Origin: a bacterium
Lineage (GTDB): Bacteria; Zhuqueibacterota; QNDG01; DSAB01
DNA: 57,187 nucleotides
NCBI GenBank assembly: GCA_011388275.1
Contig: DSAB01000005.1
Span: 1 to 57,187 of the forward strand
Direction: 5' to 3'
Positions 1 through 57,187 of the stretch are shown here, piece by piece. The stretch's first letter is position 1; every line of letters begins with the position of its first letter. Under the pieces are notes generated by a model. It worked only from the letters and a program-made list of their open reading frames with translations. It was not told the origin of the DNA and made no database searches. The position numbers were made by a program, and so were the translations under genes.

Positions 1-1149
1 CTGCGCCAAATGCCGCATCATGTCCGCGGTTTCTTCGCCGGCCCAATCGGAAGCCAGTTGAATGAACGGTGTTTTCAATCCGCGGCGCGCCCACTCCTGC
101 AAGGCAAAAAGCTCCTCGTTGCAGCAAAAAGGGCTGGCCCATACTTCCCATGGGCCGTCCGATGAGCGCATGGCCTGCGCCGCCCGGTCCAGAGCGTCGT
201 CCCATCCGGTTTCCACCCAGCGTTCCCCCTCCCTGACCAGGGGTTGAAATACGCGCCTGCGGTCCGTCAGCAGACGCAGTGTTCCGAAACGGCCCCGTAC
301 GCACAACTGTCCCCGGGCCGGTAAAACTCCATGGGAACGAACGGCCACGGGTCCTTTTTCACCCTTCCAAACTGTCATTTCACAGCCGGCTGAACACAGT
401 CCGCACACAGTTTTCAGAGTCGATTCAGCGGGACCTTCCCATTTGCTTTCCTTGTCATACAGGGCTCCTGTGGGACAGACATCCACGCAGGCTCCGCAAA
501 ACTCACATCCCGTTTCCAGGTGGGAAAGTTCAAAAGGCGTGGTAACCGCCATGCGGGAGCCCCTGTATCCGAATGTCAGAGTTCCGTTCAAACGGATCTC
601 CTGGCATTGACGCACGCAGCGCCCGCACAGTATGCACAGGTTATAATCCCGGTCGAAGAACGGATCCTTCTGTTCCACAGGCCGATTCCGGTAATCCACG
701 GGAAATGGCACGGATTCAAGGCCGATCTCTCGGGCCAGAGCCTGAAGCTCACAGCTTCCATTCTTCGGACAGTTCTGACAGCCGGTCACCACGCCGGATT
801 TCCGTATAGTCTTTTGATAATCGTCGCAATCGGTTCGATGATCGCACACCAGGCAGGTGTAGGGATGTTCCGAAAGCGTCAACTCCAGAACATGACGGCG
901 CAGCCCGTTCAGCTCTTTCGACCGTGTCTTGACGACCATGCCTTCGACCGCGGGCGTCGTGCAAGATGGAGGAAATCCCCTCATTCCTTCGATCTCGACC
1001 AGGCACAAGCGGCAGCCGCCGGATGCCGGAAGGCCTGGCTGCCGGCACAGAGTGGGTATTCGTATTCCGGCCTTCTCGGCCGCCTCGAGAACTGTCATGC
1101 CGCGCCGGGCCGTAACAGATTGACCGTCTATAACCAATCGAATCGACAT
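1..1149 (-). CDS. NuoG / formate-dehydrogenase-like Fe-S and molybdopterin-family subunit (3' part outside window)
   Basis: Only the first 383 residues are in the window; the gene runs off the left edge. The N-terminus is a plant-type [2Fe-2S] domain (Cys35, 46, 49, 63). Next comes the His-x3-Cys-x2-Cys-x5-Cys signature of the NuoG N-terminal cluster from His95, then an extra CxxC-x5-C motif. Two ferredoxin-type [4Fe-4S] motifs follow (about residues 170-230), then CGLCSAGC and LCVRGRFG, which open a molybdopterin-oxidoreductase domain. This is the architecture of NuoG and of NAD-linked formate dehydrogenase alpha subunits; the missing C-terminus would tell them apart. It starts 9 nt after the NuoF-like gene and so completes a NuoE-F-G diaphorase set, expected to pass electrons between NAD(P)H and ferredoxin, formate or another partner in the cytoplasm. 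The call rests on motifs seen; the substrate is inferred. Confidence 0.85.
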   Translation of the reverse strand, partial: MSIRLVIDGQSVTARRGMTVLEAAEKAGIRIPTLCRQPGLPASGGCRLCLVEIEGMRGFPPSCTTPAVEGMVVKTRSKELNGLRRHVLELTLSEHPYTCLVCDHRTDCDDYQKTIRKSGVVTGCQNCPKNGSCELQALAREIGLESVPFPVDYRNRPVEQKDPFFDRDYNLCILCGRCVRQCQEIRLNGTLTFGYRGSRMAVTTPFELSHLETGCEFCGACVDVCPTGALYDKESKWEGPAESTLKTVCGLCSAGCEMTVWKGEKGPVAVRSHGVLPARGQLCVRGRFGTLRLLTDRRRVFQPLVREGERWVETGWDDALDRAAQAMRSSDGPWEVWASPFCCNEELFALQEWARRGLKTPFIQLASDWAGEETADMMRHLAQ

Positions 1150-1158
1150 GTATTTTCC

Positions 1159-2925
1159 TTATTGTATGATAATAGCATCAAATCGGCATTGCTCGACACA
1201 GGCCCCGCATCGCGTGCAGCGTTCGGTGTTTATTTCATGGACGGACTTGGGTGACCCGGAAACCGCTCCCACAGGACACACCGATCGGCATAGTCCGCAT
1301 CCCGTGCAGCGTTCTGCGTCCACAGACAGAGTGATGAGCGCTTTGCACACGCCCGCAGGACACTTCTTATCCATGATATGGCTTTCGAATTCCTCTTTGA
1401 AATATCGAAGAGCCGTCAATACCGGATTGGGCGCTGTCTGCCCCAGACCGCACAGGGATCCGTCCTGAATGGTCTTTGCCAAAGATTCCAGCTGTTTCAG
1501 GTCTTCCAGCTGTCCCAGCCCCAGAGTAAAAGCCGTGAGCATCTCCTCCATCCGTTTCAGTCCGACACGGCAGGGAGTGCATTTTCCGCAGGACTCTTCC
1601 ACCAGAAAGCGTACAAAATAGAGAGCCAGATCCACCATGCAGGTGGTTTCATCCATCACGATGAGTCCGCCGGACCCCATGATGGCGCCGGCCTGTGTGA
1701 GCGCCTCGTAGTCCACGGGCAGATCGGCCATGGATGCCGGAATGCATCCTCCGGAAGGCCCTCCGGTCTGAACCGCCTTGAACTTTCTCCCGTCCGGCAC
1801 GCCTCCGCCGATCTCTTCCACAACCGTCCTCAGAGGAATTCCCATGGGCACTTCCACCAGGCCCGAACGGCACACTTTTCCCACGAGAGAGAAAACCTTG
1901 GTCCCCTTACTGGTGTCTGTACCCAAAGACGCAAACCACGCGCTGCCGTTTCTCAGAATGGGCGCCACATTCGCCCATGTTTCCACATTGTTGATGTTGG
2001 TCGGCCGGCCCCACAAACCCTTCTCCGAAGGATATGGAGGCCGCGGCCTGGGTCGCCCCACTTTGCCTTCGATGGAAGCCATGAGCGCGGTCTCTTCACC
2101 GCAGACAAAGGCACCGCCTCCCCGCACCACTTCCAGATCGAAATTCAGATCCGTACCGAGAATATTCGCCCCCAGCAAACCAAAACCGCGGGCCGCTTCT
2201 ATGGCACGCTGAATGCGTTCTACGGCCAGGGGATACTCATCCCGCACATAAACATAGCCCCTGGACGCCCCGATGGCCCGGGCACCGATAATCATGCCTT
2301 CAATAACCGCGTGAGGATCTCCCTCCAGAATGGACCGGTCCATGTAGGCGCCCGGGTCTCCTTCGTCCGCGTTGCAGACCAGATAACGGGGTGTGGTTCG
2401 GGAACGCCGGCACAGTTCCCATTTCACACCTGTCGGGAATCCGGCTCCTCCCCGGCCTCGAAGACCCGCCGCCTTTATGGTTTCAATGATTCTGCCGGGA
2501 GACATGGCCAGGGCCCGCGCCAGGCCGTCGTATCCTTCGGCGGCCATGTAATCTTCGATCCGGTCGGGATCGATGCGCCCCCGGTTCTTCAGAACCACCA
2601 GCCTCTGATGCCGGAAAAAGGGATGATCCGCCAGGCGCGGCAGCTCCGCATCCTGTTCCGGTATCCGCCAGGATTCGAGAACAGCGGGATCGAATCCGCT
2701 GCCGGCCCATCGGCGCACCTTCTCCACGGTCATGGGACCCGTCAGGAAGCCTTCAGGATCGATACGCAGAACAGGCGCTGCCTGGCAATTCCCCGAGCAG
2801 CTCGTTCGCGTGACTTTCAAAACATTCCGGGAGGCCAGTTTCAGAAGCTCCTTTTCCACTTCACGGGCGCCCCGGGCGACACATTCCGTGCCGAAACAAA
2901 CGGAAACCATCCTTATCCCTTTCAC
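1159..2925 (-). CDS. NuoF/HndC-like NAD(P)H-binding diaphorase subunit
   Basis: The 588-residue protein has four parts: an N-terminal thioredoxin-like [2Fe-2S] domain (Cys in CFGTEC and SCSGNC), the FMN/NADH-binding NuoF core with GRGGAGFPTG near residue 155, the [4Fe-4S] motif ESCGKCTPCR, and a C-terminal 2x[4Fe-4S] ferredoxin (CTGCGLCRSVCP and CTRCGACVEQC). This fused form is typical of HndC/HydB-type subunits of soluble NAD(P)-linked hydrogenases and bifurcating enzymes rather than of respiratory complex I. The start is GTG at 2925, behind AAGGAG and overlapping the NuoE stop (GTGA); an ATG lies 15 nt inside. Expected role: entry or exit of NAD(P)H electrons in a cytoplasmic complex with the flanking NuoE- and NuoG-like subunits. 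Confidence 0.93.
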   Translation of the reverse strand: MKGIRMVSVCFGTECVARGAREVEKELLKLASRNVLKVTRTSCSGNCQAAPVLRIDPEGFLTGPMTVEKVRRWAGSGFDPAVLESWRIPEQDAELPRLADHPFFRHQRLVVLKNRGRIDPDRIEDYMAAEGYDGLARALAMSPGRIIETIKAAGLRGRGGAGFPTGVKWELCRRSRTTPRYLVCNADEGDPGAYMDRSILEGDPHAVIEGMIIGARAIGASRGYVYVRDEYPLAVERIQRAIEAARGFGLLGANILGTDLNFDLEVVRGGGAFVCGEETALMASIEGKVGRPRPRPPYPSEKGLWGRPTNINNVETWANVAPILRNGSAWFASLGTDTSKGTKVFSLVGKVCRSGLVEVPMGIPLRTVVEEIGGGVPDGRKFKAVQTGGPSGGCIPASMADLPVDYEALTQAGAIMGSGGLIVMDETTCMVDLALYFVRFLVEESCGKCTPCRVGLKRMEEMLTAFTLGLGQLEDLKQLESLAKTIQDGSLCGLGQTAPNPVLTALRYFKEEFESHIMDKKCPAGVCKALITLSVDAERCTGCGLCRSVCPVGAVSGSPKSVHEINTERCTRCGACVEQCRFDAIIIQ

Positions 2926-3446
2926 CTGGCGCTCCTTTCCGGGATCAACGCGCGGACCATTTGGATGCTCTTCTTCTGATTCATCTTTCCGTAAAAGGTT
3001 TCGTCACGTACAATCACGGGCGCGAGGCCGCAGCATCCCACGCATCGGACCTCCTGCAGAGTCACGGCTCCGTCTCCGGTTGTTTCCCCGGTTTCGACAT
3101 CCAGCTCCTCTTTCAGCGAGTCCAGAATGCGCTGCCCTCCGCGTACATGGCACGCCGTGCCCATGCAGACCTGGACAATATGCCTGCCCCTCGGACTCAG
3201 GCTGAACGATTTGTAAAAAGTCGCCAGGGAAAAAACACGGGACAGCGAAACCCCGACGCGATCCGCGATCTCACGCAGAGCCGATTCCGAAAGATATCCA
3301 TCAGTTTTTTGAACATCCTGCAGCATGGTGATCAGTTTTTCTTCCCTGTTTTTATAACGCTCCACAATATTTTGAACCGATGTCAAATCTGCCTCCTTTT
3401 GGCCGGCGTGGTCGACTGCATTCTGTTCGCAGGTCGAACAGAACAT
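2922..3446 (-). CDS. NuoE/HndA-like [2Fe-2S] subunit
   Basis: A 174-residue thioredoxin-fold protein with the NuoE ligand set: VCMGTAC near residue 100 and RCVGCCGLAP near residue 140. The helical N-terminal part (LQDVQKTDGYLSE) is also typical. The ATG at 3446 has AAGGGAA about 9 nt upstream and avoids the overlap with the preceding protease gene that a longer reading would need. The first residues, MFCSTCEQ, carry an extra CxxC that ordinary NuoE proteins lack and that resembles the N-terminus of hybrid-cluster proteins. It is the first gene of the NuoE-F-G set, about 20 nt after the hydrogenase maturation protease, and is translationally coupled to the NuoF-like gene. Confidence 0.92.
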   Translation of the reverse strand: MFCSTCEQNAVDHAGQKEADLTSVQNIVERYKNREEKLITMLQDVQKTDGYLSESALREIADRVGVSLSRVFSLATFYKSFSLSPRGRHIVQVCMGTACHVRGGQRILDSLKEELDVETGETTGDGAVTLQEVRCVGCCGLAPVIVRDETFYGKMNQKKSIQMVRALIPERSAR

Positions 3447-3465
3447 GGACGGTTCCCTTGAAGAT

Positions 3466-3939
3466 CTATTCCTGCCGCTGCGGACCGAACTGATCATTCA
3501 AAATACGCCGTGCCAGCGCGGGTATGCGCCGCGCAATTTCCGGCGTGCACGATTCTCCGAAAGTCATGATTTCCTGAACTTCCACGCCGTAGATAATGAT
3601 TTCCGACGGAAGGTCCATTCCTGTTCGGCGTCCCAGCTCCAGGGCCTCATTCATGCCAATCTGATGACGCACCATGGCTGAACCATGAGGAAAATCTTCG
3701 GGCGTCAGCGTGATCAGTGATCCGATTTTATGGCGTCCCGTGATAATCGCATCGATGATGACCACCTTGCGATAGCCGTTCATCAGCTGAATCAGCTCCA
3801 GGCCACCCACAGCGGCTTCCGCTATATCGGCATTCCGAACCTTCGCCTTCAGAATGCGGACCAGCTCGATGCCTACCCGGTCATCCGTCAGAATCTCATT
3901 GCCCAGTCCGATGATCAGGGTGTCGTTCTTGACCGTCAT
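3466..3939 (-). CDS. [NiFe] hydrogenase maturation endopeptidase (HyaD/HycI family)
   Basis: A 157-residue protein starting with GLGNEILTDDRVG, the family signature. The three metal-coordinating acidic/His positions of HybD/HycI are visible: Glu in GNE, Asp in VVIIDA and His in MVRHQIG. These proteases clip the C-terminal peptide from [NiFe] large subunits after nickel insertion. The only large subunit in this window that keeps such a peptide is the MvhA-like protein at 25869-27329, so that is the likely substrate. The sensor-type large subunit near 41 kb lacks the peptide and would not need it. The gene sits between fumarase beta and NuoE in the same direction. Confidence 0.93.
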   Translation of the reverse strand: MTVKNDTLIIGLGNEILTDDRVGIELVRILKAKVRNADIAEAAVGGLELIQLMNGYRKVVIIDAIITGRHKIGSLITLTPEDFPHGSAMVRHQIGMNEALELGRRTGMDLPSEIIIYGVEVQEIMTFGESCTPEIARRIPALARRILNDQFGPQRQE

Positions 3940-3969
3940 GGAATCGATTCCGAAGCCGTGTGAATCCGT

Positions 3970-4527
3970 TCAGTCACGACGATAGGTTTCCATGCCTTCT
4001 TTATACAGATCTCCGCCGTGACAATCGTTGACAACCACAGCCGGAAAGTCTTTGACCTCCAGACGGCGTATCGCTTCCGGTCCCAGATCCTCGAAAGCCA
4101 CCACTTCCGCGTTTTTCACACTTTTGGCCATGAGAGCCGCCGCTCCGCCGATGGCGCCGAAATAAACGGCTTTGTACTGTTGAAGGGCTTCGATCACTTC
4201 ACTGGACCGGTTTCCCTTCCCGATCATGCCCTTGAGTCCGCGGGCAATAAGCCGGGGGGCGTACGGGTCCATCCGGTAACTGGTGGTGGGACCGATGGAA
4301 CCGATGGGATGACCCGGTTTGGCCGGCGCCGGACCCGCGTAATAGATGATCTGCCCTGTCAAATCCACGGGCAGCTGTTCACCGCGGTCGAGCGCATCCA
4401 ACAACCTTTTATGAGCCGAGTCCCGACCGGTATAGACCACACCGGAAATGAGGACAGCGTCGCCAATACGGAGATCTTCGATGGCCTCATCCGAGAGGGG
4501 AACGGTAATCGATTTGGGTTTGGGCAT
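3970..4527 (-). CDS. Class I fumarate hydratase, beta subunit
   Basis: This 185-residue protein matches the C-terminal (beta, TtdB/FumA-C) domain of iron-sulfur fumarases: LRIGDAVLISGVVYTGRDSAHKR near the N-terminus, YYAGPAPAKPG, and the GPTTSYRMDPY segment. With the alpha subunit just upstream (10 nt gap) it forms the oxygen-sensitive [4Fe-4S] enzyme that interconverts fumarate and malate. The L-tartrate dehydratase beta subunit is a close relative. Fumarase is favoured because the array also carries succinyl-CoA synthetase and a fumarate-reductase-like flavoprotein. Confidence 0.92.
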   Translation of the reverse strand: MPKPKSITVPLSDEAIEDLRIGDAVLISGVVYTGRDSAHKRLLDALDRGEQLPVDLTGQIIYYAGPAPAKPGHPIGSIGPTTSYRMDPYAPRLIARGLKGMIGKGNRSSEVIEALQQYKAVYFGAIGGAAALMAKSVKNAEVVAFEDLGPEAIRRLEVKDFPAVVVNDCHGGDLYKEGMETYRRD

Positions 4528-4537
4528 GGAACCCTCC

Positions 4538-5380
4538 TTAAAGAATCACTTCACGGTGCCTGGACACGTGACATTGCATGTTGACGGAAACGGGAAAACT
4601 GGCGATATGGCAGGGATGCACCTCGATGTGAACATCCAGGGCCGTACAGCGGCCTCCGAATCCCTGCGGGCCGATGCCCAGCCGATTGATCATGTCCAGC
4701 AGTTCTTCTTCCAAAGCGGCGTAGTAGGGATCGGAATGCCTGGAGCCGACCGGACGCAGCAGCGCCCGCTTGGCGATTTGAGCGCATTTTTCAAAAGTGC
4801 CGCCGATCCCCACTCCCACGATCACCGGCGGACAGGGATTGGCGCCGGAACGTCTTACCCGGTCAACCACGAAAGATTTGACGCCTTCGATACCCGCGGC
4901 AGGGGCCATCATTTTGACTTCGCTCATGTTTTCGCTCCCTCCCCCCTTGGGAGCCAAAATCACTCTTACTTTTTCGCCGGGGACGATATCCGTATGAATC
5001 ACCGCCGGTGTGTTGTCTCCCGTATTCTTTCTCTCGATTGGATCGCTCACGATCGATTTGCGGAGATAGCCCTCCTGATAACCCTGCCGCACTCCTTCAT
5101 GGATGGCTTCCTGAAAATCTCCTCCGGTAAAATGCACGTCCTGACCGACCTCCACGAATACCACGGCGAATCCCGTGTCCTGACAGAGCGGAACCCTCTC
5201 TTTGCCGGCAATCGCGGCGTTCTCCAGAATTTTATCGAGCACTTCCCTGCCTGTCGGCGACTCTTCCTTCTCCTTCCATGTTCGAAGGCTCTGTATTACA
5301 TCGTCACCCAGATCGTAATTGGCTTCCATACAGAGGGTCTTGACGGCATCGGTCAGTACCGAAACATTCAGTGTTCTCAT
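4538..5380 (-). CDS. Class I fumarate hydratase, alpha subunit
   Basis: A 280-residue protein of the alpha (N-terminal FumA) type. It has PLCQDTGFAVVFVEVG with a cluster cysteine, GVGIGGTFEKC with a second, and GIGPQGFGGRCTALDV with the third region. The ATG at 5380 (MRTLNVSV) is preferred over a longer reading because AGAAGGAGA lies 7 nt upstream. It acts in the cytoplasm with the beta subunit to interconvert fumarate and malate, linking the malate dehydrogenases and malic enzyme elsewhere in the window to the fumarate/succinate step encoded in this array. Confidence 0.93.
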   Translation of the reverse strand: MRTLNVSVLTDAVKTLCMEANYDLGDDVIQSLRTWKEKEESPTGREVLDKILENAAIAGKERVPLCQDTGFAVVFVEVGQDVHFTGGDFQEAIHEGVRQGYQEGYLRKSIVSDPIERKNTGDNTPAVIHTDIVPGEKVRVILAPKGGGSENMSEVKMMAPAAGIEGVKSFVVDRVRRSGANPCPPVIVGVGIGGTFEKCAQIAKRALLRPVGSRHSDPYYAALEEELLDMINRLGIGPQGFGGRCTALDVHIEVHPCHIASFPVSVNMQCHVSRHREVIL

Positions 5381-5458
5381 CAGCGGTCTCCTTCTGATCA
5401 GAGTTTCAGCACCCGTGAACACCCGCAGACTTCGCGCTGTCCATTCAACAGGAACCCC

Positions 5459-6115
5459 TCAGGCCCATTTCAGAACCTGAAGCACCAGCGCCTCTATGCC
5501 TTTGGAAATATCCGCGACAGTCGGTCCCAGCATGTAAGCCGGAGTCGACACAATGTGATTTTCCTCATCCACGATCACCTGATCAACCGCGGCTTTCCGA
5601 TGATTCGCTCCCCACGATTCGAGATCGGCTGCTGTTGCCTCGTCATGGCCCACAGTGAGAACCGGATGCATACCTGTGTCACGAAGAGCCAAAGCCACGA
5701 CCACGGGAGCGATACACATGGCGCCAATAGGTTTCTTTGCCCCGGCAATTTCCTGAATCAGATTTTTGACACCGGTGTGTATCGTGGCCTCGCGTCCCTG
5801 AAACGCGTAGGTGCACAGCACCTTGGCCGCGCCGAACCCTCCCGGAATGATCAGACCGTCAAGATCTGCGGCGGAGATCTCCTCCAGCGGCTTGATATGG
5901 CCGCGTGAGATACGGGCCGATTCCTGAATGATATCCCGCCTCTCTTCCGTGTCTTCACAGCTCTGATGGTTGACGACCTGAAGAGAACCGGAAGGAGCCG
6001 TGCACAAGGGTTGGCCGCCATGACGGTGCAAATGAAGCAGGGTCAGTGTGGCTTCATGAATTTCGCTGCCGTCATACACTCCGGCACCGGACAGCAATAC
6101 ACCAATATTTTTCAT
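5459..6115 (-). CDS. DJ-1/PfpI-superfamily protein, ElbB-like
   Basis: A 218-residue protein with the ElbB (isoprenoid biosynthesis glyoxalase) layout: KNIGVLLSGAGVYDGSEIHEA at the N-terminus, GLIIPGGFGAAKVLC in the middle and the nucleophile-elbow cysteine in GAMCIAP. ElbB has weak glyoxalase activity and its cellular role is unsettled. The ATG at 6115 is chosen because the family begins at MKNIG and a GGAAGGGGG site precedes it. Why it lies between the GlcD/MvhD-like module and fumarase is unclear; detoxifying glyoxal by-products of 2-hydroxy-acid metabolism is only a guess. Confidence 0.88.
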   Translation of the reverse strand: MKNIGVLLSGAGVYDGSEIHEATLTLLHLHRHGGQPLCTAPSGSLQVVNHQSCEDTEERRDIIQESARISRGHIKPLEEISAADLDGLIIPGGFGAAKVLCTYAFQGREATIHTGVKNLIQEIAGAKKPIGAMCIAPVVVALALRDTGMHPVLTVGHDEATAADLESWGANHRKAAVDQVIVDEENHIVSTPAYMLGPTVADISKGIEALVLQVLKWA

Positions 6116-6281
6116 GGTAAAGATCCCCCTTCCTGAATGTGTGATCAATTTAAAAATCGGTGCACAGGATTGCAAGAAAAAATCTTCGGTTTCCTTAAAA
6201 AAAAACGTTCCGCCCTTTACGAAAGGCTGAAAAAGCGGAACGTTCTCCCTCCCAAAATAAATCTCATCGGACAAGCATGGG

Positions 6282-6689
6282 TCATCCGGCCGCCACAGGT
6301 ATGGAAACAGGTCCCAGATTCTTTATTTCATCCATGAAGCTCTTGATGGCCCCGTTGAGCTTGTCGCTTTCCCCTTTATCCACCCACTCCAGCTTCAGCC
6401 GCTGAGCCTCCAGGCCGAGCTGGGGAAGCATGGATTTCAACAGGACCACACGCGCCCAGGTCTTGTAATTCCCGTCGTGTTCACACTTGTCCACCGGACA
6501 GGCCGATATCAGGACCCCCCACGCTCCGTTCTGAAAGGCTTCGAGGACCAATTCCGGTGAAACACGGCCCGAGCACATACTGACCAGCATTTTATGATCC
6601 GACAAAACCGGTTCCTCTGCCATGCGTGAAAGATGAAGTCCTGGATACGTGGACCAGTTGCAGTAGAATATAACGGCTTTTGGATTCAT
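6282..6689 (-). CDS. Divergent MvhD-family (hydrogenase delta) protein
   Basis: This 135-residue protein is clearly related to MvhD, the small [2Fe-2S] subunit that joins a partner enzyme to HdrA. It keeps VSMCSGRV, the CPVDKCEHDGNYK version of the CHxGDCHYxxGN motif, and the RLxLEWV segment. The N-terminal cysteine motif is degraded: the canonical paralogue at 18317-18757 has Cys8, Cys11 and Cys14, but here only one Cys remains (FYCNWSTY). The cluster may be lost or ligated differently. It overlaps the upstream Fe-S gene by 4 nt, so it belongs with the GlcD-type dehydrogenase module rather than with HdrA. Confidence 0.85.
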   Translation of the reverse strand: MNPKAVIFYCNWSTYPGLHLSRMAEEPVLSDHKMLVSMCSGRVSPELVLEAFQNGAWGVLISACPVDKCEHDGNYKTWARVVLLKSMLPQLGLEAQRLKLEWVDKGESDKLNGAIKSFMDEIKNLGPVSIPVAAG

Positions 6690-7249
6690 GAGGATACTCC
6701 TTCGAGAAACTGTTTGACAGATTCACGCAGCTCTTTCTGGCTGAGCCCGTAGCCTTCACGGCTGTAAGCCGCGCCCGAAGGACAGGCGGCCACACAGGTT
6801 CCGCAGCTCTGACACTTGACGCGGTCAACGACGATTTCATCCTTCTCCGCGTCATAGACACGGGCTTCATGTTTGCACGCCAGAATGCAGATTCGGCACC
6901 GCGAGCACTTGTCGGGATCCGTGCGGGAAACGGTGCCGAGCGCCTTGAATCCCGCGTCCACGAAATCGGCCTTGGCGTCCGTAAACAGTTCGGTTACTTT
7001 CACTTTGGCCGAACAGGCGGCGTCACAGCGTTTGCACATGTAACATTCAAAGATCTTTTCCGCGGTTTCTTCGGAAGGATTCAGATAACCGTTCATCATT
7101 CCATGCAGCATGATCAGTTTGCCGCGGGGAGTATCCGATTCCCATCCCGTCACCTTGAATATATGACAGAATTCGAAACAGTAACCGCATCGAATGCAGA
7201 CATGCAGTTTGTCCTGCCACTTTTTCATTCGATTGAATTCCATTGGCAT
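6686..7249 (-). CDS. Multi-cluster Fe-S protein: GlcF/LutA-like N-half plus ferredoxin domain
   Basis: A 187-residue protein. Its N-terminal half carries CIRCGYCFEFC and CYMCKRCDAAC, as in the dicluster domain of GlcF, LutA and HdrD. Instead of the usual C-terminal CCG domains it continues into a bacterial ferredoxin-like domain (CSRCRICILAC, CQSCGTCVAACPSGAA) that resembles the tail of HdrA. The protein is therefore a wire rather than a heterodisulfide-type catalytic unit. It lies between the GlcD-type flavoprotein (8 nt upstream) and the divergent MvhD (4-nt overlap). The expected path is FAD of GlcD, then these clusters, then MvhD-like. An in-frame ATG at 7243 is an alternative start with better ribosome-site spacing. 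Confidence 0.85.
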   Translation of the reverse strand: MPMEFNRMKKWQDKLHVCIRCGYCFEFCHIFKVTGWESDTPRGKLIMLHGMMNGYLNPSEETAEKIFECYMCKRCDAACSAKVKVTELFTDAKADFVDAGFKALGTVSRTDPDKCSRCRICILACKHEARVYDAEKDEIVVDRVKCQSCGTCVAACPSGAAYSREGYGLSQKELRESVKQFLEGVSS

Positions 7250-7257
7250 TCCCTTTC

Positions 7258-8688
7258 CTAATTCACCTGATAACGGAGACGGGTGGCTTTCACCCAGTCA
7301 TCGGGAGCATCCTGAAGCTTGCCCGGATTCAATATGTTGTTGGGATCCAGTGCTTTCTTGATGGCATGCATATACGGCAGCGAGGCGGCCTTCTCGATTT
7401 TAAAGGCCGGAGCCTTCGACAGTCCGATACCGTGCTCAGCCGATGTGGTTCCTCCGACGGAATTGACGTATTCATACAGTTCGGCCACGGCATTCCTGGC
7501 ATCCTCCCATTGATCCTGCCGGTTCGGCTCCATGAGAATCTTGGTATGCATGCATCCGGAACCGCAGTGACCGTACGCAGTCATAATGACATGATTTTTC
7601 TTCGCGATATCGTGAATCTTGCGCGCGGTTTCCGCCATCTTCGAATAGGGTACAGCCATGTCATCGGCCAGAGAGGTGCAGGCCAGCAGTTCCTTGTACA
7701 TGGAAAGAGCCGGAAACAGTTTCTTCCGGCCGGCAAAAAGCCGGGTCCTCTCCTTGGCGTCATAACTCAGTTCGATGCCGGAGCCTTCATGCTTCTCGCA
7801 GACGGCCTTCATCTTTTCGATCTCGAAATCAACGGCTTCCTTGACCATGCCGTCCGCTTCGAACATGAGAATGGCTTCTACATCGGGCAGTCCCATATCC
7901 ATGGTTTTGTTGACAGCCGTGATGGCCACATTATCCATCAGCTCCAGAAGAGAGGGCTGGCAGCCGCTTTCCATGATCTCCGCGATGGCGTCTCCTGCCT
8001 GCTCCAGTTTGTCGAAATTAGCGACTCCCATGCACCGGAATTTAGGCAGGGGTTGAAATTTCAGAGTCGCTTCCACGATGATGCCCAGAGTGCCTTCGGA
8101 TCCGACCATAAGGCGGTCGAGCTGATATCCGGAGGCCTCCACCCGGGTCAGACAGCCCAGATCCACCAAATCACCGTTTGCCATGACCACTTTCATGCCC
8201 AGAACGGAATCGCGCACGGCGCCGTACTTGACGGACCGCACACCGCTGGCGTTGTTCGCAATCTCACCGCCGATGGTCGCCACCCGGCTGGAAGCCGGAG
8301 CCACCGGATAAAACATGCCGTACGGTTTGAGAGCCCGGTTGAGATCGTCATCCACCACGCCGGCTTCCACCCGGCAGTACACATCGGGCAGATTGATCTC
8401 CAGAATTCGGTTCATCCGTTTCATGTCCAGCACGATACCCCCCTTGACGGGCACGGCCTGCCCGGACATGCCCGAGCCGGACCCGCGGGTGACAACCGGT
8501 ATCTTTCCGGCGTTGGCGTACTTCACAATGGCCTGGACCTGCCGGGCGTTCTCGGGACGCACCACGATCCAGGCGGGCGCTTCGTGAACCGATGAATCGG
8601 CCCCATAGACCAGCAACTCGCCGGGATCACTCTTGACATTGTTTTCCCCGACGATATCGATTATTTTTTGAACATTGACTTTTTCCAT
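7258..8688 (-). CDS. FAD-linked 2-hydroxy-acid dehydrogenase (GlcD / D-lactate dehydrogenase family)
   Basis: A 476-residue protein of the vanillyl-alcohol-oxidase FAD fold. It shows PVVTRGSGSGMSGQAVP (FAD pyrophosphate binding), ATIGGEIANNASG, VGSEGTLGII, and the C-terminal YGHCGSGCMHTKI and TTSAEHGIGLSK motifs typical of GlcD and D-lactate dehydrogenases. The ATG at 8688 has GGAAAGGGG upstream. Family members oxidise D-lactate, glycolate or D-2-hydroxyglutarate; the sequence does not fix the substrate. D-lactate is attractive because a LarA-type protein is encoded at 29.7 kb, and 2-hydroxyglutarate because 2-oxoglutarate chemistry is next door. It forms a module with the following Fe-S and MvhD-like genes. 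Confidence 0.92.
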   Translation of the reverse strand: MEKVNVQKIIDIVGENNVKSDPGELLVYGADSSVHEAPAWIVVRPENARQVQAIVKYANAGKIPVVTRGSGSGMSGQAVPVKGGIVLDMKRMNRILEINLPDVYCRVEAGVVDDDLNRALKPYGMFYPVAPASSRVATIGGEIANNASGVRSVKYGAVRDSVLGMKVVMANGDLVDLGCLTRVEASGYQLDRLMVGSEGTLGIIVEATLKFQPLPKFRCMGVANFDKLEQAGDAIAEIMESGCQPSLLELMDNVAITAVNKTMDMGLPDVEAILMFEADGMVKEAVDFEIEKMKAVCEKHEGSGIELSYDAKERTRLFAGRKKLFPALSMYKELLACTSLADDMAVPYSKMAETARKIHDIAKKNHVIMTAYGHCGSGCMHTKILMEPNRQDQWEDARNAVAELYEYVNSVGGTTSAEHGIGLSKAPAFKIEKAASLPYMHAIKKALDPNNILNPGKLQDAPDDWVKATRLRYQVN

Positions 8689-8726
8689 AAAACGCCCCTT
8701 TCCGCTGCGCGCTTCATTGATCAGAA

Positions 8727-9602
8727 TCATGACCGGAGACGCTTTTTCATCGCGGCTCCGAACCCTGTGGGTGAATCCACGACCGTTACTCCGGCCTCGC
8801 GAAGGGCTTCGATCTTTTCGCCGGCCGTGCCCTTGCCGCCGGCTATAATGGCGCCCGCATGTCCCATGCGTTTACCCGGCGGCGCTGTTCGGCCGGCAAT
8901 GAAAGCCACGACAGGCTTGTTGAATTCCTGCTTGATATATCGGGCGGCCTCCTCCTCATCGGTTCCTCCGATCTCGCCGATGAGCACCACGCCCTCGGTC
9001 TGAGAATCTTCCTTGAAAAGCTTCAGCCCGTCTACGAACCGGGTGCCGATGATGGGATCCCCGCCGAGGCCGATACAGGTGCTCTGCCCCAGTTTCTCCC
9101 TGGTCAGCTGATCCACGGCTTCATAGGTCAGGGTTCCGCTTCGGGAAAGAACTCCGACCCTTCCCTTTTCGTGAATGAAACCCGGCATGATGCCGATCTT
9201 GCATTTGCCCGGCGAGATAATACCCGGACAATTGGGCCCGATGAAACGCACACCCTTTTTTTCGGTATACACCCGCGCCTGCCGAATCATATCGAGAGTG
9301 GGGATACCCTCGCTGATGCAGACAACCAGCTTGACGCCCGCGTCCGCCGCTTCCATCAGGGCATCCGAGGCAAACATGGGAGGCACAAAAATCACCGAAG
9401 TATCGCCACCCGTCTCATGAACGGCTTCGGCCACCGCATTGAAGACAGGAATTCCTTCAAAGACCGTTCCTCCCTTGCCGGGCGTCACGCCGGCCACCAC
9501 TTGAGTGCCGTATTCCTTCATCTGCCGAGTATGAAAAGAACCCTCTTTTCCGGTGATTCCCTGAACGATGACCTTTGTGTTTTCATCAACAAGAATACTC
9601 AT
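8727..9602 (-). CDS. sucD: Succinyl-CoA synthetase (ADP-forming), alpha subunit
   Basis: A 291-residue protein of standard length with the CoA-binding N-terminal domain ([18 protein letters not shown]) and the phosphohistidine loop GHAGAI near residue 245. It also has [10 protein letters not shown] and [13 protein letters not shown]. With SucC, 36 nt upstream, it catalyses succinyl-CoA + ADP + Pi to succinate + CoA + ATP, or the reverse. Lying between the 2-oxoacid:ferredoxin oxidoreductase and fumarase genes, it supplies the succinyl-CoA/succinate step of the half-cycle encoded here. Confidence 0.96.
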
Positions 9603-9638
9603 AAACCTTTCTCCGATCGTAAAAGAACCGTTCGCTTT

Positions 9639-10799
9639 TCACACGCCAGCGGCTTTCACGGCTTTTTCCGCGGCATCGGCCAGTGTGTCGGCAACGGCAA
9701 AAGACAGTCCCGATTGATTTAAGATCTCACCGGCTATTTCGCTGTTGGTTCCGGCCAGGCGGATCACAATCGGCACCTTGATCTCGAGCCGTTTGGCGGC
9801 CTCCACCACACCCTCGGCCACCCGGTCGCAGCGAACAATGCCGCCGAAAATATTGATCAAAACGGATTTGACATTCGGATCGGACAGCAGAATGCGAAAA
9901 GCCTGCTCCACCCGTTCCGCGGAAGCGGCGCCGCCCACGTCGAGAAAATTGGCCGGCATGGAACCGTAGAGCTGAATAATATCCATGGTGGCCATGGCCA
10001 GTCCCGCTCCATTGACCATGCACCCCACATTGCCGTCCAGTTTAACGTAACTGAGTTTGTGTTTCGAGGCCTCGACTTCAGCGGGTTCTTCTTCATGAAT
10101 ATCCCTCAGCTCACGAATGTCCTCGTGCCTTCCCAGGGCGTTGTCGTCAAAATTGACCTTCGCGTCGGCCGCCAGCAGACGCCCGTTACGCGAGATTACC
10201 AGAGGATTGATTTCCACCAGAGAGGCGTCTTTTTCTATAAAGAGCCGGTACATTTTGATCAGAAGATCCGTTCCCGGCCGGATGAGCGGTTCCGGCAGGT
10301 TGAGACCGAAGGCGATCTTTCGGGCCTGAAAAGGCTGCAGGCCGATTTCGGGCATGACCGGTTCACGGATCAGCTTCTCCGGAGTGTTGGCGGCGACTTC
10401 TTCGATATCCATGCCGCCGGCTTCCGAGGCGATGACGGTCACACAGGACTGTTTGCGGTCGATAACCATGCCCAGATAGAGCTCTTTCTCCACATCCAGG
10501 GCCTCCTCCACCAGAACCATGCGGACCATACGTCCCTGGGGGCCGGTCTGATGCGTGACCAGCGTCATGCCCAATATGGATTCGGCCTTTTCACGCGCAT
10601 CGTCGGGTGAATCGGCCAGTTTGATTCCTCCGCCTTTGCCCCTTCCTCCGGCATGGATCTGAGCCTTGACTGCCACACGCGTCCCCAGTTCAGCGGCCGC
10701 TTTTTGCGCCTCTTCAGGCGTCTCCGCCATCCGGCCCCCTGGCACCGGAATTCCGTAATCTTTCAACAATGCCTTGGCCTGGCCTTCATGAATTTTCAT
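9639..10799 (-). CDS. sucC: Succinyl-CoA synthetase (ADP-forming), beta subunit
   Basis: A 386-residue protein with the ATP-grasp N-terminal domain (KIHEGQAKALLKDYGIPVP, KAQIHAGGRGKGGGIK) and the C-terminal ligase domain (GCMVNGAGLAMATMD, NFLDVGGAA, NIFGGIVRCD). Length and motifs are canonical. It follows the gamma subunit of the oxidoreductase by 27 nt and precedes sucD. The nucleotide preference (ATP or GTP) cannot be read with certainty. Confidence 0.96.
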   Translation of the reverse strand: MKIHEGQAKALLKDYGIPVPGGRMAETPEEAQKAAAELGTRVAVKAQIHAGGRGKGGGIKLADSPDDAREKAESILGMTLVTHQTGPQGRMVRMVLVEEALDVEKELYLGMVIDRKQSCVTVIASEAGGMDIEEVAANTPEKLIREPVMPEIGLQPFQARKIAFGLNLPEPLIRPGTDLLIKMYRLFIEKDASLVEINPLVISRNGRLLAADAKVNFDDNALGRHEDIRELRDIHEEEPAEVEASKHKLSYVKLDGNVGCMVNGAGLAMATMDIIQLYGSMPANFLDVGGAASAERVEQAFRILLSDPNVKSVLINIFGGIVRCDRVAEGVVEAAKRLEIKVPIVIRLAGTNSEIAGEILNQSGLSFAVADTLADAAEKAVKAAGV

Positions 10800-10826
10800 A
10801 CTGTCCTCATGGTCTGTTCAGCCTTT

Positions 10827-11342
10827 TTACGCGTATTCGTACCCCTTCTCAAACGCTTTCAGGTTTTTATCCACAAACCGTTCGGGAACCGATTCGGGAA
10901 TGGCTTTCCGCATGGCCTCCAGTGAGACCGCCTTCGTGACCCGGATGACGTATCCCAGCATCACCACATTGGCGAAAATACGATGCCCCAGCTCTTCGGC
11001 GATACGCGTGGAGGGAATTTTCAGAACCTTCTTCGTGCTGTCGGTATTCACAAGATCGTCATCGATGATCAGCACACCGTCATCCTTGACCTCGGATTCG
11101 AACTTGCTGTAACCCTCCTGAGACATCGCCACCAGATAGTCGGACCGTGTGATGTAAGGATACAGAATTTTCTTGTCCGAAATGAGCAGCTGCGAACTGC
11201 AGGCCCCGCCGCGGGCTTCGGGTCCGAACGCTTGATTCATGGTGGAATATTTGTTGTCGTAGATGGAAGCGGCTCTGCCGACTATGATTCCGGAACGGAT
11301 GATTCCCTGGCCGCCGAATCCTGCGAATCTGATTTCTAACAT
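10827..11342 (-). CDS. korC: 2-oxoacid:ferredoxin oxidoreductase, gamma subunit
   Basis: A 171-residue gamma (CoA-binding, domain III) subunit with RFAGFGGQGIIRSG and FGPEARGGACSSQL, the two family motifs. Only one gamma subunit is present although alpha and beta are duplicated, so one gamma must serve both pairs or bind only the active one. Its start lies 2 nt after the beta2 stop. Immediate proximity to sucCD favours 2-oxoglutarate, rather than pyruvate, as the substrate. korC is used here in the sense of the gamma subunit. Confidence 0.9.
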   Translation of the reverse strand: MLEIRFAGFGGQGIIRSGIIVGRAASIYDNKYSTMNQAFGPEARGGACSSQLLISDKKILYPYITRSDYLVAMSQEGYSKFESEVKDDGVLIIDDDLVNTDSTKKVLKIPSTRIAEELGHRIFANVVMLGYVIRVTKAVSLEAMRKAIPESVPERFVDKNLKAFEKGYEYA

Positions 11343-11344
11343 AT

Positions 11345-12064
11345 CTATACCTCTATCTTCACGAATTGATCGCCCAAAACCTCTTCAAGCTGCCGGTTGT
11401 AGGATTCAATGAAGGTCGGCCGTTCCCGCTCGAGGAATTCTCCTACAATGATCTTCTTTTCTTCTTCAATTCCCGTATGAATGGTATCTTCCCCATTTCT
11501 GATTTCCGAATGCCGGTAATAAAAATCGAGCAGTTCCGCCGGGGGTGAGATCACATCAATAACGGACAGACCTTTTTTCTTCAGACCATGGGAGATGGAC
11601 CGGGTCAGTTCATCCGTATGCAGGGCTGTCCATCGGGCCGTGTACACACTGCCGCATGACCTGGCTATATGTGGAATGTTCAGCGGATTCTCGAATAGCA
11701 GATAGGGGGAATAGGAAACCGTATCATAATCGCCGGAAGCCGACTCTCCTTCCACCCGCCGGTAGACGAAATGATTGGCGCAGATCACCAAAAGATCCAT
11801 ATTCCTTCGGCATGCATGCACAAAATGATTCCCGCCCAGGGTCGCCATGTCACCCATGATGACAACAGGCTTTAATTTGGGATTGGCCAGTTTCATGCCC
11901 GTTGCAAACGGGATGGTCCGGCCTCTGGATGTATGGAACAGGTCGATCTTCAAGGTCTCCAAAACTTCGGGATCGTACAGAATATCCGTCACCAGACAGA
12001 CTCTTTTTCTGCCGATTCCGGATTTTTCGATCCCCTTGCTGAGTGCTTCCAGTATTTTGTCCAT
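11345..12064 (-). CDS. Beta2: degenerate beta subunit of 2-oxoacid:ferredoxin oxidoreductase
   Basis: A 239-residue beta-subunit homologue, shorter than the 281-residue beta1 encoded just upstream. It aligns well in HTSRGRTIPFATGMKLANP and GGNHFVHACRRNMDL, yet every catalytic feature is gone. The CPGCG pair of cluster cysteines is replaced by CLVTD, the GIGC cysteine segment is absent, and SPC is SPP, so no [4Fe-4S] cluster is expected. The thiamine-diphosphate motif GDGD is GDMA and TGGQ is EGES. There is no frameshift or stop, and the gene keeps its place and spacing, so it looks maintained as a structural or regulatory subunit rather than as a decaying pseudogene. Confidence 0.85.
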   Translation of the reverse strand: MDKILEALSKGIEKSGIGRKRVCLVTDILYDPEVLETLKIDLFHTSRGRTIPFATGMKLANPKLKPVVIMGDMATLGGNHFVHACRRNMDLLVICANHFVYRRVEGESASGDYDTVSYSPYLLFENPLNIPHIARSCGSVYTARWTALHTDELTRSISHGLKKKGLSVIDVISPPAELLDFYYRHSEIRNGEDTIHTGIEEEKKIIVGEFLERERPTFIESYNRQLEEVLGDQFVKIEV

Positions 12065-12079
12065 TGTCCCTCTGCCTGT

Positions 12080-13357
12080 TTATGATCTATTTTTCAGCAT
12101 GCCGCCGCCGAAAACCTTTCTCTCCAGAATGGTTCTGAACTCAAATACATTCTCATAGCGTTTTTTAGATTCAAGCAGCTGCCGGATCGCCGCATAAATA
12201 TCTTCCGGCTGATGAACCGAAGCCCCACCATGAGGCACCAGAACGACATTCGCCCTGCCCTCTGCGCAGCGGTCGACTTCGAACACGATCTGCCCGTAAT
12301 TGATCTCCGGAACCACGAAACCCTTGACCCGGCCGGCGAGCTCCCTGATCCGCTCCTCCGGAAAGGGCCAAACGGTGATCAGACGCAGCGTGCCGACCTT
12401 ATATCCTTCCTGTCTGGCCTGTTCGACGGCCCGGTAAGCCACGCGGGAGCTGATACCGTATGAGACGACCACCACATCGGCGTCTTCCGTGTTTTCTTCC
12501 TGGATTTCGATGATCTTGTCCCGGTTCTTGCGAATTTTATCCACCAGGTATTGATCCGTGGATTTCCTGTTCAGGGCCCGAGCATGTTCCAGATCATAAG
12601 AATTCCCGGACTCAAGAACAGGATGCCCCTTTTCGTCATGCGACAGTCCGGTAATATATATTCCGTATCCATCACCCGCTTTGACGATGGGAGAAACCAG
12701 ATCCGGATCCCGTTTATACGGCAGATAGGCATCCGCCGGGCCTTTATAAAACCGGCGGGGTTCGATGTCGATCTTCGAAGCTTCAGGCACCACGACCTTC
12801 TCCGTCATGTGTCCCACACACTCATCGGACATGAGCATGACCGGGCAGCGGTACCGCTCTGCCAGGTTGAAGGCCTTTACGGCAAACTCGAAGCCCTCCT
12901 GGGGCGAATCGGGTGCCAGGGCGATGATCTCATAGTCTCCGTTGCCACCCCAGCGGGACTGCATGACATCGGCCTGCCCCGTACATGTGGGAACGCCCGT
13001 TGACGGCCCCGCCCTCTGAATATTGATGATGATAAAGGGGATCTCCATGGCGGCGCCCAGGGAAATATTCTCCATCATCAAAGAATAACTCGGCCCGGAG
13101 GTGATGGTCATGGCTTTCTGGCCGGCCCAGGACGCACCAAGCACCGAAGCGATGGATCCCAGTTCATCCTCCATCTGAATGAAACGGGCACCCGCCCGGG
13201 GGGCGATTCGGGCGAAAGCCTCCGCCGCTTCGGTGGAGGGCGTAATCGGGTAACCGCCCAGAAACTTGCACCCCGCGGCCAGAGCCCCGTACGCCATGGC
13301 CACGTCGCCGTCTATGTAGTATGTTCCGGTGAATACATCCCGCGGATCCGCTTTCAA
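12080..13357 (-). CDS. korA: Alpha2: 2-oxoacid:ferredoxin oxidoreductase, alpha subunit (canonical)
   Basis: A 425-residue alpha subunit. It has the conserved GGYPITPST (Thr39, which contacts the substrate carboxylate in the family) and QRAGPSTGVPT (Arg for substrate/CoA). The start is TTG at 13357, with GGGGAGGA 6 nt upstream; this gives MKADPRDVFTGT, matching the alpha1 start MKADFKAVLTGT, whereas the longer GTG reading adds 31 unrelated residues. A C-terminal extension of about 35 residues is absent from alpha1. It lies between beta1 and beta2. Alpha2 with beta1 is the only combination in which both halves of the active site are intact. Confidence 0.9.
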   Translation of the reverse strand: MKADPRDVFTGTYYIDGDVAMAYGALAAGCKFLGGYPITPSTEAAEAFARIAPRAGARFIQMEDELGSIASVLGASWAGQKAMTITSGPSYSLMMENISLGAAMEIPFIIINIQRAGPSTGVPTCTGQADVMQSRWGGNGDYEIIALAPDSPQEGFEFAVKAFNLAERYRCPVMLMSDECVGHMTEKVVVPEASKIDIEPRRFYKGPADAYLPYKRDPDLVSPIVKAGDGYGIYITGLSHDEKGHPVLESGNSYDLEHARALNRKSTDQYLVDKIRKNRDKIIEIQEENTEDADVVVVSYGISSRVAYRAVEQARQEGYKVGTLRLITVWPFPEERIRELAGRVKGFVVPEINYGQIVFEVDRCAEGRANVVLVPHGGASVHQPEDIYAAIRQLLESKKRYENVFEFRTILERKVFGGGMLKNRS

Positions 13358-13422
13358 CCTTGTCCTCCCCAACTGATCATCAGTTGCTTTCTTCTGCTGT
13401 CTATTCCGCAGCGGCCTTTCCT

Positions 13423-14268
13423 TTATTCGACCTGATCTTTCCTGAGCCACTCGTTCAGAGACTCGGAAAAGGCAGGCCGCTCTCTGTCCACAAATTTGCC
13501 GACGATGATCTCCTTCTGATAGTCGATGTTCAGATTATCCGTCGATTCTCCGTGTCTGATTATCGAATTATTGTAGTAAAACTGCATCATATCCAGACCG
13601 TCGCCCAGCTTGTTGATGCGGGAATAGTACATGGCGCAGGGCGAGATGACCTCCACCACGGAAAAACCCGGCCGGTTGAAAGCCTCCACAATGGAGTCGG
13701 CCAGCCTTCGCATGTGCAGAGCGGTCCATCGGGCGACGTACACGGCGCCCGCGGCTTCCGCCAGCTGGGGCACATTGGCCGGCGCCTCAAAATTGCCGAA
13801 AGGTGACGTCGTTGTGTAAGCCGGTATGGGCGTGGTGGGCGCCACCTGGCCTCCGGTCATGGCGTAGATGAAATTATTGACGCAGATGACGGTCAAATCG
13901 ATGTTTCTGCGGGCCGCGTGGACGAAGTGATTCCCGCCGATGGAAACCAGGTCGCCGTCGCCGGAAATGACGATCACTTTCAGGTCCGGATTTCCCAGTT
14001 TGATTCCCGTGGCAAAGGCGATGGCCCGGCCGTGGGTGGTGTGAAAAGAGTCTGTCTTGATATACCCCGCCACCCTTCCCGTGCACCCGATTCCCGAGAC
14101 AACGACCACCTTGTCCAGATCATATTCCAGTTTCCGCAGGGCTTCGGCGAAGGCGCTGACCGCGTTCCCGATGCCGCATCCGGGGCACCAGATATGAGGA
14201 ATCCGGTCCATGCGAAGCAGATCGTCCATGGGGTGTTTCTGTTCTTGAATGGTGTTTATCGTTTCCAT
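13423..14268 (-). CDS. korB: Beta1: 2-oxoacid:ferredoxin oxidoreductase, beta subunit (canonical)
   Basis: A 281-residue beta subunit with all expected ligands: Cys28 and Cys31 in WCPGCG, Cys62 in GIGC and Cys211 in SPC for the [4Fe-4S] cluster. The thiamine-diphosphate motif is GDGD (103-106) through NNF (131-133), with TGGQ following. It catalyses the reversible ferredoxin-dependent conversion of a 2-oxoacid + CoA to acyl-CoA + CO2. The short N-terminus and TGGQVAPTT match the 2-oxoglutarate/generic Kor branch. The start lies 10 nt after the alpha1 stop. Confidence 0.94.
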   Translation of the reverse strand: METINTIQEQKHPMDDLLRMDRIPHIWCPGCGIGNAVSAFAEALRKLEYDLDKVVVVSGIGCTGRVAGYIKTDSFHTTHGRAIAFATGIKLGNPDLKVIVISGDGDLVSIGGNHFVHAARRNIDLTVICVNNFIYAMTGGQVAPTTPIPAYTTTSPFGNFEAPANVPQLAEAAGAVYVARWTALHMRRLADSIVEAFNRPGFSVVEVISPCAMYYSRINKLGDGLDMMQFYYNNSIIRHGESTDNLNIDYQKEIIVGKFVDRERPAFSESLNEWLRKDQVE

Positions 14269-14278
14269 AATTGACCCG

Positions 14279-15439
14279 TTATTTATTGGTTTTTTGAATG
14301 GCTTTCAGGATGCTCCCCGGTTTTCCGACTTCCCGCGCGGCGTGATAAACCGCGTCCACGCCGGCACGTCCTCGGCTGCATCGCTCGACCTCCAGACTGA
14401 TCTGTCCGAAGTTGATCTCCGGCACCACGAAACGTTTGATTCCCGCGGCGATCTCGGCGATCCTTTTTTCCGGAAACGGCCAGACCGTCTGAAGGCGGAA
14501 ATATCCGGCTTTGATTCCTTCTTTCCGGGCGGCCTCCACGGCCGTCAGTGCGTCCCGCGAAACAACCCCGTACGATACGACAGCTACATCGGCTTCTTCA
14601 AGATACTTCTCTTCCATTCGGACGATTTTATCCGCAAACAGGCGGATCTTGTTCACCAGCCTGTGGACATTCCATTCCTGGCATTCATCATTCATCACCG
14701 GATATCCCTTTTCGTCATGCGTCAGACCGGTAACATGAAACCGGTATCCCTGACTGATGTCCACCATAGACGGGATGAGATCCTTTTCATCATATTTATA
14801 TGGAAGATAGCCGTCTTTGGGCCCCTTGTAGTACTTGCGCTTCTCGACACGAATCTTCGCGGCCTCGGGAATATTCACGGAATCCTTCATCCGCCCAAGA
14901 ACCGGATCGAATAAGATCACAACCGGTGTGCGGTACCTTTCCGACAGGCTGAAAGCTTCGACGGTCAGATCGAACATCTCCTGCGGCGAATTCGGCGCCA
15001 GGGCGATGATCTCGTAATCCCCGTGCGACCCCCATCTCGCCTGCATCACATCGCCGCCTCCGGGCATGGACGGAATCCCTTCGGACGCCCCGTCATGCAT
15101 AACATTGACGATTACACAGGGAGTCTCGAGCATCACGCCCAGCCCGATATGTTCCATCATCTGCGCGAAACCCTGACCGGAAGTGACCGTCAGAGCCTTC
15201 CTGCCCGTCCACACCGCGCCCAGCACCGCGGCCAGTGAAGAAATTTCGTCCTCCATCTGAACAAATGTAGCACCGGTTTCGGCGCAGCGGGTGATAAAAC
15301 GCCGCACAATGCCGAAAGAAGGCTGAATGGGCGTATAGCCCAAAAAACCGCAGCCGGCGGCCAGGGCCCCTTCGGCGCAGGCCTCATAACCGCTCAACGG
15401 ATGGGTTCCTGTCAAAACCGCTTTAAAATCTGCTTTCAA
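14279..15439 (-). CDS. Alpha1: alpha subunit of 2-oxoacid:ferredoxin oxidoreductase with altered active-site motifs
   Basis: A 386-residue alpha-subunit paralogue of alpha2 that aligns without gaps over the first 40 residues. The substrate motif YPITPST is replaced by YTPIQPSF (Thr39 to Gln), and QRAGPSTGVPT is replaced by MHDGASEGIPS, removing the conserved Arg. The overall fold motifs are kept (GDVMQARWG, GDYEIIALAP, VVPEINFGQ). The start is TTG at 15439 with AAGGGG 6 nt upstream. I infer that this subunit cannot complete a normal active site with its neighbour beta1 and may serve assembly, electron transfer or regulation; altered substrate choice is the alternative. Confidence 0.87.
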   Translation of the reverse strand: MKADFKAVLTGTHPLSGYEACAEGALAAGCGFLGYTPIQPSFGIVRRFITRCAETGATFVQMEDEISSLAAVLGAVWTGRKALTVTSGQGFAQMMEHIGLGVMLETPCVIVNVMHDGASEGIPSMPGGGDVMQARWGSHGDYEIIALAPNSPQEMFDLTVEAFSLSERYRTPVVILFDPVLGRMKDSVNIPEAAKIRVEKRKYYKGPKDGYLPYKYDEKDLIPSMVDISQGYRFHVTGLTHDEKGYPVMNDECQEWNVHRLVNKIRLFADKIVRMEEKYLEEADVAVVSYGVVSRDALTAVEAARKEGIKAGYFRLQTVWPFPEKRIAEIAAGIKRFVVPEINFGQISLEVERCSRGRAGVDAVYHAAREVGKPGSILKAIQKTNK

Positions 15440-15495
15440 AGATATCCCCTTTTCACTTTGTGGACGGCTGTTGATCCAATCGAGTTCTCCGGACT

Positions 15496-15801
15496 TTATC
15501 GTTTGACTGATTCGGCCGGGGCCGGTTCCCGCTCACCGGATTCCACCTCAACCGAAAAGATGGCAAAATCCGGACAGTTCATCTGGCAGAAGCCGCAATC
15601 CACACATTCCTCTTCATGGGCCACATAAGGGGGATGATACCCCTTGGAATTGTACTTGTCGGAGAGTCTCAGCACATCATTGGGACAGTATTCGATACAG
15701 AAACCGCACCCTTTGCACCGATCCTCGATAATGACGATTTGTCCGCGTGCGGTGACCGGCTTCTCAATTCCAAAAGGCTTTTCTCTGTTTCTGATACGCA
15801 T
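15496..15801 (-). CDS. korD: 2-oxoacid:ferredoxin oxidoreductase, delta (2x[4Fe-4S] ferredoxin) subunit
   Basis: A 101-residue ferredoxin-like subunit with CKGCGFCIEYCP and CVDCGFCQMNCP, spaced as in KorD/PorD. It carries electrons from the cluster of the beta subunit to external ferredoxin. It is the first gene of the oxidoreductase block, 57 nt upstream of alpha1. The short C-terminal tail rich in Glu, Pro and Ala is unremarkable. Confidence 0.92.
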   Translation of the reverse strand: MRIRNREKPFGIEKPVTARGQIVIIEDRCKGCGFCIEYCPNDVLRLSDKYNSKGYHPPYVAHEEECVDCGFCQMNCPDFAIFSVEVESGEREPAPAESVKR

Positions 15802-15820
15802 GGTTTCACCCTTTCATGGG

Positions 15821-17494
15821 CTATCGGAGTGTTCCGACATACTGTGTGGTCAGCTGCCGCTTGCGCACGTCAGGATTGCTGTAATCGGGCAGAATCATGG
15901 GAGAGACCCGGCCGTTTACATTCACGCCGGCTTCGATCAATTCCTGATGATATTTCCTGACGTGTTCCAGAGTCGGTTTTCCGTCCTTGTATTTGCTCTT
16001 GACATAATCAGCGGCCGTTACCCCGGTGATCCGTCCGAAAACCGTCACATCCAGAAGAGAATTGCCCATCAGCCGGTTTTCACCGTGCACGCCGCCGCTG
16101 ACCTCGCCGCCCGCGAACAGACCCGGTATCCCGGTCTCACCCTTATTATTGATGGCCAAACCCCCGTTCTGATAATGAAGCGTGGGATAGACGAGCATGG
16201 GTTCTCTGGTGATGTCGATCCCGTAGCGATGGAAAAGAATCCACTTGCCCGGAAATTCCCGCCGCACATACCCCTCGCCTTTCAGATGATCGATCATCGG
16301 CGAATCCAGCCAGACACCGAATTTGCCTGTCGGTGTGGGAATCCCCTTTTTCCGTTCGATGCATTCCCTGATGAAAGCCGAAGCCTCCACGTCACGGGGT
16401 TCCCGCTCATAGACGAACTGCTCTCCGTCGATATTCACTACGTTGGCTCCCGCGCCCCGGAACTTCTCCGTGATCAGCAGTCCTTCTGCCTGTTCGGGAA
16501 ATACCGCTCCCGTCGGATGATACTGAACCGTGTGGAGAAATTTCAGGGGAATCCCGGCCCGGTATCCCATAATCAGTCCGTCCCCCGTGGCTCCGTAATG
16601 GTTGGTGGTCATAAATTCCTGAATATGCAGCCTCCCGGATCCGCCCGTGGCCAGGATGGTGGCTTTGGCCTTGACCAGGATATACTCTTCGGTTTCCAGA
16701 TTGTACAGCACCGCTCCCGCGCAGGCCCCCTTGTCATTCAGAATCAGCTCCACGGCAGGCGAAAACTCCAAAACCTTGATATCCTGCGCGTGATTGCGGG
16801 CTTCATCCCGAAGAGTCCGCATGATTTCAGCACCCGTGATATCTCCGGCATAATGCATGCGCTTTCGGGATGTCCCCCCGCCGTGCAGGGTTTTCAGCCG
16901 GCCGTCTTCGGTTTTCGAAAACATGGATCCAAGCTTGTCGAGCCAGGCCATGACTTTGGGCGCCTCATTGACCAATATTTCCACCAGTTCCGGGTCGTTC
17001 TTGAAATGGCCGCCTCCCATGACATCGAGGTAATGATAATAGGGCGAATCCTTCTCGCTTTTGGTGGCGGCCTGTATGCCGCCCTCGGCCATCATGGTGT
17101 TGGCGTCGCCATGACGGAGTTTGGTGGCGATGAGAACTTTCATCTTCTTTTCCCGCGCCATGAGCGCCGCGGCGGTTCCCGCACCGCCGCCGCCGATCAC
17201 CAGCACATCCGTCTCGTAATCGGGCCGGGTCAGTTCGACCTGATCGGGATCGACCCGGCTTTTGGCATGGAGCAGGCTCACGATTTCATTGGAAATCCGG
17301 TATCCCCGGCTTGGGCCGACCTTGATCTCCGAGCGTCCCGCTTCCTTGAAATCGGGATGGTACTTCAAAATATCTTCCCGTTCCTTGAGAGACATGGCCG
17401 GAAACTCTTCTCCCCCGCGTTTCTGTTCCACACGTTTCGGCCGAGTCTTCTCGACGACTTTGATCAGTTTCTTCAATTCTGGTGTGTATGGCAT
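15821..17494 (-). CDS. Fumarate reductase / succinate dehydrogenase-type flavoprotein with N-terminal extension
   Basis: A 557-residue flavoprotein of the FrdA/SdhA/TfrA family. The dinucleotide motif VLVIGGGGAGTAAA begins near residue 97, so about 95 residues precede the part where FrdA normally starts; that extension is Lys/Glu-rich and has no cysteines. Family catalytic elements are present: RHGDANTMMAEGGIQAA in the FAD loop, QYHPTGAVFPEQA, TEKFRGAGA with the proton-relay Arg, and NRLMGNSLLDVTVFGR. No signal peptide or membrane anchor gene is nearby, and the partners are the FrdB-like protein (35 nt upstream) and the MvhD/Hdr genes. A cytoplasmic fumarate reductase coupled to Hdr, analogous to methanogen TfrA, is the best inference. 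Confidence 0.88.
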   Translation of the reverse strand: MPYTPELKKLIKVVEKTRPKRVEQKRGGEEFPAMSLKEREDILKYHPDFKEAGRSEIKVGPSRGYRISNEIVSLLHAKSRVDPDQVELTRPDYETDVLVIGGGGAGTAAALMAREKKMKVLIATKLRHGDANTMMAEGGIQAATKSEKDSPYYHYLDVMGGGHFKNDPELVEILVNEAPKVMAWLDKLGSMFSKTEDGRLKTLHGGGTSRKRMHYAGDITGAEIMRTLRDEARNHAQDIKVLEFSPAVELILNDKGACAGAVLYNLETEEYILVKAKATILATGGSGRLHIQEFMTTNHYGATGDGLIMGYRAGIPLKFLHTVQYHPTGAVFPEQAEGLLITEKFRGAGANVVNIDGEQFVYEREPRDVEASAFIRECIERKKGIPTPTGKFGVWLDSPMIDHLKGEGYVRREFPGKWILFHRYGIDITREPMLVYPTLHYQNGGLAINNKGETGIPGLFAGGEVSGGVHGENRLMGNSLLDVTVFGRITGVTAADYVKSKYKDGKPTLEHVRKYHQELIEAGVNVNGRVSPMILPDYSNPDVRKRQLTTQYVGTLR

Positions 17495-17529
17495 GACTTC
17501 TTCTCCATGAGAAAAGGTTCGACCCGTTC

Positions 17530-18324
17530 TTATTCAACGATGATGAATGTCTTGTCTTCAGGTTCCCAATACTCTTCGGCCATGTCCGGTTCGATTTCGC
17601 GTTCATTGTAAATCTTTTTCAATTCTGCCATTTTCATCCGTTTGAGTTTCTCGAGACCTTTTTGAAACTTGCCCTTTTCGATGAGATCCACGACCTTGTT
17701 GACATGTTTGGCCCTGGGAGCAATATGCCGGCCGTACAGTCTTCGGCAGAGAATGCCGATATTGTATTGGGCCTCCTCGGCCGGACAGCGGGCCGAGCAT
17801 AACCCGCACATCACGCAGTCAAAAGACAGTTCCGCGGCGCCCGCCACATCACCCCGAATGGCACGGGAGATATACTCCATGACATCGATATCCATGGGGC
17901 AGCTTCGGGTACAGGTTCCGCAGCCGACGCATTTGAAGATTTCCGGATACAAGGCAGCGACCGTCGAACCCGTAGGCTCCAGTTTCTCGATATCATAAAC
18001 AGCCTTGTTGGCCGGGAAGAAAGGAATCTGGGTGATGTACATGTCGGGTTCGACAACGGTCTGACAGGCCAGCCCGACCTCGATGCGATAGGAACCGGGA
18101 AACCGGTAAACCGTTCCGCAAGCGCCGCAAATTCCGCCGCGGCATCCGCATCCCCGGACCAGCTGATATCCGGCGTACTCCAGGGCCTTCTGGATGGTCA
18201 GTGAAGCGGGAACCTCATACCGCTTGCCCATGACAAAAATGGGAACCATTGCTTCCGTTCCGGCCGGCCCGCCGGTTTTCTTCTTCGAACTCTTGTCTTT
18301 GACTTCAACAGGAATTTTACTCAT
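17530..18324 (-). CDS. FrdB/TfrB-like Fe-S protein ([2Fe-2S] plus two [4Fe-4S])
   Basis: This 264-residue protein has a flexible 28-residue N-terminus, a ferredoxin-like [2Fe-2S] domain (CGCRGGICGACG, then LACQ), then CVGCGTCTRSCP and CVMCGLCSARCP near residues 145 and 185. This is the FrdB/SdhB layout. It lacks the C-terminal HdrB-like CCG domain that methanogen TfrB carries; here that function would come from the separate HdrB. It overlaps mvhD by 8 nt and precedes the flavoprotein. The expected role is electron transfer between HdrABC-MvhD and the fumarate-reducing flavoprotein. Confidence 0.88.
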   Translation of the reverse strand: MSKIPVEVKDKSSKKKTGGPAGTEAMVPIFVMGKRYEVPASLTIQKALEYAGYQLVRGCGCRGGICGACGTVYRFPGSYRIEVGLACQTVVEPDMYITQIPFFPANKAVYDIEKLEPTGSTVAALYPEIFKCVGCGTCTRSCPMDIDVMEYISRAIRGDVAGAAELSFDCVMCGLCSARCPAEEAQYNIGILCRRLYGRHIAPRAKHVNKVVDLIEKGKFQKGLEKLKRMKMAELKKIYNEREIEPDMAEEYWEPEDKTFIIVE

Positions 18325-18757
18325 GGCTGAAATCCTTTTGATTGTTTAACGTCATTTTATCGAGATTGAGAGGACCCAGTTCAGCGATCTGTGCGGTAAA
18401 GTCATTCATGGCCTGGACAAATTTTCGTCCCTCGGCCGCGGAAATCCATTCGAGCCGGAACCGTTTGCGGCTGATTCCCAGATCTTCCAGCATTTTCGCG
18501 AAAAGAATGGACCGGCGCAAGGTTTTGTAGTTGCCCTCCACGTAATGGCAGTCGCCGGGATGACAGCCTCCGATGAAGACCCCGTCCGCTCCCTGCCTGA
18601 AAGCGTAGAGAATATGCTGCAAATCGATCCGGCTGGAGCACATCACCCGCAGGTTGATCCCGCTGGGATCGTATTTCATGCGGGAGGTCCCGGCCAGATC
18701 GGCCCCGGCATAAGTGCACCACTTGCAGAGAAAACACATAATTTGCGGCTCGAACAT
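18317..18757 (-). CDS. mvhD: MvhD, hydrogenase delta subunit ([2Fe-2S] connector to HdrA)
   Basis: A 146-residue canonical MvhD: CFLCKWCTYAGADLAG, VMCSSRID, GCHPGDCHYVEGNYK and RFRLEWISAAEG. In methanogens MvhD carries electrons from the MvhAG hydrogenase into the flavin of HdrA. Here it follows HdrA by 2 nt and overlaps the FrdB-like gene, and MvhA/MvhG are encoded 7 kb upstream in the same array, so the full HdrABC-MvhADG set is present. Confidence 0.94.
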   Translation of the reverse strand: MFEPQIMCFLCKWCTYAGADLAGTSRMKYDPSGINLRVMCSSRIDLQHILYAFRQGADGVFIGGCHPGDCHYVEGNYKTLRRSILFAKMLEDLGISRKRFRLEWISAAEGRKFVQAMNDFTAQIAELGPLNLDKMTLNNQKDFSHE

Positions 18758-18759
18758 GA

Positions 18760-20730
18760 CTACCCCCTCAATATGGCTCTCACCATCGAGAATATCTGAT
18801 CATCGGTTTGATTGCGCTGCTGGGCGGCTCCGGACGGGCAGGCCGCGGCGCAGGCGCCGCAGCCCTCGCAAAGCACTTCATTGACCTTTACCACGCCTTT
18901 TTCCTTATCGAGCTCACGAGCGCTGTAAGGACAGATGGTAACACAGATGCCGCAGCCGCTGCACAGATCCTCATCCACCGGCACCACCGTCGGTTCATGC
19001 AGCAGCTGCTCCTGCGCGAACAGATCGCCCACTTTGGCTACCGCGGCCGAGGCCTGGGATACGGTCTCGGGAATATCCTTGGGGCCGTGTGCGCATCCGG
19101 CAAGATAAAACCCGGCATTGAGACTTTCGACCGGCCTGAGTTTGGGGTGCGCCTCGGAAAGCCAGCCGTTGGCGTCACTGGAAATTCTCAACTTCTTCAG
19201 AAGCTCATTGACACCGTCTGTCTGCACCATAGACATGGCCAGCACCACCAGATCCGCCTCCATCTCAATCTTGCGGCCGGTGAGCGTATCCACTCCCCAG
19301 ACGATGATCTTATCGCCTTCCTTGTATACTTTGGAAACCTTGCCCCTCACATAGAGCACCTGATCCTCATCGATGGTTCGCTGATAAAATTCCTCGAAGT
19401 TTTTTCCCCCGGTCCTGACGTCGATGTAGAACACGGTCGCGTTCCCGTCCGGCACATGATGTTTGTAAAGCATGGCGTGTTTGGACGTGTACATGCAGCA
19501 GATTTTGGAGCAGTACGGATTGTGATTCTCGGGATCCCGGGATCCGCAGCACTGGATGAAAACCACATTCTTGGGGACTTTTCCGTCGGAAGGTCTTCGG
19601 ACCTCTCCGCCTGTGGGTCCTGACGCGGACAAAATGCGTTCGAATTCCAGACCGTTGATCACATCTTCGTATTTTTCGCCTCCAAACTCTCCCAAATGGT
19701 TCAGATCATATAAATCGTATCCGGTGGAAACCACCACCGCGCCCACCTCTTCCTCGAAAACCGTTTCCTGATCATCGTAATTGATGGCATCGGGTTCACA
19801 AACCTCCTTGCATTTCCCGCAGCGGATGGGAAGCAGCCCCAGACAGTTTTCAATATCCAGCGTGTAGGTTCCGGGAACGGCCTGCGGAAAGGGCAGATAG
19901 ATCGCCTTGCGGAAGGAAAGCCCCATGTTGAACTCATCGGACACAATCTGGGGGCAGACATCCTCACAATCTGCGCACATGGTGCATTTGTCGGGATCCA
20001 CGAAACGGGGCTTCTTGCGGATCTTCACCTTGAAATTGCCCACATATCCCGAAATGGATTCCACTTCATGATAGGTCAGGATCCTGATATTGGGATGTCT
20101 GGACGCTTCCACCATTTTCGGCGTCATGATGCATTGGGAACAATCCAGCGTGGGAAACGTCTCCGACAGCTGAATCATGTGTCCGCCGATCGAGGGATTT
20201 TTTTCGACCAGGAGCACTTCATAACCGTGGTCGGCGATGTCCAGAGCCGACTGTATCCCGCTGATGCCGGCTCCGATGACCAGGGCCCTCCGGGTCACTC
20301 CGACCCGAATGGGTTCCAGGCTTTCGTTCTGAAGCACTTTTTCGACCATGGATTTCACAATCTTGATCGCCTTGAGCGTGGCTTTTTCCTTGTCTGAGTG
20401 CACCCAGCTGTCCTGCTCCCGGATATTGGCGATTTCAACCTGGTAGGGATTGAGACCGGCCAGTTCGATGACACTCTGGAACGTTTTTTCATGGAGAGTC
20501 GGCGAGCAGGCGGCCACGATAATGGAATCCAGCTTTTCTTCACGAATCGTTTCCAGAATCATGTTCTGGCCGGGTTCGGAACACATATAGATGTAATGCG
20601 TCGAAAAGCTGACACCGGAATACCCTTCCAGGGCCTTTGCGACCCGTTCGACATCAACCACGCCGGCGATATTCACGCCGCAATGACAGACAAAAACGCC
20701 GATTCGTTTCTTCTTTCCGTTTCCGTTCAT
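18760..20730 (-). CDS. hdrA: HdrA, flavin-bifurcating subunit of heterodisulfide-reductase-type complex
   Basis: A 656-residue standard-length HdrA. It has the N-terminal CHCGVNIAGVVDV domain, the FAD-binding VIGAGISGIQSALDIA near residue 150, the HdrA cysteine motif DCSQCIMTPKM, internal ferredoxin motifs (CTMCADCEDVCP; CGKCKEVCEPDA), and a C-terminal 2x[4Fe-4S] ferredoxin (CSGCGICVTICP, CEGCGACAAACPSGAA). HdrA splits electron pairs between a low-potential acceptor (ferredoxin) and a high-potential branch through HdrBC. The ATG overlaps the HdrB stop (ATGA), so translation is coupled. Electron input most likely comes from MvhAG through MvhD. Confidence 0.96.
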   Translation of the reverse strand: MNGNGKKKRIGVFVCHCGVNIAGVVDVERVAKALEGYSGVSFSTHYIYMCSEPGQNMILETIREEKLDSIIVAACSPTLHEKTFQSVIELAGLNPYQVEIANIREQDSWVHSDKEKATLKAIKIVKSMVEKVLQNESLEPIRVGVTRRALVIGAGISGIQSALDIADHGYEVLLVEKNPSIGGHMIQLSETFPTLDCSQCIMTPKMVEASRHPNIRILTYHEVESISGYVGNFKVKIRKKPRFVDPDKCTMCADCEDVCPQIVSDEFNMGLSFRKAIYLPFPQAVPGTYTLDIENCLGLLPIRCGKCKEVCEPDAINYDDQETVFEEEVGAVVVSTGYDLYDLNHLGEFGGEKYEDVINGLEFERILSASGPTGGEVRRPSDGKVPKNVVFIQCCGSRDPENHNPYCSKICCMYTSKHAMLYKHHVPDGNATVFYIDVRTGGKNFEEFYQRTIDEDQVLYVRGKVSKVYKEGDKIIVWGVDTLTGRKIEMEADLVVLAMSMVQTDGVNELLKKLRISSDANGWLSEAHPKLRPVESLNAGFYLAGCAHGPKDIPETVSQASAAVAKVGDLFAQEQLLHEPTVVPVDEDLCSGCGICVTICPYSARELDKEKGVVKVNEVLCEGCGACAAACPSGAAQQRNQTDDQIFSMVRAILRG

Positions 20731-21659
20731 GACGCAACCTCAGCCTTGTCGGTAATACCCAGCACCGGACGTGGATCAAAGAAATGCTGATCCAGCCCCA
20801 GAATTTCGGCTTCCACACCCAGAGCCCATGCCAGAATTTGGGTGAAAAACAGAACAGGCATTCCGGTGAATTCCAAGAACTTTTCGCGTATTCGGTCCTG
20901 CCGCCTGTCCAGATTGTAATAACAGAGAGGACAGCTCAGCACCACCATGTCGGCTCCGTTCAGCTTTGCCGAACGAAGAATCCGGTAGGACACCTCCGAA
21001 GCGGCATCCGGAAGGGATACGGACAGATAGGATCCGCAGCATTCCTGTTTGAACGGAAAATCAACAACGCCGATTCCGATGCTTTCAAGAAATTCCTCGA
21101 ATATCGAAGGATCATCCGGCTCATCGATTCCCGTTTCTCCCTTGGGACGAAGCAGACGACAGCCGTAATAAGGGGCTGCCCGTAAATTTCCCAAATCCCG
21201 CCGGATCAGGGAACGGACTTTCTCATAACCGATCTCTTTTTGAATGAACTCCAGCAAATGAAGAACCTGCACATCACCGCGGTATTCGGGAAAATCCGTT
21301 GTCCTTTCCTTGGTCACCGGATCGATTCGAATGTCATCTTTCAGATACGCGTTGATGCGTTTTTGTTTGAGAGGGTCGTTCAGCAATGCGATGTGAGTCT
21401 GTTTCAGCACATTGAAACAGAACGCGCATGCGGTGACCACCTTGTCGCCGCCTTCCATTTCGACCTGGCGAAGAATACGTGCGGGCGCGGCCAAGCCGAC
21501 GATTTTCTCCTCATTGAGAGGAAACTCCGCCCCGCAGCAGGTCCAGTTTTCGGGTTCGACCAGTTCGTATCCCAGCATTTTCATGGCCGCATAGGTCGAT
21601 TCATCCAGATTGGTGGTTTTTTCCTTAAGCGTGCACCCGGGATAATAGTGGAGTTTCAT
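20727..21659 (-). CDS. hdrB: HdrB, CCG-domain catalytic subunit
   Basis: A 310-residue protein with two complete CCG motifs. The first is the YPGC cysteine, TCCGAEF and TACAFCFN; the second is YYGC, QECCGSYLS and SCPLCYYN. These bind the two non-cubane clusters that cleave disulfides in methanogen HdrB. The ATG at 21659 directly follows AGGAAAAGGA, and the longer reading adds residues unlike the family. In bacteria without coenzyme M and coenzyme B the real substrate of such HdrB proteins is unknown. Here fumarate, through the adjacent FrdAB-like pair, or a small dithiol is plausible. Confidence 0.94.
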   Translation of the reverse strand: MKLHYYPGCTLKEKTTNLDESTYAAMKMLGYELVEPENWTCCGAEFPLNEEKIVGLAAPARILRQVEMEGGDKVVTACAFCFNVLKQTHIALLNDPLKQKRINAYLKDDIRIDPVTKERTTDFPEYRGDVQVLHLLEFIQKEIGYEKVRSLIRRDLGNLRAAPYYGCRLLRPKGETGIDEPDDPSIFEEFLESIGIGVVDFPFKQECCGSYLSVSLPDAASEVSYRILRSAKLNGADMVVLSCPLCYYNLDRRQDRIREKFLEFTGMPVLFFTQILAWALGVEAEILGLDQHFFDPRPVLGITDKAEVAS

Positions 21660-21723
21660 TCCTTTTCCTTCACTTTTAATCAGTCTACTTGCTGAATTTT
21701 CTGAATACCGCCACCAGAACCTG

Positions 21724-22092
21724 CTACGGCAGCTCATCGGCCAGTTCAGCCGGTACTTCATCAGGCCCGAAATGGTCTTTTCCCTTGGGCTCCGCGAGAT
21801 ATCGAATCGCTTCCGCCACATTGGCGATATTGATCCCTTTAGGACAGCGGGACTGGCACGTAAAACAGGAAGCGCAAATAAACAGGGTCTTGGACGCGAT
21901 CAGGGCCTCTTCCTCGCCGAGCTGAACAAGCCTGATCAGCTGATTCGGCAAAATATCCATTTCGAAAGCCATGGGACACCCGGCGGAGCACCGGCCGCAT
22001 TGATAGCAGCTGTAAACATTCTCTCCGGAAAGTTCGGATATCCGATCGATGAATCGATGTTCCTGTTTGCCCAGTTTCAGAATAGTTCGCAT
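21724..22092 (-). CDS. hdrC: HdrC, Fe-S subunit
   Basis: A 122-residue protein with CYQCGRCSAGCPM and CASCFTCQSRCPKG, the two [4Fe-4S] sites of HdrC, and the typical lead-in RILELSGENVY-like helix. The ATG at 22092 is preferred for GGAG with 6-nt spacing; an ATG at 22107 that overlaps the previous stop (TGATG) is the alternative. It links HdrA to HdrB. There are 64 nt to the hdrB start, the largest gap inside the hdr block. Confidence 0.93.
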   Translation of the reverse strand: MRTILKLGKQEHRFIDRISELSGENVYSCYQCGRCSAGCPMAFEMDILPNQLIRLVQLGEEEALIASKTLFICASCFTCQSRCPKGINIANVAEAIRYLAEPKGKDHFGPDEVPAELADELP

Positions 22093-22106
22093 AATAATCT
22101 CCGTCA

Positions 22107-23927
22107 TCAAGCGGCCGTTCTTCCGGCCAGTTTCTCCAATGCTCTTTCAACGACTTCCAGGAGGGCTTTTCTTTCATTCTTCCGCTCGAGCAGAGCCTTC
22201 AGGGGCCGGGCAGCTATCTGATCGCCGATCTCCCCCAAAAGCCGGGCGGCGCGAAACCGTGTGGTCCAGGACTTGCTCTGAAGGGCTTCGATCAGCGGAG
22301 GCACGGCCACCGTGCCGAAATTCATCAGCGCGTTCTCCGCACTCTCCCGGACTCCCCAGTACCGGTCCGCGGTTTTTCTGAGCAGGGGCGTGATAGACCG
22401 TTTGTCCTGAATGATTCCCAACAGGCGGGATGCCTGGGCCCGGACATCCCGGGACGGGTCCTTGAGCGCGGCCAGCGCCGCTTCAAGAACCGCTGAATAG
22501 CCGGCGCCCACCCGTCTCAATAAACGAAACGCTTCGAACCGGATATAGGGATCCCGGTCCGTCAGCCCGTGTTGAATCATCGGCTGGATGGAATCCGGTC
22601 CGTTGACCTTGGCCAGGGCCCGCAGAGCCTCGAGCCGCACGTTGTCCGAATCGTCTTCCAGAGAGTGAATGAAATACGGTACCAGTGAAGGTTCTCCCAA
22701 TTGTGCGAGCACCTGTAGAACACCGCAACGGCCCCAGGCCGCGCAGCCGATGCGGGTCAGCGCCTTGACAGCCGCGTCCTGAACCGTTTCGTCGGCCTCT
22801 TCGAGAAGCTGCTTTAAAAGTCCGACGGCCCGATGATCCTCCAGACCGGCCAGTGCGTCAACAGCCCGTTTCTGCAGAGCCGGCTCCGAGGACTCGGCAT
22901 CTTTCAGCAGTTGTCGAATATTGGAACGATTGAAAGACAGAGCGGGAATAAGCTGATTGATAATATTCGGGCCGAAACGCGTCAGTGCCCTGACGGCCGC
23001 GATACGCACGACAAAGTAGCTCGACCGCAGATGGTTTATCAAAGCCGGAACCGCCTTGAGATCACCCAACAGTCCAAGCGTCAGAATCATCGCTCTAAGA
23101 GTGTATTTATTCTTTTCATAGGTCAGCGCTTTCAGAAGCGGTAATGTGGCCAGTTGCCCAAATGCGGTCAAGGCCTCCATGGACTGCGTCTGCACATCTT
23201 CTGCGTTGTCTCTGAGACCCTGCACCAGGGGCTCGACCGAATCTTTGTTCTGAATGCGGCCCAGGGCCCGGGCCGCGGAACCGCGAACACGCCTGTCTTC
23301 ATCCTGCATCCGTTCGATTAAAACAGGCACCGCTTCATCGCAGTTCATTCTGCCGAGTGTTTCAACGACATTCTCACGAACACGGGAAGAGGCGTGTCCC
23401 AGATTGCGAATGAGAAAATCGGTGACGGCGTTTTTCATCTCACAAAATCCGTTGATGGCCAGCTCCACCACTTCCTCGTCTTCCAGGGCGAGCATTCGAA
23501 GCAGGATGCGGCCGTAACAGTGGCGTCCCGCCCGAATGATCCCGCGGATCTGATCTTTCAGTTCAGTCACCGCCTGATTGCGCACAATCCACTCGGGATC
23601 ATCGACCGCCCTGATCAGATGATCGATGATCCGGTGATCCCCCAGTTTGCCCAGAGCCGAAACCGCGGCCCATCGAATATTGGTCACCGGAGAATGAAAT
23701 ACCTTGGGCTTGACCAGTTCATCGATGGCTTCGGGTTTGCCCAGCCTGCCCAGTGAGATGACCGCCGCGTGCTGAACAGAGGGATTGTCGTCCTCCAGCC
23801 TGTCTGCCAGTATACCGAAGACCGACTCATCTTCATAACCCAGCTGTATCACGGCGGACCGGCGCACATCGGCATCGGCTCCATTTACCGCCTGAGAAAC
23901 GAGTTTTTTCACCGGAGTTTTCACCAC
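22107..23927 (-). CDS. HEAT-repeat scaffold protein
   Basis: This 606-residue protein is built almost entirely of about 31-residue HEAT/PBS-lyase-type repeats; motifs such as VRxxAAxALGxxxxxxAxxxLxxxLxD recur along its length. It has no signal peptide, transmembrane segment, cysteine cluster or catalytic motif, so a cytoplasmic binding or scaffold role is likely. The start is GTG at 23927, two bases after the preceding stop, and the stop overlaps the hdrC start region, so it is embedded in the operon. Its position directly before hdrC suggests it binds or assembles the Hdr/hydrogenase complex; this is inference. Confidence 0.8.
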   Translation of the reverse strand: MVKTPVKKLVSQAVNGADADVRRSAVIQLGYEDESVFGILADRLEDDNPSVQHAAVISLGRLGKPEAIDELVKPKVFHSPVTNIRWAAVSALGKLGDHRIIDHLIRAVDDPEWIVRNQAVTELKDQIRGIIRAGRHCYGRILLRMLALEDEEVVELAINGFCEMKNAVTDFLIRNLGHASSRVRENVVETLGRMNCDEAVPVLIERMQDEDRRVRGSAARALGRIQNKDSVEPLVQGLRDNAEDVQTQSMEALTAFGQLATLPLLKALTYEKNKYTLRAMILTLGLLGDLKAVPALINHLRSSYFVVRIAAVRALTRFGPNIINQLIPALSFNRSNIRQLLKDAESSEPALQKRAVDALAGLEDHRAVGLLKQLLEEADETVQDAAVKALTRIGCAAWGRCGVLQVLAQLGEPSLVPYFIHSLEDDSDNVRLEALRALAKVNGPDSIQPMIQHGLTDRDPYIRFEAFRLLRRVGAGYSAVLEAALAALKDPSRDVRAQASRLLGIIQDKRSITPLLRKTADRYWGVRESAENALMNFGTVAVPPLIEALQSKSWTTRFRAARLLGEIGDQIAARPLKALLERKNERKALLEVVERALEKLAGRTAA

Positions 23928-23928
23928 A

Positions 23929-24426
23929 TCACACCCGTTCCAGATAACCCTGACAGTCGCCTTCGATATTGAAGGCTCTGACCTGATAATCGCAATCCAG
24001 GCTGGCCATGGCCTTCACTGCGGCCCGGAAACATCCGATCCGGGCGCAGGTCAAATCACGAACCGAGAACCCCTGTTCGATGAGGGCCTGGCAGCTTTTT
24101 AAATATTTGCAGTCATGAACCGTGATGTCCACATGAAAGGGATTGACTTCCACCAGTTCAAAATGGCTGGCATCCCGAAACAATCCGCCGGCCACTCCGA
24201 TCTGTATATACTGCTCCACCGCCTCCCGGATCGAATCCGCCCGATTCACCCGGATTCCATATTCTTCGCCCAGAAGGTGAAGATAGCGCTGGACCGAATG
24301 TTCATAGGCCCTTTGACTGAAGACTTTGGGTCGTGTGCCATGAAAATCCCGGGCCGTCTCTTCCAGGGCGCTCAGCCAGCTCAGTGCGACCAGCCACCCG
24401 GCCTCTTCTCTGTCAATGCGCTTCAT
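23929..24426 (-). CDS. Unknown cytoplasmic Cys-rich protein
   Basis: A 165-residue protein I do not recognise with confidence. The N-terminal 90 residues look helical and soluble. The last 60 residues hold six cysteines (HDCKYLKSC, LTCARIGC, LDC and GDC), a spacing that could bind a metal or Fe-S cluster; a distant V4R-like or ligand-binding domain is possible but unproven. It overlaps the acetate kinase end by 14 nt and is followed after 1 nt by the HEAT gene, so it is certainly part of the operon and is a candidate new accessory factor of the hydrogenase-Hdr complex. Confidence 0.7.
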   Translation of the reverse strand: MKRIDREEAGWLVALSWLSALEETARDFHGTRPKVFSQRAYEHSVQRYLHLLGEEYGIRVNRADSIREAVEQYIQIGVAGGLFRDASHFELVEVNPFHVDITVHDCKYLKSCQALIEQGFSVRDLTCARIGCFRAAVKAMASLDCDYQVRAFNIEGDCQGYLERV

Positions 24427-25858
24427 GGTGTCGGCCTTCCGCGATTTGACGTTTTTTTTGTTCGGAGACCCGGTTCAGTCCCAGAAATTCCAGTTCTCTG
24501 CCGATCACGGTCTCCGGCGGCGCGTCTTTACGGCGCTTCTTCCAGATTCGGGCCAGTTCAGAGGTGCTGCTCTCGGGATTCTCCGCCCACAGCAGCACCA
24601 GCTCGGCTCTGTCGTCCCGGCTGAGGTCGGTAATCTCTTTCGAATGTTCCGCGTCCCCAGGCTTTTCTTCCGTGACGGACTCGAGAATCATTCGGGTATC
24701 CCTGGCGATGGCCAGCTCTTCATTGGTCGGAATCACCAAAACCTTGATCCGTCCTGAGGCGATTTCCGTCTCATCCTTCGTATTTTTCTCTTCATCCAGT
24801 CGAATGCCGTAATTTTCCAGACCGCGAAGCGTTTTCCCGCGCACATAAGGCGAATGTTCTCCGACTCCGCCCGTAAAGACCAAAGCGTCGATTTTCCCCA
24901 AAACCGCCATGTAAGCACCGATGTATTTTCGAATGCGATAGCAGTAAATCTCCAGAGCCAGCCGATGCCTCTCGCTGCCCCGTTCGGCTTCGTCTTCGAT
25001 CTCCCGCATGTCATTGGACGTTTCGGTCAATCCCAGCATGCCGCTGTTCTTGTTCATGATGGAATCGATCTGCCGGGTAGTCAGTTTTTCATGTTCCATG
25101 ATAAAGGGAACCAGCGCGGGATCGATATCCCCGCAGCGGGTTCCCATAACCAGACCCTCCAGGGGCGTGAAGCCCATGGTGGTATCCACAGACTTTCCGC
25201 GGTCCACAGCCGTAATCGAAGCCCCGTTGCCCAGATGACAGGTGATCAGGCGGCAGCGGTTCAGGGGCGTATTGAGGATTTCAGCGGCCTTCATGGCCAC
25301 ATAGCGATGGGACGTGCCGTGAAATCCGTATCGGCGAATACCCAGTTTCTTGTACAGCGCATAGGGCAGACCGTACAGAAACGCATGAGCCGGTATGGAA
25401 TGGTGAAAGGCCGTATCAAATACGGCCACCTGAGGAACCCCTGCAAGAAGCCGATCACAGGCTTCGATGCCTTTCAGGTTATGCGGATTGTGCAGGGGAG
25501 CGAACTGTATGCACCGGCTGATCGCCGCCCTGACTTCGGATGTAATGCGTACGGATGAGGCGAAATCCTCTCCGCCGTGCACCACCCGATGGCCGATACC
25601 CTGAATCTCTGTTTTGGACCGGATAACACCGTGCTGCGGATGCAGGAGAAGCGACAGCACCATCTCGATGCCGGTTTCATGATTTAATATTTCACGGATC
25701 TCGCGGAGAGGATGCCGTTCTTCCGGCTTGTAAGTGATGATGGCGTCGGATGAACCGATTCGTTCCACCACTCCCCTGGCCCGAACGGTTTCATTCTCCA
25801 TCTGAATCAATTGAAATTTGATGGAGGAACTGCCGCTGTTTAAAACAAGAATATTCAT
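24413..25858 (-). CDS. ackA: Acetate kinase with ~80-residue C-terminal extension
   Basis: Residues 1-400 are a complete acetate kinase: LNSGSSSIKFQ, HRVVHGGEDF, VFDTAFH, HLGNGASITAV and TRCGDIDPA. The enzyme interconverts acetyl phosphate + ADP and acetate + ATP. The protein continues to 481 residues, about 80 beyond the usual end and beyond the second acetate kinase in this window (400 residues). The tail is charged and helical, with a helix-turn-helix-looking stretch (STSELARIWKKRR). The ATG at 25858 lies 10 nt after the hydrogenase large-subunit stop. An acetate kinase between hydrogenase and hdr genes is unusual. Confidence 0.93.
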   Translation of the reverse strand: MNILVLNSGSSSIKFQLIQMENETVRARGVVERIGSSDAIITYKPEERHPLREIREILNHETGIEMVLSLLLHPQHGVIRSKTEIQGIGHRVVHGGEDFASSVRITSEVRAAISRCIQFAPLHNPHNLKGIEACDRLLAGVPQVAVFDTAFHHSIPAHAFLYGLPYALYKKLGIRRYGFHGTSHRYVAMKAAEILNTPLNRCRLITCHLGNGASITAVDRGKSVDTTMGFTPLEGLVMGTRCGDIDPALVPFIMEHEKLTTRQIDSIMNKNSGMLGLTETSNDMREIEDEAERGSERHRLALEIYCYRIRKYIGAYMAVLGKIDALVFTGGVGEHSPYVRGKTLRGLENYGIRLDEEKNTKDETEIASGRIKVLVIPTNEELAIARDTRMILESVTEEKPGDAEHSKEITDLSRDDRAELVLLWAENPESSTSELARIWKKRRKDAPPETVIGRELEFLGLNRVSEQKKRQIAEGRHHEAH

Positions 25859-25868
25859 GAAGAACTTC

Positions 25869-27329
25869 TCAATCCCTTTGAAATGACTCCACCCGATTTC
25901 GGTGTGAATCAAATATATGAACGATCAAAGGCATCTGTCCGGGTAATGTATGGGTGGCGCATCCCAGGCAGGGATCATAAGCCCTGAAGGCCATTTCAAC
26001 CTGATTGAGCAGACCGTCGCTCACCTTGCCGTTCTTGATCAGTCCCATGGCGGCCTTTTTAACCGACATGTTGATGGGAGCATTGTTGTTGGTCGTGCCC
26101 ACGATCAGGTTCGCTTCCTGAATCATCCCGTTTTCATCTGTTTTGTAGTGATGATACAGTGTTCCGCGCGGCGCTTCGACCACACCGACTCCCTCTTTCG
26201 GAGTCTCTGTCGGAACCACGCGGTAATCGGGACCCGTGATGTCCGGATCTTCAGCCAGTTCCACCCATCGTTCGGCTGCGTAGAGCAGCTCGATGATTCG
26301 TGCCCAGTGGGTCGCCAGTGTCTGATGAACGGGTTTGCCTCCCAGTGTCTTGTACATGCGGTCGTGCTCTTCATTGGCCAGAGGCGTGGCCATGCCGTCG
26401 GAAGCGTTCAGCCTGGAAAGGGGAGTGGCCTTGTACACGCCGCTGTCCATTCCGTCCACAAATCCCTTCCACCCGACATTCTTCAGGAACGGAAACTTCA
26501 GATAGGACCAGGGTTCGACATGCTCTTCGATATGTTTGAGGTAATCTTTGGCCTCGAATTTGACGAACTCTTTGCCGTCAGGCCCCACGACCCGTATCCT
26601 GCCGTCATAAAAATTCACGTGATTGTTTTCGTCCACCAGTCCCATGTTGTAGGTCTGATGGGCAAACATATCACTGAGAATCAGATCCACGTAGCCCTGA
26701 TTCTTCAGGACGATGTCGTTGAACAGTTGAATAGTGAACTGACCGAACTCCACGGCCTCCTTGCCGTACTTGAGCACTTCTTCCTGCAGCTCTTTGCTCA
26801 ACCCCTTGCTCATGCCCCCGGGCACGGCGGCTACAGGGTGAACGGCCTTGCCGCCGATCTGCTTGATCAACTCATGACAGAATCCTCTTAAGTTAACCAC
26901 CTTGCCGCCGACCTCAACCCCGACTTTGTGAATAATGCCCAGAATGTTCCGCTGCTCCTTGGGCGCGTCCGGCCCCACCACGAAGTCCGGACCGGCCAGG
27001 GCATAAAAATGCGTGGTATGATCCGTCACATAGAAGATGGAATAGAGCAGCTCTCTGAGCAGTTTGGCGGTACGGGGTATTTCGACATTGTAAACCGCGT
27101 CACAGGCCTTGGCCGAAGCCATCAGATGCGCTTCGGGACAGACTCCGCAGATGCGCGGAGTGATACGGGGCATCTCTTCCACAGGCCTGCCCTGACAGAA
27201 CTTTTCAAATCCGCGCAGTTCCGGTACCTGCAGGTATGCATCGGCCACATTGCCCTGATCATCCAGGAATATTTCGATCTTGCCGTGCCCTTCAAGACGG
27301 GTAATCGGATCTATCGTGACTTTTTTCAT
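25869..27329 (-). CDS. mvhA: Group 3 [NiFe] hydrogenase large subunit (MvhA-like)
   Basis: A 486-residue large subunit with both nickel-binding motifs, RICGVCPEAH near residue 60 and DPCLGCATH near the end, followed by a roughly 25-residue peptide that must be cleaved during maturation. The N-terminus TIDPITRLEGHGKIE and overall length fit the cytoplasmic MvhA/HoxH branch rather than membrane-bound uptake enzymes. It overlaps the small-subunit stop (ATGA). With MvhG, MvhD and HdrABC it should form an electron-bifurcating H2-oxidising, or reversible, complex. Confidence 0.95.
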   Translation of the reverse strand: MKKVTIDPITRLEGHGKIEIFLDDQGNVADAYLQVPELRGFEKFCQGRPVEEMPRITPRICGVCPEAHLMASAKACDAVYNVEIPRTAKLLRELLYSIFYVTDHTTHFYALAGPDFVVGPDAPKEQRNILGIIHKVGVEVGGKVVNLRGFCHELIKQIGGKAVHPVAAVPGGMSKGLSKELQEEVLKYGKEAVEFGQFTIQLFNDIVLKNQGYVDLILSDMFAHQTYNMGLVDENNHVNFYDGRIRVVGPDGKEFVKFEAKDYLKHIEEHVEPWSYLKFPFLKNVGWKGFVDGMDSGVYKATPLSRLNASDGMATPLANEEHDRMYKTLGGKPVHQTLATHWARIIELLYAAERWVELAEDPDITGPDYRVVPTETPKEGVGVVEAPRGTLYHHYKTDENGMIQEANLIVGTTNNNAPINMSVKKAAMGLIKNGKVSDGLLNQVEMAFRAYDPCLGCATHTLPGQMPLIVHIFDSHRNRVESFQRD

Positions 27330-28291
27330 CGGACGCGTCTCCCTAAAAGTGAACTGGGTAAATTAAATCTATAAAAAGTTCCAACCGGATCCACCACCTG
27401 ATTCACGATCTTTTCGATCTCTTCGGGATCGTCGCTGTCAATGATGGAAGCAATGGCGCCGGCCAGTTTTCCGCCCATATCCTGAATTCCTTCAGCCGGT
27501 CCATAACAGCCCCGGCATCCCAGATTTACCGCGGGACACAGGGCGCCGCAACCCGCCTGGGTAGCCGGCCCGTTGCAGATAATACCCTGTTCCAAAAGAC
27601 ATTTCTCCGGATCCAGAGTTTTTGGATCCACCAGATGGGGCCGGAAGAACTGCTTGACTCTTTTCTCATCCTTGGTTCGTTCACACTCATCGCAAACCGT
27701 TTTGGCGTTGATACCCACAAGCGATCCCTTTTCCGGAAGGGCTCCTGACAAAACAGCCTGAATGACTGCCCAGATCTGCTCGGCAACCGGAGGACAGCCC
27801 GGCATTCGGTAATCCACATCCACCACCTGGGGAAGCGTGCGGACATATTCGAACATGGCTGGTATGGTCAGCTCCCCGGCTTTGACTTTTGTTTTGGGTT
27901 GGGGGGTAACCTTCCGGGGATTGCCCACTGACGGAGAATCGTGATAGACATACTTGATGATCTCATCACGATGGGTTAAATTGGCCAGCCCGGGTATGCA
28001 CCCTTCGCTGGCACAGGATCCGTAAGCCACCAGAACTTTGGACTTTTTTCTCAGCAGGTTCGCCATATGAAGGTTTTCTTCATTTCGGATGACACCATTG
28101 AATAAACAGACATCGATCTCCTTGTCCGACATGGCTTCCACATCCTGATATTTGGTATCCATCAGACAGGGACAGAAGACCAGATCCACGGCCTTGTCCA
28201 CGTCCAGGATTTTCTCCCGAATATCCAGGAAAGCGATTTCACACCCGCCACAGCTTCCTGCCCAGTAAATTGCAAATTTCGGTTTTGCCAT
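27326..28291 (-). CDS. mvhG: Group 3 [NiFe] hydrogenase small subunit (MvhG-like)
   Basis: A 321-residue protein beginning FAIYWAGSCGGCE (Cys14, Cys17), with AYGSCASEGCIPG and MPGCPP for the proximal [4Fe-4S] cluster. More cysteines follow in a C-terminal segment (ICNGPATQAGCG, CPAVNLGCRGCYGP) that would bind the medial and distal clusters. No Tat signal is present, so the enzyme is cytoplasmic. The ATG at 28291 has AAGGAGA about 7 nt upstream. It is the first clear gene of the 28-kb minus-strand array. Confidence 0.94.
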   Translation of the reverse strand: MAKPKFAIYWAGSCGGCEIAFLDIREKILDVDKAVDLVFCPCLMDTKYQDVEAMSDKEIDVCLFNGVIRNEENLHMANLLRKKSKVLVAYGSCASEGCIPGLANLTHRDEIIKYVYHDSPSVGNPRKVTPQPKTKVKAGELTIPAMFEYVRTLPQVVDVDYRMPGCPPVAEQIWAVIQAVLSGALPEKGSLVGINAKTVCDECERTKDEKRVKQFFRPHLVDPKTLDPEKCLLEQGIICNGPATQAGCGALCPAVNLGCRGCYGPAEGIQDMGGKLAGAIASIIDSDDPEEIEKIVNQVVDPVGTFYRFNLPSSLLGRRVR

Positions 28292-28323
28292 GGACTTGTC
28301 TCCTTCCCTATATCGTGCCTGAG

Positions 28324-28422
28324 TCAACTAAACAGTAAAAACGCCCGGGGAGGAATCAACTCCCTGCGGGCGTTCGGTTTCTCAATCTTTGGTTCGAAGC
28401 TGATGATACCCTGCTTTTCCAT
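28324..28422 (-). CDS. Possible 32-residue leader peptide upstream of mvhG
   Basis: A short reading frame (MEKQGIIS... ending AFLLFS) has a GGAG site 8 nt before its ATG and overlaps the leader hairpin at 28340-28374. It ends 32 nt before the mvhG start. Placement over a terminator-like hairpin is what a translation-coupled attenuator would need. There is no run of one amino-acid codon and no homologue I recognise, so this may be chance. Confidence 0.25.
   Translation of the reverse strand: MEKQGIISFEPKIEKPNARRELIPPRAFLLFS
28340..28374 (-). terminator. Leader hairpin with U-tract (attenuator candidate) before mvhG
   Basis: AACGCCCG (28340-28347) pairs perfectly with CGGGCGTT (28367-28374). 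A further five pairs form inside (GGGAG with CTCCC) with a 2-nt bulge and a 7-nt loop. Read on the minus strand the stem is followed by TTTTT, giving an intrinsic-terminator shape that stops about 50 nt before the mvhG ATG. No gene lies upstream on this strand, so it sits in the leader of the operon rather than at a gene end. Confidence 0.6.
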
Positions 28423-28497
28423 CGGATCGGCTCCATTTTCCGGCCGGATGCTGAACCGGATTCCGGCCTTTTGAAAATGATCCAGTTATCTGTATAC

Positions 28498-28525
28498 ACT
28501 GATATTATTTCAAACCATTATCAGT
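28498..28525. promoter_or_regulatory. 28-bp dyad ACTGATA-N14-TATCAGT, candidate operator
   Basis: Two perfect 7-bp inverted half-sites are separated by 14 bp in the divergent intergenic region. The total span (28 bp, half-sites about two helical turns apart) equals the geometry of NikR operators, although the half-site sequence is not the Escherichia coli one. LysR-type or other dimeric regulators could also use it. It is upstream of both divergent transcription units. Confidence 0.4.
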
Positions 28526-28742
28526 TTTTCTAATATAGCGAACGTTCTTGCAATACAATGTTTCTATTCGTCTTCCATCCATTTGTTATTATAATACTTA
28601 AACAAGCTCATTTCGGGAAAGGCCCACCCTGTTTCACACACCTGGATTCAACATAGATATTTCACCACCATAAGTCAAGTAAAAAATATTTATACATATT
28701 ATAACATTCTCTTATATTATTTTTTCAGGGCTGTTTTTTTGC

Positions 28743-28777
28743 TTGACATAGAAGCAAACATAAATTATTTTTATAAT
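28743..28777 (+). promoter_or_regulatory. Promoter candidate for the LysR-type regulator
   Basis: TTGACA at 28743-28748 is followed after 17 bp by TATTTT (28766-28771), with a perfect TATAAT at 28772-28777 just beyond (23-bp spacing, too long by itself). The gene starts at 28833. A sigma70-type promoter using the first -10 is plausible; exact use is not certain. Confidence 0.45.
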
Positions 28778-28832
28778 AGACTGTCTTCACAAAAATGATA
28801 CTAAACCTGCACTTCTTCAGGGAGCCGAAACC

Positions 28833-29726
28833 ATGGAAATACAGCAACTCAAGGGATTCTACTACAGCACCAAACTGGGCAGTCTGACCAGAGCCGCCGA
28901 AAAACTCTCGGTTACCCAGTCAGCCGTCAGCCAGCAGATCAAATCGCTCGAATCCGAATTGGGAATTCAACTATTCAATCGATTCGGGCCGAAAAAAGAA
29001 TTGACTCCGGACGGCAAATTGTTTTTCGAATTGATCAGTCCCATCATTCAGGAGCTGGACTCGCTGAAATCGACTTTCGAGGACATGAAAGGAAATGAAA
29101 AGGGACTGCTGACCATCGCGGCAACAACATTCATGATTATGAATCTGCTCCCTCCCGTAATAAAACAGTATACGGAGAAATATCCCAACGTGCAGCTGGA
29201 AATCATGGAAAGACGCTGGAACGAAATTGTCCGCCTGGCCCATGTCGGCGAAATCGATTTTGGTCTTACCCCTGTGACCAAAATTTCCAGCAATCTGAAT
29301 TTTTTACTGCTCGAACCGATCGACCGGGTGTTGATCACCAGTATCGGACATCCTCTTTCTCGAAAGACCCATGTCACGCTTGAAGATATCGTTAAATATC
29401 CCATGATCACCTATGAACGGGGCCTGGTCACCCGGGGAGAGTTTGACCGGGTGATGCGGGAACACGGCCTTCAATCGAATATAATCATGGAGGCGACCAA
29501 CGCGGAAACCATCAAGCGGTATGTGGAGATGGGTATCGGCATTTCCATTATACCGAAAATGGCTCTGTTTCCGACAAAGACCACCCGTCTGGAGGTGATT
29601 TCCATCAATCGCTATTTTGGGAAAAGCCAGTACGGCGTCTTGCTGAGGAAGGGAAAACATATTACACGCTGGTCCAGACACTTTCTCGAGCTGCTCATTC
29701 CGGACCTGACAGAAAGGCTGAAATAA
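28833..29726 (+). CDS. LysR-type transcriptional regulator
   Basis: A 297-residue protein with an N-terminal winged helix-turn-helix (LGSLTRAAEKLSVTQSAVSQQIKSLESELG, residues about 15-45) and a LysR substrate-binding domain. The form is close to the CysB/Cbl-like subgroup (SLTRAAEKL, long effector domain, IGISIIPKMA near residue 230). The ATG has GGGAG 8 nt upstream. It is transcribed away from the hydrogenase-Hdr array and is the obvious candidate regulator of it. It converges with the LarA-family gene, with only 4 bp between stop codons and no terminator visible. The effector is unknown. Confidence 0.92.
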   Translation: MEIQQLKGFYYSTKLGSLTRAAEKLSVTQSAVSQQIKSLESELGIQLFNRFGPKKELTPDGKLFFELISPIIQELDSLKSTFEDMKGNEKGLLTIAATTFMIMNLLPPVIKQYTEKYPNVQLEIMERRWNEIVRLAHVGEIDFGLTPVTKISSNLNFLLLEPIDRVLITSIGHPLSRKTHVTLEDIVKYPMITYERGLVTRGEFDRVMREHGLQSNIIMEATNAETIKRYVEMGIGISIIPKMALFPTKTTRLEVISINRYFGKSQYGVLLRKGKHITRWSRHFLELLIPDLTERLK

Positions 29727-29730
29727 GCGG

Positions 29731-31107
29731 TCAGCGGCTCTCCATCAGCGATTCAACAACCGGCTGAATATCAGACAGCTTCATCGAATCCTCATATTCA
29801 AACACGCCGCGGTTGGAAAGCCACGAACGGGTATAGATCAGCTTCTTGGAACGCAAAACCAACCGCTCCCGCACGCGGGGTACGGTCATGCTGGCCGCCA
29901 TCATGAATAGAATTTTTTCCCGTCCCTTTTGGGATACGGCTTCATCCAGAGCCTGCTGCACGTTTCGAAAAGGACGAATGAATATGGATCGCATGAGATC
30001 CGGATCGATGGAAGTAACCGCCCAGATTTCCGCCCACCGGAAAATTTCAGCCATTTTGGCGGCCTTGTGATAACCCAGCACATACTTTCTTTCAATGGTG
30101 TCCAGCGCGTCCTGAGGATCCCGTGCCTCTGACAGCAGTTTTACGAACGTATCATGTCCGACACCGCTCTTGCATTTGGACACCAAAATGAGAATGCCGT
30201 TGGGGTTCAGTGCCAGCTTGGCGTTGTCAATGGCTTTTTGGGACTGATACAGATCCACATCCATGGGATGCGGCGCCACGGCCACAATGATATCCGCTTT
30301 TTCTCTGATCTCCACGGAAAACACCTCGTGCGACCTGTCAATAGCCGCCTGAAGAGATTCCGAAATATCTCCCGCCGTGACCGCGTAAATGCAGTCATCG
30401 CGGTCCAGGACGGTCATAATGGAGAAAATCTCTTTATCCTTGATGACCCGAATGGCGTCTTCCATGTCTTCATGAACGGGATTCCCCTCCAGTTTCATCG
30501 CCTGGGCGCTCATCTTCAAGGCCAGCTTGTGATTCTGCTCGATGGTCTGGTACGAGGCGATTCCCGGAAGAAAGGCCTTTCGGCCTCCGGTATAACCCGC
30601 GAAATAATGGGGTTCGACCGAACCGATGATGAGAATTTTATGAGCCTCCACGCCGAGACGGTTGACCTGCATGACCGTGCCGTTTTTGGAGACACCCAGA
30701 TCGACCATATCCTCGCTCTTTTTGGAATCGTGCACAAAAATCCGGTCGCGATATCGATTCAGATGACGGCCGAAAATCTGCCGCATCTCCTCGTCTGTCG
30801 GGGCCCGGTGGCAGCCGGTAGCAATAATAAATTTGACGTTTACGGCATCCAGGGCCTGATGGATTTCATCGAGCACCCTCGCCGTGGGCGTGGGCCGTGT
30901 TCCGTCATTGACGATAACCAGCACATCCCGGGCATTTTGAAGAAATTTCTCGAAAGACGGGGAACCAACGGGGTTTTCGAGAGCCTGTCTCAGGGTCAGG
31001 CTCTCATCCTGAATCTCGACCTCGTTTGGATAGACCATCTCGCCGAAATTCTCTTCGTTGATAAAAACATCAACCGTTTCGCGTCCATAAGGAATCTCAA
31101 TACGCAT
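29731..31107 (-). CDS. LarA-family nickel-dependent lactate racemase-like protein
   Basis: A 458-residue protein of the LarA family: NDGTRPTPT, ATGCHRAPTDEE (His in the HxxxTxEE motif), and EPHYFAGYTGGRKAFLPG, which contains the conserved His and the Lys that binds the nickel-pincer nucleotide in LarA. LarA interconverts D- and L-lactate; relatives act on other 2-hydroxy acids. The cofactor genes larB, larC and larE are not in the window. The ATG has GAGGAA upstream. Its partner could be the GlcD-type dehydrogenase at 7.3 kb. It is separated from the malate dehydrogenases upstream by 140 bp with a weak T-rich end signal near 31195. Confidence 0.85.
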   Translation of the reverse strand: MRIEIPYGRETVDVFINEENFGEMVYPNEVEIQDESLTLRQALENPVGSPSFEKFLQNARDVLVIVNDGTRPTPTARVLDEIHQALDAVNVKFIIATGCHRAPTDEEMRQIFGRHLNRYRDRIFVHDSKKSEDMVDLGVSKNGTVMQVNRLGVEAHKILIIGSVEPHYFAGYTGGRKAFLPGIASYQTIEQNHKLALKMSAQAMKLEGNPVHEDMEDAIRVIKDKEIFSIMTVLDRDDCIYAVTAGDISESLQAAIDRSHEVFSVEIREKADIIVAVAPHPMDVDLYQSQKAIDNAKLALNPNGILILVSKCKSGVGHDTFVKLLSEARDPQDALDTIERKYVLGYHKAAKMAEIFRWAEIWAVTSIDPDLMRSIFIRPFRNVQQALDEAVSQKGREKILFMMAASMTVPRVRERLVLRSKKLIYTRSWLSNRGVFEYEDSMKLSDIQPVVESLMESR

Positions 31108-31247
31108 GCGGGGTTCCTCGCAGTAGGATGGGTCAATACTGAAACAGGCTGCGGTGGCTCATCATCATAAATAGTACCGGACAAATTTTAAAGTAAAAAA
31201 AGCATGATGCATGAAACACGGGAAAGGATACGACTTTCGCCCTGCCA

Positions 31248-32183
31248 TCAGATCAGCCTCATCTCTTCCAGCTTCTCGATAATCCCTTTCACCGCCGACG
31301 CGGAGGCGATCAGCGCTTCGCTCTCTTCTTTGGACAGGGTCAGTTCGATAATCTCCTCCACTCCGTTCTTCCCCAGCTTGACAGGAACGCCGACAAAAAG
31401 GCCTTCGATCCCGTACTGGCCCCGAAGATAGGCGGAACAGGGCAGTATACGCATCTTGTCGCGGACAATACACTCCACCATTTCGGTCACAGCCGCGGCC
31501 GGCGCCCAATAAGCGCTGCCTGTCTTGAGATAGCTGACAATTTCCGCTCCGCCTTTGCGGGTTCTTTCCACGAGCTGTTCAATCGTGTCTTTTGAAAGCA
31601 GTTCCGTAATGGGTACTCCGTTCACCGTCGCATACCGGGGCAAAGGCACCATGGAATCCCCGTGCCCCCCCAGAACCAGAGCCGTCGTATCTCCCACATA
31701 AACATTCAGCTCCCGGGCCAGAAAGTAGCGAAACCGGGTGGAATCGAGTACACCGGCCATTCCCACGACCCGTTTCAGGGCAAAACCCGTCACTTTCAGC
31801 GCCACATACGCCATGACGTCCAAAGGATTGGATACCATAACCAGAACCGCGTTGGGTGCGTAACGGGCGATCTCGGCCGAGACGGCGCTGATGATCTTGG
31901 CATTGATCTGCAGCAGATCGTCCCTGGACATGCCGGGCGTCCTTGCCTTGCCCGCGGTCACAACCACCACATCCGAATCTTTCATCAACGAAAAATCCTC
32001 GGCACCGACAATTTGTGTGTCGTAATGCCGAAGAGGAGCGGCCTGAATGGAATCCAGCGCCCTGCCGTGAGCCAGACCATCCATGATGTCCACAAGCACC
32101 ACATCGGCGATCCGTTTTTCCGCGATATAGAGAGCTGTTGTGGCTCCCACATTGCCGCTGCCGACTACCGTCACTTTCGCCAT
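31248..32183 (-). CDS. mdh: Malate dehydrogenase (LDH-like class), canonical copy
   Basis: A 311-residue protein with the NAD-binding [12 protein letters not shown], the substrate loop [12 protein letters not shown] carrying both malate-binding Arg residues, SNPLD, the catalytic Asp/Arg in VLDSTRFR and the catalytic His in [10 protein letters not shown]. Length and motifs are those of prokaryotic malate dehydrogenases. It interconverts malate and oxaloacetate with NAD(P). The start lies 2 nt after the stop of the second copy; the two genes are a tandem duplication. Confidence 0.95.
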
Positions 32184-32185
32184 GA

Positions 32186-33130
32186 TCAGCCCTCCTCTTT
32201 GCTCTTTTCAAGACCCAGTGACTGCACCGTGTTCCTGACGACCGCAGCCGATTTATCGAGACTTTCCCTCTCGGACAGCGTGAGATCCAGCTCAATGACT
32301 TTTTCGACCCCGTTCTTTCCCAGCATGACCGGCACGCCCAGACAAATATCTTTCTGCCCGTATTCTCCGTTCAGATAGACCGGACCGCACACAATCCGCC
32401 GGACGTCCCGTATTACCGCCTCCACAATTTCAGAAACCGCGGCTCCGAGAGCGTTGCAGGCGCTTCCGGTTTTCAACGCCTGGACGATTTCGGTGCCTGC
32501 TTTGCGTGTTCTTCCAACCAGCCTCTCCACCTTGTCCGGCGGTAAAAGTTCGGTGATCGGGATGCCCTCGACACGCGCGTATCGGGGAAGTATCACCATA
32601 TAATCGTGATGTCCTCCCAGAACAATAGCCGTGGTATCGACCGATGAGACATCCATCTCCTCCGCAATAAACTGCCGAAGTCGCGTTGAATCCAGCACTC
32701 CGGAAACACCCATCACCTTCCGGCGGTTGAACCCGCCCTTCTTTATGAAATAATAAACAAGCGTATCCACCGGTTCGGTCAGAACAACCAAAAACGCCTT
32801 GGGTGCGTATTTCCTGATTTGGGTGATAATGCCGTCGACCACCTCGATATTTTTTTCCAGAAGGTCAAGACGCATCATTTCCGGCTTGCGGACGACACCG
32901 GCAGCCACGACGATCACATCGGATCCCTCCATGTCCCTGAATTCATCCGATCCGTCCACATGCACATCGTAGGAACGGATCGGAGCGGCCTCCATCAAAT
33001 CCAGCGCCTTGCCCTTGGCCCTGCCTTTCTCAATATCGATCATCAGGATGTTGGCGACCCGCTTCTCGGCCAGATAAAAGGCGGCGGCTGTGCCGACACT
33101 CCCGGCCCCGATAATAGTGATTTTTTTCAC
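32186..33130 (-). CDS. Malate dehydrogenase paralogue with altered active-site positions
   Basis: A 314-residue tandem paralogue. It keeps [12 protein letters not shown], the two substrate Arg residues ([12 protein letters not shown]), LDSTRLR and the catalytic His, but two nearly invariant places differ: SNPLD is TEPVD (Asn to Glu) and HGDSM is HHDYM. Activity may be changed, or the protein may act as a regulatory partner of the copy next to it. GTG at 33130 is preferred, with GGAAGGAG before it, over a GTG 27 nt further upstream that would read through that ribosome site. Confidence 0.85.
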
Positions 33131-33228
33131 AGCCTTTCTCCTTCCTGGTTTGGACACCCGTCAGGACTGATTTGTGTGTTTATTACAAAATTTTTTCGGC
33201 AAAAGCAAGGACATTTATCGCCCAAATA

Positions 33229-33256
33229 AAAAGGGCCGGTCTTCAGGAGACCGGCC
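33229..33256 (-). terminator. Intrinsic terminator after malic enzyme
   Basis: A perfect 9-bp stem (33234-33242 with 33248-33256) has a 5-nt loop. On the minus strand CTTTTTATTT follows directly. It lies 41-63 nt after the malic enzyme stop and before the malate dehydrogenase pair, so it separates the two transcription units. Confidence 0.85.
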
Positions 33257-33296
33257 ACCCGAAAAATTCGAATGAATATTCGCGTTGACAGGGCCA

Positions 33297-35549
33297 TCAG
33301 ATCAGCCACTTTTGAGCATCAACCACCGCGTAGGCGGCCAGGCGGACGATCTCTTCCACGGTTGCCGTTTTCCGAATCACGTGCACGGGCCGGTTCAGCC
33401 CCACCTGAATGGGGCCGATCGTTTCGGCGCCTCCAAGGCGTTTCAACAGATTCATGGCGATGTTGCCCGACTGAAGGTCGGGAAAAACAAGCACGTTCGC
33501 ATTGCCCTGAAGGGGGCTGAACGGATAGTTTTCTTTCATGACCTCCGGAACCACGGCCACATCGCCCTGCATCTCTCCGTCGACAATCAGGCCGGGTTTC
33601 TGTTCCCGGACGATTTCGAGCGCGCGGCGCACTTTACGCGTAAACGGATGGTCCACGCTGCCGAAATTGGAAAAGGAAAGAAAGGCCACGCGGGGTTCCA
33701 TGTCAAACAGCTGAACCACTTTGGCGCTCTGAATGGCGATTTCGGCCAGTTCCTCCGAGCTTGGATTGATGATGGCATTGGTGTCCGCGAAAAAATAGAC
33801 TTTCTTCTCGAAGATCATGATGTACAGGGCCGCCCCTTTGGTTCCCGGTTTCCGGGGCCCGATGACCTGAAAAGCGGGCAGCATTTCATCATAGTAGTGA
33901 TCGCAGACGCCCACCAGTCCGTCGGCGTCATTCGAATGCACCATGAGCGTTCCGAAATAGGAGGGCTGGCGAAGCCGCTGGTCCGCCAATTCGGGTGTCA
34001 CTCCCGACCTTTGCCTGAGCCGATAATAGATCTCGCTGTACCGTTTAAGCTGATCCGATGTGGAGGGATCGATGATCTCCACATCCGGCATATCCAGACC
34101 CAGGGATCGAATCGATTCACGGATACGGTCTTTATTCCCCAGGAGGACCGGCTCTGCGATCTTTTCTTCCAAAAGAATCCGGGATGCCCGAAGCACCTTG
34201 TCCAGCTCTCCTTCCGGAAAAACAACCCGTTTGGGAGACGCTTTCGCCTTGTTGATCACGGTCCGGATCACCTCGAAACTCCGCCCCAAACGGGCTTCCA
34301 GCTGCTGCCGGTATTCTTCCGGATCGACCTCTTGCCGGGCGACTCCGCTCTTCATGGCCGCCTCGGCCACGGCCGTCGATTCCCAGAGAAGCACACGGTA
34401 ATCGAGTGGTTTGGGAATGATGTAATCGGGACCGAAACGGATCTTTTCACCCCCGTAGGCCTTGATCACGGAATCGGGAACATCCTCCTTGGCCAGGGCG
34501 GCCAGGGCGTGGCAGGCCGCCACTTTCATCTCTTCGTTGATAGCCGTAGCCCTTACATCGAGCGCTCCCCGGAAGATAAAGGGGAATCCCAGCACGTTGT
34601 TTACCTGATTGGGATAATCGCTGCGGCCCGTGGCGACAATGGCATCGGGCCGGATTTTTCGGGCCGTTTCGGGCCGGACTTCGGGATCTGGATTGGCCAT
34701 GGCGAAAATGATGGGGTTCTTTCCCATTTTCTTGAGCATTTTCTCTGTTAGCAAATCCCCTTTGGACAAACCGATAAAAATCTCGGTTCCCTCCAGGGCT
34801 TCTTCCAGGGTTCTGCATGATTCCGTGGTTGCGAACTGTTCCTTGTAGGCCTTCATTCCTTCTTCTCTGCCCTGGTAGATCACCCCCTTGGAGTCCAGCA
34901 TGATGATGTTCTCCTTTTTAACCCCCAACTGAACGAACATATGGGAACAGGCGATGCCCGAGGCACCGGCACCCACCACAACCATGCGCGCCTTGCCGAT
35001 ATCTTTATTCGTGAGCTCCACCGCATTGAGCAGACCGGCCCCGCTGATGATAGCGGTGCCGTGCTGATCGTCATGAAAAACAGGAATCTTCATGGTCTTC
35101 TTGAGGGTTTCCTCGATATAAAAACACTCCGGACCCTTGATGTCTTCCAGGTTGATGCCTCCGAACGTGGGTTCGAGAACCTGCACCATCCTGATGATCT
35201 CATCGGGATCTTCCGTGTCGATCTCGATATCGAACACATCGATATCGGCAAACCGCTTGAACAAGACCCCTTTGCCCTCCATAACCGGTTTGCCGGCCAG
35301 AGCGCCGATGTTGCCCAGACCGAGAACCGCTGTTCCGTTTGAAACCACGGCCACGAGATTGCCCCGGTTGGTATAACGGTAAGCGTCAAGCGGATTTTTC
35401 TCGATCTCCAGGCAGGGCACGGCCACGCCTGGGGTGTAGGCCAGAGACAGGTCCCGCTGCGTGACACAGGGCTTGGTAGCGACAACAGCCAGTTTCCCCG
35501 GCCGGTCCATGCAATGATAATGCAACGCGTCTTCTCTTAAACTGGACAT
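33297..35549 (-). CDS. maeB: Malic enzyme fused to phosphotransacetylase-like domain (MaeB type)
   Basis: A 750-residue protein. Residues 1-430 are the malic enzyme: [35 protein letters not shown] for metal/substrate binding and [10 protein letters not shown] for the dinucleotide. Residues 450-750 are a PTA-like domain ([40 protein letters not shown]). This fusion is standard for NADP-dependent MaeB, in which the PTA-like part is regulatory, binds acetyl-CoA and is usually not catalytic. It decarboxylates malate to pyruvate, connecting the C4 branch to acetyl-CoA. It lies 20 nt after the double receiver protein. Confidence 0.95.
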
Positions 35550-35569
35550 GGATGAATCCCCTTTACCGC

Positions 35570-36352
35570 TTAAGAATTTTTAGACTTGAGAAACTTCCGG
35601 ATCCGCCGCAACAGTTCCTCGACTTCCACCGGTTTCTCGATATAATCATCAGCCTGATGGGATTGGGCCATGATCTTGCCATAACCGGGTTCCGTGAGTT
35701 TGCGGCCGATCGAAGTAAGCATGATGACCGGAATCATTTTCAGGTCCTTATGTTCCTTGATCTCCTGACACACTTCATATCCGTCCTTGACCGGAAGCAT
35801 GATATCAAGCAGAACAATATCCGGCCTTTCTTTCAAAGCCGTTTCAAAGCCTTCGTCGCCCGCATGGGCCGTGATGACTTCATATCCTTTGTCCGCCAGG
35901 ACAACCCGCAGGGTTTCCACAAAATCCGGGTCATCATCAACCAGCAGCACCCGGCGTCCCTTCTTTCTTTTCGGATTGAGAAGCGCGTACACGTGATCCA
36001 TGAAAAGTCTCGGTTCCACGGGTTTCTCCAGATATCCTTCAGCCCCGTGACCTTCGGCTATCAGCCGGGCTGCGTTTATGCCCCTGTCAGATTCACTCAG
36101 CGAGGTGAGTATGAGTACCGGAATATGCCGCGTTGACGGATCCTTTTTCAACGCGTGGCATACGGCCATTCCGTCCAGATCGGGCAGCATCACATCCAGT
36201 ACAATCAGATCGGGTTTTTCCGCTTTGGCCTTTTTCAAACCCGAAGGTCCTTCGAAAGCGGCTTCCACTTGAAAGCCTTTGGACTCCAATACGGTTTGAA
36301 GAGCGCTGATCACATCTTGATCATCATCCACCAAAAGCACTTTCTTTTTCAT
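35570..36352 (-). CDS. Response regulator with two receiver domains and no output domain
   Basis: A 260-residue protein made of two CheY-like domains: residues 1-120 (VLLVDDDQDV, phospho-Asp in LIVLDVMLPDLDG, LEKP) and 130-255 (VLLVDDDPDF, IVLLDIMLPVKDG, IEKP). Each has the acidic pair, the phosphorylated Asp, Thr/Ser and Lys. There is no DNA-binding, enzymatic or other output domain. It lies in the group with the H2 sensor, two histidine kinases and acetate kinase 2, and is likely a phosphorelay intermediate or a protein-interaction switch. Confidence 0.92.
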   Translation of the reverse strand: MKKKVLLVDDDQDVISALQTVLESKGFQVEAAFEGPSGLKKAKAEKPDLIVLDVMLPDLDGMAVCHALKKDPSTRHIPVLILTSLSESDRGINAARLIAEGHGAEGYLEKPVEPRLFMDHVYALLNPKRKKGRRVLLVDDDPDFVETLRVVLADKGYEVITAHAGDEGFETALKERPDIVLLDIMLPVKDGYEVCQEIKEHKDLKMIPVIMLTSIGRKLTEPGYGKIMAQSHQADDYIEKPVEVEELLRRIRKFLKSKNS

Positions 36353-36388
36353 ACTCGCCTCCTTTTACTCCGACCAGACCGGTACTGA

Positions 36389-36784
36389 TCACGCGGCCTT
36401 GAGCATGGACCCTACCTTTTCCAGGAGAGCCCGGGGCTCCACGGGCTTTTCCAAAAAATCATCCACAGGAAGCAGATCGGTTCCCAGCCGCTCGCTGAAT
36501 TGCAGATCCGTAACCTGCTGAACACTGGTAATCATGATGACCGGAATATGCCTCCCCAGAGAGGGCTCCATCTTTCGAAGGGATTTGACAAATCGGAATC
36601 CTGCGGACAGATCTTCCATCATCGCGTCCAGCAGGATCAGGTCGGGATTGAATGTCTGAAGCTTTTTGTGCCCCTCCCGGGCTGAATCCGACTCTCCGAC
36701 GGTATATCCTTCTTTTTCCAGCACCGCTCTGATCGCGTTCCGAAAATCGGAATCATCATCAATCAAAAGAATTTTCAACGCCAT
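36389..36784 (-). CDS. Single-domain (CheY-like) response regulator
   Basis: A 131-residue receiver domain with ILLIDDDSDF, the phospho-Asp in LILLDAMMED, the VIMITSV Thr/Ser region and FLEKPVEP. No output domain is present. It lies 12 nt after acetate kinase 2 and 36 nt before the double-receiver gene, so all three are likely co-transcribed. Confidence 0.92.
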   Translation of the reverse strand: MALKILLIDDDSDFRNAIRAVLEKEGYTVGESDSAREGHKKLQTFNPDLILLDAMMEDLSAGFRFVKSLRKMEPSLGRHIPVIMITSVQQVTDLQFSERLGTDLLPVDDFLEKPVEPRALLEKVGSMLKAA

Positions 36785-36796
36785 AAAACAGACTCC

Positions 36797-37999
36797 TTAT
36801 TTGACAAGTTGATTTTCCCTTTCCAGGACCTCGATAACCTCTTCGGCAATGGCGAGTTCTTCGTTCGTGGGAATCACCAGCACAGACGTCTTGCCGTCAC
36901 TGATCCGGGTTTTGTGATTCCGGTTCGCGGTTTCATTCATTTCGATGCCCAGAAATTCCAGCCCCTCACAGACCATTCGGCGGACGGTATCGGAATTCTC
37001 TCCGATTCCAGCGGTAAATACCAGGGCGTCGATTCCTCCCATCACGGCCGCATAGGCGCCGATATATTTTTTAATGCGTCGGGTAAACACTTCCAGAGCC
37101 AGCTGATGGCGTTCACTGCCTTTCGCGGCCTTCTCCTCGATGGTGCGCAAATCGTTGTCGCCGCCGGTTATTCCGGCCAGACCGCTTTTCTTGTTGAGAA
37201 GAGCGTCCATCTGGGACGGAGTCAGCTGATCTTCCTCCATACGATGCAGGGGAATGGCGGGATCGATATCACCGCACCGTGTTCCCATGACCAGCCCTTC
37301 CAGAGGAGTGAATCCCATGGTTGTGTCCACGGATTCGCCGTGCCGCACGGCCGTAATACTGGACCCGTTTCCGAGATGGCAGGTGATGATTTTCAGGCTT
37401 TTGAAGGGCTTTTCCAGAATCTCGGCCGCCTTGTGCGCCACAAACTGATGGGATGTTCCGTGAAAACCATAACGGCGTATCCGATGCACTTTATACCATT
37501 CGTAGGGCAGTCCGTAAATAAAGGCTTCCGGACCCATGGTCTGGTGAAAGGCCGTGTCAAACACCGCCACCTGACGGGCAAACGGGATCAGCCAGAAACT
37601 GGCCTGTATTCCCTTGATATTGGGCGGATTGTGGAGAGGCGCGAACTTCACGCATGCCTTGATTCTTTCCAGCACCGCCTCGTTGATGGCCACGGAACCG
37701 GTGAACTCTTCCCCGCCGTGCACGACCCGGTGACCGACGGCTTCGATCTCCAGAATATTTCCCAGAATTCCCGTATCGGGATGGATCAGGGTTTTCAAGA
37801 CCAGGTCAATGGCTTTTTCATGATCCTTCACAGGCAGGGTTTTCTCAAGAGATTCCCGGCCCACGGGCCGGTAAATCATGCGCGCGTCGTCGAACCCGAT
37901 GCGCTCCACCAGACCGCCCGCCAGCAACTCCTCCCGGTCCATTTGATAGATGCGGAATTTCAATGATGAGCTGCCGCAATTAAGCACCAAGACTTTCAT
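36797..37999 (-). CDS. ackA: Acetate kinase (second copy, standard length)
   Basis: A 400-residue acetate kinase with LNCGSSSLKFRIY, HRVVHGGEEF, VFDTAFHQT, HLGNGSSITAV and TRCGDIDPA. It is canonical in length, unlike the first copy at 24.4 kb. It is placed inside a two-component signalling operon, between the receiver-kinase hybrid and two output-less receivers. Since acetyl phosphate can phosphorylate receivers, this position may be functional rather than accidental. No separate phosphotransacetylase gene is in the window; only the MaeB PTA-like domain is nearby. Confidence 0.95.
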   Translation of the reverse strand: MKVLVLNCGSSSLKFRIYQMDREELLAGGLVERIGFDDARMIYRPVGRESLEKTLPVKDHEKAIDLVLKTLIHPDTGILGNILEIEAVGHRVVHGGEEFTGSVAINEAVLERIKACVKFAPLHNPPNIKGIQASFWLIPFARQVAVFDTAFHQTMGPEAFIYGLPYEWYKVHRIRRYGFHGTSHQFVAHKAAEILEKPFKSLKIITCHLGNGSSITAVRHGESVDTTMGFTPLEGLVMGTRCGDIDPAIPLHRMEEDQLTPSQMDALLNKKSGLAGITGGDNDLRTIEEKAAKGSERHQLALEVFTRRIKKYIGAYAAVMGGIDALVFTAGIGENSDTVRRMVCEGLEFLGIEMNETANRNHKTRISDGKTSVLVIPTNEELAIAEEVIEVLERENQLVK

Positions 38000-38044
38000 A
38001 AACAGATGTTCTCCTTTTGTTATTGTTCGTTTGCGTTCGCGTTT

Positions 38045-39121
38045 TCAGGGCAGATAAACAGTAAATGTCGTTCCCTTATCCGGCTCCGATTCCACTCGAA
38101 TGTCTCCGGAATGGGCCTCTACGATTTTCCTGACGATAGAAAGACCCAGACCGCTTCCTTCCACTTTTTCGGTTTCCCGAGTCCGGTAAAACTGATCGAA
38201 AATCAGCCCCAGCTTCTCCCGGGGAATGCCCACTCCCGTGTCGGCGACCACGACGCGGCTGCGATGGTCCTCTTCGGCGAGCTGGACGAAAATTCGTCCG
38301 TCCGGCTTGTTGTACTTGATCGCGTTGCTCAGCAGATTGGTGAACAGCATGTGCAAAGTTTCCTTATTGCCGAGAATGGATGGATACTGGGCGGGAATCT
38401 CAACATCCAGGGTGAGTCTCTTTTCATCCATCAGAGGTTTCATGAGCTCCGTCACCTCAGTCAGAATTTCCCTGATATCCACCGGCTCCATCCGGGTCAC
38501 CACTTCACCGGATTCCAGGCGCGACAGGTTCAGCCAGTCATTGATCATGACATGCAGTCCCTTGATGCGGCGGCTGGCACGTTTCAGCATGAGCCGGGCC
38601 TTTTCAGGAATCTCTCCGGCAAGACCGTCGAGAATCACCATCAAATTCTGCTGCACGGCATCGAGGGGAGCCCGAAGTTCATGAGAGACCAGTGAAACGA
38701 AATTTTTCCGCATGGTCTCCTTCTCCTCCTGAAGGCGGTCCCTCTCCATGCGGATGCGCCTGCGTTCGAGCCCGCGGCGCACGATCAGACGGAGTTCATC
38801 CGGCGTAAAGGGTTTGGGCAGATAATCATACGCTCCATACTTCATGGCTTCCACGGCCGACTCGACCGTCGCGTATCCCGTAATCACGACGATCACCAGG
38901 TTGGGATCCATATTACGAGTCCGGTCAAGCACTTCCATGCCGCTGAGACCCGGCATTTTCAAGTCGAGAAGAACCAGATCCGGATCGAAAGACCGGATTT
39001 TCTCCAGACCGGTCTCTCCGTTTTCAGCCATTTCCAAAGCGTATCCTTCACGCTCCAGAACCTGGGCGCAGGAATCCCTCATGGCTTCTTCATCATCGAC
39101 GATTAGTATTTTCTCGATCAT
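38045..39121 (-). CDS. Hybrid receiver-histidine kinase
   Basis: A 358-residue cytoplasmic protein. An N-terminal receiver domain (ILIVDDEEAM, phospho-Asp in LVLLDLKMPG, PKPF) is joined to a HisKA domain with the phospho-His in LVSHELRAPL near residue 145, then a HATPase domain (NLLSNAIKYN, DTGVGIPREK, GSGLGLSIV). There are no membrane segments. The ATG at 39121 overlaps the upstream kinase stop as TGATG behind GGAGG; a GTG one codon earlier is possible. Its receiver can take phosphate from the PAS kinase and its own kinase module could pass it on. Confidence 0.92.
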   Translation of the reverse strand: MIEKILIVDDEEAMRDSCAQVLEREGYALEMAENGETGLEKIRSFDPDLVLLDLKMPGLSGMEVLDRTRNMDPNLVIVVITGYATVESAVEAMKYGAYDYLPKPFTPDELRLIVRRGLERRRIRMERDRLQEEKETMRKNFVSLVSHELRAPLDAVQQNLMVILDGLAGEIPEKARLMLKRASRRIKGLHVMINDWLNLSRLESGEVVTRMEPVDIREILTEVTELMKPLMDEKRLTLDVEIPAQYPSILGNKETLHMLFTNLLSNAIKYNKPDGRIFVQLAEEDHRSRVVVADTGVGIPREKLGLIFDQFYRTRETEKVEGSGLGLSIVRKIVEAHSGDIRVESEPDKGTTFTVYLP

Positions 39122-40410
39122 CACGCCTCCACGGGCAGAAAGATGGTGAATGCCGTACCCCGGCCCGGTTCACTGTCCACCTCGATGCGTCCATGATGAC
39201 GCTGAATGATGCCGTAACAAATGGAAAGCCCCAGACCGGTTCCCTCGCCCGCCTTCTTGGTGGTAAAAAACGGTTCAAAAAGCTGGCTGATATGTTCCCG
39301 GGGGATTCCCGGTCCCGTATCCGCGATTTGAATGAAAATCTGATTCTTTCCTTCTGTAAAGCCCGTACGAATGATCAACCCCCCTTTTCCATTCATGGCT
39401 TCGGCCGCATTGATGAAGATATTCATGAAAACCTGCTGCATCTGGGCCGCGTCAACGTGAACAGTGGGCAGGGCGGTATCGTATTTTCTCTCGATTTTCA
39501 CGTTATGAAAAAGAACCTGCTTCTCCAGAATGGAAAGCACACTCTCCAGAATATCATGGATATGATGTGTCTCCGTTCTGGGTTCCGACTGGCGCGCAAA
39601 ATCCAGCAGATTCTTGACGATCTCCTTGGAACGGGCGGCCAGTTTGACAATTTTCTCGAGATTCTCTTTTTGCAAAGACGGTTTGCCCTTGTTCACATCT
39701 TCCAGCAGCAGATGCGAGTACAGCATGATTCCGCCGAGCGGATTGTTGATTTCATGAGCCACTCCGGCGGACAGCTTTCCCAGCGAGGCCATTTTTTCGG
39801 TTTGAATCAGCCGGGTCTGCAGCTGCTGCAGATCCAGATAAGCCTTTTCGAGTTCGTCGGCCTTGGCCCGATGAGCGTCGGCAGCCGCGGCTTCGGATAA
39901 CAGCTTTTTAATCTGACACAAATCCCTGGCCACCATCAGAACCCCGGTGATCTCTCCCGTGTTATCCTTGAGCAGAGATCCCCGAAGATTCATGGGAATT
40001 CTCTCTCCGGTCTTGCTCATGAAATCCACTTCCAGGTCCAGACTCGATTCTTTCCGGAAAAGGGACTGAATACGAGGCCCCTGAAACATCAATCCTCCCG
40101 CGCTTTCACGGTGGAACAGAACCTCCATGGGTTTTCCCAGCAATTCCTTTTGACTGAAACCGGTCAGTTTCAAAGTGGCCTGATTGGCGGCCTGAATCAG
40201 TCCGTTCGAATCCAAAACCACGAGCGCGTCCACCATGGAACGCATGATGCTGTCGGTGAGCTCCTGGGCCCGCGTCAGTTCCAGATTCTTTTTCTCGATC
40301 TCCACCGTGGTCTGGGCCAATTCCGCGTAAACGGCTTCCATCTGCTGGATAATCTCGATCCACATCTTCTCCTGAACGTTCAGCGAGGGTTCAAGAACCG
40401 ATTCGATCAT
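39121..40410 (-). CDS. PAS-domain histidine kinase coupled to H2-sensing hydrogenase
   Basis: A 429-residue soluble kinase: N-terminal coiled coil, a PAS domain (about residues 60-180: [22 protein letters not shown]), a second coiled linker, a HisKA domain with AHEINNP, and a HATPase domain ([31 protein letters not shown]). This is the form of HoxJ/HupT, the kinases that read out regulatory hydrogenases. The ATG at 40410 overlaps the hydrogenase large-subunit stop (ATGA) and has GGAGGG upstream, so the two proteins are made together. It has no membrane segment, so sensing is cytoplasmic. Confidence 0.92.
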
Positions 40411-41876
40411 GAAATCCCTCCGGAATGAACGGCACAAAACAGACAGGGGTCAAAAGACCGGATAATCTGTTTCACCTCGATGAGATCCTGTTCATCGGTC
40501 ACCGGGGTGCCGGTCAGAGCCTGTTCCACGGGTCCGGGCTTTCCCTTGAAGCCGCGGGGTGAAAAATTCCAGGTAGACGGTGATATGACCTGATAATTGA
40601 CGATAATACCGTTTTTAACCTGCATCCAGTGGCCCAGCGCCCCGCGTGAAACCTCGGAAAAGCCGAATGCCTCTCCCTCCGAACGGGGTTTGTGTTTGTT
40701 ATAGAATGGTGCCTCCGGGTCCATGGACCGTATCCAGGTTTCCATGGCGCTCAGGATGATCATCAAGTCATGAAACCGAAGAACAATCCGCGTATACACC
40801 GTATTGCCGAGCTCTTTAACCAGATCGAGAGCCAAAGGATCCTGCTGAACGATCAGACGGGCGATGGGCCCCACTTCGGTGACATACCCCTGATATCTCG
40901 GAGCCTTGGCCCATGAATAAGCGCCCTCCTTATGCACATCGGATGCGGTCTTTGCTTCATAAGGATGGAGAGAGTGACTCTCCAGGAACCAGCTGTGTGA
41001 TACATCTTCGGTAATAGAACCGGGCTCCAGGGAAGCAACGGATTGTGTATCGGAAAACCCGGACTTGTAGAGACTGGATCCGTCAGGCCGCGGAAAAGCG
41101 CCGTATGACAAAAATCGCGATTGCCCTTTGCCCAGAGTGTCCAGTCCCCATTCACGTCCATAACGAATGAACAGACCCAGATCGCCATCGGCATGAGATG
41201 CTTCGCCGAGCCATCGGTCCATATCGGAGAGACTCGATACTTCCAGCCATCTCTCGAGAGATCCGCCGAGAACCCGTTTTTCGATGAATTCCCGGACGCT
41301 TCTCCACACACCCAGCATGCGAAGCCGGTCGCTCCGTGTAATGGGCCGGGTCACCCCGCCGGGCTGAAAAGCCAGCGAATTGGGCCATTTCCCGGCCAAG
41401 AGCCCCATGATTTCCAGAATGGTTTTTCGGTTTTTCAGCACATCCAGATAGGCTTCTCCCTCCAGAGAATGAAAACGGCGGCACATTTCCTCATATCCGG
41501 GACGGCCTTTCAGAGAAGGATGGGTTAAATCCACGGCGAAAAGCAGATAAAAGTGGGTTTGATGATTCATGATGATTTCAGCGCCCAATACCGTGTTTCG
41601 CACCCAGTAGGCGTTTTCCGGCATGCCGACTCCGTAAAACCGGCCAAGCATGTCGGAGGCGGCCGTGGACTGACCGATACTGCAGATTCCGCATATGCGG
41701 GGCGCGAAAACCAGGGCATCCATGGGATCACGGCCGATCAGCAGCTTTTCGAATCCTCGAAACATGACGCCGGCTATCCAGGCTTCGGTGACCCGGTTCT
41801 GCCGCACGTGGACCCGGGCTTCGAGATCGCCTTCCACGCGCGGCATGGGGCTGATGGCGAACGTTCTCTCCTTCAT
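40407..41876 (-). CDS. Regulatory (H2-sensing) [NiFe] hydrogenase large subunit, HupV/HoxC type
   Basis: A 489-residue large subunit with RICGICSIGQS near residue 60 and DPCLFCAVH at the very end. Only five residues follow the last nickel-site His, so the cleavable C-terminal peptide is absent, as in HoxC/HupV sensor hydrogenases, which mature without the endopeptidase. The group 2 signatures (SPMPRVEGDLEARVHV) and the translational coupling to a PAS kinase support an H2-sensor role. It overlaps the small-subunit stop by ATGA. It is cytoplasmic, with no sign of a membrane partner. Confidence 0.93.
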   Translation of the reverse strand: MKERTFAISPMPRVEGDLEARVHVRQNRVTEAWIAGVMFRGFEKLLIGRDPMDALVFAPRICGICSIGQSTAASDMLGRFYGVGMPENAYWVRNTVLGAEIIMNHQTHFYLLFAVDLTHPSLKGRPGYEEMCRRFHSLEGEAYLDVLKNRKTILEIMGLLAGKWPNSLAFQPGGVTRPITRSDRLRMLGVWRSVREFIEKRVLGGSLERWLEVSSLSDMDRWLGEASHADGDLGLFIRYGREWGLDTLGKGQSRFLSYGAFPRPDGSSLYKSGFSDTQSVASLEPGSITEDVSHSWFLESHSLHPYEAKTASDVHKEGAYSWAKAPRYQGYVTEVGPIARLIVQQDPLALDLVKELGNTVYTRIVLRFHDLMIILSAMETWIRSMDPEAPFYNKHKPRSEGEAFGFSEVSRGALGHWMQVKNGIIVNYQVISPSTWNFSPRGFKGKPGPVEQALTGTPVTDEQDLIEVKQIIRSFDPCLFCAVHSGGIS

Positions 41877-42856
41877 GACTTCGTTTCTCCTTCCGTTTCC
41901 ACGGATTTGAAGGATACGGCATTCACCTTCAGCCGCTCGGGACAGGCCAGTTTTGCCAGGCCGCTGATACCGACATACCAGGCCTTGGGTACATCCAGAG
42001 GAAGCGTGGTGGGAATATCGCCGATTTTCCGGGTTTCAAAGAAGGGGACAAATCCGTCGGGAAATTTGGGAGACGTGCATGAAATACAGGGAAAACCGCC
42101 CCGTGTGCAGCTTCCCGTGCGGCCCAGCCAAAGCCGTTCATTGCAGTCGGACTCGCACTGAGTGGCCTTGCAGCCCAGATTTTCGAACAGACATCCCTGC
42201 TGGGAATACATCTCCGCCGAAGCCTTGAATTCGTAGTATTCATTGCGCGGACAGGCGTGATGGGCGAGTTTTCCGTAAAAAACGCGGGGCCGCTGAAACC
42301 GATCCAGATCAGAAAGATTCAGCTTGCCGGAGGAGAGGTCCAGCAGTGTCTCGACCATCCAGTCAGGATGGGCAGGGCAGCCGGGAAGATTGATAACGGG
42401 AAATCCGGAAGAAGAACGGAAATTTTCACCCAGGAAGCCGCCAGGTCGAGATCGGTAAAACTGAAGCCCCGTGGCGTCCATGGGGTTTCGGCCCGCGGCC
42501 GCGATGCCTCCGAATGAAGCGCAGGTTCCTGCCGCCAGCACATACCCGGCCGCATTTGCCAGGTCCCGCACCCAATCCATTAGTGGTCGTCCGCCGAAAC
42601 AGGCGTACTGTCCGGTTCCCCGTGGTCCCTGGTAAACAGCGCCCTCCACAACCAGAATATCAAGCGGGCGCGAGCCGTCCGTACACGCCTTAAGCACAGG
42701 AATCACTTCATGTCCACCGATCGAACCCAGCGTGGGGTGCCAAAGCAATTCGATGTTCAAAAGATGAAACGCCGTCATGATATCGGGCTGTTCGGCGTTG
42801 AGAAACGAAATCGTTTCTCCCCCGCAGCTGCCGCTCTGAATCCACAGCATATTCAT
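41873..42856 (-). CDS. Regulatory [NiFe] hydrogenase small subunit, HupU/HoxB type
   Basis: A 327-residue small subunit with WIQSGSCGGET at the N-terminus, GTCASFGGI and NLPGCPAHPDW, and C-terminal cluster motifs (GCLFENLGCKATQCESDC; CTRGGFPCISC). There is no Tat signal peptide, as expected for a cytoplasmic sensor. ATG at 42856 is given. An in-frame GTG at 42880, 10 nt after the ndk stop, is an equally possible start, because neither has an ideal ribosome site. It pairs with the large subunit in a 4-nt overlap. Confidence 0.92.
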   Translation of the reverse strand: MNMLWIQSGSCGGETISFLNAEQPDIMTAFHLLNIELLWHPTLGSIGGHEVIPVLKACTDGSRPLDILVVEGAVYQGPRGTGQYACFGGRPLMDWVRDLANAAGYVLAAGTCASFGGIAAAGRNPMDATGLQFYRSRPGGFLGENFRSSSGFPVINLPGCPAHPDWMVETLLDLSSGKLNLSDLDRFQRPRVFYGKLAHHACPRNEYYEFKASAEMYSQQGCLFENLGCKATQCESDCNERLWLGRTGSCTRGGFPCISCTSPKFPDGFVPFFETRKIGDIPTTLPLDVPKAWYVGISGLAKLACPERLKVNAVSFKSVETEGETKS

Positions 42857-42890
42857 GTTTTTATTCTGCCCCAAACTCACCTCGCCTGCT

Positions 42891-43307
42891 TTAGTCCAGC
42901 AGCCTGCGCGTACTGAAAAAGAACGCGATTTCACGGGACGCCGTCTCCTCACTGTCGGATGCGTGCACGCAGTTTCGAGTCACGTTTTCCGCCATATCCC
43001 GCCGGATTGTCCCCTCGGCCGCCTCGGACGGGTCCGTGGAGCCGATGAGAACGCGAAGATTTTGTATGACATTTTCCCCTTCCACAACCATGGGTACCGA
43101 AGGGCCGGATACCATGAATTGAATCAGATCTTCGAAAAAAGATTTGTCTCTGTGAACATGATAAAAGAATTCGGCCTCACATCGGGTCAGCCGTGTTTTT
43201 TCCATCGCGACAATCCGGAAACCGGCCGCTTCGATCCTTCGACAGATCTCGCCTACCAGATTCCTGCTCACGGCATCGGGTTTGATATTCAGTAAAGTGC
43301 GCTGCAT
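42891..43307 (-). CDS. ndk: Nucleoside diphosphate kinase
   Basis: A 138-residue protein of normal length with TLLNIKPDAV, the phosphohistidine motif NCVHASDS and GSTDPSEA. The ATG at 43307 has AAGGAG 5 nt upstream. It balances NTP pools using ATP. It lies 17 nt after carbamate kinase and just before the sensor-hydrogenase genes. Confidence 0.95.
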   Translation of the reverse strand: MQRTLLNIKPDAVSRNLVGEICRRIEAAGFRIVAMEKTRLTRCEAEFFYHVHRDKSFFEDLIQFMVSGPSVPMVVEGENVIQNLRVLIGSTDPSEAAEGTIRRDMAENVTRNCVHASDSEETASREIAFFFSTRRLLD

Positions 43308-43323
43308 GGAGACTCCTTTGGGT

Positions 43324-44289
43324 TCACGCCGGGACAATTCGAGTACCGGTTCCACCATGAAGGGCTTCCGCCATTTTTCCCATGGAAGTGATGATCACTT
43401 CTTCTCCGCCCCCTTCAAGAAATTCGATCGCGGCCTCGATTTTGGGACCCATGTTTCCCGGCGGAAATTCGCCGGCTTCAAGATACTCGGCGGCCTGCGC
43501 GAGGGTCATCCGGTCAAGATCACGCTGACGGGATGTGCCGAAATTCAAGGCCACTTTTTCCACGGCGGTCAGAATATAGAGTTCCTGTGCGCCGATATTC
43601 AGCCCTAAAACCGCCGAAGCGCGGTCTTTGTCCACCACGCCATCCACGCCTTCATACGCGCCGTCTTCTTCCACATAAACGGGAATGCCCCCGCCTCCGC
43701 AGGCGATCACCACCGTTCCGTCTGAAACCAGCTTCTGAATGATCCGGCGCTCGACGATTTCAACAGGCCGGGGCGACGGAACCACCCGGCGCCATCCCCG
43801 GTCCGCATCTTTTCGGACGGCCCAACCCCGTTCTTTCCGAATGGCTTCCAATTGATCTTCACGGAAAAAAGGCCCGACGAATTTCGTCGGATTCATGATG
43901 GATGGATCGTTTTTATCAACGATCACCTGGGTAAGAAGAGTGGCCACCTGCCGGCTTATCCCCTTGCGGTGCAGCATGTTCTGAAGGGATTGTTCGATCA
44001 TGTATCCCATGCCGCCTTCGGTGTCCGCTACCAGCACGCCCAAAGGAATAGGAGGCACGAGATGACGTGCCTCCTCAACCCGGATCAGCGCGTTTCCGAC
44101 CTGGGGACCGTTCCCATGGGTAATGATGACGGAAACACCCTGAGAAATCAGATCCACCACCCCCACCAGACTCCTTCGGGTGTTGGCAAACTGCTGGTAG
44201 ATGTTCCCCTCTTCAAATTCCCGGGTGATGGCATTGCCCCCCAGAGCCACCACGGCGATTCTCGGAAATTTAGAATTTGTCGAGCACAT
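43324..44289 (-). CDS. arcC: Carbamate kinase
   Basis: A 321-residue amino-acid kinase-fold protein with VVALGGNAI, ITHGNGPQVGN, VIACGGGGIPV, VVDKDRASAVLG and MGPKIEAA. It catalyses carbamoyl phosphate + ADP to carbamate + ATP, or the reverse. No arginine deiminase or ornithine carbamoyltransferase gene is near, so a classical arginine pathway is not indicated. It overlaps the preceding P-loop protein gene by 20 nt, a pairing that suggests joint function. Confidence 0.93.
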   Translation of the reverse strand: MCSTNSKFPRIAVVALGGNAITREFEEGNIYQQFANTRRSLVGVVDLISQGVSVIITHGNGPQVGNALIRVEEARHLVPPIPLGVLVADTEGGMGYMIEQSLQNMLHRKGISRQVATLLTQVIVDKNDPSIMNPTKFVGPFFREDQLEAIRKERGWAVRKDADRGWRRVVPSPRPVEIVERRIIQKLVSDGTVVIACGGGGIPVYVEEDGAYEGVDGVVDKDRASAVLGLNIGAQELYILTAVEKVALNFGTSRQRDLDRMTLAQAAEYLEAGEFPPGNMGPKIEAAIEFLEGGGEEVIITSMGKMAEALHGGTGTRIVPA

Positions 44290-45580
44290 CGTCCAGCGTG
44301 GGTTCTCCTATTTCCTGCAGGCGGTACTGCACGCGCACCGCAGGTTTGTTTATTTTGATCACCTTCTTCAGATCGATGGGCGTGCCGATTATCACCGCGT
44401 CACAATCCACGGAATTGATGGTTTTTTCCAGATCCCGGACCTGTTGTGTGCCGTAACCCATGGCAGGCAGAAGGGTTCCGATTTTCGGATACTTTTTAAA
44501 CGTTTCCTCGATTGTTCCCGTGACCCAGGGCCGGGGATCGACGATCTCCGAAGCCCCGAATTTCTGTGCGGCCACGATACCGGCTCCGTAGGCCATCTCG
44601 CCGTGTGTGAGCGTGGGCCCGTCTTCCACGACCAGAACTCGTTTGTTTCGAATAACCGACGGATCATCCACCACCAGAGGTGAAGCGGCTTCGATGATCA
44701 CGGCAGCGGGATTGACGTCTCGTACATTTCGGCGAACCGTTTCAATGCATTCATGATCGGCTGTATCCACCTTGTTGATGACCACGACATTCGCGGTTCG
44801 CAGGTTGGTTTCGCCGGGATAGTAGGTCAGTTCATGGCCGGGACGATGAGGATCGACCACAGTGATGAGCAGATCCGGCTTGTAGAAAGAGGTATCATTG
44901 TTTCCGCCGTCCCACAATACCACATCAGCTTCCTTTTCAGCCTGGCGGAGAATGGCTTCGTAATCCACACCGGCATAGACGATATTTCCCATATCCAGAT
45001 GCGGCTCGTATTCTTCCATCTCCTCAATCGTGCAGTGATGCGCCGCCAGATCCACGTACTTTTCGAATCGCTGAACCGCCTGTTTCGCCAGATCGCCATA
45101 AGGCATGGGATGCCGGACGGCGACAATTTTCTTGCGCTTTTTTTTCAGAATTTCGCTGACACGACGTGTGGTCTGGCTCTTTCCGCAGCCGGTCCGAACC
45201 GCACAAACCGCGATAACGGGCGCTTTCGACCTGATCATGGTCTGCTCCGTGCCCATGAGAATGAAATCGGCCCCCGCGCCGTTGACCATGGCGGCCTTGT
45301 GTCCAATATATTCATGAGATACATCGCTGTAAGCGAATACAACCTGATCGATTTTCTTTTCTTCGATCAGCTGAGCCAGTTCCGACTCGGCAAGGATGGG
45401 AATTCCGTCCGGATAGAGTTTGCCGGCCAGAACCGCCGGATATTTGCGTCCTTCGATATCGGGAATCTGGGTCGCGGTGAAAGCAACGACTTCGAACGCT
45501 TCATTGTCCCGGAAATAAACATTGAAATTATGAAAATCACGACCCGCGGCACCCATGATAACAATTCGTTTCTTGTTCAT
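44270..45580 (-). CDS. Cyclic-2,3-diphosphoglycerate-synthetase-like P-loop protein
   Basis: A 436-residue protein with an N-terminal Rossmann-like domain (RIVIMGAAGRDFHNFN), a P-loop (VRTGCGKSQTTRR near residue 140), DGGNNDTSF and the guanine-type motif VINKVDTAD near residue 260. It belongs to the family annotated as cyclic 2,3-diphosphoglycerate synthetase or predicted GTPase, often found beside carbamate kinase. A role in making the archaeal solute is doubtful in a bacterium, so I leave function open. The ATG at 45580 has GGAGGA upstream. The 141-bp gap before it may hold a promoter. Confidence 0.82.
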   Translation of the reverse strand: MNKKRIVIMGAAGRDFHNFNVYFRDNEAFEVVAFTATQIPDIEGRKYPAVLAGKLYPDGIPILAESELAQLIEEKKIDQVVFAYSDVSHEYIGHKAAMVNGAGADFILMGTEQTMIRSKAPVIAVCAVRTGCGKSQTTRRVSEILKKKRKKIVAVRHPMPYGDLAKQAVQRFEKYVDLAAHHCTIEEMEEYEPHLDMGNIVYAGVDYEAILRQAEKEADVVLWDGGNNDTSFYKPDLLITVVDPHRPGHELTYYPGETNLRTANVVVINKVDTADHECIETVRRNVRDVNPAAVIIEAASPLVVDDPSVIRNKRVLVVEDGPTLTHGEMAYGAGIVAAQKFGASEIVDPRPWVTGTIEETFKKYPKIGTLLPAMGYGTQQVRDLEKTINSVDCDAVIIGTPIDLKKVIKINKPAVRVQYRLQEIGEPTLDDVLDKF

Positions 45581-45721
45581 TATATCCTCCAAAACAATAT
45601 CGAGCAAATAGATATGTCAACCTCTTCAACATGTTCCGGTTTGAATGAATGCCATTCACTCGAAACCTTGCAGATACCGCGTATAGAGCTGATATCGGAT
45701 CAAACAGAGCATCAAAGCACC

Positions 45722-47248
45722 TCATTCATCTCCGAAATGAATGCCCTGCGCCAACGGAAGCGCGTCCGACCAGTTGATAGTATTGGTCTGCTGCCTCATA
45801 TACTGTTTCCATGAATCGGATCCCGACTCCCTGCCATGCCCGGTTTCCTTCTCGCCCCCAAAGGCCCCGCCGATTTCCGCACCCGACGTGCTGATATTGA
45901 CGTTGGCGATACCGCAGTCGCTTCCCGCGTGAGACAGAAAATATTCGGCTTCCTTCAGGTTCAACGTGAATATGGAAGAGGACAGCCCCTGCGGCACGTC
46001 GTTGTGCAGCCTGATCGCGTCTTCGATGGTCTTGTATTTGATGGCGTATAGAATGGGAGCGAAGGTCTCCTCCTGCACAATGGGCCAATGGTTTTCCGCT
46101 TCCACGATACAGGGCGACACATAGAGATCCGATGGCATGTTCTTCAGTTCCTCGCCCCCGGCAACGATGCGGCCGTTGAGCTTCCTGACTTCATCGAGCG
46201 CCCGCATCATGTCTTCCACGGCGGCGCGGCTGACCAGGGGGCCCATCAACGTACCCTCTTCCATGGGGTTCCCGATGCGCACCGATTGATAGGCTTTAAC
46301 CAGGCGCTCGAGCACGGTGTCGTAAACGGATTCCTGAACGATAATACGGCGGGTGGAAGTGCATCGCTGCCCCGCGGTGCCCACGGCTCCGAAGAGAATG
46401 GTTCGCACGGCCATGGAGAGATCACCGTGATTGGAAACGACAATCCCGTTGTTACCCCCAAGCTCGAGAATCGCGCGGCCCAAACGCTCTCCCACTGCCT
46501 GCCCCACTTTCTTGCCCATTGCCGTGGAGCCCGTGAAACTGATCAGTGGAATCCGTCTGTCCGCGACCAGCATGTTGCCGACCACCGATCCCTTTCCTAC
46601 AGCCAGCCCCAGCACTCCGTCGGGAACCTGATTGGCCTTCAGGACGCGGTCGGCAATTTTCATACAGGCGATGGCGGTCAGCGGTGTGTGGGAAGAGGGT
46701 TTCCAGACCACGCTGTCTCCACAGACCAGCGCGAGCATGGTGTTCCAGGCCCAGACGGCCACGGGAAAATTGAAGGCCGTAACCACACCCACAACACCCA
46801 GAGGATGATACTGATCATACATTCGATGCGAGGGGCGCTCGCTGTGCATGGTCTTGCCGCAAAGCTGCCGGGAGAGTCCGACGGCAAAGTCGGCAATATC
46901 GATCATCTCCTGCACCTCGCCTTCACCCTCAGGCCGGATCTTTCCCATCTCGAGAGTGACCAGCGCGCCGAGTTCTTTTTTGTATTTTCGAAGTTCCAGC
47001 CCGATCTGGCGAACCACCTCACCTCTGCGGGGGGCGGGAACCAGCCGCCATTGCAGAAAAGCGTTGTGCGCCCTGGCAACGACTCTTTCATAGGATTCTG
47101 CGGAGAGCTGCTTTACCTCCGCCAGAACCCGATTGTCGATAGGGGAGACTGATTTGAGGATGCCTCCCTTGTCGTCATCGATCCATTGTCCGTTGAATCC
47201 TCCGGCATTGACTGATTCGATGCCCAGTTTCTTTAAAACATCTTCCAT
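45722..47248 (-). CDS. Aldehyde dehydrogenase, ALDH7 (antiquitin/AmaB)-like
   Basis: A 508-residue aldehyde dehydrogenase with TAFNFPVAVWAWN, the catalytic Glu in LELGGNN, the nucleophile Cys in AGQRCTSTRR and GAEIGGAFGGEKETGHGRESGSDSW. The last motif and NN after the Glu motif are typical of ALDH7, whose members oxidise alpha-aminoadipate semialdehyde and related aldehydes with NAD. Physiological substrate here is not evident from neighbours. It lies 59 nt after lon. Confidence 0.93.
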   Translation of the reverse strand: MEDVLKKLGIESVNAGGFNGQWIDDDKGGILKSVSPIDNRVLAEVKQLSAESYERVVARAHNAFLQWRLVPAPRRGEVVRQIGLELRKYKKELGALVTLEMGKIRPEGEGEVQEMIDIADFAVGLSRQLCGKTMHSERPSHRMYDQYHPLGVVGVVTAFNFPVAVWAWNTMLALVCGDSVVWKPSSHTPLTAIACMKIADRVLKANQVPDGVLGLAVGKGSVVGNMLVADRRIPLISFTGSTAMGKKVGQAVGERLGRAILELGGNNGIVVSNHGDLSMAVRTILFGAVGTAGQRCTSTRRIIVQESVYDTVLERLVKAYQSVRIGNPMEEGTLMGPLVSRAAVEDMMRALDEVRKLNGRIVAGGEELKNMPSDLYVSPCIVEAENHWPIVQEETFAPILYAIKYKTIEDAIRLHNDVPQGLSSSIFTLNLKEAEYFLSHAGSDCGIANVNISTSGAEIGGAFGGEKETGHGRESGSDSWKQYMRQQTNTINWSDALPLAQGIHFGDE

Positions 47249-47307
47249 TCGATGGCTCCTGTCAATTGATGGTTGAAGAACACACGCGTATCTTCAGAAT
47301 TTCAAAA

Positions 47308-49716
47308 TCATTTCTTCGCTGAAACGGCCTTTCGCCCGGACCTGCAGGACATGTTAACCGGTTTTAAAGTAAGCTCAAAAACCTCATTAAGCTGTTCCAC
47401 GAAATGAAACTGCATGGACCGGCGAATATTCTCGGGAATTTCCGTGAGATCCTTCTCGTTGAATTTAGGCAGGATAATTTGCCGTATACCCGCCCGTTTG
47501 GCGGCCAGCACTTTCTCCTTGATTCCTCCAACAGAAAGCACTTTGCCCCGCAGGGTCACCTCTCCGGTCATGGCCACATTGTGCCTCACCGGTCTCTGTG
47601 TAAGCAGCGAAACCAGAGCCGTGGCCAGGGTCACCCCTGCGGACGGACCGTCCTTGGGAGTCGCTCCTTCGGGAATATGCACATGAACGTCCTGCTTTCT
47701 GAAAAAGTCTTCCTCGATCTTTAGTTCACCGGCATGAGACCGTATATAGGAGAGTGCCGCCTGGGCCGACTCTTTCATCACCTCACCCAGCTGGCCGGTC
47801 AACACAAGGCCTTTGTTCCCCGGCATGATGGTGGCTTCCACGAAGAGAATCACGCCCCCTACCGGAGTCCAGGCCAGCCCGGTTGCCACACCCACATGAT
47901 CCTTGCGCTGCGCGATCTCGGAGAAGAATTTTCTTGGCCCCAGAAATTCCGGCACATTGACGATATCCACACTGATTTTCTTGATTTTTCCTTCGGCGAT
48001 TCGGCGGGCGACTTTCCTGCAACAGGTGCCGATCTCCCTTTCGAGATTGCGGACTCCGGCTTCACGGGTGTATTCTGAAATGATTTTGCGTATGGCGGCC
48101 CGGTTGAACTGAATCTGCCCCCGCTTTAAACCGTTTTCATCTTTTTGACGGGGAATCAGATACCGGCGCGCGATCTCTACTTTCTCTTCGTCGATGTAAC
48201 CCGGAAGCCGCAGAACCTCCATTCGGTCCAGAAGGGGCCGGGGAATGGTATCCAGGACATTGGCCGTGGTGATGAACATGACACGGGACAGATCAAAGGA
48301 CACTTCCAGATAATGATCGGAAAACGAATCGTTCTGCTCCGGATCGAGCACTTCGAGAAGGGCGGATGCCGGGTCTCCCCGAAAATCCGAACCCACCTTG
48401 TCGATCTCATCCAGCATGAACACGGGATTGTTGGACCCCGCCTTCTTGATGGACTGAATAATACGACCGGGCAGCGATCCGATATAGGTGCGCCGGTGTC
48501 CGCGGATCTCCGCTTCATCACGCATGCCGCCCAGAGAATAGCGGATAAAATTCCGATTCATGGCCCGCGCGATGGAACGGCCCAGAGAGGTTTTTCCGAC
48601 ACCCGGAGGGCCGACAAAACAGAGAATGGGGCCCTTGGAACTCTGTTTCAGTTTTCGGACCGCCAGAAATTCCAGAATCCGGTCCTTCACGTCCTGAAGG
48701 TCATAATGGTCTTCATCCAGAATTTGCCTGGCCATCTCCAGGTCGATATTGTCCTTTGTGCTGATCTGCCAGGGTAAACCGGTCAGCCAGTCCAGATAGG
48801 TTCGTGACACGGTGTATTCGGCGGCCTGGGGCGGCATGCGCATCAGCCGATCCAGCTCCTTCTCCGCAGCCTCACGGGCCTCCTGGGGCAAAGCGGCCTC
48901 GTCGATCTTTTTCTTCAGTTCCTCGATTTCGGCTGTGCGGTCATCCTTATCTCCCAGCTCCTTCTGAATGGCCTTCATCTGTTCACGCAGAAAAAACTCT
49001 TTCTGCCCCTCTTCGATCTTGTTGCGAACCTCCGACTGAATCTTGCTGCCCAATTTGAGAAGCTCCAGCTCCTTGTTCAGCAGAGTCAAAAGGCGGATGA
49101 GACGGTCTTCCACGTTCAGGGTGCCCAATATGGCCTGGCGGTCTTCGATATCCATCTTCATGTTGGATGCCACCAGGTCGGCCAGCCGGCCCGGATTCCC
49201 CACGCTGGAAACGACTCCGGCCAGTTCATCGGGCAGAAAAGGAGAGATGCTGATGATCTGCTGAAAGATTTCGATGACTTCACGTACCAGCGCCTCGATC
49301 TTGACGCCGCGGGCCGTTTCTTCGCGGATCAACTGAACCCGCCCCTTGAGATAGGGTTCGGTCTGCGTGATCTCCTTGAGCCGAATACGGGTCAGCCCCT
49401 GTATCATCAACCCCATGTTTCCGTCGGGTATTCGAAACATCTTCAATATCAGAGCGGCGGTGCCGATTTTATATAGATTGCCCACCTCCGGCTCGCCCGA
49501 GGAAGAACGCATGGCAAACAGCCCCACGATCTTTCTGTCTGTGAGGGCCTCATTCACCAGAGCCATGCGGCGTTCATCGGTAATGATCAAGGGAGCCACA
49601 ACATAGGGAAAGATCAGCACATTGGCCACGGGAAGGATGGGCAGCTCATCGGGTATTTCCGGCATCTCTGCGAATTCTCCGGGTTGATGCAGGACTTGAC
49701 CTTTATATTCAGTCAT
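47308..49716 (-). CDS. lon: ATP-dependent protease Lon
   Basis: An 802-residue LonA: an N-terminal substrate-binding domain ([19 protein letters not shown]), a coiled coil near residue 240, the AAA module with Walker [12 protein letters not shown] and Walker [11 protein letters not shown], and the C-terminal protease with the catalytic Ser in KDGPSAG and the Lys in [14 protein letters not shown]. It is typical in every domain. It lies 6 nt after the small heat-shock gene, a protein quality-control pair under the promoter at 50236-50264. Confidence 0.97.
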
Positions 49717-49722
49717 AACGGA

Positions 49723-50172
49723 TTATTCCACCTCGATTTGAATAGGCATGGATTCCCGGGCTGTGACTTTCGGCAATCGAACCTCCAGAAAACCGTCCTT
49801 GTAATTGGCCGTCAGACTTTCCATATCTACTTCTTCCATCACCGCGATCTTTCTTTCGAACGGACCGTAATTGATCTCCATCTTGTGATAACGGCGATGT
49901 TCCGAAGGGGGCACGGCCTTTCGCACCCCGCGAATGATGAGAACGCCTTCCTGAAAGGTAATGGAAACTTCTTCGGCCTTCATCTGTGCCAGTTCCAGAA
50001 TCACCACATAATCCGTATTGGTTTCGAATACATCGGTCGGAGGTTTCCAGCACAGCTCCTGACGATACATGGAAGGATAGGACGATCCGAAAAAATTGGA
50101 AAAGAAAAACTCGACCTCTTCTTCCAAAGGGCCCAGCATGGCCCGGACTTTTAACTCTTTAGGTTCAGCCAC
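49723..50172 (-). CDS. Small heat-shock protein (Hsp20 / alpha-crystallin family)
   Basis: A 149-residue protein whose central part is an alpha-crystallin domain: TDYVVILELAQMKAEEVSI, VLIIRGVRKAV, FERKIAVMEEVDMESLTANYKDGFLEVRLPK. It holds unfolding proteins in a refoldable state. The start is GTG at 50172 with GGGAGG 6 nt upstream. It is transcribed with lon. Confidence 0.93.
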   Translation of the reverse strand: MAEPKELKVRAMLGPLEEEVEFFFSNFFGSSYPSMYRQELCWKPPTDVFETNTDYVVILELAQMKAEEVSITFQEGVLIIRGVRKAVPPSEHRRYHKMEINYGPFERKIAVMEEVDMESLTANYKDGFLEVRLPKVTARESMPIQIEVE

Positions 50173-50222
50173 AAACGGCCTCCCTGACTGTTGTCACCCA
50201 ATTTATACGCGAATCCCCTTCA

Positions 50223-50264
50223 AATATAGATCTATATTATAGTAAGGATTCGACTGAAAATCAA
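50223..50264 (-). promoter_or_regulatory. Promoter of hsp20-lon with overlapping 16-bp palindrome
   Basis: On the minus strand TTGATT (50264-50259), a 17-bp spacer and a perfect TATAAT (50241-50236) form a strong sigma70-type promoter. The predicted start near 50229 falls in the middle of the perfect 16-bp palindrome AATATAGATCTATATT (50223-50238), which also touches the -10 box. A repressor bound there would block initiation. No CIRCE or sigma32-type elements are seen. Confidence 0.7.
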
Positions 50265-50448
50265 GTGAAAAAGGAGCTTCGGCAGGAAGAGACAGACTGC
50301 GGAAGACCGGGCCTTCAGAAAAAGTCATGAAGAGTCCCCTTCGATGATTCCGGCCGGATGAAAATTAGGGGTTGCATCCAGTTAAAACACATAATAACTT
50401 GTAAGCGGCCGTTCTTCCGGCAAACCTTGCCAGAAGGGACAAATTATT

Positions 50449-50652
50449 ATGAAAGCGAAAAAACATCCCGTTAAAACCCGTTTTCTTTTTAACACATTCA
50501 CAAGCGCTGTCGGCGGAATCCTGCTCACCGCCGCGGGTATTCGTTTTTACTTCAGGGGGGAATGGGTTCCTGCACTGCTGGCTTTTACGGCCGGTCTGCT
50601 CATGCTTCTTTCGGCCTGGGGTTATCGCCAGACCGGGAAGAAGACAAACTAA
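50449..50652 (+). CDS. Small membrane protein of unknown function
   Basis: A 67-residue protein with a basic N-terminus and two hydrophobic stretches (about residues 13-31 and 38-57), so probably two transmembrane helices with both ends inside. GAAGGGA lies upstream of the ATG. It has no recognised family and stands alone, between the divergent hsp20-lon promoter and a repeat-bearing intergenic stretch. Confidence 0.6.
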   Translation: MKAKKHPVKTRFLFNTFTSAVGGILLTAAGIRFYFRGEWVPALLAFTAGLLMLLSAWGYRQTGKKTN

Positions 50653-51048
50653 CCTGCAATATTCATGAATTTGACAGGGAGGCCGGATTATCCTGGATTC
50701 AAGACCGCTCTGCTACGCAGAGCGGTCCCGCTGGAATTTATTCATGCGTAAGCAGGACGGAAATGACGAATGGGGGGGCAAATTCGAAATTTATCGGCGG
50801 ATTGTTTTTCCTCTTGACTCTGTTCTCGTGTATCAGTATCTTGCATTTCGACTGCCTCTTTTACACCTATCCGGTCATTAATTCTATTACAGGGTATTTT
50901 TTCTGTTTTTCTTTATTGATCCAACGAACACACGCGGACCGAAATGAATTTCAGATCGCCTGTTTGCTGTATGAATACACGTCAATGCGTTTTCAATCTG
51001 TTTTAGTGCCAAAGCTGACCGGGTCAAAAACCAAAAGGAGGTTCAATC
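50653..51048. other. Non-coding stretch with a dispersed repeat
   Basis: This 396-bp gap holds the repeat element at about 50690-50780 and then a T-rich tract (50800-50930). A reading frame crosses it, but its translation has no consistent protein character and it overlaps both neighbours out of frame. No promoter stood out for the outer-membrane gene that follows, apart from its AAGGAGG ribosome site. Confidence 0.6.
50690..50780 (-). repeat. Dispersed intergenic repeat, copy 1
   Basis: Read on the minus strand this begins CGTCATTTCCGTCC, contains TACGCATGAATAAATTCCAGCGG and ends with a hairpin and GAATCCAGGA. It matches copy 2 at 52557-52605 in the GTCAT-TCCGTCC-GC-TACGC-TGAATAAA-TCCAGCGG core. 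It contains a perfect 11-bp stem with a 3-nt loop (50703-50713 with 50717-50727). The GTCAT...ATCCAG ends are typical of REP/MITE-like intergenic elements. Confidence 0.75.
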
Positions 51049-51666
51049 ATGAAAAAATGCCTTGTTGTTCTTCTCGCTTTGTTGATGTTCACCAGCCTGG
51101 CCGCCGGCGAGGAAAAGATGACGACGGCCGACAATTTACGGATCGGCCTGGGAGCGGCCATCGGCAAGGAAATTCTGCCCTACTCGATGGGTTCGGGCTT
51201 TGTTTTCAAAATGGTCGATTTTCCGAGTTTCTACATTCCCATCATCATTGCCTCCAATTTCCGCGTGGAGCCGTTTTTCGGTTTTTACAACCTGAAATTT
51301 GAAGAAGGCGATGACTGGGAATCGCTCAACTACATGGAATACGGAGCGGGCCTCTTTTTCATGAAATGGTTCGGTCCGGTCGACCTCTACGGGGGCGTCC
51401 GATTCGGTTTCTTTTTCAGCAAAATGGCCGGAGAATACAACGATTCCGAATCCTCATGGTCCAGAAACGATCTTTTCGTCGGCCCGGCTCTGGGCGGCGA
51501 ATATTTCTTCACCCGCCACCTGTCCCTGGGCGGCGAAGTGCAATTCATCTACACCAAATGGGGAGACGAGAAATATGAACCGTCATCACCGAACGGGAGC
51601 GATGATTTGACGGTGACGGAAATGAAAACCAAGACCCTGTTCTTTATTCGCTGGTATATGAAATAG
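51049..51666 (+). CDS. Outer-membrane beta-barrel-like protein
   Basis: A 205-residue protein with a clear signal peptide (KKCLVVLLALLMFTSLAAG, cleavage after about residue 20). The mature part is rich in alternating aromatic and polar residues (FFGFYNLKFEEG, YGGVRFGFFFSK, LGGEVQFIYTKW) and ends in FFIRWYMK, all typical of small outer-membrane barrels. AAGGAGG lies before the ATG. Specific function is unknown. A strong bidirectional terminator follows. Confidence 0.75.
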   Translation: MKKCLVVLLALLMFTSLAAGEEKMTTADNLRIGLGAAIGKEILPYSMGSGFVFKMVDFPSFYIPIIIASNFRVEPFFGFYNLKFEEGDDWESLNYMEYGAGLFFMKWFGPVDLYGGVRFGFFFSKMAGEYNDSESSWSRNDLFVGPALGGEYFFTRHLSLGGEVQFIYTKWGDEKYEPSSPNGSDDLTVTEMKTKTLFFIRWYMK

Positions 51667-51773
51667 CCGGATCTTCAAATTCACGGGAATTCCGAACTCG
51701 GCCGAAACCCGACCCGGCAGGGGCCGATCTCCGATGCAATGTTTCAGGTTTCGATTCAACACCTGTCTTCTGT

Positions 51774-51816
51774 AAAATAAAAACCCGGATGTACGGTTCA
51801 TCCGGGTTTTTATTTT
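51774..51816. terminator. Bidirectional intrinsic terminator between the barrel gene and greA
   Basis: A perfect stem of 15-18 bp (51774-51791 with 51799-51816) has a 7-nt loop, a GC core CCCGGATG and A/T tracts on both sides. It therefore works on either strand and ends both the plus-strand barrel gene and the minus-strand greA. Confidence 0.92.
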
Positions 51817-51856
51817 CGGTAAGGGCGACAAACAAACCGATCCCCTGAAATTTCTT

Positions 51857-52330
51857 CTATGATCGCCTGATCTCTGTCAGCTGGTATTTGAGCAGGCCGG
51901 CGGGCACCTCGATTTCAACCACCTCATTGACCGCTTTTCCCAGCAGCGCCCTGCCCACAGGCGAACTGACTGACAGTTTGTTTTCCAGAATATCGGCCTC
52001 GGCTTCAGAGACGAGCATATACTCCATCATCTCTTCGGAATTCAGGTCTTTCAGTTTGACTGTGGCACCGACGTAGGCCTTGTCATCGGGGATATCCATG
52101 TTGTCGATGATCTGGGCCGAGGCGAGACGGGCGGACAGATTGCCGATTTTCTGTTCCAGCATAGACTGCTCCTCTTTGGCGGCGTGGTATTCGGCGTTTT
52201 CCCGAATATCGCCGAAAGATCGGGCATGTTCGATCTTGGCCGCGATCTCCTTCCGTTTCACCTTGACCAGTTCATTGAGTTCACGTTCGAGTTTCAGATA
52301 ACCATCCCGTGTCATATAGGAGATGTCCAT
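51857..52330 (-). CDS. greA: Transcription elongation factor GreA
   Basis: A 157-residue GreA: an N-terminal coiled coil (MTRDGYLKLERELNEL..KRKEIAAKIEHARSFGDIRENAEYHAAKEEQ) with the acidic tip residues, and a C-terminal FKBP-like domain (SVSSPVGRALLGK). It restarts backtracked RNA polymerase. The ATG at 52330 has AAGGGAG upstream. A pair of hairpins in its leader suggests regulation by early termination. Confidence 0.95.
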   Translation of the reverse strand: MDISYMTRDGYLKLERELNELVKVKRKEIAAKIEHARSFGDIRENAEYHAAKEEQSMLEQKIGNLSARLASAQIIDNMDIPDDKAYVGATVKLKDLNSEEMMEYMLVSEAEADILENKLSVSSPVGRALLGKAVNEVVEIEVPAGLLKYQLTEIRRS

Positions 52331-52360
52331 ACCGGACTCCCTTGATAATTGGATCATTGT

Positions 52361-52415
52361 AAAAAGACCTGTTCAGCAAACAGGGCCGCCCCTTCATCAC
52401 CGTGAAGGGGCGGCC
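52361..52415 (-). promoter_or_regulatory. Tandem leader hairpins with U-tract upstream of greA
   Basis: In minus-strand order there is a perfect 13-bp GC-rich stem (52403-52415 with 52384-52396, 6-nt loop). Immediately after it comes a 6-bp hairpin (CCTGTT-TGCTG-AACAGG, 52368-52384) followed by TCTTTTT. The second is an intrinsic-terminator shape ending about 31 nt before the greA ATG, with no upstream gene on this strand that needs ending. It resembles the attenuated greA leader of Escherichia coli in arrangement, not in sequence. Confidence 0.6.
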
Positions 52416-52556
52416 TCTGAAGGCAATAAACGACTTTTTTTTCAAAGAAGCAAGTCTGAAATCGGGTTTTTTAAATTCATGCCGGAAAATGAGGATACGT
52501 TTTTATTCAACAGGAGAGGGGGCTTATTTTTTTTACGGCCCTTCGGGCCGCGACTT

Positions 52557-52657
52557 TGTCATCTCCGTCCCGCGTACGCTTGAATAAACTCCAGCGGAGA
52601 TCCGGTAATTGCACATCTTACGGCATGTCATCCCCGCGAAAGCGGGGATCCAGTTTT
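52557..52657 (+). repeat. Dispersed intergenic repeat, copy 2, with REP-like hairpin
   Basis: This begins TTGTCATCTCCGTCCCGCG, continues TACGCTTGAATAAACTCCAGCGG (matching copy 1 in the opposite orientation), and is followed by GTCATCCCCGC-GAAA-GCGGGGATCCAG. That last part has an 8-bp stem (52630-52637 with 52642-52649) closed by a GAAA tetraloop, a form of REP sequence seen in many bacteria. The two halves share the GTCAT start. Confidence 0.75.
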
Positions 52658-52743
52658 GTATATTTTCAACTCTTTTCCCAAGCTCGCTGCCATCAAAGAG
52701 GTATCTTCGGGACATTTCCCGAGTACACCCCAAATTCTTCCCG

Positions 52744-52803
52744 CTTCGCGCTTTGCGCTCTGCGTCTTTTCGCCTTACGAATTACGATTTACGCATTACG
52801 GTT
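52744..52803. repeat. Two adjacent 7-bp tandem repeat tracts
   Basis: CTTCGCG-CTTTGCG-CTCTGCG (52744-52764) is followed after 11 bp by TACGAAT-TACGATT-TACGCAT-TACGGTT (52776-52803). Both have a 7-bp period, with the first part of each unit best conserved in the second tract. It is non-coding. Confidence 0.7.
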
Positions 52804-52995
52804 TTTTCAATCCGCCATCCGAAATGCTTTTCTACTTGAAATTCAGACAAATAAATTGTAAACTAAAAATCATCCGCTCTCAAGGAAAACGCGTTTGCTT
52901 CGGGCGGAGGGAAACCCTGCGTGGATCCCGCTGATTTCGGCTGGTTTGAATACAGAGGGTATGACCCATAAAAGAACAAATACGGGAGGTCCTGG

Positions 52996-53235
52996 ATGAA
53001 GAAATGGATGATTTTTTTAACAGGTCTGATTCTGCTGGGATGCGGCTCCGGTCACAGAGAGATCCCCATTCAGGGACATCTGACTTTCGAAGGACCCCCT
53101 CCTGACAGTGTGTACATCGGTCTCTACAGCGCCTCAACCCGGAACTTTCTCGGAGAGCCCGTAATACTGCTTCGTGAGTCGGGTGATGCCTTTGAAATGC
53201 GGGCCCGGCCGGGTTCGGAGGACTTTATTGCTTGA
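52996..53235 (+). CDS. Small lipoprotein, possibly frameshifted
   Basis: A 79-residue protein with a lipoprotein signal (KKWMIFLTGLILLGC, lipobox Cys16) and a beta-rich mature part (GHLTFEGPPPDSVYIGLYS). GGGAGG precedes the ATG. The reading frame stops at 53235 after EDFIA, but the +1 frame continues with plausible sequence (LLDSRSGKAYFTGTENRQI) to a stop at 53329. A single-base shift near 53220 would give a protein of about 110 residues. Either a real short protein or a frameshift fits. Confidence 0.6.
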   Translation: MKKWMIFLTGLILLGCGSGHREIPIQGHLTFEGPPPDSVYIGLYSASTRNFLGEPVILLRESGDAFEMRARPGSEDFIA

Positions 53236-53341
53236 TTCCCGCTCAGGGAAAGCGTACTTTACGGGTACCGAAAACCGGCAGATACAAACCTGCTTTACTC
53301 GAGAAATAAATCATCGGAATAAAAATTAAAGGCTGAATGGT

Positions 53342-53764
53342 ATGAGCCAGATCACCCGATTCGGAATCTCGATGGAGTCCAGACTGCTCGAACGTTTCGA
53401 CGAGCTGATCGGCCGCCACGGTTATTCCAGTCGCTCCGAGGCGCTGCGCGACCTGGTGCGCGACCGGCTCGTGAGCGAGGAATGGTCTCAATCGGATTCG
53501 CAGCAGGAAACCGTGGGAACCATCACCATTATCTACGACCATCATCAGAGGCAGCTGACCGAAAACCTCAACGAGCAGCAGCACAAGCATCATCACGCTG
53601 TCATCTCCATGATGCATGTACATCTGGATCATGAAAACTGCCTGGAAGTGCTGGCTGTGAGGGGAAAAGCGAATGATCTGAAAAAGCTGGCCGATGAACT
53701 CATCAGCACCCGGGGCGTCAAACACGGCAAGCTGGTCATGACCTCAACCGGCCGGAACCTCTAG
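53342..53764 (+). CDS. nikR: Nickel-responsive regulator NikR
   Basis: A 140-residue protein. An N-terminal ribbon-helix-helix domain (TRFGISMESRLLERFDELI, SSRSEALRDLVRD) is followed by the ACT-like nickel-binding domain with the ligand set in HHAVISMMHVHLDHENCLEVLAVRG. NikR binds DNA as a tetramer when nickel is sufficient and usually represses nickel uptake. The window encodes at least three nickel-using proteins. The TonB-dependent receptor gene 1.4 kb downstream, with GTGTTAC-type repeats before it, is a candidate target. Confidence 0.95.
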   Translation: MSQITRFGISMESRLLERFDELIGRHGYSSRSEALRDLVRDRLVSEEWSQSDSQQETVGTITIIYDHHQRQLTENLNEQQHKHHHAVISMMHVHLDHENCLEVLAVRGKANDLKKLADELISTRGVKHGKLVMTSTGRNL

Positions 53765-53779
53765 ACGGGTATCCGCTAA

Positions 53780-54967
53780 TCAGAGCAGGCGGTTGAGGAC
53801 TTCGGCCACCCGCTGCAGTTTTTCCTTATCAACAGAACAGATGGCCAGGCGCAGCCCCCGGGCCATGGGCACCAGATAAATGCCCTCCTTCTTCAGCATT
53901 TCATTGTGTTCCATGGGCCGGTCTGAATCCACGCTCATGAAGAATCCGCTGTCATACGGCATCAGCAGCTCGGGTCGAATCTCTTTGCGAAATGTTACGG
54001 CCCTTTTATTTAATACCTGTATCCAATGTTCCTTTTCTTTATAGTAATTTCTCAACCGGGGCTTGTCCTTCACAAGGACCGCCGCCAGAGCCTGGCCCAC
54101 GGCCGGGGCCGCACCCGTCGTTCCCCGGTTGGATATCATCAGAATATTCCTGAACTCATCCAGCACCACCTGATCGTCATGGACGGCCGTCAGAACGGCC
54201 GTGCGCAGACCGTATTTGGCCAGGGTCTTGGAGATGCTGTAATTGACCAGAGTCAGAACATTCGGATTCAATGAGTCGATTTTCAGGAACACCGCTTTCT
54301 CATCAGGCTTGCAGAAATCGATATAAGCCATGTCCAGCAGCAGAATGACCGGACATTGAAATCCGTTGAGAATTTCCACGATCGCATCCCAGGTGTGCAG
54401 GGGGATGGAATACCCCGTGGGGTTGTGCGCCGGAGAATTCAGAATCACGAACACGCAGCCGTCGCGGCGGGCAGCCTCGGTCAGTGTTTGGGAGAAATGC
54501 TCCAGATCGAAATTCCCTTCTTTGAAAAGACGGAAGAGAGTCAGAGAACGATGGTTCTCAAAAGCGATCGTCTCATAGGGCAGCCAGTGCCAGTCCGCCG
54601 TGATGAACGTGCCGTGAAGCTCCGTGTAATTGGCAACGGCCTGGCGGACTCCGCCCAGTCCTCCGGTTACGGCCACGCTGACTCTTCTCTTGTCAGGAGT
54701 GTATTTCTGAAAGCAGAGATGTTCCATGGCCTCCAGGAAATCCGGATGTCCGGCGATGGGCGCGTAAGCCGATACGCGCTGCATGTCCAGAAGCGGAAAC
54801 AGGGAATCCACCGAATCAAATGTGACGAGCCGGCCTTCATGGGTGAACGATCCGATGGATCCGTTGATCACATCTTCACCCCGGGCGGCCCTTTCTTTTG
54901 CTTCCCGGTTGTTTTGAATAATCATCTCATGGAAAATCCGGCCGGTTTTATGGGAATTGGCGAACAT
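53780..54967 (-). CDS. Pyridoxal-phosphate aminotransferase (class I/II)
   Basis: A 395-residue fold-type I aminotransferase. It shows YAPIAGHPDFLEAM, VTGGLGGVRQAVANYTELHGT, the NSPAHNPTGYSIP motif, the LLLDMAYIDF Asp/Tyr, and the PLP-binding Lys in YSISKTLAKYGLR. It is closest in style to aspartate/aromatic amino-acid aminotransferases. The ATG at 54967 has GGAAGGAG upstream, and the extra N-terminal 40 residues of the longer frame do not resemble the family. It lies opposite to and between nikR and the receptor gene. Confidence 0.9.
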   Translation of the reverse strand: MFANSHKTGRIFHEMIIQNNREAKERAARGEDVINGSIGSFTHEGRLVTFDSVDSLFPLLDMQRVSAYAPIAGHPDFLEAMEHLCFQKYTPDKRRVSVAVTGGLGGVRQAVANYTELHGTFITADWHWLPYETIAFENHRSLTLFRLFKEGNFDLEHFSQTLTEAARRDGCVFVILNSPAHNPTGYSIPLHTWDAIVEILNGFQCPVILLLDMAYIDFCKPDEKAVFLKIDSLNPNVLTLVNYSISKTLAKYGLRTAVLTAVHDDQVVLDEFRNILMISNRGTTGAAPAVGQALAAVLVKDKPRLRNYYKEKEHWIQVLNKRAVTFRKEIRPELLMPYDSGFFMSVDSDRPMEHNEMLKKEGIYLVPMARGLRLAICSVDKEKLQRVAEVLNRLL

Positions 54968-55087
54968 GTCGGCTCCTTCCTGGTCTTTGGGATTCCCAGG
55001 TAAAGGGGATTCTTTCTCAATATACGATGCGCGGGAACCATTGCCAAGAGGAATCCGTTCACCGCGCAATATGAACAATTTTTTCAC

Positions 55088-55179
55088 TTGACAAACAAAT
55101 GATGAATTTGTATATTCGGTTGTGTTACGATTATTTTATTCGTGTTATCATTTATATCATTTTTCTGAATTCATGTTAT
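55088..55179 (+). promoter_or_regulatory. Promoter and repeated GTGTTAC-type boxes before the TonB-dependent receptor
   Basis: TTGACA (55088-55093), a 17-bp spacer and TATATT (55111-55116) form a near-consensus sigma70 promoter. Downstream are GTGTTAC (55122-55128), GTGTTAT (55142-55148) and ATGTTAT (55173-55179), spaced 20 and 31 bp apart, about two and three helical turns. The first box would overlap the transcription start. GTGTTAC is, as I recall, the half-site described for NikR in delta-proteobacteria, but here the boxes are direct repeats. Confidence 0.55.
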
Positions 55180-55200
55180 TCAATCCGTGAGGAGTCCGTC

Positions 55201-57042
55201 ATGTCACGTCTTATGCCATTACTGCTTTTGCTGGCGAGTCTGACCGCAACTCTGACAGCCGAAGAGACCGTTCCCGCTGATTCGATCCGCGTTCAATACC
55301 GCATGGATCCCGTGGTGGTCACGGCAACCAAAATCCGTCACGCTCGAAGGGACCTGGCTGCCAGCATCTCGGAAATTCCCAGAGAACTGATCGAAACGAC
55401 ACCCACGGCCGCCGTACTGGAGCTGATTCAGCACCATGTCCCGGGTCTTTATGTGACCGAATGGGGCGTGATGGGCTTCGGCGCCGCGGGCCAGGCGGCA
55501 GGCAAGATCTCCATTCGCGGTATGGGCGGCGGAGCCGACACCCACGTTCTGATTCTGCGCAACGGCCGGCCCGATTTCATGGGCCTCATGGGATGTACCA
55601 TTGCCGACGAGTTTTCATCCGACGGCGTGGAAAGGGTGGAAGTTATCCGCGGACCAGGCTCCTTCCTCTACGGCACAAACGCCACGGGCGGCATCATCAA
55701 CATCATCCCCCGGCAGGTTCATGAGAATGGATTCGAGACAACCTTCAAGGCCTCGGCCGGAAGCTTCAATATCCGGACTCTTTCTCTTTCTCACGGCGGC
55801 CGGCAGGGCGCCTTTGACTATTATCTGACGGCCAATACCAGGCGCACCGACGGCCATCGCGACGATTCGGCCTATCGCGGAGACCATTACACCCTGCACG
55901 GCGGATACCGTTTCAACAACTCCATCCTGGAATTCAACGCCAATCTGGCGGATCTTCGGGTTTTGGATCCCGGACCTGTGAACGCGCCCCGAACGGACAA
56001 CTGGTACGATATGCTCCGATTCGGCGGCGACCTCAACTGGATTCAGAACAGCGCCTGGGGTGAATCCAATATCAAACTGCATGCCAATTTCGGCGAACAT
56101 CAATTTTTCAGCGGCTGGAACTCCACGGACCGGACTTTAGGGCTGATGTTTTTTCACAACGCCAAGCCCTGGAAAGGGCAAACATTCACAGCGGGATTCG
56201 ACTTCAAACGATACGGAGGCAGAGCCGATGATGCTTCCACCGATTACGGCGAATTTTTCATCACGGAATACGCGCCGTATTTGCACGCGCAGCAGCTTCT
56301 GGGAAGCCGCCTCATTGTTTCAGCCGGATTCCGTGTTGAGAACCATGAACTTTACGGCCGCGAATGGCTGCCCAAAGCCGGAATCGTGGTGCATCCCGAT
56401 CGGGCCACTTCCCTCCGGTTCTCCCTGGCCAAGGGATTTCGGAGTCCGTCCATCCGTGAACTCTATTTCTGGGCCCCGGCCAATGAGGAACTCACTCCGG
56501 ACCGGACCTGGAATCTGGAAGCCGGCCTGTCCCGCGTTTTCGGCCGGCGTCTTCGGCTCGAAGCCGCGGTGTTCGAAACACGCGGCCGCAATCTCATCCA
56601 GTTCAGCGGTCCGCCTCCCCGCTGGGTCAACGGGGGATCTTATGAACACAGGGGATACGAGCTGGTCTTTAACTGGATGGCCCGCGACCGGGTGGAGATC
56701 GGCGCGACCTGGTCGCATATGGATCTCAGTGAATCCGCCTACAACATTCCCGGCCGGAAGCTGACCTGTTATGCATCCGCCGGCTGGCGTTTTCTGTCCG
56801 CCTCGGTTCACCTTTTGATGATTCAGGACATGAAAGGAGCCGAATTCGGCCCGTCTCCGGTGCCCGTTCTGCATGAGATGGACGATTTCACTCTGGTCAA
56901 TCTCACTCTGTCCGCCGACATACTGCGCCGGCTTCGCCTCAATCTGTCGGCCAAAAATATGCTGAACACAAGTTATGAAGCAATGTGGGGCTATCCCATG
57001 CCCGGCCGTCATTTGATGCTCGAGATGGAAAGCCGCTGGTAA
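55201..57042 (+). CDS. TonB-dependent outer-membrane receptor
   Basis: A 613-residue protein: a signal peptide (LMPLLLLLASLTATLTA), a TonB box (MDPVVVTAT), a plug domain (ISIRGMGG, LILRNGRPDF, VERVEVIRGPGSFLYGTNATGGIINII) and a 22-stranded-type barrel ending LMLEMESRW with a terminal aromatic residue. GAGGAG precedes the ATG at 55201. It imports a scarce compound or metal complex across the outer membrane using TonB energy. Substrate is unknown; proximity to nikR suggests a nickel chelate, and the following ECF S-component-like gene suggests a vitamin or metal. Confidence 0.93.
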   Translation: MSRLMPLLLLLASLTATLTAEETVPADSIRVQYRMDPVVVTATKIRHARRDLAASISEIPRELIETTPTAAVLELIQHHVPGLYVTEWGVMGFGAAGQAAGKISIRGMGGGADTHVLILRNGRPDFMGLMGCTIADEFSSDGVERVEVIRGPGSFLYGTNATGGIINIIPRQVHENGFETTFKASAGSFNIRTLSLSHGGRQGAFDYYLTANTRRTDGHRDDSAYRGDHYTLHGGYRFNNSILEFNANLADLRVLDPGPVNAPRTDNWYDMLRFGGDLNWIQNSAWGESNIKLHANFGEHQFFSGWNSTDRTLGLMFFHNAKPWKGQTFTAGFDFKRYGGRADDASTDYGEFFITEYAPYLHAQQLLGSRLIVSAGFRVENHELYGREWLPKAGIVVHPDRATSLRFSLAKGFRSPSIRELYFWAPANEELTPDRTWNLEAGLSRVFGRRLRLEAAVFETRGRNLIQFSGPPPRWVNGGSYEHRGYELVFNWMARDRVEIGATWSHMDLSESAYNIPGRKLTCYASAGWRFLSASVHLLMIQDMKGAEFGPSPVPVLHEMDDFTLVNLTLSADILRRLRLNLSAKNMLNTSYEAMWGYPMPGRHLMLEMESRW

Positions 57043-57055
57043 GGAGACCGGACTC

Positions 57056-57187
57056 ATGCGATGGCAGATTCGTCATCTGACCCTTTCCGCCCTTTTCATG
57101 GCCCTGGGCATACTGATTCCCATACTTTTTCACGCGGCCGGCCTGGGGCCCGTGTTTTTACCCATGTTCTGGCCCATGGCCATGGGC
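57056..57187 (+). CDS. ECF-transporter S component-like membrane protein (5' part only)
   Basis: Only 44 residues are inside the window. The start ATG has AAGGAG upstream, 13 nt after the receptor stop. The sequence LTLSALFMALGILIPILFH...GLGPVFLPMFWPM is the typical first part of energy-coupling-factor S components, which bind vitamins or metal ions in the inner membrane. It is probably co-transcribed with the receptor, making an outer- plus inner-membrane uptake route. The family call rests on this short stretch only. Confidence 0.65.
   Translation, partial: MRWQIRHLTLSALFMALGILIPILFHAAGLGPVFLPMFWPMAMG

Follow-up and report, generated by a model that had tools for sequence, protein, structure and literature searches.

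In a 57,187-nucleotide window of bacterial DNA, an operon with the order delta-alpha1-beta1-alpha2-beta2-gamma encodes a duplicated 2-oxoacid:ferredoxin oxidoreductase (OFOR) of the Kor type. We consider it probable, at roughly 0.78, that its products form one asymmetric OFOR, most likely a 2-oxoglutarate/succinyl-CoA enzyme, with a core of (alpha2-beta1)(alpha1-beta2) plus gamma and delta, which arose through a one-time duplication followed by specialisation of the two protomers. The physical pairing, the 1:1:1:1 stoichiometry, the single active site, the activity and the substrate are what we infer for this complex. OFORs hold an ancient and central place in anaerobic carbon metabolism and the reverse TCA cycle. 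The OFOR structures considered here have been described as symmetric dimers with two thiamine diphosphate (TPP) sites, and two equivalent TPP sites are a usual feature of the family, not a strictly defining one. The residues point away from such symmetry here, as alpha1 and beta2 lack the site residues in every genome examined.

Homologues of alpha, beta, gamma, and delta lie together in this single operon on the minus strand. The 4 alpha and beta genes are intact, as an earlier preliminary description had reported, and are flanked by a single delta and a single gamma. The delta gene (15496..15801, 101 aa) encodes a 2x[4Fe-4S] ferredoxin with 2 CxxCxxCxxxC motifs, and its top match is NCBIfam OGOR_delta at a score under the model cutoff. 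It is followed by alpha1 (14279..15439, 386 aa, TTG start), beta1 (13423..14268, 281 aa), alpha2 (12080..13357), beta2 (11345..12064, 239 aa), and gamma (10827..11342, 171 aa), the last of which matches PF01558 and TIGR02175 over cutoff. A longer alpha2 open reading frame (12080-13450) begins at a GTG at 13450, but the true start is probably the TTG at 13357, which has a GGGGAGG a few bases upstream. Pfam matches over cutoff were found for both alphas, both betas, and gamma (POR_N, PFOR_II, TPP_enzyme_C, POR), with Fer4 in delta.

Directly downstream on the same strand are the succinyl-CoA ligase genes sucC (9639-10799) and sucD (8727-9602), both matching their NCBIfam models over cutoff. This adjacency points to 2-oxoglutarate/succinyl-CoA as the substrate pair; sucC or sucCD also occurs at 2 other loci (L191 and L168), and the NCBIfam Oor models match under cutoff. 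Homologues of all 6 subunits are found in KorDABG-type operons of related bacteria and in the four-subunit 2-oxoglutarate:acceptor oxidoreductase OorDABC of Helicobacter pylori (PDB 8ys5/8ys6), whose chains rank among the nearest alpha and beta subunits of known structure by fold or sequence. Canonical Oor and Kor enzymes, each with a single alpha gene and a single beta gene, are symmetric dimers with 2 active sites, whereas here there are 2 of each, and one of each is predicted to be noncatalytic. Relatives in the window's own order and phylum carry plain delta-alpha-beta-gamma operons.

A residue map for the active site was taken from the Sulfolobus tokodaii OFOR (Thr256, Glu294, Arg344, Thr349, Asp468', GDG, and Asn118; PMC5020499). 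Window alpha1 reads TPIQP, where Gln39 (15323..15325, minus strand) occupies the position of the YPITP Thr (StOFOR1 Thr256), against YPITP in alpha2, and MHDGASEG against QRAGPSTG. The preliminary description, which had alpha1 losing both the YPITP Thr and the QRAGPSTG Arg while alpha2 keeps both, was correct for the window; the Arg loss does not hold as a family trait, since only 11/29 alpha1 sequences show it and the other 18/29 retain the residue. What defines alpha1 instead is the loss of the YPITP Thr in all 28 sequences that cover the site, together with an invariant second loss overlooked in that description, the PSTG Thr, which is gone in 29/29. Alpha1 is not wholly dead, because the TPP-activating Glu of QMEDE is kept and the Arg is mostly kept; its trans loop is retained as well. 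In alpha2, YPITP and QRAGPSTG are intact and the trans loop is relaxed. A single odd alpha2 row in the motif table (L185) proved to be a scaffold-gap artefact and no true exception.

Beta1 carries Cys 28, 31, 62, and 211 along with GDGD, as first described, and also has the Mg-ligand Asn and TGGQ. Beta2 has indeed lost all 4 cluster cysteines, with the N-terminal CxxC segment absent, Cys62 replaced by Tyr, and Cys211 gone, and its MTGGQ has become RVEGE; the claim that GDGD was wholly lost went too far, as one GD remains (residues 71-72; 11849..11854, minus strand). The change from VISGDGDLVSIGGNH to VIMGDMATLGGNH is a two-residue deletion just before this GD that removes 2 residues of the Mg-thiamine motif, and these 2 are absent in 30/30 beta2 sequences. 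HTTH is changed to HTSR, and Asp27, Tyr30, and Arg47 are derived residues of the window's beta2. Across the family the replacements are fixed or nearly so: Gly59 to Asp, His79 to Arg, and Cys62 to an aromatic residue each in 30/30, and Thr154 to Phe in 28/30. The OFOR fold is predicted to persist in both pseudo-subunits: AF2 models reach pLDDT 89.6 for alpha1, with TM 0.87 against 8ys5_A, the Oor alpha chain of H. pylori, and 88.4 for beta2, whose best PDB matches are OFOR beta chains.

Taken over these positions, a complete site (the alpha Thr and Arg, the QMEDE Glu, the beta GDG and Asn, and the 4 cluster cysteines) would be assembled only from alpha2 and beta1, as had been proposed. A search for the same degenerate positions elsewhere showed more than a chance finding, with the pattern recurring in about 30 genomes and in a held-out set. 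Among 29 alpha1, about 30 alpha2, 30 beta1, and 30 beta2 sequences the complementary losses at key sites had no exception, and alpha2 and beta1 retained everything; these counts come from related genomes, and counting changes by parsimony lessens the effect of kinship without removing it. Held-out Cloacimonadota loci agreed (2 alpha1, 6 alpha2 covering the cis motifs, and 8 beta2). The pattern is not a local decay, because beta2 is present in about 38 of the genomes sampled (WOR-3, Cloacimonadota, KSB1, and one planctomycete) and the order alpha1-beta1-alpha2-beta2-gamma is found in every doubled locus wherever the contig covers it. An apparently split operon in one genome (G172) reflected a scaffold gap within alpha2, and seemingly separate beta1 and beta2 loci in another (G216) were pieces spread over 4 contigs.

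Doubled alpha and beta genes with a common gamma and delta could also mean 2 OFORs of different substrate, with alpha1 having switched substrate instead of dying. Pyrococcus Por and Vor, which share gamma, offer a model for such an arrangement. A functional Arg takes the place of the YPITP Thr in oxalate oxidoreductase (PMC5020499), so loss of this Thr need not mean loss of function, but the replacements in alpha1 (V, Q, A, M, P, E, F, S, and I) are unrelated and form no new consensus, and beta2 would be unable to provide either TPP or a cluster to a second enzyme. In a Por/Vor-type system both alpha-beta sets are catalytically complete, and here they are not. The sequences exclude two independent active enzymes, which the preliminary description had named as a possible refutation: neither adjacent alpha-beta pair has a full set of site residues, and degeneration affects the same halves in each of the genomes examined. 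We regard this explanation as very improbable.

In phylogenetic trees alpha1, alpha2, beta1, and beta2 each form one clade, alpha1 joining alpha2 with support of 99 and beta1 joining beta2 with 92, a value that is not strong given a quick tree and a long beta2 branch. The trees record a single ancient duplication of one alpha-beta pair. If alpha1 and beta2 were functionless, decaying leftovers of this tandem duplication, their faster evolution than their partner subunits (250 versus 112 changes overall for alpha1 and alpha2 in the alpha tree) would be expected, as would the disruption of beta2 in 2 genomes, by frameshifts in one (L049) and one TAG in the other (L178), although these disruptions are perhaps assembly errors. 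Such decay is hardly credible in the face of purifying selection, a gene order kept across several phyla, and the invariance of the derived beta2 residues and of the alpha1 trans loop. Neutral evolution of alpha1 and beta2, the other outcome that would have overturned the original proposal, is rejected by their intact reading frames, their fixed derived residues, and dN/dS values of 0.06-0.14, which were obtained from moderately diverged pairs (dS about 0.6-1.2), the window and its nearest relative being unusable owing to saturated dS. Alpha1 and beta2 are in this sense pseudoenzymes: paralogues without catalytic residues, yet conserved.

An indirect indication that alpha1 binds the active partner and is needed by it comes from a loop. 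In the Sulfolobus OFOR structure, a loop carrying Asp468' enters the active site of the other protomer (PMC5020499). The corresponding loop of alpha1, HVTGLTH (residues 235-241; 14717..14737, minus strand), aligns to StOFOR1 464-470, its trans position being carried over from the archaeal enzyme at about 25% identity. By parsimony on the alpha tree, this loop underwent 0 changes in alpha1, at its canonical columns and across 29 genomes, compared with 29 in alpha2; the cis substrate motifs changed 60 times in alpha1 and 0 times in alpha2. Random sets of canonical columns matched the loop difference in 0/20000 draws and the cis difference in 26/20000, even though alpha1 is the faster-evolving copy overall. 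Asp468' itself was rejected as a conserved trans residue, since the position is Leu in this subfamily, and so the argument rests on the loop and not on the Asp. The reciprocal losses of loop and cis motifs fit a (alpha2-beta1)(alpha1-beta2) arrangement with one active site that would be completed in trans by the alpha1 loop. Alpha1 would then be more than a scaffold, its loop unchanged in 29 genomes while that of alpha2 drifts.

In the mechanism we propose, a canonical alpha-beta pair would have duplicated once and the 2 protomers then specialised. The alpha2-beta1 protomer would retain the chemistry: beta1 would hold TPP and Mg with its GDG and Asn, the QMEDE Glu of alpha2 would activate TPP, the alpha2 Thr (YPITP) and Arg (QRxGPST) would hold the substrate carboxylate, and the [4Fe-4S] cluster of beta1 would pass electrons on to delta. 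Mutations of YPITP residues or of the Arg abolish or strongly lower activity in the Sulfolobus enzyme (PMC5020499). The alpha1-beta2 protomer would have no normal cofactor or substrate binding and be kept as the second half of an obligate dimer, its HxTGLTHD loop crossing the interface into the alpha2-beta1 site.

Upstream of delta, also on the minus strand, lie genes for a soluble fumarate reductase-like TfrA (15821-17494), TfrB (17530-18324; identified by its sequence and gene order alone, with no NCBIfam match at E<=1e-20), MvhD (18317-18757), and HdrA (18760-20730), an arrangement common to a locus of the same family (L048). Hdr/Mvh or Tfr genes adjoin many doubled loci and, together with the fixed Asp, Arg, aromatic, and Phe replacements in beta2, could suggest that alpha1 and beta2 are a repurposed half, in which the old TPP/cluster site takes another ligand or redox partner for regulation or docking, in addition to stabilising the dimer. 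We think this unlikely, as the bulky beta2 replacements resemble the filling of a cavity as much as a new site, and docking to Hdr/Mvh was set aside as an explanation of the dead half when these neighbours proved equally common at doubled (18/33) and at single operons (26/45). A speculative variant of the asymmetric complex, to which we give similarly low odds, is an allosteric one-site OFOR whose former TPP/cluster cavity in beta2, where an Asp and an Arg are invariant, would respond to a metabolite or bind a partner and would control the single active site that the dead half completes with the alpha1 loop; we know of no other allosterically controlled one-site OFOR. As a separate observation, in 2 WOR-3 genomes (L164 and L165) an hdrA is flanked by 2 other OFOR beta genes.

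Other known systems share parts of this design. The S. tokodaii OFOR1/2 (PDB 5b46-5b48, PMC5020499) have the same domain I/II and VI folds but, unlike the doubled operon, consist of 2 fused-type subunits in a symmetric enzyme with both sites competent. The five-subunit Por/For of Aquificaceae also has an extra subunit, which is CODH/ACS-related and not a duplicated alpha or beta (PMC10052474). Trypanosome AdoMetDC-prozyme (PMC5201418) and the nickel metformin hydrolase MetCaCb (PMC11271267) likewise join an active copy to a paralogue in unrelated enzymes; the present case differs in that degeneration is divided between 2 subunit pairs and a loop of the dead half seems to serve the live site. 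A search of the open-licence literature found no description of duplicated or pseudo-subunit OFORs. In a recent survey of WOR-3 (PMC12542636) the genes appear under the plain names korABCD, so annotation may be counting a second enzyme that probably does not exist.

The reciprocal losses amount to a prediction, made from sequence alone, of both the subunit pairing and a trans-acting loop. In the Sulfolobus OFOR the 2 TPPs lie 16.5 A apart, and communication between sites (alternating-sites reactivity) has been raised (PMC5020499). A natural one-site OFOR, if true, would provide a direct test of the need for 2 sites.

The 2-oxoacid:ferredoxin oxidoreductase (OFOR) cluster lies on the minus strand in the order delta (15496-15801), alpha1 (14279-15439, from a TTG start), beta1 (13423-14268), alpha2 (12080-13450), beta2 (11345-12064), and gamma (10827-11342), with intergenic gaps of 2 to ~65 bases and every gene assigned to the OFOR family by Pfam/NCBIfam. 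Alpha2 probably starts at the TTG at 13357, which has GGGGAGG upstream, rather than at the long-ORF end at 13450.

Residue roles were taken from the Sulfolobus tokodaii OFOR (PMC5020499), mapped onto the window proteins through PDB alignments. In that enzyme, thiamine diphosphate (TPP) sits between alpha and beta, the Mg ion at its pyrophosphate is bound by the beta GDG (89-91) and Asn118, and TPP is activated by alpha Glu294. The substrate carboxylate is bound by alpha Thr256 (of YPITP) and Arg344, Thr349 lines the pocket, and Asp468 enters the active site from the alpha subunit of the other protomer. Mutants in YPITP and Arg344 lose most or all activity, a loss that T349L does not cause (PMC5020499). 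Thr349 corresponds to the Thr in QRxGPST, and Asp468 aligns with the Leu in the alpha loop HxTGLTHD. Because this position is Leu in bacterial 2-oxoglutarate enzymes, the loop rather than the Asp was taken as the marker of the trans contact.

The preliminary description had called alpha1 degenerate and alpha2 complete, and in the window the YPITP and QRAGPSTG of alpha2 indeed correspond to TPIQP and MHDGASEG in alpha1. As it also described, beta1 keeps Cys 28, 31, 62, and 211 along with GDGD, and all four cluster cysteines are missing from beta2; the N-terminal CxxC segment is gone there too. GDGD, said to be lost from beta2, has two residues gone rather than the whole motif. The conservation of degenerate positions elsewhere, proposed there as a check, is borne out by complementary losses recurring over ~30 genomes, tabulated for 29 alpha1, 31 alpha2 (one row an artefact), 30 beta1, and 30 beta2 sequences. 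The YPITP Thr is missing in all 28 alpha1 spanning the site and the PSTG Thr in 29/29; the Arg, correctly reported as lost from alpha1 in the window, is absent in just 11/29. All three residues are retained in alpha2. Replacement of the alpha1 Thr to suit a new substrate would be one explanation, but the variety of unrelated substitutes argues against it. None of the 30 beta1 has lost any of the four cysteines, GDGD, TGGQ, or the Mg-ligand Asn. In all 30 beta2, cluster cysteines two to four and two GDGD residues are missing; the Mg-ligand Asn is lost in 10/30 and the first cysteine in at least 27/30, the three leftover Cys letters lying ahead of the likely start, where the N-terminal alignment is mostly gaps. 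Replacements in beta2 are few and fixed (Cys62 to an aromatic residue, His79 to Arg, and Gly59 to Asp, each in 30/30), which speaks for beta2 being a selected structure.

Neither pseudo-subunit evolves neutrally by the dN/dS check that had been proposed: among WOR-3 pairs with measurable dS, values are 0.063-0.094 for alpha1 and 0.057-0.138 for beta2, close to those of beta1 and alpha2. Changes between the near-identical loci L175 and L176 are too sparse to carry weight, and dS is saturated between the window and its nearest relative. AlphaFold2 models of beta2 and alpha1 are confident, at mean pLDDT of 88 and 90, with best matches to OFOR beta and alpha chains, respectively. Beta2 is disrupted at two loci: in KSB1 4484_219 (L049:3551-4237) it has frameshifts and lacks a segment, and in a WOR-3 genome (L178:4058-4825) it contains a single in-frame TAG. 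Either assembly error or late loss would explain this.

The two alphas differ reciprocally. In alignment numbering, the canonical columns that alpha1 has lost but alpha2 retains include Thr40, Thr43, Ser69, Arg116, Ser120, Thr121, Thr125, and the 180-185 stretch; the converse set, retained by alpha1 but lost from alpha2, is small, with several of its members clustered in the loop (His235, Leu239, Thr240, and marginally Thr237). On the alpha tree of the 29 genomes with both copies, this loop, picked because it is named in the S. tokodaii paper and with boundaries of our choosing, changed 0 times in alpha1 versus 29 in alpha2, and the substrate (cis) motifs 60 times versus 0. Random canonical-column sets matched the loop difference in 0/20000 draws and the cis difference in 26/20000; alpha1 evolves faster than alpha2 overall. 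A fixed-threshold column count was concordant but weaker, at p ~0.003 (loop) and ~0.001 (cis motifs). The post-loop segment has a length of always 16 in alpha1 and 13 to 27 in alpha2; in single-copy enzymes, this segment after the HDE loop is 16-17. Cloacimonadota loci, gathered after the pattern was defined, agree with it: two alpha1 keep the loop and lack the Thr, six alpha2 combine intact cis motifs with varied loops, and eight beta2 carry the derived residues.

Alpha2 should face beta1, because its intact substrate site needs TPP and only beta1 looks TPP-competent; alpha1 should face beta2, because the site receives its loop from the opposite protomer and alpha1 alone has retained that loop. 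With the trans geometry taken over from the S. tokodaii OFOR, a distant homologue, the most likely arrangement is (alpha2-beta1)(alpha1-beta2), with a single predicted site that the non-catalytic alpha completes in trans. TPP would be held by beta1 and the substrate site supplied by alpha2, the alpha1 loop would reach across into it, and electrons would pass from TPP through the beta1 cluster to delta.

Judged by genome comparison, the doubled operon is no local accident. Within the window's phylum, it occurs in its own genome, a same-family genome (G001), and KSB1 bacterium 4484_219, and other members of the order have a plain delta-alpha-beta-gamma operon. Across 84,980 species genomes scanned, it turned up in WOR-3, Stahlbacteria, Cloacimonadota, TA06, and Phycisphaerae bacterium SM23_30. 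Phylum-wide searches recovered a clear beta2 in ~26/147 genomes of the WOR-3 phylum, 8/125 of that of the Cloacimonadota genome, and 1/392 of that of the planctomycete, ~38 genomes in total with the three from the KSB1 phylum. The order alpha1-beta1-alpha2-beta2-gamma is constant wherever a contig spans it, and the position of delta varies. In maximum-likelihood trees (quick search), each of the four subunits forms one clade, with alpha1 and alpha2 sisters (support 99) nested in single-copy alphas and beta1 and beta2 sisters (support 92) nested in single-copy betas. The simplest reading is one duplication of an alpha-beta pair with both products co-inherited; the patchy spread over phyla suggests some horizontal transfer. 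A WOR-3 survey lists korABCD (PMC12542636), and no mention of the duplication was found in its relevant passages; the search covered open-licence literature.

Other OFOR genes occur in these genomes. The window's own genome also encodes a two-gene OFOR (L166, G000:C3) of a 637-aa alpha, probably a gamma-alpha fusion, and a 337-aa beta, ~35% identical to the window subunits. In two WOR-3 genomes (L164 and L165), two further OFOR beta genes and delta genes surround an hdrA 65% identical to that of the window; queries with the window alphas detected no alpha gene between these betas.

In the window, sucC, sucD, and a glcD-like gene come after gamma. Ahead of delta lie hdrA, mvhD, tfrB, and tfrA (15821-20730), directly upstream in the same direction, likewise in another compared locus (L048). 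HdrA and MvhD here accompany a soluble fumarate reductase-like pair (tfrB, tfrA), and in several doubled loci of WOR-3 tfrBA is likewise the immediate upstream neighbour. Hdr/Mvh neighbours are not specific to doubled operons. Because sucCD adjoins, 2-oxoglutarate/succinyl-CoA is suggested as the substrate couple, whichever way the flux runs, and the hdrA-mvhD-tfrBA context raises a possible link among 2-oxoglutarate oxidation, ferredoxin, and fumarate.
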